A program made the translations under genes and the position numbers. The notes under the pieces were generated by a model. That model ran no database searches and was not told the DNA's origin. It was given only the letters and a program-made list of their open reading frames with translations. A stretch of 64,000 nt of DNA. Source: Helianthus annuus. Lineage: Eukaryota > Streptophyta > Magnoliopsida > Asterales > Asteraceae. Location of the stretch: positions 166,934,263-166,998,262 of the forward strand of contig NC_035437.2 of assembly GCF_002127325.2 (NCBI RefSeq). The letters run 5' to 3'. Positions within the stretch are counted from its first letter, which is position 1. The number at the start of each line of letters is the position of its first letter. This document shows positions 1-64,000 of the stretch, piece after piece.

Positions 1-22
1 TTTCTTCTTAAATGAACCTTGT

Positions 23-24
<2 letters not shown>

Positions 25-115
<91 letters not shown>
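25..115. repeat. (TA)n microsatellite
   Basis: About 90 bp of uninterrupted TA dinucleotide. It lies downstream of the 3' end of the minus-strand kinase gene and is likely to vary in length between individuals. Confidence 0.97.
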
Positions 116-118
<3 letters not shown>

Positions 119-201
119 CATACAACAGGTTTTCTAACAACCAAGGATACTAATTACTAAAATACGACTTATTATTAGTCAAACTTTACATACAAATATG
201 A

Positions 202-804
202 TCAGTGAGCACAGGCATCAAGAAACCTCAACACCAACTCAGCATGCTCCGTGACTTTAACATCTTTCGCCGTAGTGTCCAAAACCAGCTTCGGCACCTC
301 ACCCACATCATAATCAGTGCACCCGTTGTACCCCTCCAACAGCCTCTCCAAATCCCGCCACGTGGCCGGCTTATGCCAGCTTCCATCACAACCATTTTTC
401 CCTCTATTCTCCAGCCGTCGCCGCCACTCAGCCTCGTCTTCGGGCTTGCACTCAACCACCACGAGTTGAGTGCCCTCAAAAGACTCGGCTAGCTTAGCCA
501 GCCGGTCCAAGTGTGCCCGATGGGAAAGAGGCGAGTCGATGACAACACTAAGGCCAAGACTTAGTTGGGTCTCGACCATTCGCCATATTACTTCATATGA
601 AAGATGGTTAAGGAGTTTTTGGACAGTGGTGTTGGACGCTAGCTGTGACTCGATTGTAAAAGTCGAGTCACGCACGTCATCTTTGTCGATGAGTGGGCAC
701 CCTAGCGATGCGGCTATGAACCGAGCTAGCGTGGTTTTGCCCGAGCCAGGGTGGCCTTTCATCGCTACTATGACTCGTTGTGGTCGAGCTTCTTCTCGGT
801 CCAT
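202..804 (-). CDS. Small P-loop ATP-binding kinase-like protein (AAA_33 type)
   Basis: A complete intronless 200-residue ORF. The N-terminus carries a clear Walker A loop, GHPGSGKTT at residues 17-25, after a beta strand (VIVAMK). The segment LIDKDDVRD follows at about 38-46, as in zeta-toxin-like or AAA_33 kinases, where the acidic residues sit near the phosphate acceptor. A hydrophobic strand ending in D (VVIDSP, 87-92) is a plausible Walker B. The C-terminal half is rich in charged helices, as in small cytosolic nucleotide or metabolite kinases. Plants have a family of such P-loop NTPases of about 200 residues; the substrate is not known to me and cannot be read here. No transit peptide or membrane segment is evident. 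The start at 804 is the only Met before the P-loop and gives a short N-terminus, which fits. Antisense ORFs on the other strand are shadows. Confidence 0.85.
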   Translation of the reverse strand: MDREEARPQRVIVAMKGHPGSGKTTLARFIAASLGCPLIDKDDVRDSTFTIESQLASNTTVQKLLNHLSYEVIWRMVETQLSLGLSVVIDSPLSHRAHLDRLAKLAESFEGTQLVVVECKPEDEAEWRRRLENRGKNGCDGSWHKPATWRDLERLLEGYNGCTDYDVGEVPKLVLDTTAKDVKVTEHAELVLRFLDACAH

Positions 805-861
805 GGTTGGTTTTGGTTTTGAATTATATGAACTTGATCGGTGTAATATGTTTTAGTTTTA

Positions 862-2405
862 TAGCGTTGAGGTCACTCTCACTTGTACATTTTTAAATAA
901 AATATCTCATTTTTTTCTCGTATTTAGATAAGATAGAGTGAAAGTTGAATCATAGATTTTTTCTAGTCATTTCTGGATAAGGGTGTGAAGGAGACTCGTG
1001 TGTTTGTTGTTGATGATAAGTTTTGCCAGTCACAAAACAATGATGACAAAAATTCTTAGTCATAGTCCTTGTTCTATGGGATAATTTACACAATTAGCCC
1101 TCAACTCCCACTTTTAACGATCTAGCCACCATATAAAATAAAGGGGCCGAGTTGAACAGAACGTCAAGAGGGATCGGTTTGACTCAACGGTGTAAACTAA
1201 GCTCGAACTTGACATGAGAACTTGAAGAATTTTGTTGACTAGACTCCAAGTTTGGTTCAATAAAGATGTTTGCTTAAAACAAAGAAATATATATATCTAT
1301 CGTCAAGGAGCTCGTATATAACGGCACGTCGGCAACCAGTTTTTGCACGAGTTGCATTTTACCTCATCCCATTAACAAACTATAAATTAGCAACATTTGT
1401 GTGTATAAATGTGTGTACCTCATGCTTTAAGAGGTTTTCAAAAAAAAATTTGAAGTTTCACTTTTAACCCAAAACTATTTGTTTTACTACTTATAACACC
1501 AAAAGTTTTCTTCTATTGCAATTTAACCTCACAATTTTTGTACTTTAAACTTTGGTCCCCACACTATTCATATTTAACAGATTTTTCGTTTTAAATTTTG
1601 CGAGTTAACACGGCATAAGGTGTGTGTGTGGTTCAACGTTTTAACATTTCGTTTTACGCTTCGTACTAAATTTTGCGACTTGACACGTCTCAACATACAT
1701 GCATGGTTCAACGTTTTTAAGTCGTCTATCTTTTCCCTGTTTGACATGTTTGTTACAACGCGCGAGGTCCTAAATTGACTTAATTATTATTTTCTATGTT
1801 TTACGTTGCAGACTAATTTCTTCGCGTTAACACACCGTAACTTCAGTATAAGTTGTTGTTGGAGATGGTGTGGCATTAGTGCTATTCGGCACGGTTTTAT
1901 GCCCCCGCCGCATTGCGGCGGGTGGTAAATCTAGTTGATTATAAAACACAAAAGATTAGACAATTACTGTAAAAGAAGTTCAAACTGCAGTAAGATCAAA
2001 TCCAGATGTCCTTGTAAGCACAAATCCGGTCCTCCCTATTGCTGACATCACAATCACCAGCCACCAAAGGTCCTTTCCTTTCCCTCTGCAAATCAATCTT
2101 TGATCCGCATCCATAAAAATGTACATTGAGCGTTTGGATCTTGAAACTCAACGCGCATGGTTCACGTTGTGCACAACCAAAAGTTGCATTTCTCGTCTCT
2201 TTTGCATAACAGTCTTTCAAACAAGCAAGCCAGTTATAATATCATCAACCTTTTGGACATTTTTATACAGCAGCCACCCCATATTTTACAAATTTGACCC
2301 GCATATACATGAAGTGCCGGCTCAAGACCCTGAGGCGCGCTTTTTTATTAAGAATTCTTTAATCATATTTGGGCCATAAAGAAAGTGTTAGCATGCTTTA
2401 CCATT
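862..2405. other. Intergenic, contains a Helitron 3' end
   Basis: About 1.5 kb between the kinase promoter side and the 3' end of the PPR gene. I see no gene. The part from roughly 1440 to 1935 has the look of a non-autonomous Helitron body, since its right edge is a Helitron terminus (listed separately). The rest is anonymous AT-rich sequence. Confidence 0.6.
1904..1935 (+). mobile_element. Helitron 3' terminus (hairpin plus CTAGT)
   Basis: A perfect 8-bp stem, CCCGCCGC, with loop ATT and arm GCGGCGGG (1904-1922) is followed after 8 nt by CTAGT (1931-1935) and a T. This is the canonical Helitron 3' end: a short GC-rich hairpin, then CTRR at an A/T target. The 5' TC end was not located, so only the terminus is annotated. 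Related hairpins of opposite orientation occur at 60868, 62027 and 62904. Confidence 0.72.
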
Positions 2406-4145
2406 TTACTCTTGCACATGATCCATCCAACTACTTCCAGGAACCTTAACCAAGCCCTTTTCATATATACTCTTTCTTAACCTCTTAGCATCATCCCACC
2501 GACCGGCACTCGCGTATATATTAGCAAGAAGGGAACCATAACCGCTGCTATCGGCTTCCAACTCAAAGCAATGTTTGGCTGCAATTTCCCCCAACTCAAC
2601 ATTATTATGTGTACTACAAGCAAGAAGCAATGCACCCCAAACACCAGCATGGGGTTGCATTGGCATGCCCTTTATTAAGTTGTGGGCTTCCTCTAGTCGC
2701 CCGGCCCGGCCCAAAACTTCAACCATGAGACTGTAATGATCAGGTGTGGGTGCAAGCCCGTATCTTTTCATGGAGTTGAAGCAATGGTAACTTTCTTCAA
2801 CCATACCAACATGATTTAATGCGGTTAACAGTCCTGAAAATGTGACTAAATTAGGTCGGATTTTAGACTCCATCATTTCATCGAACAGTTTGATAGCAAT
2901 CTGTTCTTTCCCGTTAATGGCGCAACCCAATATCATGGCTGTATAAGCAACGACATCTTTCTTGTGCAACTTGTGAAATAGCTTGAAAGCTTTATCAATG
3001 GAACCACATTTTGCATATAAGTCGATTAAGGCGGTACGTAAGTGGTCGTCCATCGTAATGCCCATTTGATTCATGTAAAGCTCATGAATCCACGATCCAA
3101 AACTTAAGTCTCCCAGTTGGGAACACGCGGATATTACAGTAGCTAATGTCATTTTGTCAGGTTGAATGTTCACATTTGGTTGAAGCATTTCATCGAACAG
3201 TTGGAGTGCTTCTTTTGGTCGACCGTTTTTAGCGTGGCACGCGATCATAGCATTATATAACAAATGATCCTTCCTACCCATCTCATCAAACAACTCACGT
3301 GCAGATACAATATCTCCACATTTCGAGTACCCACCAATCATTGTTATGCAAGAAATGGTATTTCTTTGTGGCATTGAATCGTAAAACTTTCGAGCTAATT
3401 CCAGTTTTTCACACTCAACATAACCACTGACCATCGCATTCCACGACGTCTGATTCCTCTCTGGCATTTCCTCAAACAACCGTAACGCCTTCTCCATATC
3501 CCCAACTCTTGCATACCCCGTCACCATCGAGTTCCAAGAAACCACATCCTTATCCAGCATACGAGCAAAACAACCTTCAGCCATAACCAAATCCCCAGAT
3601 CTCAAAAACCCATCAATCATCGAGTTCCAAGACACCACATTTCTCTCAGACATTTCATCAAACACCTTACATGCATTCCCCATATCCCCAACTTTCGCAT
3701 AAAACCCTACTAAACCAGTCTCCACATAAACATCCCCACAAAACCCATACTTAAACACCTGCCCATGAATCATAACCCCACCATTTAATTCACAAACTCT
3801 CGCACATGCTTTCAGAGCAGATGCAACTGCAAATGTTGAAGGTGAGAGTCCTGATGTTTGAAGCCCTGAATACAGAGCAAGTGCTTGTTGAAAGTTGCCA
3901 TGTTTGCTGAAATACCGCATGGCGGATGTTGCGGAATCCACATCTGGTTGCTTCGAATGGTGGAGGATTAATCGAAGGTAATGAGCAGTGGGTTGAGAGT
4001 AATCGGATTGAGAGGTTATAAGATGGTGGATTAATAGTCTATCGAGGTGATTAAGGCCGTGAACGAGTATGGATCCATGAATTTGCTTCAATTGTTTGGC
4101 GGTTAGAGAGTGATTCAACAAGGTAGTTATTTTTTGAACCAGCAT
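2406..4145 (-). CDS. Pentatricopeptide repeat protein, PLS class with E-type C-terminus
   Basis: A single-exon ORF of 579 residues, the usual intronless structure of plant PPR genes. The protein opens with a helix like those of plant PLS proteins (TAKQLKQIHG near residue 17) and then runs through consecutive P, L and S repeats. Repeated signatures such as VVSWNSMIDGF, DVVSWNSMVTGYARVG and KDVVAYTAMILGCA are visible. The C-terminus has the E-motif pattern (GVWGALLLACSTHNNVELGE) and ends at PGSSWMDHVQE without a DYW deaminase domain. Proteins of this class act in mitochondria or chloroplasts, binding RNA one base per repeat, commonly for C-to-U editing or processing. It resembles the Arabidopsis At4g22760 type in general layout, but that is from memory. 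The organelle target is not obvious. The 5' flank runs straight into a Harbinger-like element from about 4250. Confidence 0.93.
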   Translation of the reverse strand: MLVQKITTLLNHSLTAKQLKQIHGSILVHGLNHLDRLLIHHLITSQSDYSQPTAHYLRLILHHSKQPDVDSATSAMRYFSKHGNFQQALALYSGLQTSGLSPSTFAVASALKACARVCELNGGVMIHGQVFKYGFCGDVYVETGLVGFYAKVGDMGNACKVFDEMSERNVVSWNSMIDGFLRSGDLVMAEGCFARMLDKDVVSWNSMVTGYARVGDMEKALRLFEEMPERNQTSWNAMVSGYVECEKLELARKFYDSMPQRNTISCITMIGGYSKCGDIVSARELFDEMGRKDHLLYNAMIACHAKNGRPKEALQLFDEMLQPNVNIQPDKMTLATVISACSQLGDLSFGSWIHELYMNQMGITMDDHLRTALIDLYAKCGSIDKAFKLFHKLHKKDVVAYTAMILGCAINGKEQIAIKLFDEMMESKIRPNLVTFSGLLTALNHVGMVEESYHCFNSMKRYGLAPTPDHYSLMVEVLGRAGRLEEAHNLIKGMPMQPHAGVWGALLLACSTHNNVELGEIAAKHCFELEADSSGYGSLLANIYASAGRWDDAKRLRKSIYEKGLVKVPGSSWMDHVQE

Positions 4146-4249
4146 TTGTTATCGTTCTTCATGTGTGTTCAAGCAAAACAAGATCTTCACCCTCTTGTTT
4201 TCTTTTTCTTTTTTAGCATTTTTTATTTTAAAACTTAATTACAAGAGAG

Positions 4250-6065
4250 GACGGTGCGTCCCGTGGTGAGGAAACCAGCACGCGTGGATTGCCGTTATAC
4301 ACCACCGCCGATACCAACCATCACGTGTGCATGTGGCAACGCGTGGAAAAATGATTGTGACCGTTTGAGATTTGAACGTTGGAACTTTGTATACGTTAGT
4401 TTTTGACCGTTTGCGATTTAAAAAAAAAAAAACTTAAACACCATATATATATCACCTGTTTTAATCTTTTCAACCAACAAAAAAACACCTACATCCTACA
4501 TATTTCACCCACAAAAAACATAAATTTATATCACTTTCTGGGGTAAAAATAGAATTTCCTACGGATTCGTTTCCGATAGACACTGATAGCGATAACGAAA
4601 CGTCTTCCGACAATAAGACGCTTGAATTTTTCGAGAAGGTGTATAACGAACTTGAAGGTTCGAGCCGCCCAAAAAAGAATATGGTGGATCGTGATCGTAT
4701 ACATGCCAACCAAGTGTTAATGAAGGATTATTTTGTGGAGAATCCGGTCCATAATGCCGAAACGTTTAGAGATCGGTTTCGTTTACCAAAAGATTTATTT
4801 TTAGAGATTGTTGGAGACATCGAAACAAGCGAAGAATGGTTTCAAGAACGTTACGACAGGAGGGGCAAACGAAGTTTTACACCGATACAAAAATGCACAT
4901 CCGCCATTCGCTAACTAGCGACAGGTAACCCTCCCGATCAATATGATGAATACTTAGCTATGTCGGACAGAACTTCACGTGAATGTTTGCAATTCTTTTG
5001 TAACGCGATCATTAAATTGTATGCCAAAAAGTTCCTACGTAAACCAATGACACTCGACAACGCACGTATTTACGCCGCGCATGAGGCTAGATGGCATTTT
5101 CCAGGGATGCTCGGTAGCATCGATTGTACACATATTCAATGGAGAAATTGTCCAAGAGAGTTGCGAGGGGCGTGTGTTTGGGGTGACGTCAAAAGACCAA
5201 CCATCATACTTGAAGTCGTGACATCGAATGATTTATGGTTTTGTCATTCATATTTTGATGTTCCTGGTTCAAACAATGACATCAATGTTTTGTACACATC
5301 GTCGTTGTTTTAAAGCGTAACAGATGCTACCGCACCCTTCTGTCCATTTTTTGTTAACGGAAGATATTACAGACGAGGCTTTCTTCTTATGGATGGTATC
5401 TACCCATCATGGTATGTTTTTGTGAAAGCCCTCTCATTTCCTGTCGAGGTTAAAGAAAAGACGTTCAAGAGGTTGCAAGAAGAATCGGCAAGAAAAGATG
5501 TTGAGAGGGCTTTTGGTGTTTTAAACGGTAGATGGGACATACTAAACCGACCGGTTCGTGCGATGAATAAGAAAACAATACATAGCTGGAAAATGCAATC
5601 TCCATATTGGGTGTCGGATCCTTCTACACAAGTTCCCGTTCCCGAAAATGTCCAACAAGACTTGCCCAATGAAGAAATTCACTTTCGGTTGAGATATGAT
5701 TTAATTGAACTTGTAGGTTCTTTAGGTTTGAAATTCCCGGATCCGGACGAGTACTAGGTTTTCTTTGTATATATTTTTATTTTTATATGATTATTTTTAA
5801 GTTGTAAGCTAAAATATTTCTAGAAATATTATTTTTTATTTTAATGAAATTTGTAATTTATAATTTTATTGTTTTATTGTTAATGTATAATTTAAAAAAA
5901 AAAACAAAAACCATAACTAGTGATGAGCATTTCCACTAAAATCCATCACTAGTGATGGAATGAAGCTTGATGACGTGGCGGAACTTGATTGGATATTGTA
6001 AGTGATGGAATTCCTTCACTAGTGGAGCGCCCCTACCCCTAAGGCCACTACGGGTGGTCCGTTAT
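4250..6065 (+). mobile_element. PIF/Harbinger-type DNA transposon, decayed
   Basis: A degenerate element carrying the transposase remnant at 4531-5757. Candidate inverted ends are the CCCGTGGTG-containing segment near 4257-4270 and the CCACTACGGG segment near 6048-6057. They share the CCCGTRGTG core with the end of the small element at 16318. No convincing 3-bp TSD was found, so the boundaries are tentative. Confidence 0.5.
4531..5757 (+). pseudogene. Harbinger-like (DDE_Tnp_4) transposase, two in-frame stops
   Basis: One reading frame runs through the whole span. The N-terminal part (FRDRFRLPKDLFLEIVGDIE) is typical of plant PIF/Harbinger transposases. The catalytic triad can be located: D in GSIDCTH, D in NNDINVL and E in KDVERAFGVL. 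The frame is broken by TAA at 4912-4914 and TAA at about 5311-5313; both lie inside conserved blocks. After the RAMNKKTIHS segment the conserved helix before the C-terminus seems deleted, and the frame passes directly into an acidic tail ending FPDPDEY. No ATG is visible at the start of the conserved N-terminus, so initiation is probably lost too. It cannot make an active transposase. Family assignment is firm; the exact element boundaries are not. Confidence 0.85.
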
Positions 6066-6325
6066 AAACAATCCATCACTCGTGAAACTATCACGAACAC
6101 CGCCGCCACCATATTTATAACGAGTGATAGTTATAACGCGTGGATTTTATCACGCGTTGAACATTGTTGATTGTATGTGTATGACTTGTACGTTGTGTAT
6201 TAATACTTGTACGTTGGAATCCCACCACTAAAGAATGTTTGTAAGTGATAGAATAATGGTTGCTGATATGGCGGAATATGATTAGATGTTTGTGAGTGAT
6301 GGAATTTCATCACTAGTGACCAATC
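5918..6325. repeat. Two diverged ~105-bp direct repeats (5918-6025 and 6205-6325)
   Basis: Both copies run from a CCACTA-containing start through GTAAGTGATRGAA and a GGCGGAA segment to TCACTAGTG. The first is in the Harbinger 3' region and the second just beyond it, suggesting either a related MITE alongside or a duplicated subterminal region. Confidence 0.55.
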
Positions 6326-6328
6326 CCA

Positions 6329-6490
6329 ATTGATGGTGAGCGTGCGACGGGACCGGATGGTTTCAGTTTTTTGTTTTTCCGTCGGTATTGGTCCTTGTCG
6401 GAGCAAGATTTTTGCGGGTTTTTTGCTAGTTCTTCTTGGACGCAGTCAATAATCGAGGTTGTGCGTCTAGCTTTATTGTCCTTATCACCC
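6329..6490 (+). pseudogene. LINE reverse-transcriptase fragment
   Basis: About 50 codons translate to a segment containing GPDGFSFLFFRRYWSLSEQDF-like sequence, the block that precedes the RT domain of plant L1-type LINEs. It starts abruptly beside the repeat above and loses similarity after about 6490. It is a short dead fragment of a non-LTR retrotransposon. Confidence 0.6.
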
Positions 6491-6935
6491 AAGTGGGTGA
6501 CCTAGTTGTTACAAAAAAGGTGGGAACCTAGTATTCGATAGAGTCAAGTCAAACGTTGTCCACAAAGAAAATAACAAAAGAAAACGATGGTATCTGCACA
6601 TTGTTTTAGTTCAGACAGCTCGCCGGCCGACGATCTTCCCTAAGCGGCGGCGGAGAACGGCGATATTATCCTCCACCTCTCTTTCGACATGCATATACGT
6701 ACATCAATAAAACAGCACGGTTTTTTCTTCGGTTTCATCGAAATCAAACAAACCCTAAATGGAAAACGATTAGTCCGATGGTTTGATCAACTACATTTAT
6801 TTGTTCCATCTTCCCCAATCAATCAAATTTCATTCACATCTTCTCAACTTTTATAAGGTACATCTCCCTCCCTCTCAAACACATGCATACGTTAACATGA
6901 TAATGTAACTAACATGACTTGCAGAAATCATATCA

Positions 6936-8960
6936 ATGGAATTGATCGGGGAAGAAAGTAAGGGGGAGATCGATACGGATTCAATCAAACCCGTTAAAGT
7001 ATCCGTTTCTCATTTTGGTGAAAAATGTGTTCAGATCAAAGTTCGGTCTAGTAGCGAAGAAGTAAGTTTCTAGCTTGGGTTTCACCGATTCAGCTCAAAC
7101 ATGACTCGTATATTTATTCGTATCATACCCAATCGTTAGGGGTGCAAACGAGCCGAGTTGTATGACCTGAATACAACCCGTTAGGGTGCAAACGAGTCGA
7201 GTTGAGCCCTAGCCCGAGCTCGAGCTCGGCTCGTTATTAATCAATTTACATTAATTATAATTTTTTTCCATTAACTTTTTTATATATATATAGTTTAGTT
7301 ATTTTATCATAATTTCATAAATTAATATAATTATTATTTATATAAATATATTTAGTATATTAAATTAAAATAATATAAATAATAGACTTGTTTAGGTTCG
7401 TGAACCGGTTCGAGCTCGATAAGTGAAGCTCGGACTCGGGCTCGTTTACTAATCAAGCTTAGTTTTAGATTCGTTTCGAGTTTTTTTCGAGTTGGTCTCA
7501 AGTAGCTCAGCTTGTTTACATCTCTACGACCCGTGTAACCATTTATCTGAACAGGTCAAACATGTTATAAATGTGTTGTAAACAAGTTGTAATATATGAA
7601 ATGGGCGCGAACGGGATGATCTTAAAAGATTGTACTAATTTTAAACGGGTTCATTAATGGTCAACCAAGTTAAACCTGGCAACTTTTGTTTACCTAACAA
7701 ACAAACAAACGTATCTAGTAATATCCCACATGTCAGGGTTTGTAACGTTTTTTTTTTTTTTTGGGTCACTAAAAGTTTTGTAACCCGTCTTTAAAATCAT
7801 TAAATAGTAACCAAGTTTTATAACATGTTACAATGGACCACGGGTCAATCTTTTAACAGGAAGTGGAGAATGAGAAAGATCTTGAAGTTATACTAAGAGA
7901 CTTGGCCAACTGCAAGTTTCAACTGGAAGCCATGGATGCTGCCCACAAACAAGCCCTTCTTAACCAACATAACCACGAAACAACCGTTGACGGGCTCAAA
8001 ACGCTACTAAAAAACTCTGAATTCGAGAAAGAAGTATACATCAATGAATGCAAAGAAGCAAAAATTCGTGTATCAGAATTTGAAACAAAGATCCAAGAAA
8101 TGGCTGATGAGTTGACCATGTTAAAGTCAACAGAAGACGAGCTTCGTGTACTTGAAAAACAACTTATGGAAGCCACAAGTGATAAACTTAAAAACATAAA
8201 ACAAATGGAGGAAATGGAAACTCAAGGGAAATATATTGAGTTGTTAGAGAGTGAGTTGACTCAGTTAAGACAGGAACTCCAACTCAGGGGCGAAAGCGAG
8301 TTGACTCGGTTAGAAACAATGAGAAGTGAACTGGACGAGATTCGTGAGAGAGAGAATGAAGCACAAGTCGAAATAGCATTACTGCAAGCCGAGATTCATA
8401 AAGAAAGATCAAAAGCCGCGGCTGCTGAGGCAGCCGAGTTAAAAGCAATAGGCGAAAAATCCGCTGCTTATTTTGCTGTTCAACAAATGGCGATTGAAAC
8501 CCAAGAAGTTAAAAAAGAAAACCAAAGATTACAATCCGAACACGAAGAAGTCCTTTTTCAAGATGCAAACTCCGTCAACGACAACGAGATCACTATTTCA
8601 TTAGAAGAATATGAAAACTTGGTGAAGAAATCCGAAGAAGCTAAAGTTGAGCCACAAATTGAGTCCAAAAGTCGCGAAGAAATTGAGAAATTGAAAAAAG
8701 ATTTGGAGAGTGCGACGGCGAAAGTGAGTGAATTTAGGACACGGGCAGAACAGGCGACAACACGAGCTGAGGTGGCAGAGCAGGCAAAAGCCGCCCTCGA
8801 AGAGCAAGTAAAGGAGTGGAAGGAACAGAAGCAAAGACGGAGGGCCGCATTAGCCGCCCTCCGAGCAGAATCGATGTCGAGATCGAGCCATAGTTTAGAG
8901 TATGATGATAATTCTAAAACATACATGCCATTGGGTAAGTTTCTGAAAATGAAGCAATAG
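6936..8960 (+). CDS. WEB family (DUF827) coiled-coil protein, two exons
   Basis: Exon 1 is 6936-7061 (42 codons, MELIGEESKG start). The intron is 7062-7859 (GTAAGT ... AACAG, phase 0) and exon 2 is 7860-8960, giving 408 residues. A probable leader intron spans 6858-6924. The protein is almost entirely heptad-rich coiled coil with long Glu/Lys runs. Family signatures are the ISLEEYENLVKKSEEA block at about residues 288-303, where WEB/PMI proteins have a similar SxxEY element, and the C-terminal PLGKFLKMK segment. Relatives such as WEB1 and PMI2 act in the cytosol in light-driven chloroplast movement; shorter members of about 400 residues are poorly characterised, so the precise role is inference. 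The frame cannot start at 7863 (GTG), because splicing joins it to exon 1. The intron was enlarged by a hAT-type element. Confidence 0.85.
7182..7526. mobile_element. TAGGG-type hAT-like MITE in the WEB intron
   Basis: A 345-bp element starting TAGGGTGCAAACGAG and ending GTTTACATCTCTA. It is flanked by CAACCCGT (7174-7181) and CGACCCGT (7527-7534), a 7/8 match to an 8-bp duplication. The inner flanks consist of repeated GAGCTCGG-type words. A second TAGGGGTGCAAACGAGCC start at about 7137 suggests it landed in an older relative. Confidence 0.75.
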
Positions 8961-11000
8961 TTGAAAACATGCTATTGTTGAACCACAATAACTTAAAGTT
9001 TCTAAAAGGAAGCTCATAAATATAAATATATATAATTAAATAAAAGCCGGATCTTTGTTTTCTTATATGCCTCAAGTACTCAATTTAGTAATTTATGCAA
9101 TTTCAACTTAGGATATGTTGTTTCTTTATTTTTTGGTGATGTTACATAACATTAATAAGTTAAAAGACTGTTGGTTCTTGTTAAAGTTCAGGTTTTACAT
9201 ATCTACTGGTTTCAACTATATGTGTCCAACTCATGTTTTTATTATTTTTTTCAGAACTTATATATAAAAATCCAACAAACTGTGACTGACTCTTTGATGT
9301 AGCGAGTGTCACGATAACGAAGAGCAAAACACGTTGATTCTGCGAATACTCGTGTTGATCTTCCCCAACCCCCAAAATTCAACCCAAAGGGCACAGAATT
9401 TGAAGTGAAAATTGAGTAATTTTGAAATTCAAGTCTGACTATCCAAATTACAAGAGAAAGACATAAATAGAGATAGAAATTCGAAATGGGCCACAAAAAG
9501 GCCATGGGCCAAACACAAGCCCAAAAACAAAATGCCCAAAACACCTAAGAAAACATAAAAAGATAAATAACTGATAGAAATAAGCGTTTTTTGGCCCGGA
9601 CGATGACCCAAACCGCCATAGGCATTTGCAGCAAGATAGAGCTCATTCTCACGATCGTTTCGCCTGGTCGCACGCCCAACACGGACCCCCGTAGCCCAAG
9701 TTAGAGCCATTTTAGTGAAGCCCCTTTTGTCACACGATCTTGGGCCTCCAAATACAAGATGGCCCGCTCCTCCACACTTGGACCAGCATCACTCTTAAAC
9801 ATTATCTATGAAACTTCATTGTAAAAAAACATTTAGGAGACAAATGTCAAATTTAACAACGAGTAAGGACGATCCAACATACTTCACCGAGTCTTGGAAG
9901 CTTTCTTAGAAATCACAGGATGAAGCACTAATCGACACATGGAAAATATGGAACACTTTTGGTAGTGATGTTTAATCACTACAAGTCTTGACGCGCTTAG
10001 TTTTTGTAACCTGTAGAACTTTAGCCATATTAATAATTAACATACACTAACCCAAGTTGTGGTAACGGGCCCCCAGAATATCGACACATGATGAAGTGAT
10101 GAAAAGGCATAGATGTTAGAAAATCAGAATTTAAATGAAGGGTGAAAGAGATAATGAAATGAGTATAAACAGCTGTGCAGTGCAGGTCCATTTGCCTATC
10201 ATGAACCAACCAAATCTTGTGAATCTTTCTTATTATAGGCAGAATTTGCCTGTAGTAGTCCATATCAGATATCCAATATTATTCAGGATTGCCCATGATC
10301 CAGAATTATATATGATGCAAATCCTGATCAGCATCCATGACATATATATTCTTCGGTAAATATACATTATCTAATTATGATGCATTATGCAAAAAAAAGG
10401 AATTAGATGTACAAATGGGGACATATGTTTGGGGATAGATGGTGAAAGTAGATGGATGGAAATAAAGATGTCTGGAGCTTTTTGTAAAGCAAAACTGTAC
10501 ATATTTACACTAGTCATGCTGACACATATGCACACACAAGTGAAGTCGGCACACAATTATTTTGGTGATGATAATAATAGTAGACTTTGTAATATTTTGT
10601 GTAGTGACCCAAGTGAAACAAGTGTGGAGACAATCATGTCGAGTTGGTGGACTGTGAACCCGAACATGAACCATATATTTATGTGCGTCAAAGATATTGC
10701 CCCCTAACCCAGACATAATTAAACATGTAACCCTTACATGACTAATGTATTTATCTAAACAAGTTAAACGGGTTAACGTGTAAACATTGGTTGATCGATG
10801 GGCAAGTGGGGTTGTCATATGTGTATTTTCTTAAAGAAAATTAATGGAATTTGGATTTTAAATGAGTGTAATTCTTTAATCTTCTGATATCTTGTCAAGA
10901 TTTTGTGATGTTAAAGCTGCCAAGTGGTGACTTATAGGATGGGGAGATGGAGAGTCTTATGTGATATGAGGAATTAAACAGTATTAAGATAAACGAAGAT
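8961..11000. other. Intergenic sequence without recognised gene
   Basis: It begins with the 3' UTR and downstream region of the WEB gene. The stretch 9290-9790 is richer in GC and has GGGCC/GGCCC words, as seen in old LTRs, but no ends could be found. The ORFs here are short and on both strands. Confidence 0.5.
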
Positions 11001-11099
11001 ATAGGTTTAAAAAGATTAATATTTCAAATTTCTAAGAGAGTGAAGAAGATATGATAGGTATAAAAAGATTAATATTTCAAATTTCTAAGTGAGTGAAGA
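11000..11099. repeat. Tandem duplication of ~46 bp
   Basis: Two copies, 11001-11046 and 11053-11098, share ATAGGTWTAAAAAGATTAAT and the following TTCAAATTTCTAAG with one or two changes. They lie directly left of the CACTA element. Confidence 0.85.
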
Positions 11100-11108
11100 G
11101 TCTCATAT

Positions 11109-12099
11109 CACTACAAGCAAGAATAGCCAATGAGGTGGTGGTGGAGTGGTATTGGAGAGACTTGGTGTTCTAAGAGACTCAAGTTCGATTCCTGCTCTCC
11201 CCATTAGTTTCTGCGGCACCTGGTGATGATGGGAGACTAGGCGAGTAGGCGGAGATCGCTAGTTTGATCCTTGAACTAAGCGGGTTTTACCTTACCGCAC
11301 TATCATGCCTTCGGGCGAGTGTTCACGGGCTTCGGCCCTAGGTGAGGGTTTTCCCGGTTCGGAGACAAGTGTATCCCGATACGGTGAATTTTGCCAGTAG
11401 CCCGTTTGAAGGATTCGTCGGCCGTTCAAAAAAAAACTACAAGCAAGAACATTTGTCGGTACGAAGCCTATTGGGACGACAAAAGTCCTCCCTATAGAAC
11501 ATGTCATCCCAATAAGGTTTACCTGCATTTCAAACTAGGTTAACCTATAAGGACGACATGTTGTCGTATAGGCTAAAAATAATTATATTTTTTTCTTTTT
11601 CATAATTCCACTATAATAAATTGGAAACCTTAAAAACATTTTCAACTTGTAGAAACGACTTTTCATCCCTACACGTTAAATACTTTTCTTTTTTATTTTC
11701 CTTGTGGTAATGTAGGGACGACTTATCGTCCCGAAATGTCTAATTTAACTTTTTTTAAATGATTCTAGAAACCATCAGTCGTCTCAATACATCCGATGTT
11801 AGAAAATAATATTTTTGACCTATTGTCCCTATAGATGAGAAAAGAAAAACAAAGATTTTTAACCTATTGGGACGAATGTCGTCCTTAAACATTAAAACAA
11901 TTTTGTATTTTACATCTATAGGGACGATTTATCATCCATAAAAGTTGGTATATTGAGACAACGTCTATAGAGACGACCCAGGCAACCTGTAGGAACAAAA
12001 ATTGTGGATACCTATAGGGTAAAAAGACCTATAGGAACGACATGTCGTCCTTACAAGGTAAAAAAATTTGATTTCCTCAAGATGTTTTGTCCTGTAGTG
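11109..12099. mobile_element. Non-autonomous CACTA (En/Spm) element
   Basis: The left end is CACTACAAGCAAGAA and the right end is TTTTGTCCTGTAGTG, whose complement is CACTACAGGACAAAA. The interior repeats GGACGAC/GTCGTCC words, such as GACGACATGTTGTCG, near both ends, like the subterminal transposase-binding repeats of CACTA elements. There is no ORF. The 3-bp TSD is unclear (TAT versus ATA). About 326 bp of the span is an inserted SINE plus its target duplication. Confidence 0.75.
11124..11435 (+). mobile_element. tRNA-derived SINE with 14-bp target duplication
   Basis: A 312-bp element with a box A-like segment (GGTGGTGGAGTGGTATTGG) near its head and box B (AGTTCGATTCC) about 45 nt later. 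The body contains GGGTTTTACC and GGGTTTTCCCGG, and the tail is an A-run after CCGTTC. It is flanked by perfect ACTACAAGCAAGAA copies at 11110-11123 and 11436-11449. The duplicated target is the terminal sequence of the CACTA element. Confidence 0.85.
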
Positions 12100-12690
12100 A
12101 TATATACGTGCTCTATTCAAGTAAAAAATTGAATATATTAAACCTTAAGTTTTTTAAACAACCCCTTCTAAAAATGTTATTTTAAAGAACCGTTAAGCTT
12201 TAACGGGTTAGCATGTCAACCCGTTTAATTTTGCTACACCCATGATGAGTCAATCAGGTCAATCTAAAAATAACATGGTTAGACACACTTATCTAAAACT
12301 TGTTTATTTTAAGTTTTGTGATCAGAATTGTTACCCTAAAGTCCTAAACACATTTTTCGGGGGAGGAGTCTTTATATATTCAAGTATTCAACAATCATCT
12401 CAAGGTTACAACTTACAAGAGATGTGCTTGTTGATGGTTTTATTTTTAGCAAGTATAAGTTTAAAATACAAATGCAAACATGAAACATTCCTGTTCAAGT
12501 GATCATAATTAAAAGATGAACAAAATAAAACCAAAGACATCAAATTCAGAGCTCTAAATGAATGATTTTGGGACTGAGGTTTGGACCTTTAGTCACATGT
12601 ATTATTAAAGGGAGTGACATCTAGTCACCGAAATTATAAGTCAGCATCCACTACCTACCTCTTTCACTCACATGCTAACATTTGTATGGT
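12100..12690. other. Upstream region of the pyrophosphatase gene
   Basis: AT-rich sequence without recognisable coding potential or repeat ends; it presumably holds the promoter of the gene starting at 12754. Confidence 0.5.
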
Positions 12691-12695
12691 TTGGC

Positions 12696-12704
12696 TATAA
12701 ATAG
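12696..12704 (+). promoter_or_regulatory. TATA box of the pyrophosphatase gene
   Basis: TATAAATAG lies 58 bp upstream of the ATG at 12754, leaving a short untranslated leader of roughly 30 nt. Position and sequence match a typical plant core promoter. Confidence 0.7.
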
Positions 12705-12753
12705 GAGTGTAGAAGTTAACTAACACACATCACATTAGTGTAGGGGCTTGAAC

Positions 12754-13241
12754 ATGGAGAGCACAAATAAATTTCCCAGAAAATTCAAGGATGTTTCACT
12801 AGAGGAACTCAGAGATAAGGTAGCGGAATTCGCTAAAGTAAGGAACTGGGACAAATTTCACAGTCCAAGAAATCTACTCTTAGCTTTGGTAATATACTAC
12901 TTTTGTTAAAAAAAACCTTATTTAACTTAAAAAAAATATGATCAAAGTCATTTTTACGGTTTAGGGTTTAGGGTTTTTGTTAAGTCTAAAGATTCACGTG
13001 TCTGATGTATGCATGGCAGGTAGGGGAAGTGGGCGAGTTGTCAGAGATATTCCAATGGAAAGGAGAAGTGGAAAGAGGGTTACCAAACTGGAGTAGTGAT
13101 GATAAAAAGCATTTGGAGGAAGAAATCTCTGATGTTTTGTTGTATTTGGTCCAGCTTGCTGATGTTTGTGGTCTTGATCTTGGCCAAGCTGCTCTATCCA
13201 AGATTGTCAAGAATGCGCAGAAATACCCTCTTCGTGACTAG
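12754..13241 (+). CDS. MazG-like nucleotide pyrophosphatase (dCTPase-type), two exons
   Basis: Exon 1 is 12754-12888 (45 codons). The intron is 12889-13019 (GTAATA ... GGCAG, phase 0) and exon 2 is 13020-13241, giving 118 residues. The protein is an all-alpha MazG-type NTP pyrophosphatase. The metal-binding motif is visible as E48-x2-E51 (GEVGELSEIFQW) and E80-x2-D83 (EEEISDVLLYLVQLAD). The nearest family is the plant and animal dCTP pyrophosphatase (RS21-C6/DCTPP1), which hydrolyses non-canonical dCTP derivatives to monophosphates to clean the nucleotide pool. The length matches the compact plant members. No transit peptide is apparent, so a cytosolic or nuclear enzyme is likely. A degenerate partial copy of its last exon lies 220 bp downstream, and a retrotransposon is inserted in that copy. 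Confidence 0.9.
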
Positions 13242-13458
13242 TTTCGGTTTATCAACATTTTCATTTTGTGGGTCCTGTCTCGACGTCAACCATAAGTCTT
13301 AGTTGCTTAAGATATATGTAAGAAATAAATCTAATATGTTTTGTGTCAATTTTGTTTACTAGGGTTTTTTTTTTTTCGTGTTTTATGGTCATCGATTCGA
13401 TCATCAACCTTGTCAAGGTTACCTGTTTTGAATTATATGAAATGATATTCTGAGTTTC

Positions 13459-13526
13459 TTGTTTGTGACTTTGATCATGGCCAAGTGCATATATGCTTTC
13501 TTGAATATTGTCAAGAATGCGAAAGT
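13459..13526 (+). pseudogene. Degenerate copy of the pyrophosphatase last exon
   Basis: The sequence around GATCATGGCCAAG and TTGTCAAGAATGCG resembles the exon segment GATCTTGGCCAAG ... TTGTCAAGAATGCG at 13178-13217. The similarity resumes at CACCCTG after the retrotransposon (15630), so the element sits inside this relic. It is too short and altered to code. Confidence 0.55.
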
Positions 13527-13861
13527 TGTTAGAAGTATAAACTTAATTATGATTATGTTTATTATGAAACGTATTTATTAGATATGTATTGTGACTTATA
13601 AACCGAGAGATAAGCGGTTCACATGTTTAAACCATTTATGGCAGTTATTCCCGCCATAAATCAACCGCCAAAACTCTCATATATATATATGTAATATCCG
13701 GCATAATGATCCGGTACCAAGACAGTTTCAATCACAACCGAAATTGTCCACCAAATCTTTGTTTCTGTTTCTGTTATTCTTCTGCACATTATCATGCCGA
13801 GTATGTCTGTCAATCCAAACGGGTTTAATACTTCCGCTGATGCAACAATGGATTTCCAACA
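13527..13861 (+). repeat. 5' LTR of the ARID retrotransposon
   Basis: 335 bp, TG...CA ends. It contains the ATG (13794) of the element's ORF near its right end. No strong TATA box is evident beyond a short TATATATA run at 13680-13690. Confidence 0.93.
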
Positions 13862-15284
13862 AAGTGGTATCAGAGCCACGTCTGATAAATGTGCAGGAAT
13901 CAAACCCAATTCAACCACGTTACCGTGCCAACATTGCACCGATGAACAAAATGAAAGAATACGACGAGTCCCTCGCGCAAAACTCTGTTACTATTGTCAT
14001 TCTCCAGGCCATCAAATTTATAATTGCAAAGTTAAAGAAAATGACGAAGTGACACAATTGTTAAGGCAGGCAATAAATTCAGGAACAAAAAGGCAAGAGG
14101 GAGAAGTACACTGCAGGGATGAGATGATCGTGACTGGCACTGAAGGCGGATTATGGTCCGATATATGGTATGTAAATCCGACATTTGATCATCATTTTAG
14201 TGGTAATCTGAATTTGTTCAAGAGAGTGAAACATGTGATGGGGGTAGAAACAAAAACTGGAATGAATAACTTCATGTTCATTAGAGGGGTGGGAAACGTA
14301 GAAATCAAAACTGGGAATGAAACAATGAGAATACATAGTGTGTTCTACTCACCGGATTTAGAACGCAATGTTCTCAGTCTTGATCAACTAACCCTTCAAG
14401 GGTTTACGGTTAAGAAATCCGGGGACACATGCAAGATTTACCCCATGTTTTCCTCCCCGGTTGTAAATGCTGTAAGTGAAATTAGTGGGATGTCTAAGGA
14501 AGAGGAATTAGGATTGTATGAAAAACGGAAACTGCAATCTCTGTGTTCCGATGATGATGAATTCAAAGAAAAATACTTGAATTCATATTTTGAAACACTA
14601 AATGTTTCAAATGAATACGAGAATGACTGGACCCGTATGATCATTAGAGCAATTGAATTTCATGAATTTACTGATTGTAAAGCACTACTCGATATGATCG
14701 ATGACCGGGATTTCATATTCAAATATAAATATGATCTCGAAGTGAAGTTTGAAGAGATGGTAGGATGGTTTTTAAAAGAAAAGATGGGGATAACATCAAG
14801 ATCAATACCTCCTCTGTTAACTGATGGAAGAAAGATTAATTTACTCGGGTTGTACGTGATGGTTGAGAGGGATGGAGGCTACCGAAGTGTGACCATTGAT
14901 AATTTGTGGCCGGCGATAGCAAAAGACTTAGGCTTTGAGTATCAAGATGGTGACTTTATAAGAGTCATATATGCCATGTATTTGGATGTCTTGATTTACT
15001 ATTATAAGTTCAAAGTTACTGAAGAGAGGGTGCAGATCAAAGAAGTGATGGAAAAGGGTGAAACTTCAGCGGCAGGCAAGGATAAAGGAGGAAGCAAGAG
15101 TGCAGATCCAACACCGGAGGATGCTGCTTCGGAGCACTATGCTCTATATGCCGGAAATAGCTGGGAAGGTTCATGGATTCTGCATAAGAAGCGTCGCCGG
15201 TTTGATTTTAATGAAGCAAAGAAAGCAGTGGACGAAGCGAATCGGAGTGTTCAAGCACATGCAGCCAAATACAATCAAGTTTAG
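13794..15284 (+). CDS. Retrotransposon-borne chimeric protein: CCHC knuckle, protease-like remnant, ARID domain
   Basis: An uninterrupted ORF of 496 residues. It starts inside the 5' LTR and reads through the PBS, so residues 1-23 or so are LTR-encoded and the tRNA-binding site encodes SGIRAT. Residues 65-78 are a canonical CX2CX4HX4C zinc knuckle (C65, C68, H73, C78), as in Gag proteins. Residues about 125-220 follow the copia protease/pre-integrase pattern (WYVNPTFDHHFSG ... FYSPDLERNVLSLDQL), but the catalytic Asp-Ser-Gly is absent. Residues about 319-405 match an ARID/BRIGHT DNA-binding domain: FEEMVGWFLKEKMG, GRKINLLGLYVMVERDGG, LWPAIAKDLGF and YAMYLDVLIYYYKF lie in family order. The C-terminus is Lys/Asp-rich and ends in WILHKKRRRFDF, a possible nuclear signal. 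ARID proteins bind AT-rich DNA in chromatin complexes; a role in the element's life cycle is inference. An alternative is a host ARID gene fragment carried passively. Confidence 0.88.
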   Translation: MPSMSVNPNGFNTSADATMDFQQSGIRATSDKCAGIKPNSTTLPCQHCTDEQNERIRRVPRAKLCYYCHSPGHQIYNCKVKENDEVTQLLRQAINSGTKRQEGEVHCRDEMIVTGTEGGLWSDIWYVNPTFDHHFSGNLNLFKRVKHVMGVETKTGMNNFMFIRGVGNVEIKTGNETMRIHSVFYSPDLERNVLSLDQLTLQGFTVKKSGDTCKIYPMFSSPVVNAVSEISGMSKEEELGLYEKRKLQSLCSDDDEFKEKYLNSYFETLNVSNEYENDWTRMIIRAIEFHEFTDCKALLDMIDDRDFIFKYKYDLEVKFEEMVGWFLKEKMGITSRSIPPLLTDGRKINLLGLYVMVERDGGYRSVTIDNLWPAIAKDLGFEYQDGDFIRVIYAMYLDVLIYYYKFKVTEERVQIKEVMEKGETSAAGKDKGGSKSADPTPEDAASEHYALYAGNSWEGSWILHKKRRRFDFNEAKKAVDEANRSVQAHAAKYNQV

Positions 15285-15291
15285 GGGGTCG

Positions 15292-15624
15292 TGTTAGAAG
15301 TATAAACTTAATTATGATTATGTTTATTATGAAACGTATTTATTAGATATGTATTGTGACTTATAAACCGAGAGATAAGCGGTTCACATGTTTAAACCAT
15401 TTATGGCAGTTATTCCCGCCATAAATCAACCGCCAAAACTCTCATATATATATGTAATATCCGGCATAATGATCCGGTACCAAGACAGTTTCAATCACAA
15501 CCGAAATTGTCCACCAAATCTTTGTTTCTGTTTCTGTTATTCTTCTGCACATTATCATGCCGAGTATGTCTGTCAATCCAAACGGGTTTAATACTTCCGC
15601 TGATGCAACAATGGATTTCCAACA
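15292..15624 (+). repeat. 3' LTR of the ARID retrotransposon
   Basis: 333 bp, the same as the 5' LTR except for one fewer TA unit. It is preceded by a G-rich polypurine tract and followed by the AAAGT duplication. Confidence 0.93.
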
Positions 15625-15647
15625 AAAGTCACCCTGTTTCTGATTTA

Positions 15648-15859
15648 TGGGCTGTTTGGTAGCCTCTTAATGACCATTCAGATGCTACCTCTAAACGGTT
15701 TAAAACCTCTGAATGAATAAGAGGTAACCTCAAAGTCTGAATGGTTAAGAGGTAACCTCTGAATGCTAAATCATCACATGTCACATTCTTCTACCTTCTC
15801 ATTGGTAAAATTCTTAATGGTTTCATATAATGACCATTCAGAGACTACCAAACAGCCCC
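15648..15859. mobile_element. Tourist-like (Harbinger) MITE, 212 bp
   Basis: Ends TGGGCTGTTTGGTAG and CTACCAAACAGCCCC are inverted repeats, with further matching of the GACCATTCAGA words. TTA occurs immediately outside both ends (15645-15647, 15860-15862), the 3-bp duplication expected for Harbinger-type MITEs. Confidence 0.85.
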
Positions 15860-16013
15860 TTAGTTTTGACTGTTTGATATTTATATTTTTGGTGGGTCTG
15901 TCTTATTACAGTTTGATAACACAACAAATCTTAGTTACCTCACAACATATGTATAATATGGTTACATTATAGTCTTGTATTACAAGTAGGTACCTTCTGG
16001 ACAATGTTATTTA

Positions 16014-16285
16014 CAAAGCCGGCTCAAAATATTATATTGTAGGCCCAAAGTGCATAGAAAAAATTGAGGCCTTTTCCATAAAAAAAATAAAAGAAAAAAT
16101 TGTTTTAGATTCTATTATTCATATATCATCTTTGTGTATACATAATTATAGATCATAAATCTCAATATCAATAATCTTAAATCCAAGATCACCTACATAT
16201 AATATGTTTTTTTAGAATTAGAGGCCCAATGGAAGTGGTGGCCCAAAGCGCTTGCTTTATTTCACTCCCCCTTGAGCCGGCCCTG
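16014..16285. mobile_element. CAGGGCCGG-type hAT MITE, 272 bp
   Basis: The right end TTGAGCCGGCCCTG pairs with a slightly decayed left end CAAAGCCGGCTCAA. GTTATTTA flanks both sides (16006-16013, 16286-16293), an exact 8-bp duplication. Internal GGCCCAA words are shared with the cluster at 31162-33650. Confidence 0.85.
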
Positions 16286-16317
16286 GTTATTTACACTTAA
16301 ATACATAACTAGTCTAA

Positions 16318-16678
16318 GACCCCCCGTAGTGGGGCTTTTTTTTAATTCAAAAAAAAAAACGCCCAAAAACGCCCGGAATCCATTACATAGGGCGTTTTTT
16401 TTTTAATTCAAAAAAAGCCCCCTTGGCGTGGTTTGAAGCACACCTTGCCCCGTTCTCCTTGTCCAATCATCTTTCATCTCCTTTTTTGTTATCCAATAAG
16501 ATTTTTAGGTGTTTTTTCTTTATTTTATTTAATGCCCCAATAATGCCCAATAATGCCTCATCCCAACTACACCCATTTTAGAAAACGCCCAATAATGCCC
16601 CTTTGCTGACTGGACCGCCATATGACGTAAAATACCCTAGGGTGGAGGCATTATCTTCCCCTTCCACTACACATGTTC
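16318..16678. mobile_element. Harbinger-like MITE with CCCGTAGTGG end
   Basis: Starts GACCCCCCGTAGTGGGG and ends CCACTACACATGTTC, imperfect inverted repeats, with TAA outside both ends (16315-16317, 16679-16681). The interior has repeated GCCCAATAATGCC words. Confidence 0.6.
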
Positions 16679-18849
16679 TAATAATAACAAAACATATGAA
16701 GTGGGACTTGCAAAATAGAGAAACTTAGAAATATGATTTGATTTGGTGTGGTTTTGTTTCCTAGCTTAGTGTTGTATCAAAATTCTTTTTTTTCTTTTTG
16801 TAGCATACAAGATGCTACTTGGGTTTTTTCATGCTTCCTCTTGTGAGTTGGTAACCCTTAATTTTAGGAAACCGTCTTAAAATGGGCCGCAACCAGTGGG
16901 AAAAAAGTAAGATTTACTATGTTTGGGTGTCGTTTTGTTCCCTAGCTTTATGTTATACATGATCAACACCAACCCTTTAAAACTATTCTGTCTTCCCTAT
17001 TCCACTTGTGACTTGCTAATTCTACACCTTTATTTGGCTAGATTATCAGTTTCTTGCATATTTATCCTTCTAGATTACATTATTAGGGCTATGAATGTAC
17101 CGAATGTTCACCAAACATTTGTGAACCGTTCGGCGAGAAGTTCGTTTGTGTTCTTTCTTTTAATAAATGAACCAACGCGAACAAGAAATTTTATTCGTTT
17201 AGTTAAATGAACGAACATAAACAAGACCGTGTCCGTTCATTATGTTCGTGAACGTGTGGTAACGTTCGTTTATGTTTGTTTGTGTTCGATTGTTCATTAA
17301 GGTTTTTAATTTTTATATTTTATTTAAATACTTCAAAATTCCCGCTAATAAAATATTTAATAAATATCAGAGTATTTTATATTACATACCTTTTAATATA
17401 TGTTTGTTTGTGTACGTTTTTTCCATGAACGCATGTTTATGTTCGTTTGTGTTTATTTTCATGAATGTTTGTTTATGTTCGTGATGTTTGTTTGTGTTTG
17501 TTACCCAAAATTAAGGAACGAACATGAACATCTTCGTTTCCTTAATGAACGAACATGAACGGAAAAATATCCCAAGTACTTTGCTTAAGGTTGATTGATT
17601 TCTCTATAGGACATTCACTCCATATGCACAGTTCATTGTTTTGGTTGAGGGTAAATCTGACCTACTTACATATTAAAGCCATTTAAGCTTTCCCGAATAA
17701 TATGTATGCATATTTCTATACTATATTATAATACATCTAAGGAGGAAAAAAAGTAATTCTAAATAATGTTAAAAGTTTATGTAATACAACTTTTAAACAT
17801 ATGGTAGTTTTCTTTAAAAAATATTGTTGGCTTTTAAACCAACTACCCCACAATTTTTAAACGGCCTTCACTTTTTTCGTACTTCAATATTTTTTTAAAA
17901 AGAAGTGTACCATTGTCAGAAACTGAGTATCTTTATTTGCAAAAAAAAATATTGATTATCACAATAATATTCACAAACTGAGAGTTATCATCAACGAATT
18001 GCTTTCAATGAATTGTGAAAGCTTCAAAAGTTTTACAACTCGATCGACTCTACAAACTCCCCCTCAGCTGATCACACAAACAGATCAGTTCGTACAAGAG
18101 AAAATGTGAAGGTGTGTGATAAATAGATCACTAACAGGTGTGATCTATTTATACTAAAGTATGAAAGCTCTGCTACGAGATCAGATGACGTTACCCTGAT
18201 TGTGACATCTAACATTCCTAACAGAAAAGATTCTTTGATGTTTGCAAACATCTGAGTAATCTTATCATTTGTTCTAGACTATTCTAAACACTGTTGAATT
18301 AAAGTACTGTTACATTGAACAAACATTGTCTAAGATATCCTCTGATGCAGTTATCCAAACATTTGTTTGGCCTAACCGATGTTTGGTCTTCTTCATCCGA
18401 CCTTTGCTTGATTAGGGCTTTGGTCTTTAAACAGATGCTAGCCTTCAAAAGTTGATGTACTCTTGAACAGCGGTTCTAAGTGATGCTAGCCTTCAACAGT
18501 TGATGTACTCTCGAACAACGGTTCTAAGTTTTCAACAAATGTTAACCATGTTCTTGAACATATGTTCTGAATATATGTTCAAGATTCACTATCTTTGAAA
18601 AGAGTTTGATTCGAACTTTTACTTATTTATTGATCAGTGAATCATGTCATGACTTGACTTGAAAAGAAATAAAACAAAATATTATGACTTGCCATGACAT
18701 ACATTGAACTGGGCCAAAGTGTAAGCCCAACCCAAGTAGACCCATTATTCACTCATAGAAAGTGCAAGGTAACTAAAGTGAACCTGCAACACACCAAATC
18801 ATTTACATCCTCACACTTGGATGCATGTGGTCGCAAACTGGTCGCCGAT
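16679..18849. other. Intergenic, with a decayed TAGGG-type element
   Basis: From 17086 to about 17570 the sequence is made of GTTCGTTTGTGTTCG-type words and begins TTAGGGCTATGAATG, like the elements at 25287 and 34340. The right end is lost. The remainder (17580-18840) shows no gene or repeat end that I can support. Confidence 0.55.
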
Positions 18850-18968
18850 GTTCTCTCTCTAAATCTTACCCTTTCTAGAGAGAGAGAAACACACACACAC
18901 ACTCTCTGTGAATAATATGGATCTCTTCCACCACCGATCTTCATTTTATCATTAATTCATTTCAATCG
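18850..18968 (+). other. Non-coding first exon of the RING gene (with uORF)
   Basis: CT/GA- and CA-rich leader typical of plant 5' UTRs, ending at a GT donor (GTAAACATTC, 18969). It contains a 12-codon uORF starting ATGGATCTC at 18917. The exon's left edge is only approximate. Confidence 0.6.
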
Positions 18969-20399
18969 GTAAACATTCTCTTCAATTTCAACAATATTAG
19001 GGTTCATATTAGCTTATTCAATCAAAATTACTTTGACTTTTATGCCTTTTCGTTGTTAATACCTATTTCGGACCGAAATGTTGCGTGCTGTATGACTGTA
19101 TGTATTATCAATGTTATCTAGGGTTTGATGATATTGATCGCTGATAGTTTGCGTGATTTAGTCATTAACGTAATTTTTTTTTCCGTTTGTTTCGTTAGTT
19201 TTTTATGTTTTATTCTGTTTTTGTGAAGTTTGAATCTGAATTTTCCGGTTGTTCATGTAATTACGAGTTTATGACGGTTGTATTATGATTTGGTTGATTA
19301 ATTAGTTTTAAACACTGTTTATGTACTTTGATTTGAGCAATTGATATTTAGATCATGGCTGAAGGACGAAATTGTTGCAGACTTGCAGTTTTTGAACATT
19401 TGATCTTTCGTGTTGGACTGTTGATGCTTGTTTCTCACATTCGTTATTGATTTTAGTGAAAATTTAAGTGAAAATTAGGTTATAGTCACTGGAAATTTGA
19501 TGATTGAAGATTTGTGATTTGTAAAAGAGAATTTAAACTTAATGATGGAATTTATAAAATTTTTAGTGGTCTCCAGTGATCATACAGTGGCTGGAAACTT
19601 GTTAATAGAAGATGTATGATTTGTTACACGAATCCTGGAAGTTTTGTATGAGGGGTTGATCGTTGGATAGATTTTTAAATTCATCGTTTCTCTTGAGTTC
19701 TGTCGTTATTCAGCTAAATTGTTAACCATTTTATTCATGTAATTTCAAAGCAATGTTAGGTAAGCTTTATACAAGTTTCTCAACATTTAGGTGCTTAATT
19801 TGACTTGACTACTAGCAATTTAGAATTTTGACTGTTGATGTTTTTTTCTCACATTGCTAATTGAATGTAATCGTGGAAGAGTCAGTGAACTTTCATTTTA
19901 GTGAGAGTTTAAGTAAAAATCAGGGTATAGTCACTGGAATTTTGATGATAGAAGATGCGTGATTTGTGAAAGAGTGATTAAACTGCATGATACAACTTAT
20001 AAAAATTTCAGTGGTCTCCGATCATCGTACGGTGACTGGAAACTTGATAATAGAAGATGTATAATTCATTACAAGAATCTGGAATTTTTTTTGTGAGGTG
20101 ATCTTGTTTGATTGGTGGTTTATAAGTTTTCTTCATCTTGTCTCTTGACTTCTGTCATTATTCAGCTGAATTGTACACCGTTCGTCTTATGTAATTCCAA
20201 AAGTATATTAGGTGAGCCTTATACAAGTTTCTCAACTTTTAGGTCGTTAGTTTGACTATGAACAATTGTTAAATTTGGCTGATGTATCAACTTTTTGGCT
20301 TCAAGTAATGTTCTTTGTATGGTTCTATTTGGCTTCTTTTTTATTGTTATTCTTGTTGTCATGTAAGTAAAGTTATGATGATCTTTTTCTCATTTGTAG
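18969..20399 (+). other. Leader intron of the RING gene, with internal duplication
   Basis: A 1431-bp 5' UTR intron running from GTAAAC to TTTGTAG. Its right half consists of two diverged tandem copies of about 430-450 bp (roughly 19378-19812 and 19813-20275). The copies share blocks such as GGTTATAGTCACTGG / GGGTATAGTCACTGG and CTTTATACAAGTTTCTCAAC. Long T-rich leader introns of this sort often boost expression in plants. Confidence 0.7.
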
Positions 20400-20401
20400 G
20401 C

Positions 20402-20434
20402 ATGGATCTGACCAACTGGTGCATTTGGGAATAA
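20402..20434 (+). promoter_or_regulatory. Short uORF in the RING gene leader
   Basis: ATGGATCTGACC... encodes MDLTNWCIWE and stops 16 bp before the main ATG at 20451. Together with the uORF in exon 1 it could reduce translation of the main frame. Confidence 0.5.
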
Positions 20435-20450
20435 AACTTCGGTGTTCAAC

Positions 20451-21212
20451 ATGTGGGGTTTTGCTTCAAACTCTATTCCTGGTACTTCTGCACTAAAACG
20501 CATTCCACACGACTGCTCAGATGACGAGATCTCAGAAACCAATAGTGGAGATGAAGGTTTCGATTGCCCGATTTGCTGGGAATCCTTTAATATCGTAGAA
20601 AATGTGCCTTATGTGTTATGGTGTGGTCACACCCTCTGTAAGAACTGTGTTCTCGGGCTCCAATGGGCCGTTGTCAAACTACCAACTCTTCCAATTCAGC
20701 TCCCGTTTTTCATATCATGCCCGTGGTGCAACCTGTTATCGTTCCGGCTTGTTTACAAAGGGAATTTAAAATTCCCTAAAAAGAATTACTTTCTTCTTTG
20801 GATGGTTGAGAGTATGAATGGTGATCGAGTCAAGTCCCATTCGTCATCCTGTGGAGATCATCTACCTGTGTCTTCGTGGTCATGGAACTGTGGTTGGACC
20901 GCCAATCAGACCACCCGAGCTAACACCACAATTGGCCCGTGCAACCGTGAGCCTGATCATAATCAAGATTCTCGCACCGAAAGACTGCACTCGTCTCTTC
21001 GTAAGTCACTGATCTTTTTCGTTCACTTAACGGCTAAGTTCCCCTTGGTGTTCATGTTTCTTCTTATTGTGCTATATGCCATACCCGCAAGCGCAATCAT
21101 CTTAGCCGTGTACATTCTCATTACAATTCTGTTTGCGGTTCCGTCTTTTCTTGTTTTGTATTTTGCATACCCGAGTCTTGATTGGCTGGTTAGGGAGATC
21201 ATGGCTGGTTAG
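20451..21212 (+). CDS. Membrane-anchored RING-finger protein (probable E3 ubiquitin ligase)
   Basis: A single coding exon of 253 residues starting at ATG 20451 (MWGFASNS); the GTG nine bases upstream is not a plausible start. An acidic N-terminus (DDEISETNSGDEG) precedes a C3HC4-type RING: CPIC at about 39-42, CGHTLCKNC at about 58-66 and CPWC at about 90-93. The gap before the last Cys pair is unusually long (WAVVKLPTLPIQLPFFIS), as in a plant family of RING/U-box proteins. The C-terminal quarter contains two hydrophobic helices (FPLVFMFLLIVLYAIPA and LAVYILITILFAVPSFLVLY), indicating a membrane hairpin. RING proteins recruit E2 enzymes to ubiquitinate targets; here the target and membrane are unknown. 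Expression is probably shaped by the long leader intron and two uORFs. Confidence 0.88.
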   Translation: MWGFASNSIPGTSALKRIPHDCSDDEISETNSGDEGFDCPICWESFNIVENVPYVLWCGHTLCKNCVLGLQWAVVKLPTLPIQLPFFISCPWCNLLSFRLVYKGNLKFPKKNYFLLWMVESMNGDRVKSHSSSCGDHLPVSSWSWNCGWTANQTTRANTTIGPCNREPDHNQDSRTERLHSSLRKSLIFFVHLTAKFPLVFMFLLIVLYAIPASAIILAVYILITILFAVPSFLVLYFAYPSLDWLVREIMAG

Positions 21213-22473
21213 GGTGACCATCAATTAGGGTTTTAATTGGGTTCACCCTTTTGCTTCTTAAATATGAATTTGTCGAAGAAACGTTTGTTTAAGAATATTT
21301 GAGTCTGTAATTGAACGTTAAGATGACAAGTTAGTTATCTTCTTTTGGTGGGTATTTGGTTTTTTATGTAATTATGTTTTTGTGCATGTTTTTTTTGCTC
21401 ATCATGCAACTTTGTATCGTGTTTAAACTTTATAGAACTAGCACATTGTAGTAGATATATTACAGTTTGGGTCTGATTCTCGATCGTGGGGGTGACTATT
21501 TGTGACATGACCTGAAACACGACATAAAAAATAATTAGGTTTTGGGGGATGGCAATTTTTGTCATTACCCAAACACGACATTAAAATGATCAGGTTTTTG
21601 GGTCGGTTAATATAACCCATCTTATTAAAAAGGTTAATCTCGTTTAATAAATGGGTTAACCTTTAACTTACTAAGGGTTTTTAAAAGGGTTTCTAATTAG
21701 ATTTTTGAGTTATTTGTACTATATATAATTATATATAATGTATAAGAAAATGGCATTTTAAAACACTCAAAAGTTAAAGAACTTTTTTTCTTGACTTTTT
21801 TTATGTATACATAAAATGTGGGCAACTTAGTCTTTAAACACTAACAAAATTTTAATCCACTCATCTTAATTACACTTTAAATCCCCCATCTTTACCTATA
21901 GATGATTAGTTAGTATCTTACACTTTATCCTCTTACAAAAACTAGCTAACTCCCATGATTTTTAAACACTCGTAATCTTTTTATATGTTAATATTTATAA
22001 AAAAAATACACCATAAAAATGAGTATTTTATTCTCTTTACTTGAGTATACTATTACTATATTTTGTTATTTAAAAAAACTGGTATGTTACGTAATTAACA
22101 GTGTCTAAGCGTGAACAATAATTGAATCGTTAACAGAAACTAAACTAAACTGAAAACAAATGAAACCGAAATCAACTAAAAACTGAAGTAACTAAAAGCC
22201 AATTAATTGAAACCCAAATGAACCGTCGTTGATCCGAATTAATCCGTAACCGAGTTTAACTGGCAATTATGGTTAAGATTCTTTGATTAACCGAAACATT
22301 GGCTATGGTTATGGTTAAGAGTTTCCCGTAACCGAAACGATGACGTGGCCTTCATATGTTTGGTCAATCACAGAGTTGGTCTTCTTATGTTTGGTTTCAT
22401 GTGTGTTTTTCATAGATGTCTATTGCATCTCACTTGGGTTTTCTTAAATTTTTAAAACTTGCAATTACAGATA
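21213..22473. other. Intergenic, no gene seen
   Basis: The 3' UTR region is followed by AT-rich sequence. Around 21470-21640 there are repeated words (ACACGACATAAAA / ACACGACATTAAAA) that look like a decayed foldback element, but no ends are clear. Confidence 0.5.
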
Positions 22474-22542
22474 GTTAAGGGATTGTTATAGGAAAAAAAA
22501 AGGATAACTAAACTTGCCATGAAAAAAAGAGTTAAGGGATTG

Positions 22543-22580
<38 letters not shown>

Positions 22581-22607
22581 TAACTAAACTTGCCATGAAA
22601 AAAATAT
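22474..22607. repeat. Tandem duplication with poly-A expansion
   Basis: The unit GTTAAGGGATTGTTATA, A-run, GATAACTAAACTTGCCATG occurs twice. In the second copy the A-run has grown to about 30 bases (22549-22578). Confidence 0.9.
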
Positions 22608-22639
22608 GAATACTACCAGACAAGTTTAGACTGCAGGGT

Positions 22640-23063
22640 TTGGGACGTGGGTTGGGGCGGCGGCATGCTAAAAACGCTGGCTAGACCACACCCGGCTAGC
22701 GTTGGCCATGACGTTGTCCCGCTGGCATGGGGATTGAGCCTGGCGGGAGGCTGGGGTGACATAGCTGACTTTGATTGACTAGTATATGATGACCGTTGGG
22801 CTAGCCGTTAGGCATAGCCATTGGCCAACGGCTATTTAAAAAAAAAATCTTTTAATTATTTTCTATATAAACCAAACATTTCTTACTCATTTTTACCATC
22901 CAAAAATTCAAAAATATATAAAATGGATTCTTCAATATATGATAAATTTGTTTTGTCATCCTCATCCGACGACGAGGCGGAATTAATATTATCAATAGTG
23001 ACGATGATGGGAAAAGCTATTGTTGAAGATGAAGATAAAGGGACTTCCCAACTTTATACATAA
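22640..23063 (+). pseudogene. Harbinger-like element 5' remnant with a short acidic ORF
   Basis: A GC-rich leader with CCAACGGCTATTT and a TATATAAACC box precedes a 46-codon ORF at 22923-23063 beginning MDSSIYDKFVLSSSSDDEAE. Such Ser/Asp-rich N-termini and leaders are typical of plant Harbinger-type elements. No transposase follows, so this is a truncated copy. Confidence 0.45.
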
Positions 23064-23905
23064 TTCTAACTATTCATTCTGCAATGCTTCCGTTCGCATT
23101 CTCAAGAAAATAAAACAAGCAAAAGGACACCATAAACAAAATGTCTTCATCTTAGCCGAAGTAATTGGATGTTGAAGTTGTTACTAAATTACTAGGTGTT
23201 CTCATATTCGTAAATGAACATTTAAACGATCAACTCAAAGATGACACGATTTGAAGTGTGTCTGTTACGACATGAATAAATATATAAGTTATATTGGGTT
23301 AAATAATTCAACCCCTCAATCTGAAACTCTTTAACCCGACTCAAAAACTCATTAGCACGACACGTCTACACCCCTACTTTTATATGAGTAACCCGGGTGT
23401 ATCATCAATGATGCTTCTTTTAAATCTTCCAGTAGCATATTATCATCAACCCAAGTATAGATGGGTTAACATGTTAAAATTGATGAATTCTAGACGACTC
23501 ATGCTGTTCGTGTTAATGACATTATTTTTAATTTGAACACACTTAAACCTACGACTGGCATAACAGGTTAGACACGACACGATAAGATATGATGCGATTA
23601 CCTGAAGTGCTACTGTGCTAGACACCATTTTTTTCCAAACATGAACACGAACATGTTTAGAAACAGGTTGCGCGATACGACATGTTTATGGACACGATAA
23701 GGCATCAAAGCAAGTATATTTTTATTAATTTAAAAAATATAAACATGTTTAAACAGGTCATTAACAGGTTAACGTGTGTTTGATCAGTTTAGACACGAAG
23801 TTAATCATGTCTTCAACAGATCGACTTGTTTAAGAGACAAAACCTGTTAAGCTCAAACCCAATCGTGTTTAACTCCGTGTCAAAATTTGTTAGCTCTACT
23901 TAAAT
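23064..23905. other. Intergenic with decayed repeats
   Basis: Contains scattered GACACGAC / GTGTCGTG-like words and GTTTAAACAGG blocks (about 23230-23380 and 23560-23880), resembling decayed foldback elements of the TAGGG type (core CGTGTCGTGT as at 47240). No intact ends or genes. Confidence 0.45.
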
Positions 23906-23913
23906 CTTATAAC

Positions 23914-24707
23914 CAGTGGCGGACTCACCTTATGGGGTGGGTGGGCGGCCGCACCCCTTGAAAAAAAATTAGTGGTATTTTTCACGAAAAATCCCGACCG
24001 CACCCCTTGGAAATTTTCGTCCGCACCCCTTAGAAAAAAATGTTAGGAATTTATATAAAAAAATTGTGAACACGAATTGAAATCCGATAAAATTATGTAA
24101 ACAAGTTAGCCCACTAACCCCTTTAATAAAACTCAAATTCAATCCATAAAGCCCAATAACTTCATACCCATTCAAACCCAATCCAACTACTAGGGCTTGA
24201 AATTCAAAATTTTAAATTGAAAATTAAGGAACATGGGCTATGGTTGAACACTTGAAGATCCTTGTTTATTTTGTATGTGATAGGATTAGGAAGGAACAAT
24301 GAATAGGGAAGTTATGCCGCGATTTTTCAAGAGGAAAGGGGTTGGACCACTTTTTGTTCGCCGGATTCTTCTAATTAAAGACCAATGTATGTTTTAGATA
24401 AGTTTCTTTGTTCTTTTATTTAGTGATTAAGAGAAATAGAAGTAGGGATGGTTTGAACTTTGATTCTTTTTTGTTTGTTAATGTGATAGGAAGTTAGGAA
24501 CTAGGGTTTGATTGTTTGAAAATTGAAATGGACCCGACCCGATCTGATTCGACCCGCTTTGAAACTTTGTTTGTTTGTGTTTACTTGTTTTACATGACCC
24601 AACCCAATTCGACCCGCTATGAACCAAATTTTTTTATATAGCTAGGGGTCTAAAGTCTTTAAAAAATTTTCACACCCCCAGGAAAAAAAATCCTAGGTCC
24701 GCCACTG
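23914..24707. mobile_element. hAT-like element (CAGTGGCGGA ends), 794 bp
   Basis: Starts CAGTGGCGGAC and ends GTCCGCCACTG, an inverted repeat of 11 bp. It is flanked by exact CTTATAAC copies (23906-23913, 24708-24715). Repeated CGCACCCCTT words lie near the left end. No transposase ORF. A close relative sits in the receptor-kinase intron at 52031. Confidence 0.9.
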
Positions 24708-25269
24708 CTTATAACCAAAGCATAATTCATGTAACACGTTTATCTAAAAGGGTCAGAATTCGTAAACAAGTTGTGAACACGTTAAAGAATTCATAAACAG
24801 GTTGGTAAAATTTTAAAGAGGGTTAGCATGTTTAACTTGAATTGAATCCGAGTAAGGTCAATCTCAAAAGAGTAAATGATAAAGAATAAGGTCAATCTAA
24901 AAAGAGCCAAATGAGTAAATCATTTACTCAGTTTAAATTAGCTAAAAAGGAATTTAGTAAAAAATGGTTAAAAGTCAATATAAACCTATACTTTCATACT
25001 ATGGTAAGCTTAAATAACATCCAGAGTTAAAAGACGCAAATTTTTAAGTTTTCCATCTATCATGATGTAAAGAAAACAGATGCAACATCAAAATTAATAT
25101 TTTCAGTGTTTTTTTTTCTTAGCCTTATAACATCCAATATAAAAAAAAAATACTTTTTTTTAGATACTAATAACTAGTAAATATTTAGTATAAAGATCAA
25201 ATAGGTGTTAACATATAAAATATCCTTAAAGATATCCTTAAAAATGAATAAAGTTTTCTTTTTCTTTTT

Positions 25270-26204
25270 GAGTTATTGGTCATTTTTAGGGCTGCAAACG
25301 AATCGAACAAACACGAACAAGTCCTTGTTCGTGTTTGTTTGTTAAGAAATATATGTGTTCACGAACTGTTCATGAACGCTTACCGAACGAGATTTTATGT
25401 TCGTGTTTGTTTGTTAAGGAAATGAACGTGTTCGTGTTCGTTTGTGTTTGTTTGTTAATTTTAGGCAACGAATGAAAACGAACGACGATGAACAAAAATG
25501 AGCACAAACTAATGTTCATGAACACAAATGGTAACAAACGAACACAAACAAACCTTTCTTGAACAAAATATATAATACATTGACACTTATTAAATATTTT
25601 ATTTGTCAGAATTTGGAAGGATTCAAGTAAAATACAAAAGCTAAAAACACAAATGAACACGTTACCGAACGTTCACGAACATAAATGAACGAACGCGCCA
25701 TTTGTTCATGTTTGTTCATTTAACTAAACGAACGAAATTTCTTGTTTGTGTTCGTTTGTTTAATAAACGAACGAACACAAACGAACTTCCCGCCGAACAT
25801 TTCACGAACTGTTCGCAGAACGTTTGGTTCGTTTGCAGCCCTAGTCATTTTCGTTCCTGTGGTTTGTTCATGTTTGCCATTTCAGCCTAATTTTCAAAAA
25901 TGCACTAGTTTTCTCTCTGGCATACTGGAAACGTGCCACTTCAGTTCAAAAATTGAAACTCAGTTAAGTCAGTCAGGTTAAATGAAGGGTATTATTGTCA
26001 ATTCATATATCTTTTATTTTTCACCTTATTTTATGAATTGACAATAATACTCTTCATTTAACCTGACTGACTTAACTGGATTTTAATTTTTGGACTGAAA
26101 TGGCACGTTTCTGGTATGTAAGAGAGGAAACAGGTGCATTTTTAAAAATTGACCTGAAATGGGAAAAGTGAACAAATCACAGGGACGAAAATGGCAGTCA
26201 ACTC
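25270..26204. mobile_element. Mutator-like foldback element, interrupted by a hAT MITE
   Basis: The two halves of 25852-26204 are inverted copies of about 170 bp around a short AT spacer near 26010-26030. Examples are GGAAACGTGCCACTTCAGT against ACTGAAATGGCACGTTTC, and AGTCAGTCAGGTTAAATGAA against its complement. The true left end, GAGTTATTGGTCATTTT, lies before the hAT element at 25287 and matches the right end AATGGCAGTCAACTC. Flanks are T-rich, so the TSD is ambiguous. Confidence 0.75.
25287..25843. mobile_element. TAGGG-type hAT-like element (GTTCG words), 557 bp
   Basis: Ends TAGGGCTGCAAACGAA and TTCGTTTGCAGCCCTA are perfect 16-bp inverted repeats. GTCATTTT is present on both sides (25279-25286, 25844-25851). 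The interior is almost wholly built from GAACACGAACAA words and their complement GTTCGTGTTTG. No ORF of note. Confidence 0.92.
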
Positions 26205-26594
26205 TTTTTTTTCTTAGGGTAGTGGGGGGTTTCACCATCTACTTAAATTTAATGTTTAATTGCAAAATATATAAAAAAACATGATTGCAGACTATTAACG
26301 TAATTATATAATTTTTGTAGCGTAATTATAATTACTCTACAGTTTTACATAATTACTCTACTGGTGTAAAATCACGGATTTTTTTTTTAGATTCTAGAAC
26401 CAAAATACGGGATTAATAAGATGGGAAAACATTATCTCCTTCCCTTTTCACGTTTATCCAATTTGTATGTTAAGACTCATTTCTACAATAACTTAACCCT
26501 AAATATTTATGCTTGTATTTTTACTCACTCTATGGAAGGGAGATCTATTCTGCGACCAATGGATCTGCTCGTCTTTGGCTAGGCTAAGGGGAAA

Positions 26595-26935
26595 CATGCT
26601 TGTGTGGACCTCACGGGGGTTTCCCCTCTGATTGGTTTAAGGGAAAACAGGTTTGTAACTAAACAAGCAACAAGAAAGGCAGAATCGAAGAAAACATATA
26701 AGCACGCTAAAGCTTGTGAAGAGAACCAACATATTTTTGTCTCATTTGCCTTTGACACATTTGGCTCCCTAGCGTAAGAAACTATCCACTTCCTAACCAG
26801 GGTCCAACAGGTCATCCACAATAATTGTTCAGCCCTAGGGGGCAAAGTTTTGTCTTTGTTAGATTAAGGTTTGCAATTCAGAAACAGACAATGACACAGC
26901 TTGTTACCCATCTACCTATTTTGATGTAAGTATGA
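26595..26935 (+). pseudogene. Fragment of a repeat-borne plant ORF (unknown function)
   Basis: One frame from 26595 reads HACVDLTGVSPLIGL, later KACEENQHIFVSFAFDTFG, with a stop (TAA) soon after and the frame continuing as a degenerate helix. I recall very similar conserved blocks in many plant repeat-derived proteins, sometimes annotated as auxilin-like, usually near retroelement remnants. The minus-strand ORF here is a shadow. It cannot be functional as it stands. Confidence 0.45.
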
Positions 26936-27127
26936 TTGAAATGAGATTTATATGAAGATACATAAATTAAAAAAGAAAAAAAAAATCATAACAACTTCTA
27001 AATACGAGGACACAAATAAACTAGTTTATAAACATCAAGGACTACAATGCAATTACTTATTATTCACGAAATAAATCAAGAAAACAAAAAACCACACAAA
27101 AACCCTTACCTCCATCACCGGACAAAA
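26936..27127. other. Upstream region and leader of the LYR gene
   Basis: AT-rich, with no clear TATA box; the leader probably begins near 27020. An in-frame upstream ATG at 27047 would add a low-complexity Asn/Lys-rich extension and is not preferred. Confidence 0.5.
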
Positions 27128-27394
27128 ATGGCGACGCCGTCTCGATCGGAAATCCTCACTCTTTTCCGGTCACTTCTCCGCTCAGCTCGTCAGTTTCCAG
27201 ACTACAACATCAGAGAATACACCAAGCGTCGTACAATCGACGCATTCCGCCACAACAAAACCCTATCTGAGCCGTCGTCCATCGCCGCCGCATTCTCCGA
27301 CGGCCAGTCGCAGCTTCAGGTTGCCAAAAGACAAGCTGTTGTTTACTCACTCTATGCTCCCAAAATCAAGAGTATTATGGATATTAAGCATTGA
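27128..27394 (+). CDS. ISD11: LYR-motif protein, ISD11 (LYRM4)-like
   Basis: An intronless 88-residue protein starting MATPSRSEIL. The family tripeptide appears as LFR (residues 12-14, ILTLFRSLLRSARQFPDYN) instead of LYR. It is followed by YTKRRTIDAFRHNK (about 31-44), the conserved Arg/Phe segment. The length and the C-terminal VAKRQAVVYSLY segment match ISD11. ISD11 sits in the mitochondrial matrix, where with acyl carrier protein it stabilises the cysteine desulfurase NFS1 for iron-sulphur cluster assembly. No long presequence is visible, as usual for this family. The start at 27128 was chosen because it begins the conserved region; the upstream in-frame Met (27047) would add an unconserved tail. 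Confidence 0.9.
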   Translation: MATPSRSEILTLFRSLLRSARQFPDYNIREYTKRRTIDAFRHNKTLSEPSSIAAAFSDGQSQLQVAKRQAVVYSLYAPKIKSIMDIKH

Positions 27395-28434
27395 TTTTGT
27401 TCAAACGGTATCTGTTTTTTGTTGTTTTTAGGGTTTGTTTTATTTGTTTCAATACTTGATATTGAGTTTTATTTTGCCTAATAATAATTTGATGTTGATT
27501 ATGTATTTTAGTATTTTGGAATGATGAGTTTTGTTCTAGTTGCTCTCATGTGTTTGTTGCTTCTGAAATTTAGTGCAGTTTTTATAGCCTCTGAGATTGT
27601 TTACAACACTAATTTTGTCTACCTTGTGGTTAATCAGAATTCTAATATTATTTGTTTGCTTATTGTTCAGAATCTGAGTCTAATTTGAGTTATGTAACAC
27701 ACCATAGTTGTCAATAGTGATCGTAGCGATCGCTATAGCGCGCTACATAGCCTATAGGTATAGTGGCGCTATTAGGGTTGTATATATGTTGTCAAAAGCC
27801 CTTCGGGTGCGCACCTAGGTCTGTAGGCGCTACGCCTTGCTGCCATCCAGGCACTCTAGCGATCTTAGGGCGAGATTCCGGCAAGATTTCAGCCTAATCT
27901 TGTAAGCACGGGGAAAATTCTGCAAGTTTTGGGTAAACTGCTCTGAAACATCAAAAAAATGGATTGGAACCGGCCTCAACTAGCTCTAAACAAGCTTAAA
28001 CCCTCCAAAAATGGTATGTTTATGTTATGAGCCTTGCTTATCTTGGGCCCTTGCTTTTTAAGCACCTTGCGCTTAGGCTCAAAGATTACCATTTGCGCTT
28101 TGAGTGCGCCTTTGACGACTAGGGTTCTAATCAAGGTGAGATAAATGTATGAGTGAACTTATTGATATTCAAGACATCATGGTTTTTCCCTATTTCTAAT
28201 TGAAAAGTTATGTGATGATCATTGTAGTTAGATGTGGGGAGAGAGAGGAGATTATGCGTCGTAAAGCAGAACAAACCAAGAATTACAAATAGGAAACGTT
28301 AGGAATCAGCTAATAAACAAATTTAAAGCTCTTGAATACTTCTAAACTTCAGCCCACTAAGTTGTACATGAACCTTGAGGAAAGCAAAGAAAGCAATACA
28401 TATTATAACCTTTAGCTTAGATTGACATAAAGTT
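27395..28434. other. Intergenic between ISD11-like and CLE genes
   Basis: Includes the 3' UTR of the LYR gene and an inverted-repeat element (27788-28119). From 27707 the sequence ATAGTTGTCAATAGTG and GATCGTAGCGATCGCTATAG hints at a second, related element directly to its left. Confidence 0.5.
27788..28119. mobile_element. Inverted-repeat element (GTTGTCAAA ends), 332 bp
   Basis: Starts GTTGTCAAAAGCCC and ends GCGCCTTTGACGAC, imperfect inverted repeats. Internal GCGC words (GGGTGCGCACC, TTGCGCTTAGG) add self-complementarity. The TSD was not resolved. Confidence 0.55.
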
Positions 28435-28707
28435 TCAGTTATGAAGAGGGTTTGGGCCACCAGGAACCAATCGCTTTTCTATGCTGAACGTTACATCACT
28501 CTTGTCAGATAAGATAGGAGGCGGTAGTGGGCCTTCATTCAATAATCGACACCGGAAACATAACCATGCGTCCTTTTTAGGCTGATGATGATTTTTACCT
28601 TCTCCTTGGAGGCTCTTTGTAGATATTTCTGCCGCTTTCATTGTTGCAATCAGGCAACAAAGAAAAATTGCAGCTAGAATCTTGTGGCTGAAAAACGATA
28701 TCTTCAT
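28435..28707 (-). CDS. CLE-family signalling peptide precursor
   Basis: A 90-residue secreted precursor. Residues 1-26 form a signal peptide (MKISFFSHKILAAIFLCCLI...). A variable, basic and low-complexity middle follows. The very C-terminus, residues 79-90, is the CLE dodecapeptide RLVPGGPNPLHN, preceded by the basic processing context EK. The Pro at positions 4 and 7 of the peptide are the residues usually hydroxylated. The sequence is closest to the CLE9/10/13/14 group, which in Arabidopsis acts through CLV1/BAM-type receptor kinases in stem-cell, stomatal and root control; assignment to a particular member is not possible. A pair of Cys (C50, C53) in the middle is unusual but not diagnostic. 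The gene is intronless and isolated, and its promoter would be at 28708-28930. Confidence 0.92.
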   Translation of the reverse strand: MKISFFSHKILAAIFLCCLIATMKAAEISTKSLQGEGKNHHQPKKDAWLCFRCRLLNEGPLPPPILSDKSDVTFSIEKRLVPGGPNPLHN

Positions 28708-31160
28708 CGTGGTCAGATTGTGATTGTAACAACCATGCTGGTGATTTGTGGGAATAAATAAGATATATTTTGAGCTGCGTAACGCTGTTAGTGAATGAAT
28801 AATTTACGGTGTGACAGCAAAAGTAGGATAGTGTTGTTTTGTTCTTGAAGTTTTTACTACTTGTGATGATGATATCTTTCTGATCATTTAGATGTGTAAG
28901 GCAGGTGGGATGGGCCGGGTGCATGAAATACGGGCTGGGTGAAACTGGCTTTAAACTTGCTGGAGCTTCTGAAGTTTATTAAATTTTACCATTTTTTAAT
29001 TAATGAAACGTCAGCAGGGCCCGGGCTTGTGTTGGAAATTCTGTCTGGAGGAGTTTGTTACAATTTAAATTGTTCTGAATTCTTGGATTTTGCAGTGGAT
29101 GAAGATACAAATTGCTGTGCATGATGTACTAGTAGTTAAGCAACATAAATGGCTTTAGGATTTAGGAATGAGTCTGATTAAGTGTGGTTTCGTATATTGC
29201 AACAGTAACTGATTGCAGGTATGATGACAGTTTTTTAACAGTGTCAATGCCATTGTAAGATGGAAAGCATTTATTATCACTTCCACTCTACCACTCTAAC
29301 AACTGGTGCTAGTTTTCAAACAAATATGCCACTTTTCGTCGGATTCTAAAGGCTGACTGTTAGTCCTTTGCCATTCATTTCTGTGTACGGGTCAAAATGG
29401 GTTGCGGTCTGAATGGGTGATGTTTGTGAGGGTGAAAATGGGTTCGGGTCAAAATTGGTCGTTTTGTGGGTGTCAAAACGGGTTAAGTTGACTCGAGTCA
29501 TTTGGAGAATGTTGTTATTTGGTTAGGGTTGGACCCCATTTGTAGGTTCTTTTTGCCCAAATGCTACCCAGACTGCTGTTGACCACAATTACCAACAGTG
29601 GACTAAAAAGCTTTGCAAAAATGGTCATGTATAAAGCTGACTTGTCATTCTCTTTTAGTTGGTTGGATGAAATATTAAATGCTAGTATTTTTTTTAGGAG
29701 TAAGTTTAATTTTGACAAACATATGAGTGAGTTTAATTTCAATAAATTATGTATTTAGACAGTTTAATTTTGTCAGAAAAAAATATATTCTATAAAATTT
29801 GACTTTAATATCTTTTGATTAGATATCATATACTCATTCTTATATAGTTAAACTATAGATCCTTGGCTACTTTTTAGAGTTGATAGTATAAAAAAAATCT
29901 ACAGACTTTTTGTCATTTTGTATGGAAATTGCCTCCTAAGTAAGTTTTGATATATTAAAGTCACTAAATTGTTTAAAATACAGTCACAATGAAGTGGCAT
30001 TCCAAAAGTACAGAAATATCATATATATATTTTTGAATATGTTTTTTTGAATGACAACGCTTACTCCTACTCTATTACAGGAATATCATATAAGATGGTA
30101 TATATTTGTATATATAATAACCCTACCCAGTATATCCCGCCAATAGCAATGCTAATGGTAGGATCAGAGAAGAGTGAGTTATAGTCAAATCTTACCTCTA
30201 TCAATAGGGATAGAGAGGTAATGTTTCAAGTTAACAAAAGAGTTCACATGGCATCCATATTAACAAAAAGACCATTTACATAGCTTCAACATGTGTAACA
30301 AGTGTACAACTACTTGTATCTTAAACAAGTTCAAAGATTTTAATATAGTAAAACTTGTTATTGCTTAAATTGAAAATGAAATGGTACTCTAGTTTTTCAT
30401 GGTACTAATCCTAATTTTATTACGTTATCTCTTTTAATTGTTAGTGTTTTAAATAATTGAAAAATTTTATAAACATTCAAACTACTTATCTCTTACTGTT
30501 ACAACTTACAACTACAACTTCAAATAGTAATAGTAATTATAATATATGCCTATATTATGTTTTATTATTATAACCTCTATTGTGTTGTTATATTTACATA
30601 TTATATATCATAGTTAAATCTTAAGAGTTGCAACTATTAAGATTTATAAATGTATGTTATTTACTCCGGTAAAAATAAAAGGTAGATGTAGATATGAGAT
30701 TGGACATTCTGGGACAAATGCTTATTGTTTGCAAAGCTGCAAATAACCAGTTAAAGTTGTCCTTCATATATGAGTATTAACTACTACCATACCCTCCATT
30801 ATCCCACATGTTGAAAACTAAACAGCTTTAAAGGGGTGTACTATATGCATTTAAGACTTGTACCTCCCTCATTAAAACTGTAAGAAGTAACAAGCCAATG
30901 TTTTGTCTCCATATCTTCTGTTCCATCAAACTTTTTAAAAGATGAAATACTAACTATTCTTCAACCAAGCCATTTAAATACAAAGCCATGCATGCGTGCG
31001 TGTGTCGTGTATGTATCTAACCGCGTTTATCATTTAAAGTGTATTCAAATGCTTATAACTTTTTTGCGCAAATTTATTCGAAAAATAGAAAAATTAGAGC
31101 CTTTCTAATGATGTATGTATCTAGTACTTGGACATTCAAAACAAGGCCTTAAGGAGTCAA
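28708..31160. other. Long AT-rich intergenic stretch
   Basis: No gene seen. Around 29385-29500 the words GGGTCAAAATGGG recur. From 29500 to 31100 the sequence is very AT-rich with no ORF longer than about 75 codons and no terminal repeats that I can pair. Confidence 0.5.
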
Positions 31161-31161
31161 G

Positions 31162-31702
31162 CAGGGCCGGCCCTAAAAATTCGTGTGCCCTGTTCAAGCT
31201 CGAAAAAATGTGCCCTTCGGCCCTATAAATGTAAACTAGTTTTTTATATAACTATTCACGAAATCATAGTGTTCGCTCAGACCAAACAAAGATACTACGG
31301 CCATGTGTTTCGGGTTGCGGGTCGGTTCAACGATTCGGGCCAAATAAGGTTTATCACATAATAAAAAACATGATACAACAAGGAAAAAATGAAAGTAGCA
31401 AACACATTTCCTATTTCTCTAATATCATCTATTTAGATTTAAAATAAAAGACCCTTCAAAAGGGGAAAAGGGGAACTTAACCACTATAACAGCAAAAAAT
31501 ATAATAGCAAGCAGGCCTCGAACTTGGGATCTCAAGTTTGGAAAAGGGGAGCTTAACCACTAAGCTATTCATCTAATTATATTGGAATGCTCTTAAAAAA
31601 ATTATAACATATATAAGTTTTTTTTAAAAAAAAAAAATGTGCCCTTCGGAATCTCGGGCCCTGGCCGGTGGTCCTCCCCGCCCACCTCCAGGGCCGCCCC
31701 TG
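31162..31702. mobile_element. CAGGGCCGG-type hAT MITE 1 (541 bp) with tRNA-like insert
   Basis: Starts CAGGGCCGGCCCTAAAAATT and ends AGGGCCGCCCCTG. Exact GAGTCAAG copies flank it (31154-31161, 31703-31710). At 31498-31565 the minus strand reads TAGCTTAGTGGTTAAGC and 30 nt later AGTTCGAGGCC, that is, box A and box B of a tRNA-like unit. Confidence 0.88.
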
Positions 31703-31736
31703 GAGTCAAGCATGAAATGTTGTAATAAAGAATCAA

Positions 31737-31738
<2 letters not shown>

Positions 31739-31780
<42 letters not shown>
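31739..31780. repeat. (AAT)n microsatellite
   Basis: About 13 uninterrupted ATA/AAT triplets directly right of the hAT element's duplication. Confidence 0.95.
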
Positions 31781-31782
<2 letters not shown>

Positions 31783-32133
31783 TCTTAAAATTAAAAGATA
31801 TTTAACAGTTATAAATGTTTTTTTATTAAAGTCTAGTTAGTATCTCGATTTTCTGATCGCTTTAGAACCACCCTCGTAATTGCTCCCCATAAAGCATTCA
31901 AAGTATGGGTGAACAGAAAAACCGAATCATAATCAAGATAACTGTATCAACTGGGAAAATGAACCAAGTATTATGGTTCAATTATGATTATATTAATATA
32001 AAAAATCTAAATAACTCTCAACAAAAACAATATTTGTATTCTTTATTATAAATAATGTATTATATGCTGAAAATAATTTGGCTTAATTTTTTGTAGTTAA
32101 CTATTTGTTCCTTCTTCCCTTGACATATTTACA

Positions 32134-32420
32134 TAGGGCCGGCCAGGCCAAGGGGGCGACTATTGAGGGCCCATTTTGTTAGGGGCCCAAGTTTTTTTAT
32201 TTTTCTTTTAAAATATTGTACATTAATATCCTTTTAAAAAAATTATATTAATATTCTTTTTAAAAAAAAAGCCTGTAAAAGTTGAAACCCAATAATATTT
32301 ATAACCCAACCATAACCTATTGGTTTAGTGGTATGGTATCCCTCCTTATAAATATGAGGTTGTGGGTTTAAATCCTTGCAAATGCAAGATAATGATAAAA
32401 TTAAGGCGTTATAAAATTTG
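32134..32420. mobile_element. CAGGGCCGG-type hAT MITE 2, truncated, with tRNA-like insert
   Basis: Begins TAGGGCCGGCCAGGCC followed by GGGCCC words, as in its neighbours; the right end was not found. At 32308-32380 the plus strand reads TTGGTTTAGTGGTATGG and later GTGGGTTTAAATCC, a tRNA-like box A/box B pair. Confidence 0.55.
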
Positions 32421-32668
32421 TTGATAAAAAAAATTAATCCAATATGATTTTTATACCCATTAATGTATTTGGTTTTGGCCTGTATAAACACATTTTTCAT
32501 TAAACCCAACTAATATTATGTTACCCAATTGAAAACTTAAATTCTATTCCATTTTGCAATGGCGACAAAAATAAAAGGCCAAAGATCGATTGCTATCAAG
32601 GCATCGAGGGTTACCGACTTACGGTTAGGATTGAGGCATTGAGCTAACTAGCTAAGCAATTTGCGATC

Positions 32669-32973
32669 CAGGGCCGGCTCTTGGGTCGGCCAACCCGTGC
32701 CGACATCGGAGGCCCAAATTCTCAAAGGGCCCGAAAAGTCTTTATAAGCTTCTATATATTTAGTATATTCATCCGTTAATAATGCAAAAAAGTGTTGGTG
32801 GTGTAATGGGAAAAAACCATCTCAAGATGATGTAAAGGTCTCAAGTTCAAGTTTTGGCTGCACCACTTAAGTTTTATTTTTTCAATTCATTTCCCCTTAA
32901 CCACACTTTTGGGCCCAATTCTTTTTTACACCCAAGGCCTAAATTTTTTCGAGAGTTTTCGGGGACGGCTCTG
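32669..32973. mobile_element. CAGGGCCGG-type hAT MITE 3 (305 bp) with tRNA-like insert
   Basis: Starts CAGGGCCGGCTCTTGG and ends GGGGACGGCTCTG. TTGCGATC and TTACGATC flank it (7 of 8 bases equal). A box A/B-like pair (TGGTGTAATGG, AAGTTCAAGTTTT) lies at 32795-32855. Confidence 0.8.
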
Positions 32974-33122
32974 TTACGATCTATAGGGCAAGGGTCAACG
33001 AGTAATGATGACTCATCCTCAAGGAACAATCATGGTGAAGTTTTTGAGCAATTGAACTCATTCTTATTTTGTGAACCATTGAATAAGGGTCCATTTTTTC
33101 TAGTCGCACGGACCCTTAATTC

Positions 33123-33650
33123 CAGGCCCGGTTTTAGGGCTGGGCAGACGCCAAGGCCCAAAGGGTTTATAGGGCCCGACAAAATTTCAAGGCCTAGATT
33201 TTTAAGTGAGCACCATTATGTTAAATGTTTAATAAATGAGTTCAATAACCAAAAACAAAGCTAGAATGGTTAAGACACTCAAATTTGAAAACCAAGGTCA
33301 CGTGTTCAAATTCGCTCCCTTGCATTTTTATTTAAACCCGATGATTAACTTTTATTTTTAGTTAATGATTTTGTAACGATTCATTTTCTAAAAACAATAT
33401 TAACGTTTTATAAAGTGAGATTACGCGACATGTTATGCCTAAAAACATCACTAATTTGAATCACATATTTATATATACATGGGTGTATAAACATATTTTA
33501 TCAAACTACACTACTTTTGGTTTGTTTTGTCACAATTATCGTCGTATTGTGGTTTCTTGATATATAACTGATGAGTTTGTATTAAGTGGGCCCATTTTTT
33601 TGTTTCGCCCGAGGCCTACAGTCTTTTTATCATTCTCGGAGACGGCCCTG
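33123..33650. mobile_element. CAGGGCCGG-type hAT MITE 4 (528 bp) with tRNA-like insert
   Basis: Starts CAGGCCCGGTTTTAGGGC and ends GAGACGGCCCTG. Exact CTTAATTC flanks it (33115-33122, 33651-33658). At 33258-33320 a box A/B-like pair (AGAATGGTTAAGACACTC, GTGTTCAAATTC) is present on the plus strand. Confidence 0.87.
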
Positions 33651-34026
33651 CTTAATTCTAAGGAGAGCCCTGATCAACATAACTAAAATAGTTGCAAACT
33701 TGGTTTGGAACCATTATCTCTATACGGATCGCTTATGAATATTAAAAACAAAACGTCGGTTTGTTTTCTTTTTATAACTAAACCGGCTCTGAAAGTGATT
33801 ATTGACAAATCATAACGGTTGTTTCATATGTTCTATTAGTTTGAGAAGAATTTTTAACAAGTTTCAAAGACAAGTACAACATTATATTGTGTCTTGTTGA
33901 AAAAAATTCAAATTATCAATTTTACAAACGGGATTGAATTTGAAACTATATTACAACCTTTTCTAAAAGAAGCTTTTGATTCTTCAAAACACATGGTATA
34001 TAGGATATACACATTTTCATACCAAG

Positions 34027-34262
34027 TTTTTTTTTTCGAACGGTCAACTAAATCACCGGATAAGTATCCTATGATGTCCTTAATCGAGCAAATGCACCCC
34101 CTCCTCCATAACGGCCAGAGTTGGATGCATACCCAAGCCACTAAGTCACCCGTTCCAAGGAAAACCCGTCCGCACGAAAGACCACTACGGTAAAACCCGG
34201 TTCGGCTTGGTTTTGAACTGGCGACCTCCAGAGAGGCCTAATTCTAAACTTCATTGCTACCA
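34027..34262 (-). mobile_element. tRNA-derived SINE, reverse orientation
   Basis: On the minus strand a box A-like TGGTAGCAATGAAG is followed by box B-like CCAGTTCAAAACC, then GGGTTTTACC and GGGTTTTCCTTGG. It ends in GACCGTTCG plus an A-run (T-run 34027-34036 on the plus strand). Order and 3' tail match the SINE at 11124, so both belong to one family. The TSD is not clear and the head position is approximate. Confidence 0.7.
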
Positions 34263-34339
34263 CCAATTTTCTTTAAAGTGATGCCAAAAATAAGATAGTT
34301 TAGTTCTAGTAAAGTTTTAAAATTTTATTGTGATATATT

Positions 34340-34904
34340 TAGGGCTGTAAACGAACCGAACGTTCAGCGAACAGTTCGTGAACCGTTCGGCGGGAAGTTC
34401 GTTTACGTTCGTTCGTTTAGTTAATGAACAAACACGAACAAGAAATTCCGTTCGATTAGTTAAATGAACGAACACGAACAACTGTCTCGTTCGTTCAATT
34501 GCGTTCATGAACGTTCGGTAACGTGTTCATGAACATTCGTTCATGTTCGTTTGTTTATGTTGTTCACTAAATATTTTTTTAGCATTTATTTATTTTATTT
34601 AAACCTTTTATATTCCTTAATTCTTATTTATCTCATTACCCAAACAAATAAACTAGAAAACCCTACCTCTACCTTTCTTTCTTATTATTCACATCGAAAA
34701 ATACAACTGAACTTCGTCGATTTTATCTGTGTTCGTTTGTGTTCGTGAACCGTTCATGAACACGTTCATTTCCTTAACGAACAAACACGAACAAAAAATC
34801 CCGTTCGTTAAGTGTTCATGAACCGTTCGTGAACACATAATATTTTTAACGAACGAACACGAACAAGGCCTTGTTCGTGTTCGTTCGGTTCGTTTACAGC
34901 CCTA
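34340..34904. mobile_element. TAGGG-type hAT-like element (GTTCG words), 565 bp
   Basis: Ends TAGGGCTGTAAACGAACCGA and TCGGTTCGTTTACAGCCCTA form a perfect 20-bp inverted repeat. GATATATT flanks exactly (34332-34339, 34905-34912). The interior is mostly GTTCGTGTTCG-type words in both orientations, with an AT-rich centre at about 34565-34720. Confidence 0.93.
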
Positions 34905-34934
34905 GATATATTAGTTGGGAGTTTAAGTTCTATT

Positions 34935-35400
34935 GTGAAACAAGAGATGAAAGTATATGCTGGCCTAAGTTATCTAAGTAGTAAGGCTACTCAGTACTTG
35001 CCCCGTCGACCCCCGGCGTCGGCCCTCCAGACCGTTTGCACAAGGACGTCGTCGTCCTCTACGTCTTGGCCAAGACGTTGCAGCCGTGCCGCCACGTCAG
35101 CAGTTCCACCCCGCACACCATCACAGCCGCACCACGCTACCTTGCCGCACGCCCCGTTACACCCCGCACACCATCGCAGACTTGGGATCTGTTTTCTCTC
35201 TCTCGCCGGAGGTAAAGATGATACCATACACACCTTACTTTCAAGACAAATACAACAAATGGGTGTCAAGAAAGTGGTAGAAGAGAGTAGAAACAAGAAA
35301 GTATCTTGACAAACTCCTTACCTTCATCCGGCGGGTAAAATTGAAAACATGAACCATGAACCAAGATAAATTTGGGGAAAATTGAATTAAGGGTTCTGGA
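34935..35400. other. GC-rich island of unknown origin
   Basis: 34990-35200 is far richer in GC than anything near it and open in several frames on both strands (for example 34935-35309 + and 34991-35296 -). The word CCCCGCACACCATC occurs twice (about 35108 and 35163). I recognise no protein family in either translation. It could be a captured gene fragment; it is not called as a gene. Confidence 0.4.
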
Positions 35401-36717
35401 TCTGATTATGTTGAGATTGTACCGGTGGTTGTTGGTATGGGTAACCGACACCGGGTTGTAAGTTGTAACACCCCGAAAATTCCGTCCAATTATGTGACGA
35501 CACGTGTCCAATTCTCCAACTAATCCCGACTACGTAGAGGGAGAAACCTCCAACTAATCCAGATTATGTGGAAGGAGGAAGGACCTACACTGAACGTTAA
35601 CTGAAACGTGTTCTGAATCTCCGACTAATCCCGATTCTAGGAAGGAAAGAAAGATTATTATTATTATTGTGCGTTATCTGAAACGCGTCCCGAATCTCCG
35701 ACTAATCCCAACTACGAGAAAGGAGAGGGACTAACAGTGCCAAATGGCTAAAGTCCAAGGAATAAACATGTAAATTCTCAAAATTTTGATTATGGCAGGA
35801 CTTAACCCTTACGGTCCGTAAGCTTGTTCAAACCTTCTACGCGCTTAATGTGACAACTCGTACTTTACCGTCTCGTACATTACGTGTAACCATCGAACTA
35901 GTGTGATTACGTGATCATATTAATTGAACAAATGTTGTGTTATGTGCTTGATGTTTACTATTTGTACATGTATGAATCGGACCGCACAACACACCCACAC
36001 TCGCACAAGCCCATTCGGGCCTTATACTTTGCACACGGGTTATTAGGGCAGCCCATGTGGGTTCGGCCCACTCCCCTTTAACCGTGTAAATCCCATAGTT
36101 GGGGATAGGTTTTGGTTAGTTGTCACAAACACAAAAACACACACAAACCCTAGAAGTTTTCCTCTCTCTCTCGGCTTGCTTGGAACCCGACGGCACACAC
36201 ACACACTTTGAAGCTTGTGAAACGAATCGATCCTCTACCTTCATCCGGTTAGTGATGATGTTATGTTTTTGGATTATTTGTGATATCATGTGATTGCTAT
36301 CATTCGTTAGGCGATGTAACTAGGGTGTATGCTAGTAATATTGGTTGAATGTTGATGATAATTGGATTGTTAATCGGTTCTCATGAATGATTAAGATATA
36401 CGGTTACTTGACATGAAATCGGTTATATGTATGTTTGTGTGATGAGGAATAATTCGGATGGGTTGATAGTCTGAATGTATGCAAACCGGGTAGGATGCAT
36501 GATAGCTGATTTATGATTCGGTATGTTTTTATAATAATCTGATTTCCTGTTCTTGATGTTAATATGAACATGCTTGATACTCATGATTTGAAGTTGAATG
36601 AAATCGGAATTAACTGTGATTGATCGAAATTGTGAAACTGCCTAAGTTGTTTGCTAGAATCACGGATAAGTCAATGCAGGAAATATGGAAACCAGTTACA
36701 TACGCGATTTCGACACC

Positions 36718-36945
36718 TGGTTGCGAGTCGGGACCATAGTTGCGAGTCAGAATCCCACTCGTAACCAAGCCAGCACAAGTCGAGACTACGGTTGCGAGTC
36801 CCGTTGCGACTCGTAACCAGCACATGATCAGTCGTAACCAGACCATGATGAACCGAGACCTCCATTGCGACTCGCAAACAGCTGTTGCGACTCGTAATCT
36901 CCGGTTGCGACTCGAGATCCCCGTTGCGAGTCGAGATCACCATCG
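36718..36945 (+). repeat. Array of TTGCGASTCG words in the LTR
   Basis: About nine copies of a 10-bp word, TTGCGACTCG or TTGCGAGTCG, or its complement, irregularly spaced in about 230 bp; also at 44119-44346. Comparable word arrays occur in the two other long LTRs of this window. Confidence 0.8.
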
Positions 36946-37414
36946 TTTACACGCACACAGTTGGGCCTTCACTGTCACGGGCCCAATCTATTGAGCCCAA
37001 CGATTTGAACTGTGGACTGTTTATTATTGGACTTGTTTGTGCTTGCTATTTGGGCCGATTGAGAATCTGGACTGTTTTGTTATTGAGCTGCTTATGTCAT
37101 TGGGCCGGGTATGAATGGACTTAGAACAATTGGATCCTCACATGCTATGTCTTATCTGCTTACGTGCGTACATGCTTGCCATGACTATACGTGATTACTA
37201 TATACGTGCTATATACGAACCTGACTCGTATAATAACCATGATAGGACGTGAGTGATCATTTACTTGCTACTTGTACTTTCTGTGTATCTGCCGAGCAAA
37301 CCAAGGTGAGTTCACACAGCCAAGGCATGGGATTCCCGGGTTGGGAATTGGGTTGGATATGTTGAATTTGGAATGATTACTCGTACTTACGCATATACCA
37401 GACTATAGACCATC

Positions 37415-37778
37415 GTCCTCAGGTTAGTCAGGACACGTTACGTAAAGCCTACGTAACCCAGTATATTTGCCATATGTCTCCCGGGTCGGGAGGACACGTT
37501 ACGTAAAGCCTACGTAACCCAATACCATCCACTGGCTTCCAGGTCGGAAGGCCACGCTGCGTAAAGCCTACGTAGCCCCCACGCGTACCACTGTCCTCGG
37601 GGAAGGGCACGTCACGTAAAGCCTACGTGACCCTGTACGTTTTCCTGTTCTCGGTAAAGAAGAACACATGGTCGGAAGTTAGTCTAGTAAGTACCGTTAA
37701 TGAGAAGCCCTCATTAGCCAAGATGAACATGGGAAGCCCCCACCTTTATTACACACTAGTATGGGAAGCCCCCACTAG
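37415..37778 (+). other. Array of covarying stem-loops with AAGCC loops (5' LTR)
   Basis: Four units of about 60 bp each contain an 8-bp stem around loop AAGCC: GTTACGTA/TACGTAAC (37437-37457 and 37498-37518), GCTGCGTA/TACGTAGC (37556-37576) and GTCACGTA/TACGTGAC (37611-37631). Three more AAGCC hairpins follow: TAATGAG/CTCATTA (37698-37716), TGGG/CCCA (37730-37742) and CTAG-TGGG/CCCACTAG (37756-37778). Between units lie second hairpins such as GTCTCCC/GGGAGGAC and GGCTTCC/GGAAGGCC. Paired positions change together. The array lies between 366 and 730 nt upstream of the LTR end, so it should be in the 5' leader of the element's RNA. Confidence 0.8.
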
Positions 37779-38146
37779 CTATACTTATGCATTACTTTAT
37801 GAACTTACTTTCTGTGAACTCGCTCAACTAGTTTGTTGATTATTTGCTGCATGCCTTGCAGGACCTTAGGTATACTTGGGAGCTTGCACAGGGAAGGAGC
37901 AGGTCGTTGTGGGCAGATGGATCGTTAATGATGTCGAACTCATAACTCGTTTTGAATTTACTTTACTATGCTTCCGCTACTTAAAACAGTATTTGGTTTT
38001 TGAAACATCAATCATGTCATGGTGACTTACGTTAATTACTTTTATTATTATTAAATGCTATGTTTGATATGATTGATGGCTTGATCCTGGTCAGTCACGC
38101 TCCCAAGCGGTGGTATTCCGCGGGTGGATTTTGGGGGTGTGACAGA

Positions 38147-38160
38147 TTGGTATCAGAGCC
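38147..38160 (+). other. Primer-binding site of the Gypsy element
   Basis: TTGGTATCAGAGCC begins 3 bp after the LTR end and is complementary to the 3' end of initiator methionine tRNA, the usual primer for plant Gypsy elements. Confidence 0.9.
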
Positions 38161-38459
38161 ATTGGTTATAGAGAACTTGGTTTTAATATGGGAAAACGTT
38201 TTTATTAAAACCGGACTATAACCAGTACAGTGCTCTCAACGATCCACAACGACGCTTCGCTCCACGTGCAAGACTCGACATCCTAGGTAATAAGGTTTAT
38301 GTTTATTGCCTGTTTGCTAGAACTGTTTAGAACTTTGCTCGCATTACGCTTAGATACACATGCTTGATTACATGAGAACACCTATATGCCTACACTTTTC
38401 TGTCATCGCCCTACTCGCGAACCATTCTTACGTATGCTACTTGTTACTATGAAGATCAA

Positions 38460-41400
38460 TGGCCGCACGAATTAACATGACTCAAGCCCAGCTAGAGGCT
38501 CTCATTGCTGCGGCAGTTGCAGCCGCCCAAGCAGGTAGTATACCCTGCAGTATAGACACTGGGATCTTTAGATCCTACATTAATCCTCGTACTTAACTTT
38601 GCCCTATCCGTACACAATAGGTCAACCCGCTCAGCAGCAGCCTGGGTGCACCTTCAAGAACTTCATGGAATGTCGTCCTAGCTCGTTTAGTGGCACAGAG
38701 GGAGCAGTTGGACTCCTCCACTGGTTTGAAAAGCTCGAGTCGGTTTTCGAAATGTGCGAATGCCCTGAGGCTCGCAGGGTGAAGTTCGCCACTGGCACAC
38801 TTGAAGGGATTGCGCTCACTTGGTGGAACGCACAAGTGCAGATCTTAGGGTTGGCAGCTGCTAACGCCACCCCATGGAACGACTTTAAGGAACTCATCAA
38901 GCGTGAGTATTGCACGCGGGAAGACATACACAAGCTGGAAGATGAGCTTTATAACTTGAAAATGGTTGGATCGGAAATCGAAGCGTATACCAAACGGTCC
39001 AATGAGCTGGCCGTTCTGTGTCCAACTATGGTGGACCCTCCATACAAGCGCATTGAGTTGTATCTCAAGGGATTGGCGCCAGAAATTCAGAGCCACGTGA
39101 CGTCGGCTAACCTCGAAAACATCCAGGAAATCCAACGCCTAGCTCACCGTATCACCGATCAGGCAGTGGATCAGAATAAACTGCCCAAGCGTGTTAATGC
39201 TACTGCTAACGTCACCACCTCAGTTACTCCTGCTACAACTGGTGACAGTAAAAGAAAGTGGGATGGGGATTCCAGCAAAGGTTCAGCGATTGTTCAGCCA
39301 CAAGCTCAGCAGCAGAAGATCGATCACTACCAGAGTCCTAGTCAGCAATCCTCTGGTAGTCACAGACAGAGGAGATATCAGGGTAGTCAACCCAGGTGCC
39401 ACAACTGCAACAGGCATCACCACGGCCCATGTAACAAGGGTCGTTGTCAAAGGTGTCTTAAGATGGGTCACGAGGCCAAAGACTGCAGGAGCCCTCGTCC
39501 TGCGAATCAGAATCAGCAGCCTCAGCAACCAGCTCCACAGAACCAGCAGCAGCAGCAGCAGCCACAGCGTGGAAACCGGGGATGTTTCCAGTGTGGGGCT
39601 GAAGGTCACTTCAAACGCGATTGCCCTCAGTTGAACCAGAATCGCAACAACAATAACCAGGGCAACGGGAACAACAACGGTGGAAACAACAACAATAACG
39701 GCAATGAAGCTCGTGGTCGTGCATTCGTACTAGGTCGAGGCGACGCAGTGAACGATCCCAACGTTGTTATGGGTAAGTTTCTCCTCGACAATATTTACGT
39801 TACTGTTTTATTTGATTCGGGTGCGGATACAAGCTATATGTCTGTGAAAATGTGTCGACTGCTAAAACGTGCACCAACACTTTTACCCACCAAACATGTA
39901 GTCGAGTTAGCTAACGGTAAAAGTCTAGAAGCCACGCACGTAGTTCAAGGTTGTAATCTTATCTTAGCTGGTCAAGCCTTCTCTATTGATCTCATTCCCA
40001 TAGTTTTGGGTAGCTTCGACGTCGTGATTGGGATGGATTGGTTGTCCCAACACCAGGCAGAAATCTTATGCAGCGAAAAGGTTATTCGCATTCCTCGTTC
40101 GGGTCAGGAACCTCTGGAAGTTCAAGGCGACAAGAGTGGTGCTGTGGTTGGCATCATCTCTTTCTTGAAGGCTCAGAAGTGCTTACGTAAAGGTCACACA
40201 GCCATTCTGGCTCTCGTTACAGACGCATTAGCAAAGGAAAAGAAATTGGAAGATATTCCAATTGTACGTGATTACCCTCAGGTGTTTCCTGAAGACTTAC
40301 CTGGCTTACCGCCTCATCGTCAGGTCGAATTTCAGATCGAGCTCGCTCCAGGAGCAGCACCCATAGCTCGCGCACCATATCGTCTAGCTCCATCGGAACT
40401 GGAGGAATTGTCAAAGCAACTGCAAGAACTCTTGGAAAAGGGTTTCATACGACCAAGCTCTTCGCCTTGGGGAGCTCCAGTACTCTTTGTGAAAAAGAAA
40501 GACGGTACGTTCAGGATGTGTATAGACTACCGTGAACTCAACAAGGTGACGGTGAAGAACCGTTATCCTCTTCCACGCATAGACGACTTATTCGACCAGT
40601 TGCAAGGGTCGTGCTACTATTCGAAGATAGATTTGAGGTCGGGGTACCATCAGCTGAGAGTCCGGGATGAGGACGTCTCCAAGACAGCTTTCAGAACTCG
40701 TTACGGTCACTACGAGTTTCTCGTCATGCCATTCGGGTTAACGAACGCGCCAGCTGTATTTATGGATCTTATGAACAGGGTGTGCAAACCCTACCTTGAC
40801 AAGTTCGTCATTGTTTTCATCGACGACATCCTGATCTACTCCAAGAGTCAGGAGGAGCACGAGCAGCATCTTCGCCTTATTTTGGAACTCCTTCGGAAGG
40901 AACAGTTGTACGCCAAGCTTTCTAAATGCGACTTCTGGCTTCGTGAAGTCCACTTCTTAGGCCACGTAGTGAACAAGGATGGGATACATGTCGATCCATC
41001 CAAGGTAGATTCGGTCAGAAACTGGCCTGCACCGCGTACACCGACAGAGATACGCCAATTCTTGGGTCTGGCAGGTTACTACAGACGGTTTATCAAGGAT
41101 TTCTCGAAGATTGCTCAGCCGCTTACGCTACTGACACAGAAGGGTGTTACCTATCGCTGGGGAGAGCCCCAGGAGACTGCTTTTCAGCACTTAAAAGATA
41201 GGCTTTGCAGCGCACCTATTCTCTCATTGCCAGAGGGCACAGAAGACTTCGTAGTATATTGTGATGCATCCATTCGGGGATTGGGATGTGTGTTAATGCA
41301 GCGCGACAAGGTTATTGCTTACGCCTCTCGTCAACTCAAGGTTCACGAACGGAACTACACGACGCACGATTTAGAGCTGGGAGCTGTTGTTTTTGCGCTT

Positions 41401-43173
41401 AAGATATGGCGACACTACCTGTACGGTACCAGGTGCACGATTTACACCGATCACAGGAGTCTCGAGCATATCCTTAAGCAGAAGGATTTGAACATGCGTC
41501 AACGGCGATGGGTTGAATTACTGAACGATTACGAATGCGCTATCAAGTACCATCCAGGCAAAGCCAATGTTGTGGCTGACGCCCTTAGTCGAAAGGACAC
41601 CTTACCGAAGCGCGTGCGAGCGCTACAGCTTACGATCCAGTCTAGCCTTCCTGCACAGATACGAAATGCTCAGACAGAAGCACTGAAGCCCGAAAACGTC
41701 ATGGCTGAAGCCTTACGCGGCTCACGACAGCAAATGGAACAGAAGGCAGACGGTGCCTACTATGTAACGGGCCGTATTTGGGTCCCTCTTTATGGCGGTT
41801 TACGCGAACTTGTTATGGATGAAGCTCACAAGTCTCGCTACTCGGTACATCCAGGGTCGGATAAAATGTACCACGACATCAGCACTACTTATTGGTGGCC
41901 TAGTATGAAGGCCCACATTGCTACGTACGTTGGAAAGTGCTTGACCTGTGCGAGAGTCAAGGTCGAATATCAGAAACCAGCTGGTCTACTTCAGCAGCCT
42001 AAGATACCTCAGTGGAAATGGGAAGAAATTTCCATGGATTTCGTTACAGGCCTACCTAGATCCCAGCGTGGGAACGATACGATATGGGTCATAGTTGATC
42101 GACTCACCAAGTCTGCACACTTCCTGCCGATTAAGGAAACGGACAAGTTCTCCACTCTCGCAGACGTTTATCTTAAAGAAGTTGTCTCGAGGCACGGGGT
42201 GCCCACGTCTATCATTTCGGATCGCGATGCACGATTCACGTCAGAACTTTGGTAAGCAATGCATAAATCTTTCGGCTCACGACTAGACATGAGCACAGCA
42301 TACCACCCTCAGACGGATGGACAGTCTGAGCGTACGATTCAAACACTTGAAGACATGCTTCGGGCATGCGTTATCGACTTCGGCAACGGCTGGGAAAAGC
42401 ACCTCCCTTTGGTGGAGTTTTCTTACAATAACAGTTACCATACCAGCATTCAAGCCGCTCCATTCGAGGCATTGTACGGGCGTAAATGCCGGTCACCTCT
42501 CTGTTGGGCAGAGGTGGGAGATAGTCAGATCACGGGTCCAGAGATTGTTGTGGACGCCACAGAAAAGATTGCACAAATACGACAACGCATGGCGGCAGCA
42601 CGCGACCGTCAGAAAGCCTACGCGGATAAGCGTAGAAAGCCATTGGAATTTGAGGTCGGGGACCGGGTTTTATTGAAAGTCTCACCCTGGAAGGGTGTGG
42701 TTCGTTTTGGCAAACGGGGCAAACTGAATCCGCGGTACGTCGGACCATTCGAAATTATAGAAAAGATTGGCAAGGTAGCCTACAAGTTGAACTTACCAGC
42801 TGAACTCGGGGCAGTTCACAATGTCTTTCACGTATCGAACCTAAAGAAGTGCCTATCAGATGAAAATCTTATCATTCCTTTTAAGGAACTCACTATCGAC
42901 GAGCGGTTACAGTTCGTTGAGGAACCAGTCGAAATCACGGACCGGGATGTGAAGGTCCTCAAACACAAGAGAATCCCTCTTGTTCGAGTTCGTTGGAACT
43001 CCAAACGTGGCCCAGAGTACACCTGGGAACGCGAAGACAGGATGACAGAAAAGTACCCCCAGTTATTCGGGAACAAGGCAACCACTACTGAGGCTGAAGC
43101 TACTACTTCGGAATTTCGGGACGAAATTCCAGATCAACGGGGGGAGGATGTGACACCCCAGGAAAATCAGTGA
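38460..43173 (+). pseudogene. Gypsy Gag-Pol polyprotein, interrupted by one stop codon
   Basis: The main frame runs 38599-42255 (1218 codons) and, after TAA at 42253-42255, continues in the same frame to 43173. Domains in order: Gag capsid-like (from [18 protein letters not shown]); three Cys/His knuckles, two of them canonical ([14 protein letters not shown] and [14 protein letters not shown]); protease ([12 protein letters not shown]); reverse transcriptase ([21 protein letters not shown]); RNase H ([13 protein letters not shown]); integrase with an HHCC-like zinc site, D in MDFVTGLP, D in SDRDARF and E in GQSERTIQ; and a C-terminal chromodomain-like segment ([20 protein letters not shown]). 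The stop lies between the second and third integrase acidic residues. An ATG at 38460 opens a 25-codon frame that joins the main frame if 38535-38620 (GTAGTA ... AATAG) is an intron. Without splicing the first Met is at 38599. Confidence 0.93.
43112..43156 (+). other. Extra polypurine-tract/LTR-start-like module
   Basis: TTTCGGGACGAAATT, then ACGGGGGGAGGA, then TGTGACACC. This is repeated in weaker form at 43217-43257 (TTTCGGGACGAAATT ... TTGGGGATAA, TGTGACAAC), where the real 3' LTR begins. The upstream copy has the stronger PPT. Confidence 0.75.
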
Positions 43174-43249
43174 ACAGTACAGTTTACCTAGCTTCCTCAG
43201 TGAGTGCATACCAAATTTCGGGACGAAATTTCCAATTAGTTGGGGATAA

Positions 43250-45545
43250 TGTGACAACTCGTACTTTACCGTCTCGTACATTACGTGTAACCATCGAACT
43301 AGTGTGATTACGTGATCATATTAATTGAACAAATGTTGTGTTATGTGCTTGATGTTTACTATTTGTACATGTATGAATCGGACCGCACAACACACCCACA
43401 CTCGCACAAGCCCATTCGGGCCTTATACTTTGCACACGGGTTATTAGGGCAGCCCATGTGGGTTCGGCCCACTCCCCTTTAACCGTGTAAATCCCATAGT
43501 TGGGGATAGGTTTTGGTTAGTTGTCACAAACACAAAAACACACACAAACCCTAGAAGTTTTCCTCTCTCTCTCGGCTTGCTTGGAACCCGACGGCACACA
43601 CACACACTTTGAAGCTTGTGAAACGAATCGATCCTCTACCTTCATCCGGTTAGTGATGATGTTATGTTTTTGGATTATTTGTGATATCATGTGATTGCTA
43701 TCATTCGTTAGGCGATGTAACTAGGGTGTATGCTAGTAATATTGGTTGAATGTTGATGATAATTGGATTGTTAATCGGTTCTCATGAATGATTAAGATAT
43801 ACGGTTACTTGACATGAAATCGGTTATATGTATGTTTGTGTGATGAGGAATAATTCGGATGGGTTGATAGTCTGAATGTATGCAAACCGGGTAGGATGCA
43901 TGATAGCTGATTTATGATTCGGTATGTTTTTATAATAATCTGATTTCCTGTTCTTGATGTTAATATGAACATGCTTGATACTCATGATTTGAAGTTGAAT
44001 GAAATCGGAATTAACTGTGATTGATCGAAATTGTGAAACTGCCTAAGTTGTTTGCTAGAATCACGGATAAGTCAATGCAGGAAATATGGAAACCAGTTAC
44101 ATACGCGATTTCGACACCTGGTTGCGAGTCGGGACCATAGTTGCGAGTCAGAATCCCACTCGTAACCAAGCCAGCACAAGTCGAGACTACGGTTGCGAGT
44201 CCCGTTGCGACTCGTAACCAGCACATGATCAGTCGTAACCAGACCATGATGAACCGAGACCTCCATTGCGACTCGCAAACAGCTGTTGCGACTCGTAATC
44301 TCCGGTTGCGACTCGAGATCCCCGTTGCGAGTCGAGATCACCATCGTTTACACGCACACAGTTGGGCCTTCACTGTCACGGGCCCAATCTATTGAGCCCA
44401 ACGATTTGAACTGTGGACTGTTTATTATTGGACTTGTTTGTGCTTGCTATTTGGGCCGATTGAGAATCTGGACTGTTTTGTTATTGAGCTGCTTATGTCA
44501 TTGGGCCGGGTATGAATGGACTTAGAACAATTGGATCCTCACATGCTATGTCTTATCTGCTTACGTGCGTACATGCTTGCCATGACTATACGTGATTACT
44601 ATATACGTGCTATATACGAACCTGACTCGTATAATAACCATGATAGGACGTGAGTGATCATTTACTTGCTACTTGTACTTTCTGTGTATCTGCCGAGCAA
44701 ACCAAGGTGAGTTCACACAGCCAAGGCATGGGATTCCCGGGTTGGGAATTGGGTTGGATATGTTGAATTTGGAATGATTACTCGTACTTACGCATATACC
44801 AGACTATAGACCATCGTCCTCAGGTTAGTCAGGACACGTTACGTAAAGCCTACGTAACCCAGTATATTTGCCATATGTCTCCCGGGTCGGGAGGACACGT
44901 TACGTAAAGCCTACGTAACCCAATACCATCCACTGGCTTCCAGGTCGGAAGGCCACGCTGCGTAAAGCCTACGTAGCCCCCACGCGTACCACTGTCCTCG
45001 GGGAAGGGCACGTCACGTAAAGCCTACGTGACCCTGTACGTTTTCCTGTTCTCGGTAAAGAAGAACACATGGTCGGAAGTTAGTCTAGTAAGTACCGTTA
45101 ATGAGAAGCCCTCATTAGCCAAGATGAACATGGGAAGCCCCCACCTTTATTACACACTAGTATGGGAAGCCCCCACTAGCTATACTTATGCATTACTTTA
45201 TGAACTTACTTTCTGTGAACTCGCTCAACTAGTTTGTTGATTATTTGCTGCATGCCTTGCAGGACCTTAGGTATACTTGGGAGCTTGCACAGGGAAGGAG
45301 CAGGTCGTTGTGGGCAGATGGATCGTTAATGATGTCGAACTCATAACTCGTTTTGAATTTACTTTACTATGCTTCCGCTACTTAAAACAGTATTTGGTTT
45401 TTGAAACATCAATCATGTCATGGTGACTTACGTTAATTACTTTTATTATTATTAAATGCTATGTTTGATATGATTGATGGCTTGATCCTGGTCAGTCACG
45501 CTCCCAAGCGGTGGTATTTCGCGGGTGGATTTTGGGGGTGTGACA
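43250..45545 (+). repeat. 3' LTR of the Gypsy element
   Basis: 2296 bp, equal in length to the 5' LTR. The hairpin array recurs at 44816-45179. Confidence 0.97.
44816..45179 (+). other. Array of covarying stem-loops with AAGCC loops (3' LTR)
   Basis: The same array as in the 5' LTR, offset by 7401 bp. Confidence 0.8.
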
Positions 45546-45757
45546 CTTAAGATCCTTACGGACAGTAAGCACTTATCCCTTACGGTCCGTAAGGGACTGC
45601 CAGAGGCACTTTTGCTTACAGCCCAAGGACTTCTACCACAACGCCACCTATCTTGCATTTTGACCACTCTTGCTCAGTCCTTGTCACCTCAATGACACCT
45701 GCAAACATCCTAGAATGATCATGGACACTTGTCTTGATCTCCTTTCACTCATTCAAC

Positions 45758-45767
45758 TATAAATAGG
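45758..45767 (+). promoter_or_regulatory. TATA box of the older LTR
   Basis: TATAAATAGG, followed about 30-60 nt on by a CT-rich start region; the U3/R boundary of the older LTR is probably just downstream. Confidence 0.65.
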
Positions 45768-47239
45768 CCATGATTTCTTCACTTGCAACTTGCTCATTCT
45801 CATTCTCCTCTCTAACTCTATCTTGGAGCTTTCCTCTGGACAAGAGGACCCCCTCTTAGTGATCTTCTGCTCAAGCACTTCCAAGTAAGTGTTTCTTCTT
45901 ATTCTATTTCATTTTTAATTAGTTATTTAAGCTAAAAGTCAAACAATTGACTTTCTAGTTGACTTTAGCTTCTGATCATTTTGGTCAAGGTAAAGTTCAA
46001 TCCGAACTTTCCTACGTGATCGTAATAACGTTGGTGTGATCCCTCTGTGATCATACCTTCGGATAATCACGTTTACTAGTTGAATGGTTAAGTTGAGCAT
46101 TTTCCGTAAAAATTGAATTTTCGACTAAATTGCATAAATGAGTTCTATAACTTAAAACTCAGATGTTTTGACATATATACAAGTTTTATAACTAATATAA
46201 ACTGATATTAACATGCTCAACTTGTCCAATTCAGTTTAGGGTCTTATTCTATGTCAAAAGTCAAGCAGTTTGACTTTTGCTTTAACTTTTGATTCTGACA
46301 TGTTTGGTCAACGTTTAGACCTGTTTTAAACTGATTTTACGAACATAATATTGTTGAGAATAACTCTCTGAAGTTATACCACATGGTCAGTCCGTTTGAT
46401 GGGTTAAACGACAAGTCTTGAAAATTATATTACAAAATGACCACAATACCCTTTTGTGGTCAAATAAGTTAATTGAATGATTTTAAACCAAAACCGACTT
46501 ATAATCTGACTTTAAGTCAGTAGGTAATTCAACTAAAAAATTATTTTGATACTAAGACTTATCATAAGCCCATCCGACCTTCCGAACCCGTCTTTAAGCG
46601 CATAACTAGTTATGCAAACCTAGTTTGCATAAACTAGGCGTAACGAGTCAAAACCTTTCTAAACCTTTCCAAATCAGAATGTTGGCTTAGTTAACCTTTA
46701 TCCAATGAGTCCTCACACTTGGATAAGTATAAATCACATTCTAAGCAACCTACGGTTAATCTAGCGAATTAATTTTATTCTTACATAATGGGTCGTGTCA
46801 AAGGAACTAACCTATGACCCGTATACATTCTAACAGATAGCTAAATTTGTTCACTCCGGACTATAGAAACCCCCAGATAATCGGACTTGAGTTTAATACT
46901 TTGTCTTTACGGCTTTTACTATATTTGAGAACCGTTATCGGTTGGAAGCTAGCTAAAATGTAAATACTCTTAACTTATTTTGTTTTTAAACTTGAGGTAT
47001 GGTGAATACGCCACTTGGAGCAAGTATTACATAAATGGGTCGCCTATGATAACCCATAAATGTAAGAACCCAGTTTAATCTGTTATATTTGATAACTGAA
47101 ACAATTGGGGGTTATTGGTACCGTGTTCGGGCGTCCCGACTCATGAACTATTATGGCCATACTGTATAACGTGCCAGGGTAGGCATACTGACTGTAAGAC
47201 ACGTTATTCAACTTTGGTGTGTACCTTAATCATTATAGC

Positions 47240-47771
47240 TAGGGCTAGCAATTTTACACGAATACACGACACGAAACTACACGAAGTTAACAGGTATCGT
47301 GTATGGCCTTAACAGGTATCGTGTACCAAACAGGTAGACACGAGATTACCTGTTAATTTTCGTTTATAAACAGGTTAAATACCTGTTTACCTGCTAATTC
47401 CCGTTAGTACACGATAAGAAATTAAATTAAATAAAACTCATCAGCCATGTGCGTGTGGGTTCCTTAATTCCTTTCTATTTTCATTCCTCATTCAATTCAA
47501 AAAAATAAAACCCTAAACTCCCTTTGTAACTCTCAGATAGCATGTCGTGTTCATGTTTTTGTTCGTGTTAACAGGCATGAACATGTAATTTTCGTGTATA
47601 ACAGTCGAACAGTCGTGTTAACAGGTAATTTTCGTGTATATCGTGTCGTGTTCGTGTTCGAAAAAAAGGACACGATAAGTTATCGTGTCGTGTTCCTGTA
47701 TGGGATTTCGTATATCGTGTCTTATCGTGTCGGGTCTTATCGTGTACGGGTATATACGATATGTCAGCCCT
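47240..47771. mobile_element. TAGGG-type hAT-like element (CGTGTCGTGT words), 532 bp
   Basis: Starts TAGGGCTAGCAATTTT and ends ATATGTCAGCCCT. ATTATAGC flanks (47232-47239, 47772-47779). The interior is dominated by ATCGTGTCGTGT and ACACGACACGA words, an inverted set. It is inserted in the older LTR. Confidence 0.85.
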
Positions 47772-48284
47772 ATTATAGCATTGAAAATGACCGGCTTTGA
47801 TATCTGGTTCCCATTGTATGACAAATATGTAAATCAGGTGACAGGATAAAATCCCAAAAACTATTAAATGATTACCTACGGGTTTTCTCTATGTATAAAA
47901 ATCATTTTTGGAAAACTATTTCAAAATTAGTCAGTAAATTGTATTTATCAGCGAAAGCTGACGTATTTTCAAAAGATTGAACTGCAGGTACCGAACCTTG
48001 ATATTAGGCTGGGAATCCAGATCTGCTATGTTAAAAGCTTTAGAATTTGCAACTCCTAGCTTAAGGCATATGATGTCTAAGCTTCTTTTTATCTTCGATC
48101 CGTCCGTGGGTTGTTATATGAACAATTGAACATCTTTGTACTTTGAATATTAAACACTTTTAATGTTATGGATACTTTTACTCTTAATACTTCCGCTGCA
48201 TTATTATTAATTAATTGTGATAACTCTATCCAACCGTCACGACTAAACCCATCCGGGCCCATCGGGAAATCGGGGTGTGACAGG

Positions 48285-48809
48285 TAGGGGTGCTAAACGG
48301 GTCGGGTTCATGGGTTGGCGGGTTCAACCCGACCCGAACCTGAAAATTTTAGATGAACCCAAACCCGACCCGAACCCGAAAATCATGTCATATATATGAA
48401 CCCGAACACGACCCGAATATTAGCGGGTTGACCCAAACACGACCCGTACAACCCGTATTTTCAAATTTTTATTTTTTTTTTCAAATTAATATATTAAGAT
48501 TAAAATTTTACTAAAAATGTTACTTTTTAAATATAGAGTTTATGTCAGTCTCTCCTTTTAAGTTATAAAAATGAATTAAATACACACCCAAATAAATTTA
48601 TAACATAAAATATATTGTAAAAAATAAAATATAATATAAATGGGTTAAACGGGCCAACCCGTCAACCCGACCGGGTTGACCCGAACCTGACCCGTTTAGC
48701 TAAACGGGTTCGCGGGTTCAACCTGAAACTAACCCGAACCCGTTTAGACTAAATCTAACCCCGCGAATTTCGTGTTAGGTTCGTGTCGTGTCAAAAATTC
48801 ACACCCCTA
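48285..48809. mobile_element. TAGGG-type hAT-like element (ACCCG words), 525 bp
   Basis: Starts TAGGGGTGCTAAACGGG and ends TTCACACCCCTA. Exact GTGACAGG flanks (48277-48284, 48810-48817). The interior repeats CCCGACCCGAAC and GGGTTGGCGGGTT words. It split the older retroelement precisely at the LTR/primer-site junction. Confidence 0.9.
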
Positions 48810-48817
48810 GTGACAGG

Positions 48818-49659
48818 TTGGTATCAGAGCTACAATTTGAGTGAATTAGACTCTAGCCTTTTGTGTCTAGTCTCAAATATCACAAATGCAGATTCCTTAA
48901 GAAACTCCGAGTCTAGACCCGAACATAAGACTACTCTTATTTATATATATAGTAGTCATTGATTTTATGAATATTCTGCAAATGTCGCCAAGATATTGCG
49001 GACAAGATGAAGAATCTATGATGGGTCGTGGACTCGATAATCTCTACCATTGAGTAGCTTGAAGTTCCATATGGTGAACTACACTATTTTGGAGCTGATG
49101 AATCCGATACAAGGATGCTAAACCTTGTCACCAGATACTATTTTTTTCTTCCTTTGATATAACCTTTGATCCTTACTATTCACTATCATTTGTTCTTCAT
49201 TGATATCAATGTAGCAATCAATCTTCAAAGTTTGTTGGCTACCATGCCAAAAGAAAAAAAATAAGCAACACCAAAAACTAAAGATTTCCATACCAATAAG
49301 ATACTCCAATTGTGCAATGAACAATGGCTCTGAACCATATTTCGCCAAAAATCATAACAAATTTCGACAGCGTAACCCCAACAAAGTCAATGCGAAATTG
49401 TTGCTTGCTACTATTATTCCACAATCATATCAATAAACATCAGATCGAACAACGCTATGGTACCATGTTAAAAGAAAAATACGTACAGAGAAAAAGCGGC
49501 TAGGGTTTTATTTATCAAAAAATATCAAGTGCAAATGAAAAGAAAATACATATTATATAGCCGGGCAACAGGCTTATAGCTAAGGGGCCAAAGCCCACAA
49601 CAAACTAATAGGCTAAACTTATTTTCTTATGTTGATCATGTCAAGTTTGTTCTACAATA
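48818..49659. other. Leader remnant of the older Gypsy element, then anonymous sequence
   Basis: TTGGTATCAGAGC (48818) is the displaced primer-binding site, followed by leader-like sequence to about 49000. 49000-49600 has no gene. ATGGTACCATGTTAAAAG near 49456 resembles the complement of a primer site, hinting at another retroelement edge, but nothing can be paired with it. From about 49635 the sequence matches the flank of the zinc-finger gene. Confidence 0.5.
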
Positions 49660-50929
49660 TATAACAACCCTCGAAAAGGCCCCATAACAATTCATAATCG
49701 AGACCCCGAACACGCATGACGAAAACCAGCATGAAAAACGAGAAAACCCAATTTTGGGTCTCGTCGTGCTACGCGACGACAATGGTAGAAGCCAGTCGCG
49801 TGACGCGGTGCCTCTTTTTCGATAGAAGACATGTGATGCCACGTGGCAAGCCTATGTGGTGACTCATGCCACCTAAGCCCTAGATCACCTCGTCGCGTGA
49901 TGCGACGGTGATAGGGGATACTGGTCGCGCGATGCGACGAGATCAAATTTCAGCTATAAATAGAGCGAGAATTGGACATTTCAATGTGCTCACTTCTTTT
50001 CTTTCTCTCTCGAATTACTGTCATAATACCTAAACTCTCAAAACTTTGCTCCGTAGACTAACCCGGATCACTGGTACGATACCCTATCCGATTGATCCGA
50101 AACCAAATCAACGGATGTTAAAGTGCTGCCTGAATAAGGCTATACTTTGTTAACTACATTGAGGTTTTGATCTCGTGATTATCGTTAAAGTTGAATTGGG
50201 GTAATACGCTAATACGTGTTGCATTGTGTGTTTAATTAGGAACCCAAGACTTAGACCAGGTGGCGTTTACTGAAAATCCTAAATTTGCATTTTGGGTCAT
50301 TCTATTTTATTAAATGTTTTCAAAACACTAAATGTTTTCCAATTGTTACTTATATTACAGTGATTAAGTCTTTGTGTTCTTACTGGGAAATTAATGCCAG
50401 TATGGGGGGTTTTGTATACAATACTTGATAAGCTTCACTAGTTGGAAGAATGACCAATAGTGATATGACCACAGTCACAGGAATTGCCAAGTGACAAATA
50501 CCTTTGGGTAATAGTAAGATATAAACAAATGTAAAAACTCTTAATGTTGTAATTATAAGGTGTTTTATATAAGTCTGAATGAACTAACCAGTATTTTTCG
50601 CTGATCAAATGTTTTTAAAACGCGTTTCAGGTAGTTTACTGTGAAGAGAAGTAAAAGTGTTGTGAAACACTCCAAGGTTAAATAAGTGGCTATGTAACCT
50701 GAATAAAACATGTTTTGTACTTAAGGGTTTATCCCTGTGAAAATCCTTTATGTAAATATGGGTTTCATCCCACAGTTTTATGAAATGAAAAACTACGGTG
50801 TTTTGAAAACTCTGATATTTTCCTGACACCCAGTCCTGATGAAAATTCCACTGCGATAATTTTTAAAATAAACACCGGTACCACTTGTATATGCTCACGG
50901 CTCCCGCCCAGGATAGGGGGATTGTGACA
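49660..50929 (+). mobile_element. Solo LTR (Gypsy type), 1270 bp
   Basis: Starts TATAACAACCCTCG (ancestral TG probably mutated) and ends GGGGGATTGTGACA. Flanks are CAATA (49655-49659) and CAAAA (50930-50934), a 4/5 target duplication. A TATAAATAG box is at 49955 and four palindromic GTCGCGYGAYGCGAC-like words precede it. No primer site, internal region or second LTR follows. The duplicated zinc-finger 3' flank continues on both sides. Confidence 0.82.
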
Positions 50930-50937
50930 CAAAAACC

Positions 50938-51200
50938 CTAAGATTTAACCACAAATTACTAAATAATTCTACTTGGAGCATTAAAATGAGTGAAGCTGAT
51001 TCTTGACCAGTTGCTCTGCTTGAGTTTCTGCTTGTTTTACAGCCATTGCATCATGCTTCTGACCACGCCTTTGGGGAGTTACAAACGACATTGCACAAGC
51101 TACAGGTTTGTACAACATCCGAAGTTGTCCCATGTTGCAAAACCCTCTGCTTCTTTGCCTCCACGTAGTCATCACCTCCACATTTCTTCACCTTCCTCTT
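50938..51200 (-). pseudogene. 3' fragment of the U1-type zinc-finger gene
   Basis: The sequence parallels 56510-56790 of the functional gene, including the stretch encoding MAVKQAETQA, but with indels: the last C2H2 finger is incomplete and the Ala/Glu tail is changed. The copy begins within exon 3 and ends in 3' flank, so it is a partial duplication about 5.5 kb from its source. Confidence 0.8.
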
Positions 51201-52030
51201 AGAACAGGTAAATCACCTATACATACACCTTACATGATTTAAACCCTCCACCTCTAGGATAGAAAGTTTCCCCCCGTACCACAAGGATGTCTGGACCTTG
51301 TTATCTTTTAGTTTTAGGACTATATGTTACTTCTTGATTCATTGAACATGACTATATACTTATGTCACTATGAAATTATGCAAAATAGTAAAAAGACAAT
51401 ATAACTATGTTGACACAAAATCAAGCAATTAACAAACATATGTTGGAAAATTAAGAAAGATATAATTACGGCATACATCTATTAGATAGAGCTTCAACTT
51501 CTAAATGGAATAAGGTTTCAATCAGGAACATGCAGATTATCCTTTGAATTTATTTTAATGTTGCAAGTAAAGGAGAAAACACTTTACATCATATATTTTG
51601 AAGTGAACCTAGAATATGGTGCAATTCTTGTACAACCTCTTTTATATTCATCCTCTGTGGTGGGGAATCATCTGAACATGATACTCCGATCTTGATTGTT
51701 GTAGCCAAACATTCCTCTATTATCTTTGCATTTGCCTCCTTGTTTTGCATAAAATTTTCATCCTCATAATCAATATTAAGAATATTAACATCAATAACAT
51801 CTGTGACATGGTCTGGCAAGGCCATGGAAGCAAATTTATGGAGGCTAAGGCCTTCATTAAAGATGTCGCTAGTTGGCTTTTTCCGAGTCATCACCTCTAG
51901 TAGTAATATTCCAAAGCTGTAGACGTCCCCACTACTCGTCATCTCACTCCCAAGACCGTACTCTATAACTTATAAAAGATCACTTTAGTGAAAGGTAATA
52001 TTTAAAGTAAGTAAATGTTGAACGTTTGGG

Positions 52031-53256
52031 CAGGGGCGGACCTAGGTTAAGTCGTGGGTGGGGGTCGCACCCCTTGGAAGAAAAAAAAGTTAGTGTAACT
52101 TTTAAACAAAAATCCCGATTGCACCCCTTGAAAATTTGAAATCGCACCCCTTGAACTTGACTCTAATGAAGAAGATGTGAAGCCAAAGAAAAAAAGGTAA
52201 AAAAAATTGTTAACCTGAAGTTGCAGGTGGAGTTGTGAAAGAGATGAACATCAAAATGAAGAAGATGAAGTGTTTAAAACCTATAACTCTCATCTTTAAT
52301 TAATATATAATATTTTATTTCCTTTTCCAAAGCTAGTACATTGCTAATTGGTGTAGAGACATATAGGCAAAAAACATCTTACTTATTTAATTTTTAAAGA
52401 GTAAATTGTCAAAATCGTCCCTGAGGTGTGAACATGTTTGTCATTTTCATCCAAAAACAACTTTTTGTACAATTTAGTCCTTTACTTTTGGGATTTTTTG
52501 ACATTTTCATCCAAACATCTAATTTGCTTTATTTTTTATATCAAAGATTTGGATAAAAATGGCAAAAAAATCCCAAATCTCATGAACGATTTTGGCAAAA
52601 AAAATCAGACGTTTCGATGAAAATGACAAAAACTCCAAAAAGTGAAGGACTATATGGTACAAAAAAGTTGCTTTGGATGAAAATGACAAACATGCCCAAA
52701 CCTCAGAGACGATTTTGACAATTTACTCATTTTAAATAAATAAATATGATAAACTCATGAGCTAGATTTTAGCTTCTTTGGCTACTTCTTTATCCATATA
52801 TCTATTTTATTAGTTTATTTGATTTGTTTTGTGTACATATATATCGATTTGGTGAATAGTTCTTTAGATTTTTTTTAGCTATTCTTTTTTTTTTTTTTTT
52901 GTTCATGCAAAAGATAACAATTTTATGATTACTTTAAAAAATGCAAGCCACCTAAATTAGGCTATCTCAAGTTAGTTTATTTTTTGTTTTGCTAATTAAA
53001 TAGTGGTATTAAATTTATTGTATATAAAATTTGGTTTAAAAGCATCTGTAAAAGAAATACTGAAAAAAATATTAAACTGATAACAACAGTGTAAGTACAA
53101 GTAATTAATTTGATTTTTGAAGATGGTTTGAATTTCAAAGATACCCAGACCTGACCCGACCCGAATCAGACCGACATTTTTATAATACTTAGTGGCAGAC
53201 AATCGACTACTACAAAATTCCGCCCCCCATGAAAAAAATTTATGGGTCTGCCACTG
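52031..53256. mobile_element. hAT-like element (CAGGGGCGGA ends) in the kinase intron, 1226 bp
   Basis: Starts CAGGGGCGGACCTAGG and ends TGGGTCTGCCACTG. Exact CGTTTGGG flanks (52023-52030, 53257-53264). The left end carries CGCACCCCTT words, as in the element at 23914, so both belong to one family. It contains a nested Mutator-like MITE. Confidence 0.9.
52399..52728. mobile_element. Mutator-like MITE, 330 bp, nested
   Basis: Ends GAGTAAATTGTCAAAATCGT and ACGATTTTGACAATTTACTC are perfect 20-bp inverted repeats. The flanks ATTTTTAAA/ATTTTAAAT suggest a 9-bp duplication with one indel. It is inserted in the hAT element above; a sister copy is at 55662. Confidence 0.85.
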
Positions 53257-55254
53257 CGTTTGGGAATACTTGAATTTTACCTGGAGGAGCATAGCCAATT
53301 GTGCCTCTAATTACAGTTGAGCTGTTTTGGTATGAAGTTCCAAGAAATCGAGCTAAACCAAAGTCTCCAACATGAGCGACCATATCATGATCAAGTAGAA
53401 TGTTGCTAGGCTTCAAGTCACCATGAATAATACTTGGTACGCAGTGATTGTGAAGATAATCAACGGCAAATGCTACAAAATATTTATTATTTGAAGAAAG
53501 TTCAACCTCGATGCACTTTCACTTGAATACCAAAGCTTTGAAATCATTTCCTTGGAAATCAACACTTGAACATGAAGTTATAATCTTCAGCAAGTTCTGG
53601 TGTCGGATGCTCCGCCATGCTTCACATTCCCTTATAAAGCTTTTTTGGGCTCCTCGATTTTGAAGATGTAGAACTTTGACCGCGACAAATCTATCATCAT
53701 TTTCATCGAGGACTCCTTTATAAACAGAACTAAACCCACCATTTCCAATCAAGTTAGCTTCGGAAAACCCATTGGTAGCCTTGAGAAGTTGATTGTAGGA
53801 AACTTTCATGAATTGTTTGCTTGTTGATGATTGAGACGATTGACTCTTGTTTTTTTTTCCTTACACCAAGCATACGCTAAACATATGATGATGCAAAGTT
53901 TTGATGCAATCAAAATGACTATTAAGAATAAAGGAATCTTTTTGTATGTTTCTTTGTCTCCTTGCATTTAGGTAACCCAAGTATAGCAAGGCCACCACAA
54001 AGCCTAGTATTCCCCAAAACAGAGAATGCACTTGCATTGGCAAACATTCCTACCATTGGTACTTCACCCACAAAATCATTATATGATAGATTCAAAAATT
54101 TTAAGCGTTCCAAGAATCGAGGAATTTTGCCTGATAAATTATTATGAGAAATATCTAGTTCAATCAATCCTTTTAAGGAACGCAATTAGGTGGTATTATA
54201 CCTTGAAATAAGTTGCCTTTGAGAGACAACCTTGAAAGGCTAGAACAACCATCAAGGCTACTAGGAATGTTACCTGATAAATTATTATTAGAAATATCCA
54301 GATTACTCAACATCTTTAGATCTCCAACCTCATTTGGAAGTGAACCATATAGGTTGTTTTGAGAAAGATCCATTGTTTTTGATAGAGATGAAAGTTGAAG
54401 AAGTCGTGTAGGTATTTTCCCGTGAAGTTTATTGCCACTAAGGTACAACTCTAAAAGTTTATGGCAATTTCCCAAGCTTGATGGAATTACCCCTTCCAAC
54501 ATGTTTAAAGATAAATCAAGTGTACTCAACAATGATAAGTTTCCCGTAGAATTAGGAATCGGCCCTGAAAGTTGGTTATTGTATAAATAAATAACTTGTA
54601 GCCTTTGAAGGTTTCCAATGGTGAAGTGGATGTTTCCTGTAAATCGGTTATCTTCTAGTGATATCAACTCCAAACCAGCTAGATTAACTATTGATCCAGG
54701 GAGGTTTCCGTGTATTTGATTTCCATCTAAATATAGACGATAGAGTTGATTAGAAAGATTACCTATCGATCTAGGAAGCACCCCTTGAAACTTGCAAGTA
54801 CCTAGATCCAACCATTCTAATTTGGTGCAATTTTTCAAAGAATCAATAAACCTTGTGAGGTCAATTCTAAATAAGTCACTCTTCGGTGTCGCTTCCCACA
54901 TGTAACACCAGTCCAGTCACAGAAATGAAAGGAATCATTCCATGAGTTTAGAACTCCATATGGATCTTGAGCGATCATCGACTTGATCTTGAGCAAAGCC
55001 TGATGATCGGTCTCATTTCCGTCAGTATAGGAAGCTGAGATGGTGGTGAAAGTTAGAAATATAACAAAAACATAAAAGAGAAAGTGAAGATAAGAGGAAG
55101 ATGATAAGCAAATAATTGATTGTTTTGAATTCATTTTTGAGAAACTGAAGATCACAAGAATAATTGATGGCCTTTTATTATCATTTTTTTGCTTCATCGT
55201 AAGTGAGACGGCATAGAAATAGTTGCCATCCACATACTTACTAATCATGATCAT

Positions 55255-55661
55255 TAATTGACAAAATATTGTCTATTATACCTTATCACCTTGACAAATT
55301 GGTCCATTGTTTTCTATCAAAAAATGATTATTTTCTTTAATAATTAACTTTAGTATCATGAATGAAATCGCACTAAAGTGTTGAAACCAGTGTTTTAAAA
55401 ATCAGTTCAAACCAGCTGGGGGGGGGGGTGGTTCGAAAACATATATACCCAAAAATTTCTATAGAACCGGGTGGTCGAAAACGTATATACCCAAAAATTT
55501 CTATATGAAAACTACATATATAACACTACTGAGCAAAAAGTTCGGGGGTTCGGGCGCCCCCTCCCGCCCCTTCTATACTTCGCCCCTGAGACCGACTATC
55601 AGAGACATCACCAGTATGATATAGCCCGGTCTAATTAAGGTATTAGTTTAGTTTTTTAACC
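55255..55661. other. Upstream of the kinase pseudogene, no gene seen
   Basis: Includes a G-run (about 55420-55429). The segment ending CTTCGCCCCTG near 55587 looks like the right end of another CAGGGGCGG hAT element, but its left end is not identified. Confidence 0.45.
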
Positions 55662-55982
55662 GAGTAAATTGCCAAAATTGTCCCTGAGGTTTGGGCATGT
55701 TTGTCAATTTCATCCAAAACAGTTTTTTTGTACCATACTGCCCTTAGATTTTTTGTCATTTCCATCCAAACGTCTAACCTTTTTTGCCAAAATCGTCCCT
55801 GAGATTTGGGATTTTTTGTCATTTTCACCCAAATATTTGATAGAAAAAATAAAGCAAATTAGACTTTTGGATAAAAATGACAAAAAATCTCAACAGTGAA
55901 AGACTATTTAGTACAAAAAAATTGTTTTGGATGAAACTGTCAAATATACCCAAACCTCAAGAACAATTTTGGCAATTTACTC
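55662..55982. mobile_element. Mutator-like MITE, 321 bp
   Basis: Ends GAGTAAATTGCCAAAATTGT and ACAATTTTGGCAATTTACTC are perfect inverted repeats. TTTTTAACC flanks exactly on both sides (55653-55661, 55983-55991), the 9-bp duplication of Mutator-type elements. Confidence 0.92.
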
Positions 55983-56561
55983 TTTTTAACCGTCAGAAAA
56001 TCTAAATCTGGTATTACCGGTACATACCGATAAACTAGTTTATAGTTATACCCATACAAGATTTTGGGTGGTTGAAGAAGAGGCGGAAGGAAAACTTTAT
56101 AACGATAATATAGATAACATATTGTTATATATGTTACTTATCCTACGTAATGTTAGTGGTAACTAAAACTTTTTATTTATATTATAGAAAACAAAATTAG
56201 TTATGTTCTTGTTGATGAGGATGACAATGATGATAAATTTCGTCTTTTAAGTGATCATGAACTTGATGCATTCAACACTCAAATACCATAAACCCATTGT
56301 AGACTTTCATTCACAAAAAAAAAAAAAAAAAAAAAAAAAAACTGGGCATAGAAAGACAAATTCCCTTTGTTCTTATTTAAAACCAAAATAACAACAATGA
56401 TGAACCCATCAAAGGAGATTGAGAACCACCATCAACAAGAAGATTTATCTAATAGACAAGATCAACGGTCAATCATGTCAAGTTTTCTTCTACAATAACC
56501 CAAAATATTCAACCACAAAATACTAAAAATTCGACTTGCAGCATCAAAACGAGAAAAAGCT
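55983..56561. other. Intergenic and 3' flank of the zinc-finger gene
   Basis: AT-rich, with an A-run of about 26 bases at 56316-56341. The last ~100 bp before the stop codon match the flank of the duplicated fragment at 49635/50935. Confidence 0.5.
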
Positions 56562-59500
56562 TCAAGATTCTTGACCCGCTGCACTTGCTTGAGTTTCGGC
56601 TTGTTTTACCGCCATTGCAACATGCTTCTGACCAGCAAGATGAGTAAAAAACGCCTTTTCAGAGTTACAAACAACATTGCACAAGTTACAAATTTGTAAA
56701 GCATCCGAAGCCGTCCCACTTTGCAAAACCCTCTGCTTCTTCGTCTCCACGTCATCATTACCTCCACCTTTCTTCCCCTTCCTCTTAGAACCGATACGTT
56801 CGCCATTTTCTTGCAACGGTCCAATCACCTTTGTTGTTTCTGCAGGGTTCGGTCCAATTAATTTTTCAGACTTCTCTAAGTTCTTTCGGTGTTTTTTTCC
56901 TGTTAGGTGAATATTCAACACTTCCTCAGTGTTGCAACTAATCCCGCAAAGTTCACACACCCAGTTAGCACCATGTGAATTGACGGTTTTGCCCTCATTA
57001 GACTCCAGATTTACCACAGGCAGATTTGACGAGATAGCTCCAGTTAAATTGTCAGTTTTGTCCTCGGTGGACTCTGGATTTGCCATAGGGTTGGTAGGTG
57101 GTGCGTCTTGTGAAGAAATAGGGGTCAAGGGCAGATTAGACATTTTAGCTTCGGTTAAATCGCCTGTTTTGTCCTCAATGGACTCTTGATTTGCCATAGG
57201 CTCGGTTGGTTGTGTGTCCTGTAAAGCAATAGGAGCCGGGGGCACATTTGACGGTATAGCTCCATGTAAATTGACCGTATTGCCCTCATTGGACTCTGGA
57301 TTTACCACAGGCGGTGTGTCCTGTGAAGCAATAGCAGCCAAGGGCAAGTTTGGTATTTGGCCCAATTCTTTTAATTTCTTAAGGTGTTTCTTCCCAGCTA
57401 TATGCGTGTTTAACAGTTCCCCACTCGTGCAAACGATTTTGCAGATTTCACATGGAAAGCCGACGAGTTTCTTCTGTGAACCACCGCCACTGGAATCTGA
57501 TGTGGCATCAAAGACTGCATTCGTGCTTGCCAGCTGGATGACTGACTGCATACCACATACAAAAACAATTACCTAAACTTATAGAAATTCAGATTTATAA
57601 ATCATAGAGGCCAGTTAATCGTACAGTGGGTACGCGAGCATCTCAACCGCACATCTGATCTAATCTAGGCCTTCAACTGAACGCGGCGGCACAATAACTT
57701 TGCATAATTATGCACGTTATTGCATAATTACCCACATTATAAAACATAATTACACAAGTTATTTGAATAATAACGCATTTACGCATGGGTTGGGTTAAAC
57801 CCTAATTACGCACGTTATTTGCATAATTACGCATGGGTTGGGTTAACCCTAATTACGCACGTTATTTGCATAATTACGCATGGGTTGGGTTAAACCCTAA
57901 TTACGCACGTTATTTGCATAATTACGCATGGGTTGGGTTAACCCTAATTACGCACGTTATTTGCATAATTACGCATGGGTTGGGTTAACCCTAATTACGC
58001 ACGTTATTTGCATAATTACGTATGGATTGGGTTAACCCTAATTAAGCACGTTATTTGCATGATTACGCACGTTATACTCGTGGTCGTGTACCGTCGCACG
58101 TTAAGAGCCTTTTGTATTTAAACTTTTCACTAAATCATAATGAAATATTTAGCAGAAAAAAATATATAATATAGAGACAGTAATCCCAAAAAACATTAAA
58201 AAGTGACACAAACATGGAATCATAAAAAAATAAATTATCAAAACTTATAGAAACTCAGATTTTTAAATCAAAAGCATGTAACATTATAAAAGTTACCTTC
58301 GCAGCATGCTTTTTGCTAGCGACATGCTGCTGAAATCCTTCTTGATTGTTGCATATCACATTGCAAACATCACAAGATAGCAATGTTTCAGCCGTTGCTC
58401 CGTTTTTCAATAGCCTTTGCTTCTTATTCTCCAACTCTTCAACTACAGTTTCACTTGCAACAGGTGGCGGTACCATATTTGGTGGATTGGCAGATAAATC
58501 GGCTAACCTTTTCATCCTTTTTAAGTGTTTTTTACCTTGTTTATGTTTCTCGAGCACGTCCTTCGTATCACAAGAAATATTACATACCTCACATTGAAAG
58601 GGTAGGATATTTTCAAGTTGTCTTGTTACGAAGACAGCGTTTGTAGTCTCATTCGTAGTCGCAACGACCTGAAGATGCCAAAGTGGTACGTTTAAACTTT
58701 GTCAAAACAAAATGAATATTGTAAACTAAAAACCAAATTAGGTGCGTTAAAGAGAAACTTCATGTTCACACATTATACAAGATAAGGTTAAGAGTGAATT
58801 TCAAGGATTGTCCTTTATCTTTATACCCATTTTCAGGCGTTGTCCTTTATCTTTAAAATTGACGAGTTTTGTCCTTTATGTTCATATCATACACGTTTTG
58901 TCCTTTAGGCCTAACCCAGTTAGTTTTTTCAGTTAAATTATGTCATATGCTTTGCACATGAGGACATTTTTGTTAATTCAAAGTTAAGTTCAACGGTAGA
59001 TTTACAGCTCAAAGCTTCTGCAACCTTTGAATTGACAAAAATTCCCTCATGATCAAATTTAACTGAAAAAATTAACTGGGTTAGGCTTAAAGGACAAAAC
59101 GTGTATGATATGAAAATATACAGGACAAAACTCATCAATTTTAAACATAAAGGACAGCGCCAGAAAATAGGTATAAAGATAAAGGACAGTCTTTGAAATT
59201 TACTCTTAATAGGTTAATATGTAAACAAGGAACGTATAGCAATTACAATTAACTACCTCATAACAACTAGTTTGGTTAATATGATTTTATCTTATTGTTT
59301 TATAACCAAATCTTTACTTAAATACGAAAATGTTAAAATTGTGCTAATGACTTTTCACTTTCCATATACACTGGCCCACCGAGCTACCTTTATTAGACAC
59401 GTGCAATTTCACACATCTTGTAGATGATCAACTACTCACACGTGCAATGACGGGCATCACTAATGTTCAAAATTCGGAACAATCATACACCCTTCGAAAT

Positions 59501-60253
59501 TAAGAAACAAAAAAAGAGAACAACGCAGTGTAGCACATGGAAGAATACTTATTATCAGACAGTGTTCGAACATTTAAAGAAATCATTAACGTGGCGCATC
59601 ACTAATGATCTAAGATTGGAACAATCATACACCCTTCAATCTTTAAAAACGACAAAAAAGAGAACAATGCAGTGTGGCACAAAAGAAAATACTTATTATT
59701 CGACGGTTTTCGCACATTCGGCGACATTGATAACATGTGACATTACTAAAGTTCTAAATTTGGAACACTCACGCCCCCTTTAAACCTTACACATCAACTT
59801 ACAATTATGTCATCACAAATTTAGAAAAGAAAGCATTGTACTGTAGCAAATGGCATAACACCTCAGACCATCTTATAAAAACCAAAAAACTACATCTCAA
59901 TCCCATTTGATTGTCTTAGCACATTTAGAAAAAAAAAAGAAAAAAAAAACATATTTATAAAAAAATAAAACCCTAAAATAAAATACATAACTTTTCTGCA
60001 TAAACAACTTGAGCACCAAAGAAAGGAAAAAAACCCTAAAATAAAATTGCAAAAAAAAAAAAAAAACATAACTTGCTCATACACAGTAAACTTTCTGCAT
60101 AAATGAAATTGCAAAAATAAAAAAATAAAAAAAACAAAGAAAAAAAAACCCTAAAATGAAATTGCAAAAAAAAAAAAAGATAACTTTCTCATACCCTAAA
60201 TCTTTCGATATAAAAAACTTCAACACCAAAGAAAAAAACACTAAACTAAAATT

Positions 60254-60291
<38 letters not shown>

Positions 60292-60530
60292 GCGCATACC
60301 CTGTAAATCTTTCTGCAAAAAATAACTTGAACACCAACAATTCATAGAGAAATGCAGATAATCATGAAGCAAATAAAAAGAAAGAAAAGATTTACATGTT
60401 CGTGCGGAGGCGCATCAGTTGCAGCTCCAACAAGCTCCAATTCAGATAGATCGTGCAATCCAAAGGCGTATGGTGGAGGGTTAGGGTCTGGAGTCGAATA
60501 CGAGGTGATGTTGGGTATAATTGCTGACAT
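56562..60530 (-). CDS. Protein with five U1/matrin-type C2H2 zinc fingers, three exons
   Basis: Exons (minus strand) are 60530-60396 (45 codons), 58668-58297 (124 codons) and 57545-56562 (327 codons plus stop), all joined in phase 0 with GT-AG borders, giving 496 residues. Five fingers of the pattern CX2CX12HX5H lie at about residues 71-93, 144-166, 201-223, 366-388 and 455-477. The long His spacing and following Lys/Leu helix are typical of U1-like zinc fingers that bind double-stranded or structured RNA. Between fingers 3 and 4 a linker of about 40 residues is repeated in diverged form (SQD..P ... MANPESTEDKTDNLTGA). Basic segments GSKRKGKKGG and ENKKQR suggest nuclear location. No other domain is seen, so the role in RNA metabolism is inferred from the fingers. 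Upstream Mets in exon 3 (57551) lie in the intron and are not starts. Both introns are full of repeats. Confidence 0.9.
57781..58064. repeat. 47-48 bp minisatellite, six copies, in zinc-finger gene intron 2
   Basis: Units start at 57781, 57829, 57876, 57924, 57971 and 58018. Each contains ACGCATGGGTTGGGTTAA, then (A)CCCTAATTACGCACG. Copies 1 and 3 have the extra A that makes the telo-box AAACCCTAA. The last copy is the most diverged. Confidence 0.93.
58791..59206. mobile_element. Foldback MITE (AGAGTGAATTTC ends), 416 bp, in intron 1
   Basis: The left end AGAGTGAATTTCAAGGATTG and right end GTCTTTGAAATTTACTCT are inverted. Inverted matching continues inward, for example TATCTTTATACC against GGTATAAAGATA and TTTTGTCCTTTA against AAAGGACAAAA. 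Flanking ATAAGGTTA/AATAGGTTA suggest a decayed 9-bp duplication, Mutator-like. Confidence 0.8.
59453..59870. repeat. Three diverged tandem repeats of ~143 bp in intron 1
   Basis: Units begin near 59453, 59593 and 59736. They share RCATYACTAA, GGAACAATCATACACCCTTC and AAAGAGAACAAYGCAGTGT; the third is the most decayed. Confidence 0.8.
59880..60395. repeat. A-rich part of intron 1 of the zinc-finger gene
   Basis: Runs of A (up to about 32 at 60257-60288) alternate with AACCCTAAAATRAAATTGC copies, at least three times. The long low-complexity ORFs seen here on either strand are artefacts. Confidence 0.7.
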
Positions 60531-60709
60531 TTGTGGATCAAAATCAAAACTCTAGGGTTTCAAGATTAGGGTTTTGGATTGTAGAAGATGAAAAGGGGTT
60601 TTTTTTTACTTTAATTTGTGGCCATTTTTTAGACGATCTCCCCCAACCAACAACTTTTTGTGTGTTGTTTTTAATATTCGAATTTGGACCCGTTAGATTT
60701 TATTTCAAG

Positions 60710-60745
<36 letters not shown>

Positions 60746-60867
60746 ATTGACATTTAAGACTTGTTTTTTTAATGATTAAATTCATCGAATTATTGAATTA
60801 TGAATAAAAAAGTTTTAACATTTAATGCTTGATAATGGAACCTTGGATTTTTATTTTTTTTAATAAA
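60531..60867 (-). promoter_or_regulatory. 5' leader/promoter side of the zinc-finger gene
   Basis: Minus-strand leader with AAAACCCTAA and AAACCCTAG (telo-box-like) close to the ATG, as often found in plant genes for RNA and ribosome functions. A T-run of about 30 bases (60712-60742) follows. Confidence 0.5.
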
Positions 60868-61716
60868 ACTAGGTTTACATAAGTTCGCCACGTTGCGGCG
60901 AATTTTTTTTGTTATTTAATCTGTGTTTATATGTGTTTTGAAATCACTACGAGCGTGTTGCGAACGGAACTGCTAACAAGAATAAAAAGAAAATATAGAA
61001 AAAAACACTAAAAGATAATCGAAAGAAAATCAACCAAAAAAGTTGATTGGTAACGATGTTGTTCGTATGAAACCCGTGGTCAGAGATGAGCAAATTGTTC
61101 TGGGTACCGGTACCAAATTGCCGAACCGAAAGATCTTAAGTACCAATTCGGTACTGACTTTTGGAGTTACTGGTACCAGTTCACTACCGTTTTTTTTCTT
61201 CATATACCGGTACCGTAACCGGTATTTTCAGTATCAGTACCGATTCTATATCGGTTGGCACCGAGCTCATCCCTACCTCTGAAACTAAAAAAAGAAAAAA
61301 TTAAAAGTTGAAGAAAATCAACAAAAAAAATTGTACAATATCGTTGTTCGTATGGTAACCGTGATCAGGGATGAGCAAATGATACCAGTGTAGCGCACTG
61401 AATTTCCCGAACCAGAAGATTTCCAATATCAATTCGGCACCAACGTTTGACTTTTTCTGTATTAGTGCCGGTTTTTACCTTCATGTACTGATACCGAATA
61501 GGACCATACCGGTATTTTCGATACCAGTACTGGTTCGATACCGGTTGACACCAAGCTTATCCCAACCTCTGATATTAAAAAAGGATTAAAGTAAAAAAAT
61601 AAAGAAAATAACTATTATTATAATATTAAAATAATAAAATTATTAAAAAACTATATATTATTATAATATTGAAATCACTATCCATTTCAATTCGTTTATT
61701 AATATATAATAGTAGA
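60868..61716 (-). mobile_element. Non-autonomous Helitron A, complete, 849 bp
   Basis: On the minus strand it starts TCTACTATTATATATTAATA (61716) and ends with hairpin TTCGCCGC-AAC-GTGGCGAA, then CTTATGTAAAC and CTAGT (60868). It is flanked by A on the 5' side and T on the 3' side, exactly the Helitron rule. The interior holds two TAGGG-like units with GGTACCGGTACC words (about 61083-61275 and 61366-61565). Confidence 0.85.
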
Positions 61717-61810
61717 TGTCTTACAGTATAAATAATCGAGTACGAATTTGAAATTAGGATCAATTTAGATATAGAAAAAGCCCTAATTGACCAAAATCTT
61801 CGAGACGTAC

Positions 61811-61880
61811 CTGCGATGAGAGAGAGAGAGTTTTGATCGAAGAACCGAAAGCTATACTTGGGCCGGGTTTATAAGGTTAT
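61811..61880 (-). promoter_or_regulatory. Candidate promoter and non-coding exon between Helitrons
   Basis: Minus strand, in order: TATAAACC (near 61873), a GGCCCAAG site-II-like box, a CT-rich start region, and ATCGCAG followed by donor GTACGT (intron from 61810). It could be the distal first exon of the zinc-finger gene, separated from its ATG by Helitron A, or a captured fragment. Confidence 0.35.
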
Positions 61881-62026
61881 ATTCTATACGGGTCAGGATC
61901 CGTTATTATTATTCTTCTTTTATTTTTTTATTTTTTTATTTTTTTGATTTTCCATTTCCGAAATTCGATTTCTTGGATTAGGATTTTTTATGTTGAATTG
62001 AAAATCGAACTGAATTTAAATTTAAA

Positions 62027-62895
62027 CTAGGTTTAAAAAAGTTCGCCGCGTTGCGGCGAATTTCTTTTGTTATTTAGTCTATGTTTACATGTATTTTGAA
62101 ATCACTACGGGCGTGTTGCGAACGGAACTGCTGACAAGAATAAAAAGAAAATATAGAAAAAAACACTAAAAGATAACCAAAAGAAAATCAACAAAAAAAG
62201 TTGTATGGTAACGATGTTGTTCGTATAAAACCCATGGTCAGAGATGAGCAAATTGTTCTGGGTACCGGTACCAAATTTGTCGAACCGAAAGATCTTAAGT
62301 ACCACTTCGGTACCGACTTTTGGCGTTTCTGGTACCGGTTCACTCTCGTTTTTTACCTTAATATACCGGTACCGTAACCGGTATTTTCGGTATCAGTACC
62401 GATTCTGTATCGGTTGGCACCGAACTCATCCCTACCCTTGAAACTAAAAAAAAATAAAAGTTGAAGAAAATCAACAAAAAAAAAGTTGTACGATACCGTT
62501 GTTCGTACGGTAACCATGATCAGGGATGAGCAAATGGTACCGGGTAGCAGCACTAAATTTCCTGAACCAAAAGATTTTCAATATCAATTCGGCACCAACT
62601 TTTGGCGTTTTCTGTATTAGTGCCGGTTTTTACCTTCATGTACTAATACCGAACAGGACCGTCCCGGTATTTTCGATACCAGTACTGGTTCGATACCGAT
62701 TGACACCAAACTTATCCTAACCCATGATATTAAAAAAAGATTAAAGTTAAAAAGTAAAGAAAATAACTATTATTATAATATTAAAATAATAAAAGTATTT
62801 AAAAAACTATATATTATTATAATATTAAAATCACTATTCATTTCAATTCCTTTATTAATATATAATATATAATATAATATAATATAATATAATAT
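62027..62895 (-). mobile_element. Non-autonomous Helitron B, copy of Helitron A
   Basis: The 3' end has a perfect hairpin TTCGCCGC-AAC-GCGGCGAA and CTAGT at 62027. The body follows Helitron A closely, including the two GGTACC-word units. The 5' end merges into (TATAA)n (62862-62900), so the TC start is lost or unclear. Confidence 0.78.
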
Positions 62896-62903
62896 AATAT
62901 ATA

Positions 62904-63594
62904 ACTAGTGGTATGAAAACCGGCACGTTGCGCCGGTAGCTGTTCCATGCTCCGCGATAGGAATTTAATTGGTATCGCTTCATCTCGTTATATTACAGTA
63001 CCGATGCTCGTTATAGCAACTGAAAAAGGAAAAATAAAAAAAAATAAAATCGTGATATGACCAAAAGAATATCAACGTGTGATCTACATCGATTCAAAAC
63101 AATTATTTGATAGGAATCGGTTCGGTTTGTCAGGGTACCATCACAATACTGGCATGAACTCATACCATATATAAACAAACAAAATGTACAACCAAACGCA
63201 TGAAAAAATTAAACAAAGTTACGAATTTATTTTTTTTAAATATATAGCATACAGAAAAGTTTAAATAAAAGATGTCACGTGGCAACTTCTTAGTGGGCCA
63301 AAGTCAGCCATATTGAACCAGCCAACCAAAGTCAGCCATGTGAATTTTTTTTTAGTTAAAGTAGTCAACCAAAGTCAGCCATATTGAACCAGCCAACCAA
63401 AGTCAGCCAAGTCACCCTGCCCCCCCCCCCCCCGGCGCCCCACGCCTAGCTGAATACCCACGCGAAAGGGGCAACGCCAACCCGAAGTGGAGCACCTGGC
63501 GTTAAAGGACATCCCCCGCCCCAACCAACACCCACTCCCCACAGCCTAAGCCTAATGTATCACTGTTCATTGTGTTTGTTTTTTAATATATAGA
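62904..63594 (-). mobile_element. Helitron C with different hairpin, 691 bp
   Basis: The 3' end has hairpin ACCGGCGC-AAC-GTGCCGGT (one mismatch) and CTAGT at 62904, next to the A-T target. The 5' candidate is TCTATATATTAAAAAAC at 63594. The body differs from A and B. It holds a duplicated AACCAAAGTCAGCCA block (63297-63410) and a run of about 15 C (63420-63434). Confidence 0.65.
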
Positions 63595-63602
63595 TAATAT
63601 AT

Positions 63603-63840
63603 AATGTACTAATACCGAACAGGACCGTCCCGGTATTTTCGATACCAGTACTGGTTCGATACCGATTGACACCAAACTTATCCTAACCTATGATATTAAA
63701 AAAGGATTAAAGTTAAAAAGTAAATAAAATAACTATTAATATAATATTAAAATAATAAAAGTATTTAAAAAACTATATATTATTATAATATTAAAATCAC
63801 TATTCATTTCAATTCCTTTATTGATATCTATATATATATT
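63603..63840 (-). mobile_element. Partial copy of Helitron B 5' part
   Basis: 63604-63827 is nearly identical to 62639-62863, that is, the 5' third of Helitron B repeated on the other side of Helitron C. Confidence 0.85.
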
Positions 63841-64000
63841 TAAAAGTTTAGTGATATCAACTTTTTTACAACCTTTATTATGAGCCTCTTTAAATATATT
63901 TGTGTCTTTCAAGTTGTAATTGCCCATCCTTGATCAATAATTCCCTTTCCCATGCATATAAATACCTTCAATTGTCTTCTCATATTAGTCTAAACTTTTC

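Follow-up and report, generated by a model that had tools for sequence, protein, structure and literature searches.

What maintains a tandem array of small hairpins in the LTR of a sunflower retrotransposon, and would the array act as DNA or as RNA? The question is raised by a stretch of 64,000 nucleotides of Helianthus annuus DNA (the window), in which a first-pass annotation had described seven hairpins with a common AAGCC loop and had read the matched changes in their stems as the mark of selection on RNA structure. To our knowledge, little has been established about the marking of genomic RNA in plant Ty3/Gypsy elements. As judged from the comparison of related leaders described below, sunflower Tekay-like LTRs carry a domain that is maintained as a base-paired structure, a predicted long-range stem around tandem hairpin cassettes.

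The array and the element that carries it

The array is located in a Ty3/Gypsy element with two LTRs, a primer binding site, a TSD and ordered Pfam domains (Gag-PR-RT-RH-IN: Ty3 capsid, zinc knuckle, protease, RT, RNase H and integrase parts); coordinates are collected in Table 1. We take the element to belong to the Tekay clade, and its primer site TGGTATCAGAGC is presumably of the iMet tRNA type. The near-identity of the LTRs indicates that the element inserted recently, and the single difference between them (38118) lies inside the LTR-end hairpin beside the primer site. There are two gag-pol frames, 38599-42255 and 42259-43173, the first ended by a stop codon (42253-42255) that is in frame with the second. 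The proteins closest to the first frame are from Helianthus (91 % identity over 99 %, parts up to 99 %). The polyprotein harbours a CCHC knuckle (PF00098) and has a C-terminal tail that is chromodomain-like by eye, for which the Pfam search gave no chromodomain match. The predicted gag intron has a GC content of 0.41 vs 0.60 and 0.55 in its flanks, and the gag N-terminus after predicted splicing resembles the Helianthus protein model P0001. This model joins across the place equivalent to the gag intron; another model, P0014, appears to read through it.

Table 1 Features of the element and of its hairpin array (positions in the window)
Feature	Positions	Strand	Remarks
5' LTR (TGTGACA...TGTGACA)	35849..38144	+	TSD CTTAA
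Two TATATA boxes, putative promoter	37199..37216	+	Sole TATAWA sites in LTR, at 37199 and 37210
GTGAGTTCAC, 5' arm of long-range closing stem	37306..37315	+	Also splice-donor match AAG/GTGAGT
B1 spacer hairpin	37415..37434	+	GTCCT/AGGAC
A1 hairpin	37437..37457	+	GTTACGTA-AAGCC-TACGTAAC
B2 spacer hairpin	37476..37495	+	Bulged G, loop GGGTC
A2 hairpin	37498..37518	+	Same sequence as A1
B3 spacer hairpin	37534..37553	+	Bulged G, loop AGGTC
A3 hairpin	37556..37576	+	GCTGCGTA-AAGCC-TACGTAGC, G.U at pair 4
B4 spacer hairpin	37592..37609	+	TGTCCT/AGGGCA, one U.G
A4 hairpin	37611..37631	+	GTCACGTA-AAGCC-TACGTGAC
B5 spacer hairpin	37646..37666	+	TGTTCT/AGAACA, no A hairpin directly after
A5 hairpin	37696..37718	+	GTTAATGAG-AAGCC-CTCATTAGC, one U.G, inner pairs replaced
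Unit 6, conserved terminal hairpin	37722..37750	+	TGGG-AAGCC-CCCA core, weak outer pairing
Unit 7, second copy of TGGG-AAGCC-CCCA hairpin	37756..37778	+	
GTGAACTCGC, 3' arm of closing stem	37814..37823	+	
B-like hairpin ATGCCT...AGGTAT	37851..37873	+	Loop with TTGCAG (candidate splice acceptor 37861/37862)
LTR-end hairpin adjoining primer site	38094..38143	+	120-nt window at 38069, z -5.95
Primer binding site TGGTATCAGAGC	38148..38159	+	
gag first exon (38459-38534) and predicted 86-nt gag intron (38535-38620)	38459..38620	+	
3' LTR	43250..45545	+	1 mismatch in 2296 vs 5' LTR; same array at +7401

The two TATA-like boxes lie 5' of the array, from which we infer that the array is placed in the RNA leader. 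Tekay members are missing from the highly expressed sunflower elements in the excerpt of PMC7730604, and sunflower Tekay copies have been described to form eccDNA under stress (excerpt of PMC11728184). The strongest local fold of the LTR and early leader is found at 38069-38188 (z -5.95 sense, -4.58 antisense), and counterparts of the LTR-end hairpin are present in three relatives introduced below (L014, L015 and L022). A second tandem repeat occurs in the LTR at 36865-36938 (TTGCGACTCG...), 5' of the TATA-like boxes (120-nt window at 36869, sense z -2.64), and an unrelated 47-bp tandem array with TTGGGTTAACCCTAATTACGCAC is situated at 57779-58069 of the window.

All seven AAGCC hairpins reported by the first-pass annotation were recovered in both LTRs of the element, their loops starting at 37445, 37506, 37564, 37619, 37705, 37734 and 37766 in the 5' LTR. 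The 8-bp stems of the four main units, including the wobble at pair 4 of unit 3, agreed with its description, as did the spacer hairpins (GTC/GAC, GTC/GAC, GGC/GCC, GTC/GGC and GTT/AAC) and the bulged G in units 2 and 3. The AAGCC hairpins (A) have stems of 8, 8, 8 (unit 3, one G.U), 8 and 9 (unit 5, one U.G) bp, and units 6 and 7 consist of 4-bp cores only (TGGG-AAGCC-CCCA) with weaker outer pairing. The view of one array of seven units had to be amended: the hairpins exist, but units 6 and 7 represent a distinct conserved hairpin, GGGAAGCCCCC. Similarly, the loop is invariant within the window subfamily, but AAACC or AATCC are found elsewhere too.

The window contains 105 AAGCC words (67 on the + and 38 on the - strand), of which just 14, seven per LTR, lie within stems of at least 4 bp. 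In 500 dinucleotide-shuffled LTRs one loop word was shared by at most two pentaloop stems of at least 7 bp, compared to the five observed for AAGCC. Two candidate roles were rejected: the stems of 8-9 bp are too short for a source of siRNA or miRNA, and the loop spacings of 61, 58 and 55 bp, not all multiples of three, rule out an encoded peptide. The chance that all pairs are kept among the units of the window array alone lay between about 0.001 and 0.06 according to the transition bias assumed, and relatives were therefore needed.

Relatives, closing stem and compensatory change

Relatives of the LTR were obtained from 20 arbitrary 10-kb stretches of the sunflower's own genome, which yielded L022, L014 and L015 (71-75 % identity) as well as L020; a block shared by relatives was absent from three further sampled genome stretches. 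The genome contains 37,400 copies of the 17-mer CCAAGGTGAGTTCACAC of this block, against none of its reversed control, and 58,669 of a 23-mer at the block when at most 3 mismatches are allowed (control 3). The leader set (n = 24) consisted of the window, L022, L014, L020 and L060-L079, the last being twenty 621-nt leaders taken from the shared block, one per element, at the first suitable places on contig C1 (20 of 100 listed). A further sample, again with one place per element, comprised 20 of 40 listed places. No close relative was found among viral contigs with gag-pol protein, A hairpin or alignment queries, and neither a plasmid search with the leader nor a phage search with pol gave a match. 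Three distant Ty3-type contigs turned up among public genome contigs; they lack AAGCC hairpins with a stem of at least 4 bp, and one of them (L001) has an iMet-type primer site. L001 is a plant-like Ty3 element in a contig labelled Labilibacter sediminis, a bacterial assembly that is probably contaminated. A spurious frame across the array matches two 67-aa predictions, from Helianthus annuus HA300 and H. anomalus, which suggests that the array may also be present in these genomes.

Comparison of the 24 leaders indicates that the array forms the variable interior of a larger predicted domain, closed by a conserved long-range stem. The 5' arm GTGAGTTCAC occurs in all 24 leaders and is followed 367-587 nt downstream by a partner, GTGAACTCGC in 20, GTGAACTCAC in three and GTGAATTCAC in one, all of them pairable. 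The partner was sought with a pattern admitting pairing variants only, and no leader lacked a match. Since 20 of the 24 leaders had been picked by the exact 5' block, the 5' arm could not vary in these and only the 3' arm tests the closing stem independently. With the domain folded alone, the closing stem is part of the MFE structure of 22 leaders, with 8 to 10 of its 10 pairs, L062 and L068 being the exceptions.

The space within this stem is filled in different ways. Cassettes in which two linker bases join a B (spacer) hairpin to an A hairpin are found in 11 of the 24 leaders; L076 has a similar cassette with a different loop, and L014 carries eight B hairpins and no A. Another repeated hairpin, TCGC...GCC...GGC...GCGA, occupies the slot in L064, L065, L067, L069, L071 and L079, and B-like hairpins with the loop CYNTNGGT do so in L063 and L066. 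The A loop is AAGCC, AAACC or AATCC, two kinds being present in some single arrays. The terminal hairpin GGGAAGCCCCC is exact in 15 leaders, and 18 have a B-like hairpin with TTGCAG in its loop. The predicted B hairpin is the more widespread unit, compared to the A hairpin. In the six leaders with the other repeated hairpin (TCGCACACATGCC...GGCCGCGA) the pair changes appear compensatory by eye. A structured-looking module, AGTCCCTC...TTAGT...TAGCGCTA...TAGGTTT...CACCGTG, also recognized by eye and without an Rfam match, is common to L063, L066, L070, L078 and L020 (about 4820-4910).

Covariation was analyzed in an alignment of 41 cassettes from 11 elements, made from sequence without regard to structure, of which 36 distinct rows were scored on two hairpins. 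These cassettes remained after 29 of 70 pattern hits had been dropped, mostly one-base-shifted duplicates, hits without the AANCCT word or hits in L063, L070 and L078. RNAalifold, proposed with the first-pass annotation and applied here to related LTRs of the same genome, recovered the same two hairpins unaided. Compensatory changes exceed the alignment-shuffle control. Paired cells amounted to 94.5 % vs 89.1 % in shuffles (none of 500 as high), cells changed on both sides to 19 vs 3.2 (0/500), pairs with such two-sided change to 6 vs 2.6 (1/500) and covariation to 0.219 vs 0.132 (0/500); the number of further pair types, 15 vs 12.6, was reached by 31 of 500 shuffles. As the shuffles leave relatedness in place, these fractions are not probabilities, and the kinship of the copies overstates their independence. 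Controls with slid arms gave at most 49.9 % paired cells and a covariation of at most 0.079; the +2 slid control is a further caveat, for two-sided change persists there in 5 pairs and 16 cells, against 6 and 19 observed. At columns 13/26 bulged units are misaligned, and the ten U.G cells that result are not countable as evidence. Among the cassettes, A.C is found at least twice as a departure in an A stem (L060_8 and L068_3). A clean two-sided example is provided by unit 1 of L072, in which GTTGCGTA/TACGCAAC takes the place of the GTTACGTA/TACGTAAC found in the window.

A first MAFFT alignment of the B hairpins was discarded due to misplaced 3' arms. A permutation on the spacer hairpins was performed with sites chosen regardless of pairing, and 75.9 % of positions were found paired vs 62.9 % (0 of 2000 permutations as high). 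Three of the 59 sites in this permutation had no AG at 5-11 nt, the rest comprised 36 distinct sequences, and the arms were assigned crudely.

Candidate roles of the predicted leader domain

With middling confidence we regard the domain as a multivalent Gag-binding signal for packaging and dimerisation of unspliced leader RNA, with the closing stem hiding a splice donor. The domain would be transcribed within the RNA 5' leader, and its repeated loops would jointly provide a multivalent site for Gag, the bearer of the CCHC knuckle. Through this binding, full-length unspliced RNA would be selected, dimerised and packaged. The closing stem would make the domain one folding unit in which the GTGAGT donor is hidden, and RNA folded with this stem would stay unspliced and be packaged. 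The location 5' of the primer site, the identical repeated loops, the CCHC knuckle and the predicted gag intron are points in favour of this reading; given such a gag intron, the copied RNA would have to be unspliced and the Gag-making RNA spliced. As the loops differ between families, no single loop word would be a universal ligand.

It is also possible, though unlikely, that the domain is in the first place a switch of splicing or translation. Consensus donor and acceptor sequences are present for a candidate leader intron, from AAG/GTGAGT (37305/37306) to TTGCAG/G (37861/37862). In the folded RNA the donor would pair with 37814-37823 and the intron would be retained; in the unfolded RNA the block would be removed and the shorter leader translated. 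The donor match in GTGAGTTCAC is the only strong one in 2.85 kb, and both GTGAGT and the NAG acceptor block persist across families in which the interior is replaced (GTGAGT having been part of the selection of 20 of the 24 leaders); leaders with T in place of the C of GCAG retain an NAG acceptor (GTAGG in L067 and L071). Among plant retrotransposons, RNA splicing has been documented for BARE1 (excerpt of PMC3735527) and for the sunflower elements Tyran and Varan (excerpt of PMC7730604), and donor structure controls splicing in HIV-1 (excerpt of PMC3847799). However, the interior of the candidate intron (taken as 37307-37862, shifted by one base at either end) is not U-rich relative to its flanks: with a GC content of 0.48 and a T content of 0.26 it is GC-richer and T-poorer than the leader that follows (0.41 and 0.33) or precedes it (0.43 and 0.33), opposite to the U-rich plant introns described in the excerpt of PMC3735527. 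Furthermore, the position of TTGCAG in the loop of a B-like hairpin would alone be enough to explain its conservation, and 18 upstream ATGs are left in the leader outside the candidate intron. The packaging reading and the splicing reading can both hold.

Selection on the hairpins would not be needed at all if tandem duplication and template switching made and repaired the inverted repeats, leaving paired changes without function. Template switching in reverse transcription or replication can create and correct inverted repeats, and the arrays are indeed tandem and variable in copy number. Fold energy, moreover, has no consistent strand preference. The RNA fold of 37410-37780 has a z of -2.90 (0 of 100 shuffles as good) vs -1.81 (5 of 100) for the reverse strand, and in 120-nt windows the array reaches z -2.5 on the + and -2.4 on the - strand, the strands being alike and other LTR folds stronger. 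Over the 24 leaders a sense-strand folding advantage was absent (mean z -2.06 vs antisense -2.44; sense lower in 9 of 24; Wilcoxon P 0.19). In the L014 family the spacers vary as little as the stems (0.9 % and 0.8 %), the loops varying 3.7 times as much as the stems (2.9 %).

Non-canonical pairs speak against such a mutational origin. Palindromes in DNA, or their repair by template switching, would lead to equal numbers of U.G and C.A, whereas genome-wide pair 2 of the A stem is T-A in 26,562 copies, C-G in 7,724, sense U.G in 157 and sense C.A in 41. Copies paired on the same strand at a distance of 5-11 kb were regarded as the LTRs of a single element. Such pairs numbered 27 among the first 100 of the 157 U.G copies listed and 2 among all 41 C.A copies (Fisher P 0.0002), so that U.G seems to survive replication and C.A seems mostly private decay. 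At pair 4 of the A stem G.U occurs 4,410 times vs 49 for A.C, counts that include related copies, the G.U being largely unit 3 of one subfamily; five pairs of A.C copies at this position sit 7.3-7.6 kb apart, in an LTR-like manner, which indicates that some A.C is transmitted. Among 21 copies of the L014 family, with eight hairpins each, the stem departures were 15 G.U, 1 A.C and no other (6 vs 1 by distinct pair type). In the genome counts and in the L014 family G.U is tolerated more than A.C, in a strand-specific manner, with a contrary 3 G.U vs 4 A.C (and 22 other) among the departures in the B-hairpin permutation. In addition, the closing stem is kept in all 24 leaders with its arms about 370-590 nt apart, and the families fill the slot with different hairpins. 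We consider a purely mutational by-product improbable. The cassette alignment, the B-hairpin permutation and the genome counts, all drawn from relatives, together support the earlier proposal that the paired changes reflect selection on RNA structure.

Tandem enhancer boxes are common in plant LTRs, such as the BII boxes of Tnt1, and many A arms contain ACGT (TTACGTA, TACGTAA). It is nevertheless very unlikely that bZIP or NAC proteins bind the arms in DNA as palindromic sites with an ACGT core, for a protein-DNA site needs no matching change in the opposite arm, the core is missing from most B and terminal hairpins, U.G exceeds C.A, and the array lies 3' of the sole TATA-like boxes of the LTR; a literature search for NAC sites found nothing pertinent.

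Relation to known leader RNAs and significance

The domain appears to fall in the known class of cis-acting leader RNAs of LTR elements, and within this class it is a putative packaging signal. Two elements compared below are Copia elements, BARE1 of barley (Ty1/Copia) and Ty1 of yeast. Retroviral leader packaging signals (SL-D and DIS of MoMuLV, psi of HIV-1; excerpt of PMC7599994) likewise consist of several hairpins before gag and serve to select unspliced RNA. The knuckles of retroviral NC read exposed guanosines, and SL-D of MoMuLV kisses by two G-C pairs (same excerpt). In contrast to these signals, the sunflower hairpins are tandemly amplified, family-specific in type and number, located in the LTR 5' of the primer site and enclosed by a predicted closing stem spanning ~500 nt. 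The packaging region of FIV shares a conserved long-range helix (excerpt of PMC2987497), but belongs to another virus group and differs in position, both arms of the sunflower closing stem being within the LTR. BARE1, also a plant LTR element, has spliced and unspliced RNA pools, but its intron is located near the gag end (excerpt of PMC3735527); the words hairpin and kissing are absent from the text of that source. For the Ty1 TIPIRT leader, another retrotransposon leader, a kissing-loop dimerisation model has been presented, whereas no tandem hairpin array is described in the excerpt of PMC5454406. Active Tekay elements of sunflower, of the same host and presumed clade as the window element, are the subject of PMC11728184 (seen in excerpt), the main text of which has no match to hairpin, intron, splic or untranslated.

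The first-pass annotation knew of no described motif of this kind. In the literature searched, which included few subscription papers and no preprints, we found none either, nor any account of a closing stem or of arrayed hairpins in the leaders of plant Ty3/Gypsy elements, and exact words of the LTR gave no match. An Rfam search with the window LTR and 15 loci gave two hits, neither of which reached the gathering score or fell within the domain, so that no Rfam family corresponds to the domain.

The block that marks the domain exists in tens of thousands of copies, and the domain itself is defined to the base pair. The variation between families makes the hypotheses of packaging, dimerisation and splicing directly testable in vitro, and the variation among copies within one genome can provide the covariation needed for finding RNA structures of retrotransposons. 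It may be speculated, as a rather unlikely extension of the packaging reading, that the leaders embody a modular packaging code, in which the closing stem is fixed while families swap, multiply and diversify hairpin cassettes and each Gag reads its own set of loops. If true, such a code would make packaging specific even with thousands of relatives in the same genome, and the buried donor would link this specificity to splicing.
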